IMG/VR virus record: IMGVR_UViG_3300027852_000147
Span: 1 to 27,146 of that record
Strand: one strand, 5' to 3'
DNA: 27,146 bases
Origin: a virus
Below are positions 1 to 27,146 of this stretch, in pieces (position 1 is the first letter of the stretch; each line of letters begins with the position of its first letter). The translations under genes were made by a program, and so were the position numbers. The notes beneath the pieces are model-generated. The model was not told where the DNA came from, made no database searches, and saw only the letters and a list, made by a program, of their open reading frames with translations.

Positions 1-663
1 TTCGATTTTGAACCACGAAACGCTGCCGCTGCATTTAAAATGTTTGGCGAAAGGGGAACACCCGCCGCAATCGCTCTAATCACAAAGGGGGCATCACTAA
101 AAAATGAGTTACACGAAACCGAGACAGAAGACCAAACGATATCAGAAGAACCAACAAAAGCGAAAATACATAAACTGGGACAAAAAGGACCATGGGGCGA
201 TTACGCCGCCAGTTTGTATCGATCCGGGTTTTTCTACGCACCCAAAGTCTTAGAGGCATTAGGGACTGATAAACAATACCGGAACTGGATACAAACCCAA
301 CCAAGCGCCTATAGCAGCGATTTTAGCGAGTGGATTCACGGGGAAGGCCGATGTATTGCCGCACACGTTAGAAGGGCAGGAGAGGCTGGTACGGGCTATA
401 AACCACCCTATTCCTGTATACCCCTAACGGACAAAGAACACCAACTGCAGCACCAGCAAGGGGAAAACGCCTTAGACGGCATGGATTGGAATAAACTCAA
501 AAATGAATACTTGGTTAAATGGGCCGTTGATCAACTTTATGTGATATTTGGTGTCGATTCTTTGACAAAAATGCACCCTAATGATTTCGTCGATTGGTGT
601 CAGCAAAATGATTTAATCCCCTTCGTACCGAAGATGTACAAGAAATTCGAAGGGGCGGCATGA
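1..663 (+). CDS. Ref/DUF968-like HNH nuclease, 5' end outside the window
   Basis: The frame is open from base 1, so the gene probably starts upstream; the first ATG inside the window is at 40. The C-terminal half holds a Cys-x3-His-Val-Arg segment, then a Gly-Thr-Gly-x-Lys-Pro-Pro segment, then Ile-Pro-Leu and two spaced histidines before Gln-Gly-Glu (roughly residues 105-145 counted from the ATG at 40). This is the arrangement of the HNH-type zinc/metal site in the phage Ref and DUF968 families. Those proteins cut or nick DNA during recombination, in the case of Ref together with RecA. It lies directly before a RusA-like resolvase, as expected for a phage recombination module. The TGA stop (661-663) overlaps an ATG at 660. 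The family call rests on the motif; nuclease activity is inferred. Confidence 0.6.
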   Translation, partial: FDFEPRNAAAAFKMFGERGTPAAIALITKGASLKNELHETETEDQTISEEPTKAKIHKLGQKGPWGDYAASLYRSGFFYAPKVLEALGTDKQYRNWIQTQPSAYSSDFSEWIHGEGRCIAAHVRRAGEAGTGYKPPYSCIPLTDKEHQLQHQQGENALDGMDWNKLKNEYLVKWAVDQLYVIFGVDSLTKMHPNDFVDWCQQNDLIPFVPKMYKKFEGAA

Positions 664-989
664 TTGAATATTAAGATCGAGCTTCCATATCCATTGCCAT
701 TATGGAATCGCATTCTTGCCATGAATCACCACGAAAGGAGCCAATTACGCCATTGGATACACGACTCATTATCGCAGTTACAAGTTATCGATGGGGACAG
801 CACGACCCAGATGGTGTATCGATTAAAGCCGTCTTGGATGGCCTTATCAAGTGCGGATTATTACGCGATGATTCGACCGACGAAATACAAAAAATCTGTC
901 TGCGTAGCAAAAAAGCGAAAAACAAGACGTTGGAACGAACAACAATTGAAATCTATCACGAAGGGGAAAACGTAAATGCATGGTGTTGA
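664..989 (+). pseudogene. RusA-like Holliday-junction resolvase, split between two frames
   Basis: Two frames together make one RusA-like protein. From TTG 664 the first frame gives the N-terminus, with PYPLPLWNRILAMNHHER and then RHWIHDSL. The second frame, entered by about 770 after a -1 shift, gives DPDGVSIKAVLDGL and then GLLRDDST. That is the RusA active-site pattern of Asp-x-Asp, a lysine four residues on, and a later Asp-Asp. The first frame stays open to 975 and the second to 989. An ATG at 660 overlaps the upstream stop (ATGA) but meets a TAA after four codons, and it is in the same frame as the C-terminal part. The ancestral gene may therefore have started at 660 and suffered two indels. 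RusA resolves Holliday junctions; as written this locus would not make an intact enzyme. Decay, a base-calling error and recoding are all possible. Confidence 0.6.
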
Positions 990-1350
990 CAAACCAATGG
1001 TGATTGCACGATTGCGTGAGTGGGGCTTTTGGTTACGCTCAGCCCGGTCCCCAGGTCAAGATTACACACTTTCACGGATGGACAGCCCATTAACCAAGAA
1101 GCGCACAGTTAAGCCTGTATACCGCAGCGAGAGCGCCGAGAACCTTGATTTAATCATGAGCTTTCATATGGATAAGGACGCGATACACGTATTAGAATTG
1201 TACTATGCAAAACAAGTACCGGCCTCAAGCGGTGCCGCCGCGATGAATTGCAGTATCAGGACGTATACCGCCAAGCGATATGAGGCACAAAGTATATTAA
1301 TCGGTGTCTTAAGTGCAATAAATTCACATCAATTGCCTAAAATTGCTTGA
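976..1350 (+). CDS. Q-type late antitermination protein (Phage_antitermQ-like)
   Basis: This 124-residue protein has the layout of the short phage Q antiterminators. An N-terminal Leu-x-Glu-Trp-Gly-x-Trp motif lies at about residues 13-19. A Tyr/Pro/Lys-rich middle follows, then a C-terminal helical part in which LELYY is followed by a Cys-Ser helix-turn-helix-like segment and a closing ILIGVL stretch. Such proteins load on RNA polymerase near the late promoter and let it read through terminators. The ATG directly follows the TAA of the overlapping upstream frame, and an AGGGG SD sits about nine bases ahead. It is the last gene of the recombination module and is followed by an intrinsic terminator, as Q usually is. 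The genes beyond that terminator run on the other strand. The family call rests on pattern and position. Confidence 0.6.
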   Translation: MHGVDKPMVIARLREWGFWLRSARSPGQDYTLSRMDSPLTKKRTVKPVYRSESAENLDLIMSFHMDKDAIHVLELYYAKQVPASSGAAAMNCSIRTYTAKRYEAQSILIGVLSAINSHQLPKIA

Positions 1351-1463
1351 TTCGGCACCGAGGAACTGCTATTTTTGGTATATACTTGAAATGATTATAA
1401 ATTCAATCACAGAATCATCTTAAGTCGTTGAAATTTTTGCGTAAATGAGTAGTGGGCATTTAA

Positions 1464-1490
1464 GGGCCAACCTCAAATGGCCCTTTTTTT
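1464..1490 (+). terminator. Rho-independent terminator after the Q-like gene
   Basis: A perfect 6-bp stem (GGGCCA/TGGCCC, 1464-1469 with 1478-1483) and an 8-base loop are followed by seven T. It is oriented for the plus strand. It stands about 115 bases after the Q-like gene, where tR'-type terminators lie, and it abuts the stop codon of the converging minus-strand gene. Confidence 0.8.
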
Positions 1491-1674
1491 AATTAGACCA
1501 AAGTGGTTTAAGACCGTTAATAATTACCGCAACAACCGCAGCAATACCCAAAATTAACCAATACATGCGCTGAGCTTCCCAGTGGTATTCTTGCGCTAAT
1601 TGTTTGCGAATTTCGCCACGTATCCTGTCTAATTCGGTAAGTTTGGTTTGATGTTCTAATTCGTCTCTTTGCAT
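1489..1674 (-). CDS. Small single-span membrane protein, function unknown
   Basis: This 61-residue protein has a charged, probably helical N-terminal half (about residues 1-33, rich in Glu, Arg and Gln). One hydrophobic segment (about 38-54, WLILGIAAVVAVIING) and a short tail follow. The layout suggests a helix exposed on one side of the membrane and a single anchor. A purine-rich SD (GAGAGG) precedes the ATG. It is the last gene of a minus-strand group with a two-span membrane protein and a BamE-like lipoprotein. Phage holins and spanin-like proteins can look like this, but no endolysin is nearby and no family was recognised, so a lysis role is only one possibility. Confidence 0.6.
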   Translation of the reverse strand: MQRDELEHQTKLTELDRIRGEIRKQLAQEYHWEAQRMYWLILGIAAVVAVIINGLKPLWSN

Positions 1675-1684
1675 AGTAAACCTC

Positions 1685-2062
1685 TCAGAAAACTTTAAAA
1701 ATAATTGTAAAAATGGGTGTTTCTACTCTATCTTTGAATAGCTTTATTTGCGCCACAACAAGATCAGGATTCATCAACTTAGTAGGATCAAGTGAAGTTG
1801 TTAAACCATCTAATGAGACGGTTATTGCGGTCATATGTTTTGTTATACGCTTGTTAATATATAAAAAAAACATCGTAAGAAAAAGACAAGCATAAGAAAT
1901 ATAACCCGCATAATTGGCGTCTAAAAACAAAACATTACCAAGAGCCACAATAACAACCAAGACGTGAAGATATAAAATAAATTGACCATACCTTATTAAT
2001 TGATTCATACGTTTAAATGATTGCTGTACTAAGTTATCGATATGAATAAGAAATTTTTTCAT
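1685..2062 (-). CDS. Two-span membrane protein, function unknown
   Basis: This 125-residue protein has two hydrophobic segments, about residues 27-48 and 52-69. They are separated by a short Asp-Ala-Asn-Tyr turn and followed by a basic stretch (INKRITKH) and a soluble C-terminal half. The basic residues after the second span suggest both ends lie in the cytoplasm. Its ATG overlaps the stop of the lipoprotein gene upstream (ATGA), which implies translational coupling. With its neighbours it forms an envelope-directed gene trio. Immunity or superinfection exclusion is a plausible phage role for such a trio, but this is inference; no family was recognised. Confidence 0.6.
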   Translation of the reverse strand: MKKFLIHIDNLVQQSFKRMNQLIRYGQFILYLHVLVVIVALGNVLFLDANYAGYISYACLFLTMFFLYINKRITKHMTAITVSLDGLTTSLDPTKLMNPDLVVAQIKLFKDRVETPIFTIIFKVF

Positions 2063-2376
2063 CTACCCAAAACAAACCAAAAATCTGTAGAGAAAGCAAT
2101 TTGGCAACTTGCACCAAAACTAGGTAATTTCTTAGTTTGTAGTCGCGACACCTTGCCATCAATAAATAATATTTCGGCAAAATCAGATTGTCTCATCCCT
2201 GTCACACAGTATTGCCATAGTTCTTGAACGCCTTGTACTTTGACGTTTTGTGGATATCCCATAATTTGCGTCACTTGGTCAGAGTTGTAACCTTTTTTAA
2301 CCGTGTGCGCTTTGATTGATGGTAGATTATGAGCGCAGCCGGTGATGAATAAAGCCATAATAATAAGTTTTTTCAT
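2059..2376 (-). CDS. BamE/SmpA-OmlA-like small lipoprotein
   Basis: The start at 2376 is chosen over an ATG ten codons upstream because it has a GAGG SD at correct spacing and opens directly into a signal peptide. That peptide is MKKLIIMALFITG followed by Cys14, with Ile-Thr-Gly-Cys as the lipobox. The mature part contains VKKGYNSDQVTQIMGYP and, further on, a Trp-x-Tyr-Cys segment. This is the characteristic start of the SmpA/OmlA (BamE) fold, in which a Gly-x(3)-Gln-Val turn is followed by a Gly-x-Pro. The protein is predicted to be lipidated and to face the periplasm. In bacteria BamE belongs to the outer-membrane assembly machine. A phage copy could modify envelope assembly or block receptors, but no direct evidence separates these. 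It is about 105 residues long, close to BamE size. Confidence 0.7.
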   Translation of the reverse strand: MKKLIIMALFITGCAHNLPSIKAHTVKKGYNSDQVTQIMGYPQNVKVQGVQELWQYCVTGMRQSDFAEILFIDGKVSRLQTKKLPSFGASCQIAFSTDFWFVLGR

Positions 2377-2377
2377 G

Positions 2378-2599
2378 TTAATCCTCGCGAAATCCAGCTT
2401 CATCAAGCCGTATTTTTAATAAATCCAGTGAATTGGCAGGCATACGGTTGTTTTTACTCACAGCCAGCCAAGAGCCTACCCCGCTTTCACTCGGACCACC
2501 CCACTTAACCGATGTAAGTAAATCGACAATATCGGGGATAGTAAGACGGTGTAGCGATTTCAAGCGCCTAAGTTCTTCATTTGTTGGATTTGTGACCAT
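2378..2599 (-). CDS. Small putative HTH DNA-binding protein
   Basis: This 73-residue protein begins with NEELRRLKSLHRLTIPDI and then a DLL turn. That resembles the first helices of XRE/Cro-type proteins. The centre is unusual (VKWGGPSESGVGSWLAV), where a normal helix-turn-helix would have its recognition helix. The end (MPANSLDLLKIRLDEAG) looks like the last helix of small phage regulators. The SD is AGAGGT, six bases before the ATG, and it lies inside a tandem repeat. The stop precedes the lipoprotein start by one base, so the two are probably co-transcribed. The DNA-binding call is tentative. Confidence 0.5.
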   Translation of the reverse strand: MVTNPTNEELRRLKSLHRLTIPDIVDLLTSVKWGGPSESGVGSWLAVSKNNRMPANSLDLLKIRLDEAGFRED

Positions 2600-2603
2600 A
2601 ATT

Positions 2604-2629
2604 ACCTCTAATATATACCTCTAATATAT
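2604..2629 (-). repeat. Perfect 13-bp tandem duplication that doubles an SD
   Basis: The unit ACCTCTAATATAT is present twice head to tail (2604-2616 and 2617-2629). Read on the minus strand each copy carries an AGAGGT SD-like sequence. Only the copy nearer the ATG at 2599 is at normal spacing; the other is a displaced duplicate. Confidence 0.85.
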
Positions 2630-2652
2630 ACAACTAATAATATATAATGCTA

Positions 2653-2661
2653 ATTATAGCA
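2653..2661 (-). promoter_or_regulatory. Possible extended -10 promoter for the 2599-1489 gene group
   Basis: The minus strand reads TGCTATAAT here, a consensus -10 hexamer with an extended TGn. It lies over the end of the RadC gene and upstream of the small HTH gene. No good -35 is seen at 16-18 bases, so this is a weak call based on the extended -10 alone. Confidence 0.3.
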
Positions 2662-3139
2662 AACCACGCTCAGCAAAGGAAAGCACGTCATTACCCACAA
2701 CTAAGTGATCCAACACCTTTACATCGACTAAAGCTAAGGCGTTCTTTAAGCCCTGGGTAATGGTTTTATCGGCATTGCTTGGCTCAGATAACCCAGAGGG
2801 GTGATTGTGGGCGAATATGACCGCTGCAGCGTTATGGTGTAGCGCACGTTTGACTATTTCACGTGGATGAACACTCGCGCCGTTAATGGTCCCATAAAAG
2901 GGTGTTTCAAATTCGATCACTTGATTACGGCTATCCAGATATAACACACAGAAACGCTCAGACTCTTGGCAAGATAAGCGCAATTGTATAAATTTGCGGG
3001 TGTCGTCTGGACTGCCCATAACATCCTTATTTTCCAATTGTGCTAATATAATATCGCTGGCCAATTTGAGAATTTCTAAATGTGTTGCGCCTTTAATGTG
3101 GTATGCCCCGTTACTATCTTGTATCATGTGTTTAGCCAT
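2654..3139 (-). CDS. radC: RadC-family JAB-domain protein, short mobile-element form
   Basis: This 161-residue protein has the RadC/MPN (JAB) metalloprotease-like core. His-Asn-His-Pro-Ser-Gly lies at about residues 111-116 with Asp124 as the third ligand (the HxHx7D signature). A VHPREIVKRAL helix precedes it and KVLDHLVVG follows. It lacks the N-terminal helix-hairpin-helix region of chromosomal RadC (about 220 residues), as is usual for copies on phages, plasmids and integrative elements. The biochemical role of RadC is unsettled; its older link to DNA repair has been questioned. The start is set by an AGGGGACC SD. A hairpin lies in the leader just upstream. The gene sits in a block with a J-domain protein and small unknowns typical of mobile elements. 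Confidence 0.9.
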   Translation of the reverse strand: MAKHMIQDSNGAYHIKGATHLEILKLASDIILAQLENKDVMGSPDDTRKFIQLRLSCQESERFCVLYLDSRNQVIEFETPFYGTINGASVHPREIVKRALHHNAAAVIFAHNHPSGLSEPSNADKTITQGLKNALALVDVKVLDHLVVGNDVLSFAERGLL

Positions 3140-3172
3140 TATCTCGGTCCCCTAGATTGTTGATGATGGTCA

Positions 3173-3207
3173 GTGTGTAAAGGGGGATATCGGCCCCCCT
3201 TACACAC
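3173..3207 (-). promoter_or_regulatory. Leader hairpin of radC with a CCGATAT loop
   Basis: On the minus-strand RNA a 14-bp stem (GTGTGTAAGGGGGG with CCCCCTTTACACAC) encloses the loop CCGATAT. One pair is G-U on this strand but A-C on the plus strand, so the structure belongs to the minus-strand transcript. It begins seven bases after the upstream stop and ends 33 bases before the radC ATG. No T-run follows, so it is not a simple terminator. The loop is the same as in the hairpin at 5028-5046. Confidence 0.7.
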
Positions 3208-3213
3208 GATTAA

Positions 3214-3492
3214 TTAATTGTCGTCTTGTGGCCAGTGTTTAACCTCATTATCAAACCCATACTCTGATACCCATACGGAAATTAAGGTGTCGTTATGCCA
3301 CACAATCCGATAGATGTGATTCTCAATCAGGATTTTAAAAATTGATCGCTCAGCGTTCCCCATCTTGTGAGTTTGGAGTGGATTAAAAGCATAGTGATAT
3401 TTCGTTGATATATTCTGTAGGTGTTTCGCGGTTTGTTTAGGCGTCATTCGCGTTGAAATAAACGCCTTATCAGCTAATAAAATTGTATTCAT
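3214..3492 (-). CDS. Unknown small protein of the radC/J-domain block
   Basis: This is a soluble 92-residue protein with no signal peptide or membrane segment. The first third reads like a helix (RMTPKQTAKHLQNI). The second half reads like a beta sheet ending in an Asp-rich tail, with IYRIVWHNDTLISVWVSEYG as its most structured part. The ATG has an AGGGGG SD and follows the upstream stop at 3494 by one base. I do not recognise the family. The block position suggests an accessory mobile-element protein. Confidence 0.65.
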   Translation of the reverse strand: MNTILLADKAFISTRMTPKQTAKHLQNISTKYHYAFNPLQTHKMGNAERSIFKILIENHIYRIVWHNDTLISVWVSEYGFDNEVKHWPQDDN

Positions 3493-3493
3493 G

Positions 3494-3715
3494 TTATCCC
3501 CCTAGTTTATATGGTATGTTGTGAGTATCCAAAATATTCAAAACGAAACCGATCACCGTATCAAAATCAGCATACAACACGGTTAAACCATCGGAATTAA
3601 TGATTTTAAGTCTTGGTTTGTCACTCCCAGGATAAGCAAACATTTGATAGTTTAAGTTGTCACTTAAGAGCGATTGTAACTGTCTGTACTCACTACTTCG
3701 GTATTGAATAGACAT
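3494..3715 (-). CDS. Unknown small protein of the radC/J-domain block
   Basis: The start at 3715 is preferred over an ATG five codons upstream. The sequence GGGACC just ahead of it matches the AGGGGACC ribosome-binding motif used by neighbouring genes, while the upstream ATG has none. The 73-residue product is soluble. It starts MSIQYRSSEYRQLQ and carries a beta-rich middle (KPRLKIINSDGLTVLYADF) and a hydrophobic helix (VIGFVLNIL). No cysteines, metal sites or signal peptide are evident. Family unknown. Confidence 0.6.
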   Translation of the reverse strand: MSIQYRSSEYRQLQSLLSDNLNYQMFAYPGSDKPRLKIINSDGLTVLYADFDTVIGFVLNILDTHNIPYKLGG

Positions 3716-3746
3716 GGTTATCGGTCCCATAGTTGATTGATAGTAA

Positions 3747-3956
3747 CTACTTGGTTTCTAGTGCGTATATAATTTTTTCCTCTAAATGCAACTTTTTATG
3801 TTTACCTAAATACATTACTTCATAGCTGCAAGTAGTTAATAGCATTAATTCGAGTTTGGTCAATTTACGAATAGCCATGTTAAAGTCTGGGTTATTCCCA
3901 TTTAAAAAATTGTGCATAATTGGTGTAAATTTCTTAACTTGTTTATCGGTTAACAT
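3747..3956 (-). CDS. Unknown small helical protein
   Basis: This 69-residue basic protein is predicted to be mainly helical, with segments such as KLTKLELMLLTTCSYEVM and a Lys/His-rich turn. It has a strong AGGGGACC SD. It sits between a zinc-ribbon-like protein and another unknown protein, spaced by short gaps and co-directional, so one transcript is likely. No known domain was recognised. Confidence 0.6.
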   Translation of the reverse strand: MLTDKQVKKFTPIMHNFLNGNNPDFNMAIRKLTKLELMLLTTCSYEVMYLGKHKKLHLEEKIIYALETK

Positions 3957-3971
3957 TTTGGTCCCCTTTGG

Positions 3972-4253
3972 TTAATAACTACGCGATTGTTTAATAATTT
4001 GGTCATGGAATTGTTGGTAGTCTTCATCGGTTAGACTACCCGTGTAATACGTACAATAGATGTAAGATCCTTTTCGGTGTTTGTGGTGAGTAGCATCACA
4101 ATTACACCCATTACGCCGAGCCTCATTTTCATGGGCTTTATCACGGCGCAATGTATCATTCCCGCACTTAGGACAAGCGCCAAGCACTTGCCCTTTGTTA
4201 AGTGATACCCGTTTACGACAAATACGGGTAGAGCATCGATAGTGGTTACTCAC
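3972..4253 (-). CDS. Cysteine-rich zinc-ribbon-like protein
   Basis: This 93-residue protein has cysteines at 7, 12, 27, 30, 50, 52 and 67. CPKCG at 27-31 is a typical zinc knuckle, and a second cluster has Cys50-x-Cys52, His56, His57, His59 and Cys67. One or two structural zinc sites are therefore likely, as in small nucleic-acid-binding or adaptor proteins. The start is a GTG at 4253 inside the end of the upstream gene (8-base overlap), implying coupled translation. The family was not recognised; DNA or RNA binding is only inferred from the zinc sites and the basic charge. Confidence 0.65.
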   Translation of the reverse strand: MSNHYRCSTRICRKRVSLNKGQVLGACPKCGNDTLRRDKAHENEARRNGCNCDATHHKHRKGSYIYCTYYTGSLTDEDYQQFHDQIIKQSRSY

Positions 4254-4458
4254 TGGTTTTGCCTGTAATTACATCGATCTTGGCGTTTTGTATAACGTGT
4301 AGAAATTGATGTAATACGCCGATACTATCTAAATTGATGTTAATCCAGTGAGATTTATAATCACCAGTACAAACTTTGATTTTAATATCAGTGTTATAGG
4401 CTCCTTTTTTAGTTAATTCATCTAAAATTGGCTGTAATTGTGCTTTGTAGTATTCCAT
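4246..4458 (-). CDS. Unknown small soluble protein
   Basis: This 70-residue protein has an N-terminal helix (YYKAQLQPILDELTKKG), a beta-like middle (DIKIKVCTG, WININLDS) and a helical end. A GAGG sits upstream of the ATG. It overlaps the zinc-ribbon gene that follows by eight bases. No motif points to a function. Confidence 0.6.
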   Translation of the reverse strand: MEYYKAQLQPILDELTKKGAYNTDIKIKVCTGDYKSHWININLDSIGVLHQFLHVIQNAKIDVITGKTSE

Positions 4459-4493
4459 GGTTTGCCTCGACTGTTATTTATATGATGAGTTGA

Positions 4494-5000
4494 TTACGCT
4501 TCGACTTGTTTAAATGTTGCGTTTTGTACTTTACGACTACCGTAGGTATCACGTATTTTATCCATTGACCAAAGCCCACGGTTAGCAGACTTGTAACCAG
4601 ATGGACGAAAAGACCATTTCACTTTTTTAGAATTCCAGTTAAAACCGGCAGCTTTCAACGCTTCTTTGTGGGGCTTGGTGTTACCTGATACCCATACCCA
4701 TGAACCGCATATTTCAATCGTAAGACCCAGATTGATAATGGCGTTGATTGCATTGTTAAGCGCATCACCATAGTTAGACGCACCATTTTTGTACGAATCA
4801 GCGGATTCTGTTACGTCAATATTGCGGGTAATAGACTTTAAGGCATCAAAAGCCATATTAAGCAGCTTCATCAACTCAAGCCCAGCCGGGTTACGGTCAG
4901 GATGATACTTCATGGCTAACTTACGATAAGCGGTTTTAACAATATCGGGATTAATGTCCCCGTTGATTTGTAGAATTTTTGCGGCGTCTTGTTGATTCAT
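4494..5000 (-). CDS. J-domain (DnaJ-like) protein with a mobile-element C-terminal domain
   Basis: Residues about 3-60 form a J domain: a helix with YRKLAMKYHPDRN, His33-Pro34-Asp35 in the HPD loop that stimulates the ATPase of DnaK/Hsp70, and a further helix. There is no G/F region or zinc domain, so it is not a full DnaJ. The C-terminal part (about 90-135) carries GSWVWVSGNTKPHKEAL followed by FNWNSKKVKWSFRP. This Trp-rich module is found after J domains on plasmids and phages. It probably recruits host DnaK to a specific partner, which is not known. Its leader has the second CCGATAT-loop hairpin and an AGGGG SD. It is first of the intact genes in this block. Confidence 0.8.
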   Translation of the reverse strand: MNQQDAAKILQINGDINPDIVKTAYRKLAMKYHPDRNPAGLELMKLLNMAFDALKSITRNIDVTESADSYKNGASNYGDALNNAINAIINLGLTIEICGSWVWVSGNTKPHKEALKAAGFNWNSKKVKWSFRPSGYKSANRGLWSMDKIRDTYGSRKVQNATFKQVEA

Positions 5001-5027
5001 AATATACCCCTAGTATATTGTGGTTAA

Positions 5028-5046
5028 GTGTAGATATCGGCTACAC
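5028..5046 (-). promoter_or_regulatory. Leader hairpin of the J-domain gene with a CCGATAT loop
   Basis: On the minus strand a 6-bp perfect stem (GTGTAG/CTACAC) encloses the seven-base loop CCGATAT. It starts two bases after the stop of the upstream broken gene and ends 27 bases before the ATG at 5000. The stem differs from the one at 3173-3207 while the loop and the GTGT...ACAC base are the same. Confidence 0.65.
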
Positions 5047-5048
5047 GG

Positions 5049-5267
5049 TTAAGCGAATAGTTTTACTTCAGAGCAATCGGTCACCTTGAAGGTTATCTCG
5101 CATTTGTAAAGTTTGTCGTATTCTTCGCTGGATACTTCAAAACAGGTATTAGGTTTAATGATGCTGTGTAACTATGAATTAACTGCTAAACCACTAAAAT
5201 CACCATTGATAATTGCAGGGATTAAATGTTTGGCTATAAAAACAGTATTATATTGTGTGATTGGCAT
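5049..5267 (-). pseudogene. Small gene interrupted by one in-frame amber codon
   Basis: From the ATG at 5267 (GAGG SD seven bases ahead) the frame runs 31 codons to a TAG at 5172-5174. It then continues in the same frame for 40 more codons to TAA at 5049. The first part reads MPITQYNTVFIAKHLIPAI then INGDFSGLAVNS. The second begins LHSIIKPNTCFEV and has an acidic, beta-like end (YKCEITFKVTD). An NGD-x-SGL start followed by an acidic helix is seen in many small phage and plasmid proteins of unknown role. A single substitution (for example TAG from CAG, AAG or TAT/C) would explain it. It is the first gene of the radC/J-domain block and may now act only as a leader. Confidence 0.6.
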
Positions 5268-5420
5268 TGTGAACCTCACTAAGTGGTTGATTGATAATAA
5301 ACAGTACTTACTTATTACTAATATTAGCAGTATATACATTATTTAGCAATGGTTACATTAATAGTATTTAACAATTAATTGAATAATTACGTTAACTCAT
5401 TGATTACAAGGGGAATTAAA

Positions 5421-5477
5421 ATGGCTTGCAAGGGAAATAAAAAAGGTAAGAAGCGAAAAGGGTATGGAAAACCTTAA
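5421..5477 (+). CDS. 18-residue very basic peptide with a strong SD
   Basis: MACKGNKKGKKRKGYGKP begins at ATG 5421 behind AAGGGG at good spacing. Nine of 18 residues are Lys or Arg and one is Cys. Too short for a family call. It directly precedes a second small ORF and the small terminase gene, and may be a leader peptide for them. The strong SD is the main support. Confidence 0.4.
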   Translation: MACKGNKKGKKRKGYGKP

Positions 5478-5479
5478 AA

Positions 5480-5626
5480 ATGAAGTCTATCAGCGTGGTA
5501 AACTGCCCTATATGCACAAAGCAAACGGCTGTAGACGTGCGAACACACCAAAACCACATAAAGATATGCCAAGTATGCAGTTACAGGCAGAGGACAAGAT
5601 TGAATGTGTCCCAGCGTAATAGATAG
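5480..5626 (+). CDS. 48-residue zinc-finger-like peptide
   Basis: ATG 5480 opens two bases after the stop of the basic peptide. The product has CPIC at residues 9-12 and, after THQNHIKI, CQVC at 30-33, with His23 and His26 between. Two Cys-x2-Cys pairs of this kind suggest one zinc site. It ends ten bases before the small terminase gene. A competing ORF in another frame (ATG 5464, TAA 5617-5619, 51 residues) covers almost the same DNA with good codon usage but no zinc motif. Only one of the two is likely to be real. The paired cysteines favour this one; the weak SD counts against it. Confidence 0.4.
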   Translation: MKSISVVNCPICTKQTAVDVRTHQNHIKICQVCSYRQRTRLNVSQRNR

Positions 5627-5635
5627 GATAAGAGA

Positions 5636-11231: not shown

Positions 11232-13836
11232 TCCGATCAGTTGGAAGACAATCAACGGGTTTACCGAATCGGTTCTCGCCATACGCTATGACGATCCTAA
11301 GCCGGTCCCTCCGCACCATTTGGAAATGTGGGAATTATGCACCTCGGAGAATCCACAGGTTGCGATTGCTGCTCCGCGTGGAAGCGCAAAAAGTACAGCC
11401 GTAACATTTGCTTATGTGTTGGCGTCGGTTTTATTTGAAGAACACGCCCATGTATTGCTGATTTCGGCTAATGAGGAATTGGCGTCAGGATTTTTGAACG
11501 ACATTAAAGTTGAGTTACAAGAAAACGAAATATTACAAACTCATCCTGCACTCGGAATTAAAAAATTCATTAAAGAAAGAGAAACGGAAATCATTGTTGA
11601 AAAACATTCTGGATTTCGGTTTCGAATCATAGTTAAAGGCGCAGAACAGAGAATGCGTGGCCTGAAATGGGAACGAAAACGTCCCTCTATGGTGGTTTGT
11701 CATAAAAAAGGAACTATCGTAGAAACAGAATATGGATACCATAAAGTAGAAGAACATCCTACTGCAAATGAAGTTAAAAAAGACGGATACGATGTACGTG
11801 TCCATGGATTACCTTATCAAGAACGTGTTACTCCAGAACATCGCTATTGGGGTGTAAAAAAATATTCAAAACAACAATGCAAAATGATAGATGGTAAAAA
11901 ATACCATCACCAAGAATACACTACTTCTGAAGAAGATTGGATAGAAGCACAAAATCTCGATAAAGTATGTTATATCGGACAGAAAATTGACACAGAAATA
12001 TTAACTCCGCAACCTATTGAATATGATTCAAGAAACATTGTAGAGAGAGATGAAAAAGGTCGTGTAATAACTGCTGAAGCAATAATAATTAATAAATTAT
12101 ACCCATGGTTTGATCAAGATGAATTCTGGTGGATGGTCGGATTATGGTGGGGTGATGGCCATTTAACAAAAGATAGAGTTGGCGTCACGATTGCTGACAA
12201 ACAAAAAGATATTATAGGTAAAAGACTCGAAGATTATTTAAAAAAGAATAATAAACCATTTGTAATTGTTGACAAAGAAGAAGCCTGTTACCAATTATTG
12301 TTTTCTGACAGAGCATTATCACGATGGCTTAAAAAATGGAAACACGGCAATTCAAGAAAAGAAGCACCAGAGTGGGTGTTAAAACTCGACCACGAAAAAC
12401 AAAAAAATATCATCCATGGTTACATTGATGCCGATGGATTTGTCGATTACAAAAACCAACAAGTACGATTAACGTCAATTCATTACCCAGGACTAATACA
12501 AGTACAAAAAATATTAGCGAGATTAAATGTCCCATCTTCAATCCGCCATGGACTTGAGCCATCGACAGTTATAATTCGTGGGCAATTACTTAAAACTCAA
12601 AAAAAATATGATTTACGATTCAAGGAAAATGCCTCAATACTTGGGTACGACATACAAAACCAAACACGATATGGCATTCAAAAATGTTTTATCGAAAACG
12701 GATTTTTATGGCGTAAAGTAAAAGAAACTCAATATGTCGAAGAAGATGTATTTATTCCAATTAAAGCCGAATCGCACACATACAATACTGAGTTTGGTTT
12801 AAGTCATAATTGCGATGACTTAGAGGACGAAGAATTAGTCAGCAGTGAATTACGCAGGGAGAAGTTCAGGCGTTGGTTTTACGGTGCGGTTAAACCGATT
12901 ATTCGCGACGGGGGAAAAATTCGAGTCGTCGGCACCGTCATGCACATGGATTCGCTCTTAATGCGACTTATGCCGCCCATGAAGGGCAAGGAAACGGTCT
13001 TTACGCCCTTAAAGATGAGTACGACCGAGAAACGGGCGTGGAAATCAGTGCTTTATCGCGCCCATGACGAAGATTTTAAAAATTTGTTATGGCCTGAAAT
13101 GTACTCAGAGGAACGCCTTAGAGCCATACGTAAGGATTTTGCCGAACAGGGAATGCTAGACGTTTACGGTCAGGAATACCTAAACGATCCGATTGATCAG
13201 ACTACTGCCTATTTTCGAAAAGAAGATTTTATTCCTATGGAAATTGAAGACTTCCAACGGTTTAAGACCTTCTATTGCGCGGGGGATTTGGCCATTACGG
13301 AAAACAAACGATCAGCGTTTACGGCGCTCGGGGCCGGTGGAATGGATAGCGACGGCGTACTGCACTTAGAAGACGTGCGGCGTGGACGTTGGGACTCTTT
13401 GGAAATATCCGACGAGATATTCTCTTTGGCCAGACGATTCGAACCGGATACCTTTCGCTTAGAGGCTGAAAACATCCAACGTTCTATCGGCCCCTTCTTA
13501 TTCAAGCGTATGGACGATGAGCAGCATTATATCAATATCGACGCCAAACCTCCGACCAAAGACAAACTCGCCAGGGCACAGTCTATCCGGGCCAGGATGC
13601 GGGCAGGAAAGGTCAAATTCAACAAAGAGGCCGAGTGGTACGCCGATTTCGAAGAAGAATTGTTGCACTTCCCCAAATGGCCTTACAAGGACCAAGTGGA
13701 TATGTTCGCATGGATGGGTTTGATGCTCGATGAAATGACCGAAGCACCGACCGATGAGGAATACACCGAGGCATGGTTGGAGGAAGAAGAAGAAGACTTT
13801 GAATACACAGGGATTTGTAATACGACAGGGTATTAG
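11215..13836 (+). CDS. Terminase large subunit, interrupted by an in-frame intein
   Basis: TerL is the packaging motor ATPase and headful nuclease. APRGSAKST (residues 53-61) is the Walker A loop. SMVV plus CDDLEDEE forms the Walker B and catalytic acid once the intein (residues 162-532) is removed. GTVMH (573-577) is in the place of the coupling motif. The RNase H-like nuclease has Asp691 in GDLAITENKRSAF and a late DQVDMFAWM segment. Removing the intein leaves 502 residues, the usual TerL size. The start is a GTG at 11215 within the preceding gene. The reading frame is intact through the intein, so full function depends on protein splicing. The stop overlaps that of a converging small gene. 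Confidence 0.92.
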   Translation: MTKQLDPISWKTINGFTESVLAIRYDDPKPVPPHHLEMWELCTSENPQVAIAAPRGSAKSTAVTFAYVLASVLFEEHAHVLLISANEELASGFLNDIKVELQENEILQTHPALGIKKFIKERETEIIVEKHSGFRFRIIVKGAEQRMRGLKWERKRPSMVVCHKKGTIVETEYGYHKVEEHPTANEVKKDGYDVRVHGLPYQERVTPEHRYWGVKKYSKQQCKMIDGKKYHHQEYTTSEEDWIEAQNLDKVCYIGQKIDTEILTPQPIEYDSRNIVERDEKGRVITAEAIIINKLYPWFDQDEFWWMVGLWWGDGHLTKDRVGVTIADKQKDIIGKRLEDYLKKNNKPFVIVDKEEACYQLLFSDRALSRWLKKWKHGNSRKEAPEWVLKLDHEKQKNIIHGYIDADGFVDYKNQQVRLTSIHYPGLIQVQKILARLNVPSSIRHGLEPSTVIIRGQLLKTQKKYDLRFKENASILGYDIQNQTRYGIQKCFIENGFLWRKVKETQYVEEDVFIPIKAESHTYNTEFGLSHNCDDLEDEELVSSELRREKFRRWFYGAVKPIIRDGGKIRVVGTVMHMDSLLMRLMPPMKGKETVFTPLKMSTTEKRAWKSVLYRAHDEDFKNLLWPEMYSEERLRAIRKDFAEQGMLDVYGQEYLNDPIDQTTAYFRKEDFIPMEIEDFQRFKTFYCAGDLAITENKRSAFTALGAGGMDSDGVLHLEDVRRGRWDSLEISDEIFSLARRFEPDTFRLEAENIQRSIGPFLFKRMDDEQHYINIDAKPPTKDKLARAQSIRARMRAGKVKFNKEAEWYADFEEELLHFPKWPYKDQVDMFAWMGLMLDEMTEAPTDEEYTEAWLEEEEEDFEYTGICNTTGY
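11698..12810 (+). mobile_element. LAGLIDADG homing-endonuclease intein in the TerL Walker B
   Basis: The 371-residue insert starts with Cys162 (block A, CHKKGTIVETEYGYHKVEE) and has VTPEHRYWG as block B. It ends SHTYNTEFGLSHN before an extein Cys (residue 533), giving all the residues for standard splicing. Two endonuclease motifs, GLWWGDGHL (acid Asp314) and GYIDADGF (acids Asp405 and Asp407), are present and look active. The insertion falls exactly before the Walker B aspartates. Codon use and base composition are more A+T-rich than in most of the terminase. Confidence 0.93.
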
Positions 13837-14102
13837 TCGGTAAATACCTGGATTTTGGTGTTATTGCCTCGATATTCGCGCACAAAATCCGCAAACGATT
13901 GGTTTTCAGGGCATTTCGCCTTAATGAATTTCTGTTCGTTGTATTTTTCCACGTCTTTCAAGAAATCGTCTGAACATTTAGGGCAGACCGCCCAAGAATT
14001 GAAGATAAACCCCCCTCTTTCTTCACGATCCGAGTAGTTATCCATACAAGTGTCGCAAATGACAAGGTGGCCAATGTCTTTTTCCATCACTTTTTCAACC
14101 AT
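13833..14102 (-). CDS. Small zinc-ribbon-like protein antisense between terL and portal
   Basis: This protein of about 89 residues has CDTCMDNYSDREERGGFIF and then WAVCPKCSDDF, two Cys-x2-Cys knuckles that can hold one zinc. A third cysteine (KAKCPENQSF) lies later. The exact start is uncertain: ATG 14102 or the ATG five codons later. Neither has a good SD, and a possible promoter (TTGATT, 17 bases, TACAGT) would leave almost no leader. The stop overlaps the TerL stop. Its role is unknown; like the gene at 10761 it is a minus-strand insert in the late block. Confidence 0.6.
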   Translation of the reverse strand: MVEKVMEKDIGHLVICDTCMDNYSDREERGGFIFNSWAVCPKCSDDFLKDVEKYNEQKFIKAKCPENQSFADFVREYRGNNTKIQVFTD

Positions 14103-14122
14103 AAATCTACTGTAGACGAGTT

Positions 14123-16129
14123 ATGAATATCAATCAAATACTAAAAACACGTCAAGATGGTGAAAATTTGGCGGATAAACTGAATGAAGATGAACTCAGT
14201 AAGATTGGTTGGGACGGAAACGACCAATACAAAACCGATTTAGAATCACGTAACGATTGGGAAACGCGATACAAAGAGGCCAACAAGCTGGCCTTACAAG
14301 TCCCAGAACGAAAGAATACTCCCTGGGAAGGGGCCAGTAACGTTAAATTTCCCTTATTGACGGTGGCCTGTATTCAGTTTCAATCCCGGGTGTATGGTCA
14401 ATTGGTCAGCGGCACCAACATCGTCAAAATGCGGGTGATTGGTAACGATCCGACCATGGAAAAGCTGCGTCGAGCGCGGCGGATCGAAACCCATATGAGT
14501 TATCAGGTTTTAGAGGAAGACGAGTCCTGGGAAGAAGAAATGGACCGTCTACTAATGGCCTTACCTTTAGTGGGAACCGTCTTCAAAAAAACCTTCTACG
14601 ATCCCGAGAAAAGCCAATTAAGTTCTCGAATGGTTCTACCCAAAGATTTGGTGGTGAATTATTTTGCCAAATCCTTAGAGGGTGCGTCGTGTGTCACGCA
14701 TGTTATCGAGAAATACCCCAATGAATTGGAAACCTATTTTCGTATGGGGATTTACCGCCGGGTAGAGTTATCCGGGGCGCAAGACGATGGAACCGACCAT
14801 ATTCAGCAAGGGGTGGATGAGCGCCAGGGTATAACACGACCCAAAAGACAAATGACGGACCCTTACAAGTTGCTTGAAATGCATTGGTTTTTGGATTTAG
14901 ACGAAGACGGTTACAAAGAACCCTACATTGTCACGATCCTAAAAGACACGTATGAAGTCCTGCGCATTGTCCCACGATTTCGACGGTCCGATGTGGAAAT
15001 GAAAGGCGATAAAATTCTACGGATAAAAGGCCGCCAACATTTTAAGAAATATTCTCTAATCCCAAGTCCCGACGGCTCATTTTACGATTTGGGTTTTGGC
15101 GCTTTATTAGGGCCGCTCAATGATTCTGTTAATACCTTAATTAATCAGTTAATCGATGCAGGCACCTTAGCCAATCGACAAGGGGGCTTTTTAGGAAGGG
15201 CGGCCAGGCTTAAAGGTGGACGCCTCAAGTTTAAGATAGGCGAATGGCAAAACGTCAATGTCAACGGGGATGATTTACGCAAAGCGATCGTTCCCTTGCC
15301 CGTGCGCGATCCGTCGAGCGTGTTATTTCAAGTCTTAGGCTTTTTGGTGGATTACGGCGAACGGTTGTCGTCCGTATCCGACATGATGGTTGGTAAAACG
15401 CCAGGACAAAATACGCCAGCGACAACCGCAATGGCGGCTTTAGAAGAAGGTATGAAGGTGTATACCTCAATCTATAAACGGATTTATCGTTCCTTAAGGG
15501 ATGAATTCAGATTGAGATATGAACTCAATCGGGAATATTTGGACCCCGAAGAATATTACACCATTTTGGATGAAGGGCGCGAAGGCAAGATATTCCAACA
15601 AGATTACTTAGGGGATGCGACGGATATTCGTCCTGCCGCCGATCCAACCATTGTTTCGGATACACAAAGATTGCAACGTGTCGAAGCCTTAGCGCAACGC
15701 TCACAAACCGTGCAAGGATACAACACTTCTGCCGTAGAATTACGGATTTTAGAAGCCATGCACGTGCCGGGGGTACAAGAGATATTCCCAGTCGATGAGA
15801 AAGGGCAAGCCTTAATTCAGCCCCCATCCGACCCAAAGATCGAAATCGAATCCGCCAAATTCCAAATGGATTCACAAATCAAATCAAGAGAACTCAGGGG
15901 CAAGTTGGCATTAATCGATGCACAGATTATTAAGTTAGAAGCCGATTCAATATTGGCAATGGCCAAAGCCGAAGCCGCCGAGGAAGGTATACAGCTCGAC
16001 CAATATAAACAACGTCTGGATACCATGAAAGAACAACGAGAAACCGTAAAAGCCATGTTGGACCAACAAAATGCCGAACGCGAACAACAGCAACAGCAAC
16101 AGCAACAGCCTACTCAACCTGGACAGTGA
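14123..16129 (+). CDS. Portal protein, P22-like
   Basis: This 668-residue protein sits directly after TerL. Its N-terminal region has ERKNTPWEGASNVKFPLLTV, the entry of this portal type, then long helical and beta segments. A DMMVGKTPGQNTPATTA stretch near residue 430 fits the tunnel-helix region. A long C-terminal helical part with alternating charge follows (about 560-650), consistent with the barrel of P22 gp1. It ends in eight glutamines coded by a hexamer repeat. Twelve copies form the DNA entry ring that binds TerL and the gp4-like adaptor. The length is slightly below P22 gp1 (725). The SD is weak (GAG). Confidence 0.88.
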   Translation: MNINQILKTRQDGENLADKLNEDELSKIGWDGNDQYKTDLESRNDWETRYKEANKLALQVPERKNTPWEGASNVKFPLLTVACIQFQSRVYGQLVSGTNIVKMRVIGNDPTMEKLRRARRIETHMSYQVLEEDESWEEEMDRLLMALPLVGTVFKKTFYDPEKSQLSSRMVLPKDLVVNYFAKSLEGASCVTHVIEKYPNELETYFRMGIYRRVELSGAQDDGTDHIQQGVDERQGITRPKRQMTDPYKLLEMHWFLDLDEDGYKEPYIVTILKDTYEVLRIVPRFRRSDVEMKGDKILRIKGRQHFKKYSLIPSPDGSFYDLGFGALLGPLNDSVNTLINQLIDAGTLANRQGGFLGRAARLKGGRLKFKIGEWQNVNVNGDDLRKAIVPLPVRDPSSVLFQVLGFLVDYGERLSSVSDMMVGKTPGQNTPATTAMAALEEGMKVYTSIYKRIYRSLRDEFRLRYELNREYLDPEEYYTILDEGREGKIFQQDYLGDATDIRPAADPTIVSDTQRLQRVEALAQRSQTVQGYNTSAVELRILEAMHVPGVQEIFPVDEKGQALIQPPSDPKIEIESAKFQMDSQIKSRELRGKLALIDAQIIKLEADSILAMAKAEAAEEGIQLDQYKQRLDTMKEQRETVKAMLDQQNAEREQQQQQQQQPTQPGQ

Positions 16130-16400
16130 GGAATTCCTTCTTTGGAAGGAACACCCGATTACCCAGTTAGTGATAAAACTCCACCAAGATAGAAAAAACG
16201 ACATATTGTCGTTTATCGAGGATGCCGCCATTAGCGGCACCTTATTGGGCGATGTAGAGCAAACACGTATCCATGAAGCCTTACGCATGTATGAGGATTT
16301 TATTGAATTGGAATACGAAGATATAGCAAGTTACTACGAGGAAGATATTGATGAAGACGATACAACCCGTATGGGGCAGAGTGTTAGTTCTACCGGATGA
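16071..16400 (+). CDS. Unknown acidic protein overlapping the portal end
   Basis: This 109-residue product starts at ATG 16071, which has GGACC eight bases ahead, inside the portal gene (59-base overlap). Its first residues read the CAACAG repeat in another frame as Asn-Ser pairs. The core (FLLWKEHPITQLVIKLHQD then ILSFIEDAAISG) is helical and the end very acidic (EEDIDEDDTT). Proteins of this sort stand between portal and scaffold in related phages, without known function. No later start codon with an SD was found, so the overlap seems real. Confidence 0.65.
   Translation: MPNANNSNSNSNSLLNLDSEEFLLWKEHPITQLVIKLHQDRKNDILSFIEDAAISGTLLGDVEQTRIHEALRMYEDFIELEYEDIASYYEEDIDEDDTTRMGQSVSSTG
16085..16108 (+). 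repeat. (CAACAG)4 hexamer repeat coding in two frames
   Basis: Four exact copies of CAACAG encode Gln8 at the portal C-terminus and (Asn-Ser)3 at the N-terminus of the overlapping next gene. Being a multiple of six bases, changes in copy number keep both frames. Confidence 0.9.
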
Positions 16401-16665
16401 TATAGCCGATACCGATCCGCAGTTAAAGGCCGCAAAACGAGCTGGAATTTACATCCCAGAAAATGACGTAAGGAAAGAACAAGTCAAACAGATAGAAGGG
16501 ACTTTGGTTTCCGCTGGTGGCGATAGTTTTAAGGATTGGAAAGGTCTTATTCCCAAAGAAGGGGATCGAATTATTTATGATCTTTACGCTGGCTCTAACA
16601 TCACGCTAGAAGGAAAGAAACATCAGATTATTAACGATACCGACGTAATTGCGGTAATAGGATAG
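16351..16665 (+). CDS. GroES-like co-chaperonin (Cpn10 family)
   Basis: This 104-residue protein, close to bacterial GroES (97), shows the GroES beta-barrel pattern. PVWGRVLVLPD comes at the start, then AGIYIPE and a mobile-loop-like VRKEQVKQ. EGTLVSAGGDS follows and then GDRIIYDLYAGSNITL, with a closing DTDVIAVIG strand. GroES caps the GroEL chamber. Phage versions such as T4 gp31 replace it so that the coat protein folds. The location between portal and scaffold fits help with capsid folding. The ATG at 16351 has a GAGGA SD; a TTG one codon upstream is less likely. It overlaps the preceding gene. The hydrophobic GroEL-binding tripeptide is not obvious, so partner binding is inferred. Confidence 0.85.
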   Translation: MKTIQPVWGRVLVLPDDIADTDPQLKAAKRAGIYIPENDVRKEQVKQIEGTLVSAGGDSFKDWKGLIPKEGDRIIYDLYAGSNITLEGKKHQIINDTDVIAVIG

Positions 16666-16669
16666 AGAC

Positions 16670-17431
16670 ATGGAACCGGAAAAGAAAGCAGAGGAAGTAT
16701 TCACAGATAGTTCAACCGACGACGAAATTAAGTTTGCGACCTTGCAAGGTTGGACCGACCAAGAGAATTATAAAGGCGATCCTGAACGATGGAAGACCGC
16801 CAAGCAATTCATCGAAGATGGCAATAAACACGCCACTATCTTAAAAGAGCGCAACAAGAAATTAGTGGATCAAGTTAGCGAAATGCAATCCACAATGACC
16901 CAGTTAGTTGAAGATCAAAACAAACAGAAAGAAAAAGCCGTTAAGAAAGCCATCGATGAATTAAAGGTTCAAAAGGCCGAAGCCATTAGCGAATCCGATG
17001 GTGAAAAAGTCAATCAGATTGATGAGGAGATCGACCAACTCAAGGAAGAAGCCAAGCCAGCACCCAAGACCAATGCAGAATTTGACCAATGGTTAACACA
17101 AAACCCTTGGTATGACACCGACATGGAATTAAAAGGCGAGGCCAATATGTACGCCAAAGCCTACATCGATGCCGGTTCATTTAAAACCATGCAAGAAGTC
17201 TATAGCGCGGTCACTCGCAAAGTGAAGCGAGAATTTCCTGATCGATTTGAAAACCCAAACAAAAAGGAGCCTTCGGCTATGAGTGAAGGTTCGCACACCA
17301 AAACATCCAGTAAGGCAGGAAAGAGTTATAGCGACTTACCAAAAGAAGCAAAGCAGGCATGTGATCGTTTTGTTAAGACCATCCCTAAATTTACGGTGGA
17401 AAAATACTTAGCAACTTACGAGTGGGATTAA
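16670..17431 (+). CDS. Capsid scaffolding protein
   Basis: This 253-residue, highly charged protein has a long coiled-coil core (about 60-130, with repeats of Glu, Lys, Gln and Leu) and a more ordered C-terminal region (PWYDTDMELKGEANMYAKAY and EVYSAVTRKVKREF). It ends with a small basic/aromatic tail. Composition, size and position between portal and coat are those of phage scaffolds. These fill the procapsid, drive coat assembly and leave before packaging. Sequence similarity alone would not settle this; context makes it likely. Confidence 0.75.
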   Translation: MEPEKKAEEVFTDSSTDDEIKFATLQGWTDQENYKGDPERWKTAKQFIEDGNKHATILKERNKKLVDQVSEMQSTMTQLVEDQNKQKEKAVKKAIDELKVQKAEAISESDGEKVNQIDEEIDQLKEEAKPAPKTNAEFDQWLTQNPWYDTDMELKGEANMYAKAYIDAGSFKTMQEVYSAVTRKVKREFPDRFENPNKKEPSAMSEGSHTKTSSKAGKSYSDLPKEAKQACDRFVKTIPKFTVEKYLATYEWD

Positions 17432-17452
17432 ACCATTATTAAGGACCGAGCA

Positions 17453-17872
17453 ATGATTAAACAACCAAGAGAAAGTCAATTAAGAGAAACACAAGTAAGA
17501 ATTCCACCCGGTCAACCTCGTTTGAAATTGACAGTCAAAGGGCTGAAAAAAAATGAACGAGGTTATTGGGCACTGCCAGCTCAATTCGAAGAACTTTTAG
17601 AAGGCGGCTACACCTTTGTCGCTAAAGAAGGAATTGAAGTTGGCACAGATAAAGCGGGAAACACAGACTTGGGATCATTGGTCAGTAAACCAGCCGGTTC
17701 AGATGGAAGTCGTTTATATCTCATGAAAATTCGCAAGGATTGGTATGAACAGAATCAAGCCATTAAACAAAAGCAAATTACCTCCAACGAAAACCAAATG
17801 TTGAATCCCGGCGAAAGTCAAAATCAATACATACCGGGCGGTAAAAACAGAATCGACCGGGAAAACTTATAA
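17453..17872 (+). CDS. Unknown protein between scaffold and coat
   Basis: The 139-residue product has a beta-rich centre (YWALPAQFEELLEGGYTFVA) and a segment DLGSLVSKPAGSDGSRLYLM that looks conserved, then KDWYEQNQAIKQKQI. The polar Asn/Gln-rich tail looks disordered. Genes of this type occupy the same place in related podoviruses. A minor structural or assembly role is probable but unproven. Confidence 0.6.
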   Translation: MIKQPRESQLRETQVRIPPGQPRLKLTVKGLKKNERGYWALPAQFEELLEGGYTFVAKEGIEVGTDKAGNTDLGSLVSKPAGSDGSRLYLMKIRKDWYEQNQAIKQKQITSNENQMLNPGESQNQYIPGGKNRIDRENL

Positions 17873-17883
17873 GGGGAAGGTAA

Positions 17884-18456
17884 ATGGCTAATGAAGACCG
17901 ACCTTCAGGATGTCGCATTGTAGGCAGTAAAAGCGGCTTTCATGAAGGACAATTAACACGAATGGCGATTTTAGCAGCAGACACTACGGCAACATTTGTA
18001 GGTGACATTGTTAAGATTTCCGGTACAGCCGATGCGAATGGTATTCCCAGCATCGCACAAGCAGCAGCGGGCGATAAACCCTGCGGCATTGTTGATTCTT
18101 TTGAGCCTATAGGCTCTAACCTGGAATTAAAACACAGAGAAGCCTCTACCTTACGGTATGCGCTGGTTAACACCGATCCAAATGTTCTTTTTGAAATCCA
18201 AGAAGACTCAGACACTAATTTCATGCCCATCACAGATGTAGGCAGTAATGCCGATGTGATTGTGGGTTCAGGCTCTACTACATCAGGTCTGTCCGCAATG
18301 GAATTGGATTCAACCACAGCGGCTACTACGTCTACTTTGGTTATTGCCATCGAGAGCTTAGTACAACGGGAAGATAACGCCATCGGTAATCAAGCCAAAT
18401 GGTTGTGTTCTTTTAATGTTCACCAATATGGCAGCGTCGGCGTAGCCGGGGTATAG
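17884..18456 (+). CDS. Probable capsid decoration-type virion protein
   Basis: This 190-residue beta-rich, Ala/Ser/Thr-rich protein contains GDIVKISGTADANGIPSIAQ, then a PCGIVDSFEP strand, VLFEIQEDSD and VHQYGSVG. It directly precedes the coat gene, with an AAGGGG SD. The family is known from phage heads by position; decoration or stabilisation of the capsid surface is the usual guess. No catalytic site is seen. Confidence 0.65.
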   Translation: MANEDRPSGCRIVGSKSGFHEGQLTRMAILAADTTATFVGDIVKISGTADANGIPSIAQAAAGDKPCGIVDSFEPIGSNLELKHREASTLRYALVNTDPNVLFEIQEDSDTNFMPITDVGSNADVIVGSGSTTSGLSAMELDSTTAATTSTLVIAIESLVQREDNAIGNQAKWLCSFNVHQYGSVGVAGV

Positions 18457-18466
18457 GGGATAAATC

Positions 18467-19381
18467 ATGGCAATTATCACAACTGGCAACCATCCAAAAG
18501 CGTTATGGCCTGGGGTGTATGATTTTTGGGGTCTAAAATACAGCGAACATCCTATGGAATGTTTCGACTTATTTGATAAGAAGGATTCGAATAAGGCGTA
18601 TGAAGAATTGGTCCAAAGTACGTCCTTTGGATTGGCCCCCATTAAATCACAGGGCGGCGCGGTCATTTATGATTCGCACCAACAAGGCTTTTTAACACGG
18701 GCAACCCATATCGTTTATGGTTTGGGTTATATCGTCACACGCGAGGAAATGGACGACAACCTTTACGAGGATGTTTCCATGAGACGGGCAGAATCCTTAG
18801 CCTTCTCAATGCGACAGACTCAAGAGAACGTGTGCGCGAATGTCTATAACCGGGCGTTTAATGCGTCTTATACCTATGGTGATGGTGTTGAGTTAATATC
18901 ACTGGTTCATCCCAATTCCACAGGGGGTACATGGTCTAATGAATTAGCGGTTCCTGCGACACTAGCCGAGGCGTCAATTGAAGATATGCTGATTCAAATC
19001 ATGGGCGCTACCAACGATCGAGGGTTAAAAATCTCGCTCATGGGTCAATCCCTTCACGTCCCACGTCAATTGTGGTTTGAAGCCAATCGTATATTGAAGT
19101 CGATCCTTCAAAACGATACGGCCAATAACGCAAGTAACGTGCTGCGTGCGACCAATGCACTACCCGGCGGCATTAAAGTGAATCATTATTTTACGGACGC
19201 CAACAATTGGTTTATCCGAACCAACGTACCTTCTTCCGGTATGTGTTATTTCGATCGTCGTGCGGTGGATTTCACGCAAGATAACGACTTCAATACGGAT
19301 AATGCCAAAGCCAAATCCACAGTACGTTTTAGTGTCACTACAGGTGATCCTCGCGCATTGTATGGTGCGGCACCCGCCTAA
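18467..19381 (+). CDS. Major capsid protein
   Basis: This 304-residue protein has the features of an HK97-fold coat. It has an N-terminal arm and a long helix near residues 100-130 (REEMDDNLYEDVSMRRAESL). The central domain contains SLMGQSLHVPRQLWFEANRI and the C-terminus GGIKVNHYFTDANNWFIR followed by a glycine-rich strand (VTTGDPRALYGAAPA). A terminator directly after the gene and its place after scaffold support a highly expressed coat gene. It is shorter than P22 gp5 (430), lacking room for the extra inserted domain. The coat call is firm, the fold inferred. Confidence 0.9.
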   Translation: MAIITTGNHPKALWPGVYDFWGLKYSEHPMECFDLFDKKDSNKAYEELVQSTSFGLAPIKSQGGAVIYDSHQQGFLTRATHIVYGLGYIVTREEMDDNLYEDVSMRRAESLAFSMRQTQENVCANVYNRAFNASYTYGDGVELISLVHPNSTGGTWSNELAVPATLAEASIEDMLIQIMGATNDRGLKISLMGQSLHVPRQLWFEANRILKSILQNDTANNASNVLRATNALPGGIKVNHYFTDANNWFIRTNVPSSGMCYFDRRAVDFTQDNDFNTDNAKAKSTVRFSVTTGDPRALYGAAPA

Positions 19382-19386
19382 ACTCA

Positions 19387-19412
19387 AAGCCCCTTAATAG
19401 GGGCTTTTTTTT
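19387..19412 (+). terminator. Intrinsic terminator after the major capsid gene
   Basis: AAGCCCC and GGGGCTT pair across a TTAATA loop and are followed by a T-run to 19412. The stem begins six bases after the coat stop. Downstream genes are reached only by read-through or antitermination, or from another promoter. Confidence 0.9.
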
Positions 19413-19459
19413 GAACTATGAAAATTCAACTGACCCCATAGGGGTTCATAGGAATCACT

Positions 19460-20407
19460 ATGTCTTTTTCAAATTATCCTAATGGTTTTAACAAAGTTAC
19501 CGTGCGTGGATTACCATTGACCATGCAATACCCTGGAGAAGTTTTCTGGGTTGACGGTTCAAGTATTACCCCTCCAGCCGGTGTTGTTGGTGGTAATGAT
19601 GGCAATATTGGATCATTTCAAAAACCATTTGCAACGATTGATTTTGCGATCGGTAAATGTATCGCAAGCCGAGGCGATATTATTATCGTTAAACCCGGTC
19701 ATACGGAAACCGTTATCGCAGATGGTGGTATTACTGCCGATGTAGCCGATGTTGCCATTATCGGTTTAGGCTCTGGTACGTCGCGTCCAACAGTTACCTT
19801 CACAACCGCTGCAGCTGCCGCTGTCGCCGTATCCGCTGCCAATGTGACTATGATGAATATTGTCTTTACCGCCGGTTTTGCCGATGTAACGAACGCCATT
19901 GATGTGACTGCCGCAGAGTTCAATTTATTGAATTGCGAATTTAACGAAAGCGGTGCCAATCTCAATTATGTGGACGTTATCGCCGCAACAGGGGCCGCCA
20001 ATACCGCTGATGGTCTTCATATAGAGGGTTGTGTCTCAAGCGCCATTGACGCCGCGATTAATTCCTTTCTTTCCATTACGGACGATTTGGATCGATTGGT
20101 GTGTAATCACAATCTTGTCGTTCATGATCATGCGAATGCCTTGGCGATGATTCTTTGTGCGACAGGTAAGGATTTAACCAATTGCCAAGTGAATTGGAAC
20201 GAATACCATTCCTTAAAAGCAACAGGCGATATTTTGATTGATAACGACACAACCGCCAATTCAGGCACCGTCGCTTATAACGTCGCTTCTCATGCCGATA
20301 CAGTCGGTGAAGTCTTAATTGACTGTGATGGTGTGGGCATGTTTGAAAACTATGCGACAGGTGTCATTACGGCTTCTGGTTATATCTTACCAGCACGTGA
20401 CAGTTAA
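19460..20407 (+). CDS. Parallel beta-helix virion protein
   Basis: The 315-residue product starts with a conserved strand (GEVFWVDGSS) and a sugar-lyase-like motif, PFATIDFAIGKCIASRGDII followed by IVKPGHTE. It continues with repeats such as VAIIGLGSGTSRPTVTF, each suggesting one coil of a right-handed beta helix (pectate-lyase-like). Such proteins occur right after coat genes and may decorate the head or bind carbohydrate. No catalytic residues could be assigned. It is flanked by terminators on both sides. Confidence 0.7.
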   Translation: MSFSNYPNGFNKVTVRGLPLTMQYPGEVFWVDGSSITPPAGVVGGNDGNIGSFQKPFATIDFAIGKCIASRGDIIIVKPGHTETVIADGGITADVADVAIIGLGSGTSRPTVTFTTAAAAAVAVSAANVTMMNIVFTAGFADVTNAIDVTAAEFNLLNCEFNESGANLNYVDVIAATGAANTADGLHIEGCVSSAIDAAINSFLSITDDLDRLVCNHNLVVHDHANALAMILCATGKDLTNCQVNWNEYHSLKATGDILIDNDTTANSGTVAYNVASHADTVGEVLIDCDGVGMFENYATGVITASGYILPARDS

Positions 20408-20413
20408 TAGACG

Positions 20414-20437
20414 AAAGGGGGTTCGCCCCCTTTTTTT
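20414..20437 (+). terminator. Intrinsic terminator with a UUCG tetraloop
   Basis: AAAGGGGG and CCCCCTTT pair around TTCG, a very stable tetraloop, and seven T include and follow the stem end. It starts six bases after the beta-helix gene stop. Confidence 0.92.
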
Positions 20438-20460
20438 CACAAACATTTAATAGGTGATTT

Positions 20461-20811
20461 ATGTCTAATTATATTAACGTCAAACAAGAAAATACCGCCG
20501 CGATTAGTGCGAAACCGTGGATACCATTAAATCGATGGGGTGCTGGCGAATATTCTTTAAATATCATCATTACAGGTGTTGCGACCGTTGATGTGGAAGG
20601 GACATTAAAGAAATTGAATCAAGCCTCCGATACAACAGACCCAGCCGCAGGTACACCCGCTGCCGATGATATTTTTACAATATCTGGGGCAACAGGATTG
20701 ACAGCCACTATTGCATTAAGCCTATTTGATACACCATTAGAAGCCATACGAGTTAATCAAACAGCCGGTGCAGCCGGTACAGTTGATTTTCACGTATTGC
20801 AGAAGGGTTAA
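20461..20811 (+). CDS. Small beta-rich virion-type protein
   Basis: This 116-residue protein with many Thr, Ala and Gly has strands such as YSLNIIITGVATVDVEGTL and an IRVNQTAGAAGTVDFHVLQ end, fitting a beta-sandwich. It has no signal peptide or membrane segment. It stands at the start of the surface-protein island; a small virion component is inferred. Family not recognised beyond this type. Confidence 0.6.
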   Translation: MSNYINVKQENTAAISAKPWIPLNRWGAGEYSLNIIITGVATVDVEGTLKKLNQASDTTDPAAGTPAADDIFTISGATGLTATIALSLFDTPLEAIRVNQTAGAAGTVDFHVLQKG

Positions 20812-20814
20812 ATT

Positions 20815-21429
20815 ATGGGGATTAAAGTCATACAAGCGAATCCAATTGGCTCAGTTATAGGAACCAGTGCTGCCGGGAGATTACTCGCAACAGGACAAAC
20901 AACAAGCTATTTTGCTGGTGATGATGGCGCTTTAGAGAAAGGTTTACCTAAATCATATACATTATTATCAACCGGACAATATTCAGGAAATACCAATATA
21001 ACTGTCAATGCAAAAGTTGAATCACTTGCTAATAAAGTAGCAATAGATAATGTGACGGGTTTAATGTGGGCGCGTGAAAGATGTAATCAAATTGGTCCAA
21101 CAAACGATGGTGCATTATTTTGGACAGACGCGGTCAATAATGAACATGTGTTCGAGTATGCCGCTCAAGCAAATACCTCCTTATTAGCAGGACATGGTGA
21201 TTGGCGTGTTCCAAATTGCGTAGAAATGAATACTCTATTTATCACGGAAGCACCGGCACTTTTTATAGATGAAACAGTATTTGATAATATTGGCGCTTTC
21301 TCATCTATTTGGTCATCAACAACTGATCCCTTAACGACAACTAATGCAATCGTTTTTCATTTTAGTAGTTCAGGCATGGGATTTAAACCAAAAAACACAA
21401 AAGCACCAACGTTTTTAGTTAGAGGTTGA
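20815..21429 (+). CDS. DUF1566/Lcl-type C-type-lectin-like protein
   Basis: The 204-residue product has DNVTGLMWAR at residues 78-87, WTDAV near 103 and GDWRVPNCVEM at about 128-138. It ends in IWSSTTDPLTTTNAIVF and a GMGFKPK segment. These are the hallmarks of DUF1566 domains, which adopt a C-type-lectin-like fold and bind surfaces. In Legionella the related Lcl domain mediates attachment. Here it could be a receptor-contact or decoration protein. The N-terminus (first 75 residues) is a separate Ser/Gly-rich region. The gene is A+T-richer than the capsid genes. Confidence 0.72.
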   Translation: MGIKVIQANPIGSVIGTSAAGRLLATGQTTSYFAGDDGALEKGLPKSYTLLSTGQYSGNTNITVNAKVESLANKVAIDNVTGLMWARERCNQIGPTNDGALFWTDAVNNEHVFEYAAQANTSLLAGHGDWRVPNCVEMNTLFITEAPALFIDETVFDNIGAFSSIWSSTTDPLTTTNAIVFHFSSSGMGFKPKNTKAPTFLVRG

Positions 21430-21434
21430 TTTTA

Positions 21435-22454
21435 ATGCTTTATAAAAAGGATATTGGCTTACCTTTTTATGATCCGATAAAGCAAGGTAGGATTTGGGTA
21501 TTAAAATATGAATTAGAATTTTCGTATTATGGAAGCATTCAATATTCGGATGATTATGGTGATTCATGGAACCATTGGGTAGATATCCCACCGTATGCAA
21601 ATTATTCAACATTAACAATGGATTCAAGTGGTAATTTCTACTTTGCCCAATCAACAGGTTTATATAAAGTTAATGGCATAACAAAAATAATTACAAAAGC
21701 AATAACATGGAATATAGCATATAACCCACATAACTGGTTTAGTTGGACATGGGGTGAAGACGCAAATGAAAACTTATATACATCGGCATATACACTTACA
21801 GGTACAGGTGGGCAATTTATATGGAAGTTTGACGGTAATAATTGGAATCGGATTGATTTATTTTCAGAAGATTTCCCCACTCAGCGTCATATACATTCTA
21901 TCCATGTAAACCCTTTTAATAATAATATTTATATAAGTTGGGGAGATGAAATATCAGCCCGTGGAATTGCAGTTTCTCAAGATCAATTACAAACATACAC
22001 AGTTATAAATGAATTGGACACGCCTGGACCCACTGGATTAACGTTCACAAAAGAAGCGGTATGGATTACAACAGATATTGTTGGGTCAACAAATTATTTG
22101 AAAAGTATTACGGATAATGCCAATGCAGTGAAACGTTGGACGGTTCCAGAACCATACAGAATAGCGCCATTGTATTTCGCCAGAGCGATCAATGATAACG
22201 AAATTTGGATTTTAGCCTATAACGAATTAGGTAGTATCAATACACGTACGGCTTTATTCAAACTAACGAAAAATTCGGGAGTTGATCAACCTTGGGAAGC
22301 AAAAAAAATAATAGTTGGGGACGATAAAGGATTAAATGGAAATAGTTATTTCCAAATTGGATGTGGTCTTAATGGTGTTATTCCAGAATCATCGCCTTAT
22401 ATATTCGTCGAAAGAATTGGTAAAAAAGGCTTATACCGATTTATGCGAAATTAA
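21435..22454 (+). CDS. Asp-box (BNR) beta-propeller protein
   Basis: The start at 21435 has AGAGG nine bases ahead; a TTG at 21426 lies against the SD. The product has 339 residues. Asp-box-like turns are visible, clearest in YSDDYGDSWNHW near the N-terminus and a weaker one in VSQDQLQTY. Blades with repeated Trp/Tyr strands (FIWKFDGNNWNRIDLF, EIWILAYNELG) also occur. Such propellers occur in sialidases and in surface-binding proteins. The catalytic Arg triad and Tyr of sialidases cannot be assigned, so binding rather than cleavage is more likely. It is one of the most A+T-rich genes here. Confidence 0.65.
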   Translation: MLYKKDIGLPFYDPIKQGRIWVLKYELEFSYYGSIQYSDDYGDSWNHWVDIPPYANYSTLTMDSSGNFYFAQSTGLYKVNGITKIITKAITWNIAYNPHNWFSWTWGEDANENLYTSAYTLTGTGGQFIWKFDGNNWNRIDLFSEDFPTQRHIHSIHVNPFNNNIYISWGDEISARGIAVSQDQLQTYTVINELDTPGPTGLTFTKEAVWITTDIVGSTNYLKSITDNANAVKRWTVPEPYRIAPLYFARAINDNEIWILAYNELGSINTRTALFKLTKNSGVDQPWEAKKIIVGDDKGLNGNSYFQIGCGLNGVIPESSPYIFVERIGKKGLYRFMRN

Positions 22455-22469
22455 TTAAAGAGAATATGT

Positions 22470-23104
22470 ATGGGCCAAACAGACTTAAACCGGCAAAAAA
22501 TCTGTACTAAATGCCAAATTAAAAAACCTATTATTGATTATTATAAATCAAAACAACATGAAGATAATTTACGGCCAATATGTAAATCATGTGATTCAAA
22601 AAATTACGTTAAATGGTACAAAGCAAATCGTGATAAACAAATAAAGCGAGCATCCGATTGGGCGAAAGAAAATAAAGAAAAAGCCAATAAACGAGCAAGA
22701 AAATGGGTGGAAAATAATCCAGAAAAAAGAAAACAAGTTCGGTTAGATTCCGATGCAAGGAATAGCAAGAAAAAAAAGATTAAATCCAAAAAATACAGAG
22801 AAGAAAATAAAGAGAAATTGAATAAAATATATTCTAAAAAAAAAACAATAGAGGTAGATATACAGCATATGAAGCAAAAAGAAGGGCGTTAAAAAAAGCA
22901 GCAATGCCAAAATGGGCAAACACATCGAAAATTATTCAAATTTATGAACAAGCGGAAAGTGTAAAACAAACAGTAGACCATATCGTTCCATTGTTGGGTA
23001 AAACGGTGTGCGGATTACATTGTGAGGATAATTTGACCATTATGGATAGAATAGAAAACATTAAAAAAGGCAATCGGTATTGGCCTGATATGTGGGCCGC
23101 TTAA
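22470..23104 (+). pseudogene. HNH endonuclease broken by a -1 shift at an A10 run
   Basis: Two frames form one HNH protein. The first (22470-22892) has CTKCQIKKP and a second Cys-x2-Cys pair (ICKSC), then a Lys-rich helical linker. The second frame carries YEAKRRALKKAAMPKWA and then QTVDHIVPLLGKTVCGLHCE followed by NLTIM. That is the typical HNH core and the end of this mobile nuclease type. They meet at ten consecutive A (22836-22845); one more A would restore one frame of about 211 codons. Possible causes are a true deletion, a base-calling error, or slippage of polymerase or ribosome on the A-run. Such free-standing HNH nucleases spread between phage genes. The flanking genes are surface-protein genes, so it may have moved this block. 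Confidence 0.75.
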
Positions 23105-23105
23105 A

Positions 23106-24344
23106 TTGGGTGCTTCGGATTATTACGACCATGGCAACTGGAATTTCATCTGCGACGTATGCGGATTTAAATTCAAAGCCTCAGAAGGACGACGCCGTTG
23201 GGATGGGGTATATGTCTGCCGAAAAGACTTTGAATTACGTCACCCACAAGAAAAACGTCGAGGCATAAAAGACACTCAGAGTGTCGAGTGGACACGACCG
23301 GAATCGCAAGACGGTTTTGTTGATTGTGTCGGACCACCGCCTACGCAATCACAGCAAACCCAAATACAATCACCAACAGCCTTAGATCGATATGGGGCGA
23401 GTATCGATTTTAATGAAACTGGAAATAAATGCGTAACAACAACCGCGCCTTATAGTAGGGGTGGTGGTGCCTTCGGTGTGGGGAAGGTATTTGTACAGAC
23501 ACGAAATGGAGTAAAACTGGGAACACCCGCGCAACTTCCATATAACGAAACCTTTGTAAATACCGATCACATTGGTGCGTTAGCCTTTATCAGTGGAGAC
23601 GGGACAACCATTGTCAGTAATGCGTGGGGACGTGGCGATGGCGCGATATTTATCCATAAAGAAACGATGAGTGGATGGGATCAGGTGAAAACCATTGTTT
23701 CAGCCGATGTAGACACAGACGTTGGGAAATTCGGTTTTCATATGAGTATTAGCGATGACGGAAATAGAATTTTAGTGTCTGGTCCAGAAATGACCGCCAC
23801 CAAACAAGGCAAAGCCTTTGTCTTAACCACCACCGACGATTGGGTAACATTTACCAGCGAAACCATTACCCCAACGATAAGAACCAATGATTACAAATTT
23901 GGATATAACACCTTTATTACAGGTAATGGAAACAGTTTATTTATTAGTGAAGTGGAATCATTAGGTAAGGGCGCTGTTTATTTCTTTGAAAAAAGAGACG
24001 GGACTTGGACGCAACTGCAAAAAATAATGGCCAGTGATGCAACACAAACTTACCTATTTGGTATATCAGGATTCTATTCGATCAGTTTGGATTATGTCAC
24101 GAAATCATCTGTAGCAAGTCGAGGAAATTATCTCGCAATTGGATCGCCAGGACACGCCAGTATGGGCATTCAAAGAGGAAGAGGGTATATATTTTCTCGT
24201 TCTGGCGATATATGGACCGAAATACAAACTGTCTTCGGTGGAGATATTGCACCAGCCGGTGCCGCTGACGCATGGTTTGGTTACTCAGTCGCTATGAGTG
24301 ATTCGGAAATCGCCTTCTTTGAACCAAGAGCAGAAAACGAATGA
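23106..24344 (+). CDS. Zinc-domain/FG-GAP-like beta-propeller fusion
   Basis: Residues about 12-75 form a small zinc domain (FICDVCGFKFKASEGRRRWD, then Val-Cys38, then RHPQEKRRG) that in other phages stands alone in the virion gene block. From about residue 90 the protein has propeller blades. Each has a strand ending in Ser/Thr-Gly or Ser-Asp-Asp-Gly-Asn, then a turn, then a KG-x-AFVL or GYIFSRSG strand, as in FG-GAP/integrin-like repeats (GFHMSISDDGNRILVSGPE is clearest). The last blade is cut at FFEPRAENE. The start is a TTG two bases after the preceding gene's stop with a poor SD. Host contact is inferred. The apparent continuation is in the next reading frame. Confidence 0.65.
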   Translation: MGASDYYDHGNWNFICDVCGFKFKASEGRRRWDGVYVCRKDFELRHPQEKRRGIKDTQSVEWTRPESQDGFVDCVGPPPTQSQQTQIQSPTALDRYGASIDFNETGNKCVTTTAPYSRGGGAFGVGKVFVQTRNGVKLGTPAQLPYNETFVNTDHIGALAFISGDGTTIVSNAWGRGDGAIFIHKETMSGWDQVKTIVSADVDTDVGKFGFHMSISDDGNRILVSGPEMTATKQGKAFVLTTTDDWVTFTSETITPTIRTNDYKFGYNTFITGNGNSLFISEVESLGKGAVYFFEKRDGTWTQLQKIMASDATQTYLFGISGFYSISLDYVTKSSVASRGNYLAIGSPGHASMGIQRGRGYIFSRSGDIWTEIQTVFGGDIAPAGAADAWFGYSVAMSDSEIAFFEPRAENE

Positions 24345-24574
24345 CTTTAATTGAAGGGGCAAGCAGAACCAGCGTTTATCGATTATGCAGCGGGGCTTTT
24401 GAGTTAATTGACCGGATTCAACCAGCTAATACAAGCCCTACATTTAGTGTTGATGATGGTGATATTGGATTGTCAGGTAATGGAAAATATGTTTCACCAA
24501 GTCGCGTACTATATAGCAAACCCGTGAATAATGCGGGACAAATAACGCATTTTGTTTTTGATTATATTCTTTAG
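24341..24574 (+). CDS. C-terminal piece of the FG-GAP propeller in the -1 frame
   Basis: The 77-residue ORF starts at an ATG that overlaps the previous stop (ATGA). Its sequence SRTSVYRLCSGAFELIDRIQ then SVDDGDIGLSGNGKYVSPSR reads like the second half of a blade plus another blade. It completes the unfinished last blade of the gene upstream (for example VYRLCSGAFELIDRI versus VYFFEKRDGTWTQLQKI). A single added base near 24335-24342 would join them. It could be made by coupled re-initiation as a separate chain, or reflect a frameshift mutation or a missing base. Alone it is too short to be a full propeller. Confidence 0.5.
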   Translation: MTLIEGASRTSVYRLCSGAFELIDRIQPANTSPTFSVDDGDIGLSGNGKYVSPSRVLYSKPVNNAGQITHFVFDYIL

Positions 24575-24583
24575 GATGACCTT

Positions 24584-25291
24584 ATGGCCACTTCTGGTGT
24601 CACCACATTCCGATCCAATATGTTGGATATCATTACCGGCGCGTATGAACTTTGTCGGGTAATCGATCCCAGTGAACCTTTATCGGATCAACAAATACGC
24701 TCAGCACAAAGAGCCTTAAACCAATTACTAAAACGCTTTATTACCTACGGGTTAGAGTTGTTTACCATGAAGCGCGGTACGATCACCTTAACGCAAGGCA
24801 CCATGAGTTACACGTGCGGGCCAGGGGGAACAGGATTAACCGAACGTCCTTTGATGATTACCGATGCATGGTATCGAGAAACGGCCTCTGATGATAATCC
24901 TTTAGAAATTATCTCACGGGAAGAATATTGGGCATTAGGCGACAAAACCTCAGAAGGTATTCCTAACGAGATTTATTACGATCCTCAAGACACACTTGGG
25001 GTTTTGTATGTCTTTAATACGGCTGATGCCAATACAGCCGGTAAAACGATTGAATTGGTCTATCAACGTCCTTTCGAGGATATGGTGTCCACAACCGATG
25101 ACTTTGATTTCCCTGTCGAATGGGAATATGCCATTGAATGGAATTTAGCCTCCAGTTTGGCTCATCGAAATGGCGTTGCAACCAATAGATTATCCCAAAT
25201 ACGCGCCGAAGCAAAAACGGCTTTAGATGAAGTATTGGGTTGGGATGCTGAAAATACGTCCGTCTATCTTCAGGTACAAGATCATCGATGA
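24584..25291 (+). CDS. Tail adaptor / head completion protein, P22 gp4-like
   Basis: This 235-residue protein is mostly helical at its start (ELCRVIDPSEPLSDQQIRSA then LNQLLKRFITYGLELF). Next come a beta part with EIISREEYWAL and the family's Pro-Glu-Tyr-Tyr-type turn (PNEIYYDP). A closing helical part (EWEYAIEWNLASSLAHRNGV) follows. This matches the gp4 tail accessory family that binds below the portal ring and begins tail assembly. Its last four bases overlap the next start (ATGA), as for coupled partners. P22 gp4 is shorter (166) and has muramidase activity; here that is not assumed. Confidence 0.82.
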   Translation: MATSGVTTFRSNMLDIITGAYELCRVIDPSEPLSDQQIRSAQRALNQLLKRFITYGLELFTMKRGTITLTQGTMSYTCGPGGTGLTERPLMITDAWYRETASDDNPLEIISREEYWALGDKTSEGIPNEIYYDPQDTLGVLYVFNTADANTAGKTIELVYQRPFEDMVSTTDDFDFPVEWEYAIEWNLASSLAHRNGVATNRLSQIRAEAKTALDEVLGWDAENTSVYLQVQDHR

Positions 25292-26679
25292 AAATACCCT
25301 TTGGTGAACGTGCCTACGCAACCCGATCCTTAAATGCCAATGCCCAAGAGCTGATCAATTACTACGTCGAGATTAACCCGGATTCATCCAAGTCTTCCTA
25401 TGTTACCTACCCAACGCCAGGAACCGAATTATTTGTTGATATTAGTTCCTTTCCAATACGGGGTATGCATGAATTTTTAGGGGATTTATACGCCGTATCC
25501 GATACGACGCTGTATAAGATATCAACAGCAGGCGTCGTGTCGAGTCTGGGGATTATTGCGGGTTCAGGCCGTGTCAGTATGGCTGATAGTGGCAAAGAAT
25601 TGTGTATCGTTAATGGAGTGGATGGTTATATCTATTCTGCTTCATTGGGATTGCAGCGTATCCTCGATCCAGCATGGTTTCCATGTGATATTGTAATTTA
25701 CCGCAATACCCGCTTTATCTTTATACGCAAAGGTACGAATCAATTTTTTATATCCAATTCCTATGATGGGCTGAATTTTGATGCCTTAAATTTTGATCAA
25801 ATCACCACTAATCCTGATTTATTGGTGAGCAGTTTGGCGGATCATGCTTATATTTGGTTGTTTGGCACAAACAGCACGAATATTTGGACCTATACAGGGG
25901 ATGAGGTTAATTTTCCTTTTCGAGAAGTTACCGGAACGGCATTAGAGAAAGGCTGCGGAGCCATCCACACCCCTATTCAGTTAGATAACTCCATTTATTG
26001 GTTGGGTGATGATGGGGTGGTTTATCATGGGGTGGGTTTTAAGGCTGAACGGGTATCAACCCATGCCATCGAAACGGCGATTAATTCCTACCCAACGTTT
26101 GCTGACGCCTACACATATGCGTATGAAGAAGAGGGTCACTCGTTTTTAGTGATCACGTTCCCTTCAGGCAACACAACGTGGGTTTATGATTCATCCGTGA
26201 GGGATACAGGCAGGGCGTGGTCACAACGTCGCACAGGGCGAACGGGACGCCATTTAGGGGCCGATTATGCCTTTCTTAATGAAACCCACTACGTCGCAGA
26301 CTATCGAATTGGGAAAATCTATAAATCCAGCTTAGAGTTGTACGACGATAACGGTGAAACCATTTATCGAGTGGCCTCAACCCCTACGATTCACGGAAAT
26401 CGCAGCCGGGTATTCATGGATCGCTTGGAAATCGATATCGAAAGTGGGGTAGGCAATGGGACTGAAAACCCACAAGCCATATTGAATTATTCAGATGATG
26501 GGGGCAAAACATGGTCCCACGATAAATACGCAACATTGGGCAAGATTGGTGAGTACGCTACCCGCTTAAAATTCCATAACTTGGGCAGTTTTTATCAACG
26601 GGTGTTTAGGTTAACGATTGCTGATCCCGTAAGAACGGTAATTTTAGACGCTGAAGGTATTGGGAACGCCGAAGCATGA
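25288..26679 (+). CDS. Packaged-DNA stabilisation protein, P22 gp10-like
   Basis: The 463-residue protein starts IPFGERAYATRSLNANAQEL and INYYVE, the recognisable N-terminus of the gp10 stabilisation family. Beta-propeller-like repeats follow, with GDLYAVSDTTLYKIST, HAYIWLFGTNSTNIWTYTG and IYWLGDDGVVYHG. The size is close to P22 gp10 (472). It forms a ring under the gp4 adaptor and helps keep DNA in the head. The gene lies between gp4 and a small gene, in P22 order. Called from motifs and order together. Confidence 0.85.
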   Translation: MKIPFGERAYATRSLNANAQELINYYVEINPDSSKSSYVTYPTPGTELFVDISSFPIRGMHEFLGDLYAVSDTTLYKISTAGVVSSLGIIAGSGRVSMADSGKELCIVNGVDGYIYSASLGLQRILDPAWFPCDIVIYRNTRFIFIRKGTNQFFISNSYDGLNFDALNFDQITTNPDLLVSSLADHAYIWLFGTNSTNIWTYTGDEVNFPFREVTGTALEKGCGAIHTPIQLDNSIYWLGDDGVVYHGVGFKAERVSTHAIETAINSYPTFADAYTYAYEEEGHSFLVITFPSGNTTWVYDSSVRDTGRAWSQRRTGRTGRHLGADYAFLNETHYVADYRIGKIYKSSLELYDDNGETIYRVASTPTIHGNRSRVFMDRLEIDIESGVGNGTENPQAILNYSDDGGKTWSHDKYATLGKIGEYATRLKFHNLGSFYQRVFRLTIADPVRTVILDAEGIGNAEA

Positions 26680-27074
26680 CCGATGCCGTCTTATTTGAAA
26701 GTCAGGCTCGATTTACAACCGAGGAAGGCATTTTAGAATCCCTTGCGTTTATTTTTCTTGATGACCTATGGCGACGAAGCGGGGGCAATGCCAATCGAGT
26801 GATTCCATCCTCTTTGATTTCGGAGGCCGTTGCCGATACCACCACAACAAACAATCAACGAATCATTTGTACACAACCCGTTACGGTCACACTCAACGCA
26901 AACCCTCAAGATGGTGAGAATGTGTTTGTCAAACGCACCAATGGGGCGGTCACTGTCTCGGGTAATGGTAAAAATATCGACAATAATCCGACGTTTGCAT
27001 TAGCCGCTGATTGGGACGGCATTGATATGTTTTACAGTGCAGCAAGCGGTTATTGGGTTGTCATTTCATCTTAA
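26676..27074 (+). CDS. Small structural protein after gp10
   Basis: The 132-residue product overlaps gp10 by four bases (ATGA). It has an N-terminal helical part (EEGILESLAFIFLDDLWRRS), then a Thr/Asn-rich beta part (TQPVTVTLNAN, FVKRTNGAVTVSGNG), and closes with MFYSAASGYWVVIS. It occupies the position of gp26/gp14 in P22, but no similarity to the tail needle is seen. The C-terminal beta module resembles those that end phage decoration or fibre proteins. Role unassigned. Confidence 0.6.
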   Translation: MTDAVLFESQARFTTEEGILESLAFIFLDDLWRRSGGNANRVIPSSLISEAVADTTTTNNQRIICTQPVTVTLNANPQDGENVFVKRTNGAVTVSGNGKNIDNNPTFALAADWDGIDMFYSAASGYWVVISS

Positions 27075-27088
27075 TTGAGGAATAAATT

Positions 27089-27146
27089 ATGAGTTGGGCA
27101 GGTATTGGATCGATCGCCGGTACTGTTTTTCGACAATATGGTGCAT
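27089..27146 (+). CDS. Start of a probable ejection/DNA-transfer protein, cut by the window
   Basis: MSWAGIGSIAGTVFRQYGA is all that is visible (19 codons and one extra base). A GAGG SD precedes the ATG. A glycine-rich, small-residue N-terminus in this position fits the P22 gp7/gp20 ejection proteins, which insert into the host envelope. The call is by place and composition only. Confidence 0.4.
   Translation, partial: MSWAGIGSIAGTVFRQYGA

Follow-up and report, generated by a model that had tools for sequence, protein, structure and literature searches.

A repeated intercistronic stem-loop with a common CCGATAT loop in the accessory operon of an uncultivated tailed phage

Results

Two leader hairpins in a minus-strand accessory operon

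The stretch of DNA analyzed here (the window) is the entire 27,146-bp record of an uncultivated virus. It is a tailed phage whose genes include those for the terminase, portal and capsid, and its portal is at most about 45% identical to those of GenBank phages. A run of minus-strand accessory genes (1685-5268) includes a RadC-domain gene and a J-domain gene, each preceded by a hairpin. The features are as follows.

2654..3139, minus strand: radC-like gene (PF04002)
3140..3172, minus strand: remainder of the radC leader, with a CTAGGGG ribosome site inside
3173..3207, minus strand: hairpin 1, GTGTGTAAGGGGGG-CCGATAT-CCCCCTTTACACAC, 14 bp with one G-U and a 7-nt loop
3186..3194, minus strand: core of hairpin 1, GCCGATATC (the loop and its closing base pair)
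4494..5000, minus strand: J-domain gene (PF00226; phrog_15863)
5001..5027, minus strand: remainder of the J-domain leader, with a CTAGGGG ribosome site inside; AATATACT/GGTATATT pairing around the site is possible
5028..5046, minus strand: hairpin 2, GTGTAG-CCGATAT-CTACAC, 6 bp, with loop and closing G-C as in hairpin 1
5033..5041, minus strand: core GCCGATATC of hairpin 2

Hairpin 1 begins 6 nt past the stop codon of the gene at 3214-3492 and ends 33 nt ahead of the radC ATG; hairpin 2 begins 2 nt past a TAA and ends 27 nt ahead of the J-domain ATG. Both are upstream of the CTAGGGG ribosome site. A preliminary description of this DNA had the coordinates, stems, loop, strand, spacing to the start codons and proximity to stop codons right. 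The TAA ahead of hairpin 2 ends the reading frame of a small minus-strand gene (5050-5267), despite an in-frame TAG (MPITQYN...AVNS*LHSIIK...KLFA) that could reflect either a nonsense mutation, the presence of two genes, or readthrough.

Minimum free energy folding returned exactly these two hairpins (hairpin 1, -24.8 kcal/mol, z -5.3; hairpin 2, -5.8 kcal/mol, z -3.7). The stability of the full 60-nt leader of hairpin 2 was not unusual (z -0.7). The single wobble, in hairpin 1, is a G-U pair in the sense strand only. Exact matches to the core GCCGATATC occur twice in the whole record, at hairpins 1 and 2. The earlier list of CCGATAT copies that have no stem was incomplete, as there is one more at about 11978 on the minus strand. 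There is no CCGATAT on the plus strand of the window, and therefore no complementary ATATCGG in the window's minus-strand transcripts.

Relatedness of the two hairpins

The sequence of hairpin 2 (GTGTA-G-CCGATAT-C-TACAC) is contained in that of hairpin 1 (GT-GTGTA-AGGGGG-G-CCGATAT-C-CCCCTT-TACAC-AC), such that hairpin 1 can be derived from hairpin 2 by an insertion of 6 bp and the addition of 2 bp. The stems had been called different; they are both paired and not identical, but the GTGTA..TACAC in common makes them related. No other GTGTA..TACAC inverted repeat occurs in the window, and CCGATAT is the sole 7-nt loop common to two such hairpins within it. Both leaders also align past the hairpin, as far as the common CTAGGGG ribosome site.

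Loop sharing alone calls for caution: an identical 7-9-nt loop somewhere in the window was found in 458 of 4000 dinucleotide shuffles, so that roughly every ninth shuffled window of this length has one. An identical loop together with a common 5-nt stem stretch was found in 2 of 4000, by a criterion that was picked after inspection of the sequence and that leaves uncounted the position of the hairpins in two leaders of one operon. Because the hairpins have both the loop and the stem ends in common, and because the leaders align beyond them, we regard the pair as a repeated element.

A third copy in a related phage

The closer relatives of this phage, by terminase identity, are G012 (85%), G013 (79%), G014 (66%) and two smaller contigs. 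No radC or J-domain gene was found in the parts of G012, G013 and G014 that were read; in G012 and G013, the interval between the homologues of the window genes at 976-1350 and 5636-6217 is occupied by other minus-strand accessory genes. In this syntenic region, on the minus strand, G012 contains TTGAGG-CCGATAT-CCTCAA, with loop and closing G-C identical to those in the window and the remaining stem different, yet paired. The stem can be extended through a G-G mismatch by an outer 4-bp CGGG/CCCG helix, and with that helix counted the hairpin follows a TAG by 6 nt. About 220 nt separate this copy from the start of the next clear gene downstream, and it is thus not a radC or J-domain leader.

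A stem of at least 6 bp around CCGATAT arose in 18 of 2500 shuffles of G012, a figure to be discounted somewhat, because five relatives were inspected and because CCGATAT is in excess in G012 (16 observed, 6 expected). Outside the window, the G012 copy was the only one with a stem of at least 6 bp among about 425 CCGATAT sites in the loci then scanned, close to the background rate (3 of 1088 for four control heptamers in the same scan). Its weight therefore comes mainly from its syntenic, post-stop location. In an alignment of the three copies (n = 3), 18 of 18 pair cells were paired and four of the six pairs were altered on both sides; in slid controls, pairing fell to 56-67%.

Searches for further copies and the radC RNA motif

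The radC RNA motif (RF01754), which takes its name from radC, is listed among the candidate structured RNAs of Proteobacteria (Weinberg et al. 2010, PMC2864571). The preliminary description had raised the possibility that the hairpins belong to it, but neither gave a match to its covariance model in a search with all 4227 Rfam 15 families (cmscan). The only Rfam match at the hairpins was a chance-level one to traJ_5 (21.7 bits, gathering threshold 50, E 2.4); at E values up to 10, the stretch searched gave four matches in all, each at chance level and to a family other than the radC motif. The resemblance to the motif is that one window copy precedes a RadC-domain gene, by 33 nt. The window element differs in being one simple hairpin with a second copy before a J-domain gene, and neither hairpin 2 nor the G012 copy is upstream of radC. 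In IMG/VR, about 45 relatives of the radC and J-domain genes (mostly 45-59% identical) lacked such a hairpin in their leaders, which also speaks against the radC RNA interpretation.

A covariance model built on the three copies gave nothing significant beyond them in about 100 phage loci (about 1.2 Mb), and no hairpin copy was found in the relatives G014, L250 and L251. Across 1.4 Mb from other related phages there were a handful of hairpin pairs with a shared loop, which is the background level. In IMG/VR, scans for the exact and the gapped pattern gave two matches, both within coding sequence and with the stem unpaired, and the leader DNA gave only chance matches to GenBank phages and plasmids. 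A J-domain search of GTDB genomes returned only remote J-domain matches, and one distant match came from 369 genomes of a single class when these were searched by capsid for related prophages.

Possible function as an RNA element

We favor, at about even confidence, the interpretation that the two hairpins are a repeated intercistronic RNA stem-loop of the minus-strand accessory operon, acting at the mRNA level as a processing or stability site or as a translational operator. Three properties point to RNA: the position after a stop codon and before a ribosome site, the G-U pair found in the sense strand only, and the pairing that is kept as the stem sequence changes. The hairpin would be carried in a polycistronic mRNA transcribed across it, and would fold in the interval between the stop codon of one gene, which it directly follows, and the next gene's ribosome site. 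There it may set the expression of the downstream cistron (radC or the J-domain gene). The ribosome site stays outside the hairpin, which makes its simple occlusion unlikely; intercistronic processing or stabilization, or a factor that reads the loop, would be reasonable mechanisms. An intrinsic terminator is disfavored by the absence of a U-tract (the tails are TGACCATC and TTAACCAC), and a terminator scan listed neither hairpin.

The preliminary description had likened the pair to a conserved cis-acting RNA. The G012 copy is in keeping with this in that the loop is kept while the stem is altered yet paired, but three copies, two of which share ancestry or arose by duplication, do not amount to proof. 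Conservation of the loop suggests a binding partner: the closing G-C and the CCGATAT loop may be recognized by a trans-acting factor (a phage or host protein, or an RNase), with the stem needing only to pair. A more specific proposal is a post-transcriptional element particular to this phage family, in which G[CCGAUAU]C, whatever the stem that pairs beneath it, is bound by an RNA-binding protein not yet described (encoded by the phage, or hijacked from the host) that co-regulates the radC-like gene, the J-domain gene and other accessory genes; we hold this tentatively and think it unlikely. If the loop is truly selected, then the hairpins would define a small regulon of accessory genes in an uncultivated phage group and would point to an RNA-binding regulator not yet described. 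If it is not, then they would be ordinary stabilizing hairpins.

Hairpins near ribosome sites are well known in phages, both as translational operators (MS2-type) and as sites of mRNA processing and decay in T4. The window hairpins resemble these in being small stem-loops near a phage mRNA ribosome site, the loop being fixed while the stem varies. They differ in lying 27-33 nt upstream of the start codon with the ribosome site free, and in having no known binding protein. T4-type phages also have promoter-early stem-loop (PeSL) cassettes, repeated at the junctions of accessory or early genes. The window hairpins are likewise stem-loops repeated at such junctions; unlike PeSL cassettes, they are not followed by a sigma-70 promoter-like site, they are in another type of phage, and there are only two copies. 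The element is thus of a familiar kind, the phage intercistronic hairpin, in a new instance whose conserved loop lacks an explanation. Overall, we judge the element to be probably real, with a modest role in control or processing at the level of the mRNA (less likely of the DNA), and not a member of the radC RNA motif.

Alternative explanations

The hairpins could be ordinary structures that block exonucleases or insulate cistrons, with loops that are identical through duplication of a leader cassette and not through selection. We consider this improbable, but it is a serious rival in every respect except loop identity, because post-stop stem-loops that have no U-tract and a loop of their own are frequent in related phages (e.g., L244, L248 and L256). 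With unrelated loops so common in this group, a hairpin at such a position needs no loop-binding partner. The alignment of the two window leaders along their length is as duplication predicts; left unaccounted for is G012, where an unrelated stem carries the same loop and closing pair.

One of these phages, L256 (G014), has a minus-strand operon (4160-10586) in which several intercistronic stem-loops, varied in their loops, lie just ahead of ribosome sites.

It is also unlikely, in our estimation, that the element is a dyad in double-stranded DNA to which a dimeric accessory-operon regulator binds, CCGATAT forming the spacer or core of the dyad. The evidence for such a site comes largely from G013, which has TGTGA-CCGATA-TCACA in the syntenic region, on the same strand, between divergent accessory and plus-strand genes. 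This dyad is not in a leader; the promoter of the minus-strand accessory operon, TTGACA-N16-CATAAT, has its expected start about 71 bp downstream of it. The consensus for CRP-type operators is TGTGA-N6-TCACA, and we take the G013 sequence to be a perfect dyad of this type, with CCGATA as the spacer. The best match of G013 to the covariance model, which is this dyad, was weak, however (13.9 bits, E 4.7, not significant), and a stem as good as that in G013 arose in 137 of 2500 shuffles, so that coincidence is possible.

The window dyads do have GTGTA/TACAC in common, but the spacing between these half-sites differs by 12 bp between the two copies, and the arms of the G012 copy are unrelated. Compared with a CRP-type operator, the half-sites differ and the window spacing is odd and unequal; no TGTGA-N6-TCACA with two or fewer mismatches was found at either hairpin, and the window-wide count was at chance level. 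In addition, the window copies are post-stop, inside the operon, with no promoter-like site positioned to use them. If the G013 dyad is related to the window hairpins, it favors a DNA site, and for this reason we hold the RNA-level interpretation at no more than even confidence.

G013 (locus L248) has a second feature of its own. Two accessory-operon promoters on the minus strand (4700-4860 and 3260-3380) carry the same TTGACAGGTGGGCGCTCAC block, which spans the -35 element and the spacer and forms an imperfect dyad that may serve as a repressor operator. In one of the two, the expected start is preceded, at about 71 bp, by the CRP-type site TGTGACCGATATCACA, a perfect match.

Chance, that is, unrelated hairpins with a coincident loop, is very unlikely: the frequency of common loops in shuffled windows and the 6-bp stem at one of the other CCGATAT sites would allow it, but the common stem ends on one strand of one operon, the like placement relative to stop and start codons, and the presence of a third copy where a relative is syntenic stand against it.

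We regard as equally remote the idea that the core, as GCCGATAT, serves each gene as the -10 element of a promoter of the sigma-28 (FliA) type. The hairpin core is nearly equal to such an element; in L001, which has a 52% identical radC, TAAAGT-type / GCCGATA elements lie mostly 36-44 nt ahead of genes, and in the window the loop sequence begins 40 and 54 nt before the ATG codons. The sigma-28 promoter, with TAAAGTTT 11 nt upstream of GCCGATAA, was rejected because TAAAGTTT is absent at the proper distance from both window sites, where the -35 positions are instead TTAATCGT and CTATTCGC. A scan for the full motif with up to three mismatches gave chance matches only, neither at the hairpins, and no promoter-like site ended at the core. 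With a matrix derived from L001, the site at 3193 scored 11.0, compared with 28-41 for L001 gene-start promoters, and the site at 5040 was outside the top 12. A sigma-28 promoter also accounts for neither dyad.

The L001 promoters (L001/G001, IMGVR_UViG_3300010392_003462) are of interest in themselves. There are ten near-perfect sigma-28 (FliA)-type promoters at 456-5040 on the plus strand, TAAAGT(T/A)T-N11-GCCGATA(T/A), and most of them lie 36-44 nt ahead of a small gene, with radC among these genes. TAAAG-N14-GCCGATA has 11 matches in L001, compared with none for a reversed control. These promoters may represent a regulon, early or of the leading region, that depends on a sigma factor of the flagellar type; a literature search on phage sigma-28 early promoters found nothing relevant.

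Other features of the window

EcoRV sites (GATATC) showed no bias in the window (9 observed, 8.6 expected). The large terminase gene (11215-13836, plus strand) has an intein-like insertion with a LAGLIDADG_3 domain; the terminase of the relative L247 seems to have an insertion too, and that of L248 has none. A sulfotransferase-domain gene (9861-10655, plus strand; PF00685, E 3e-22) is unusual phage cargo.
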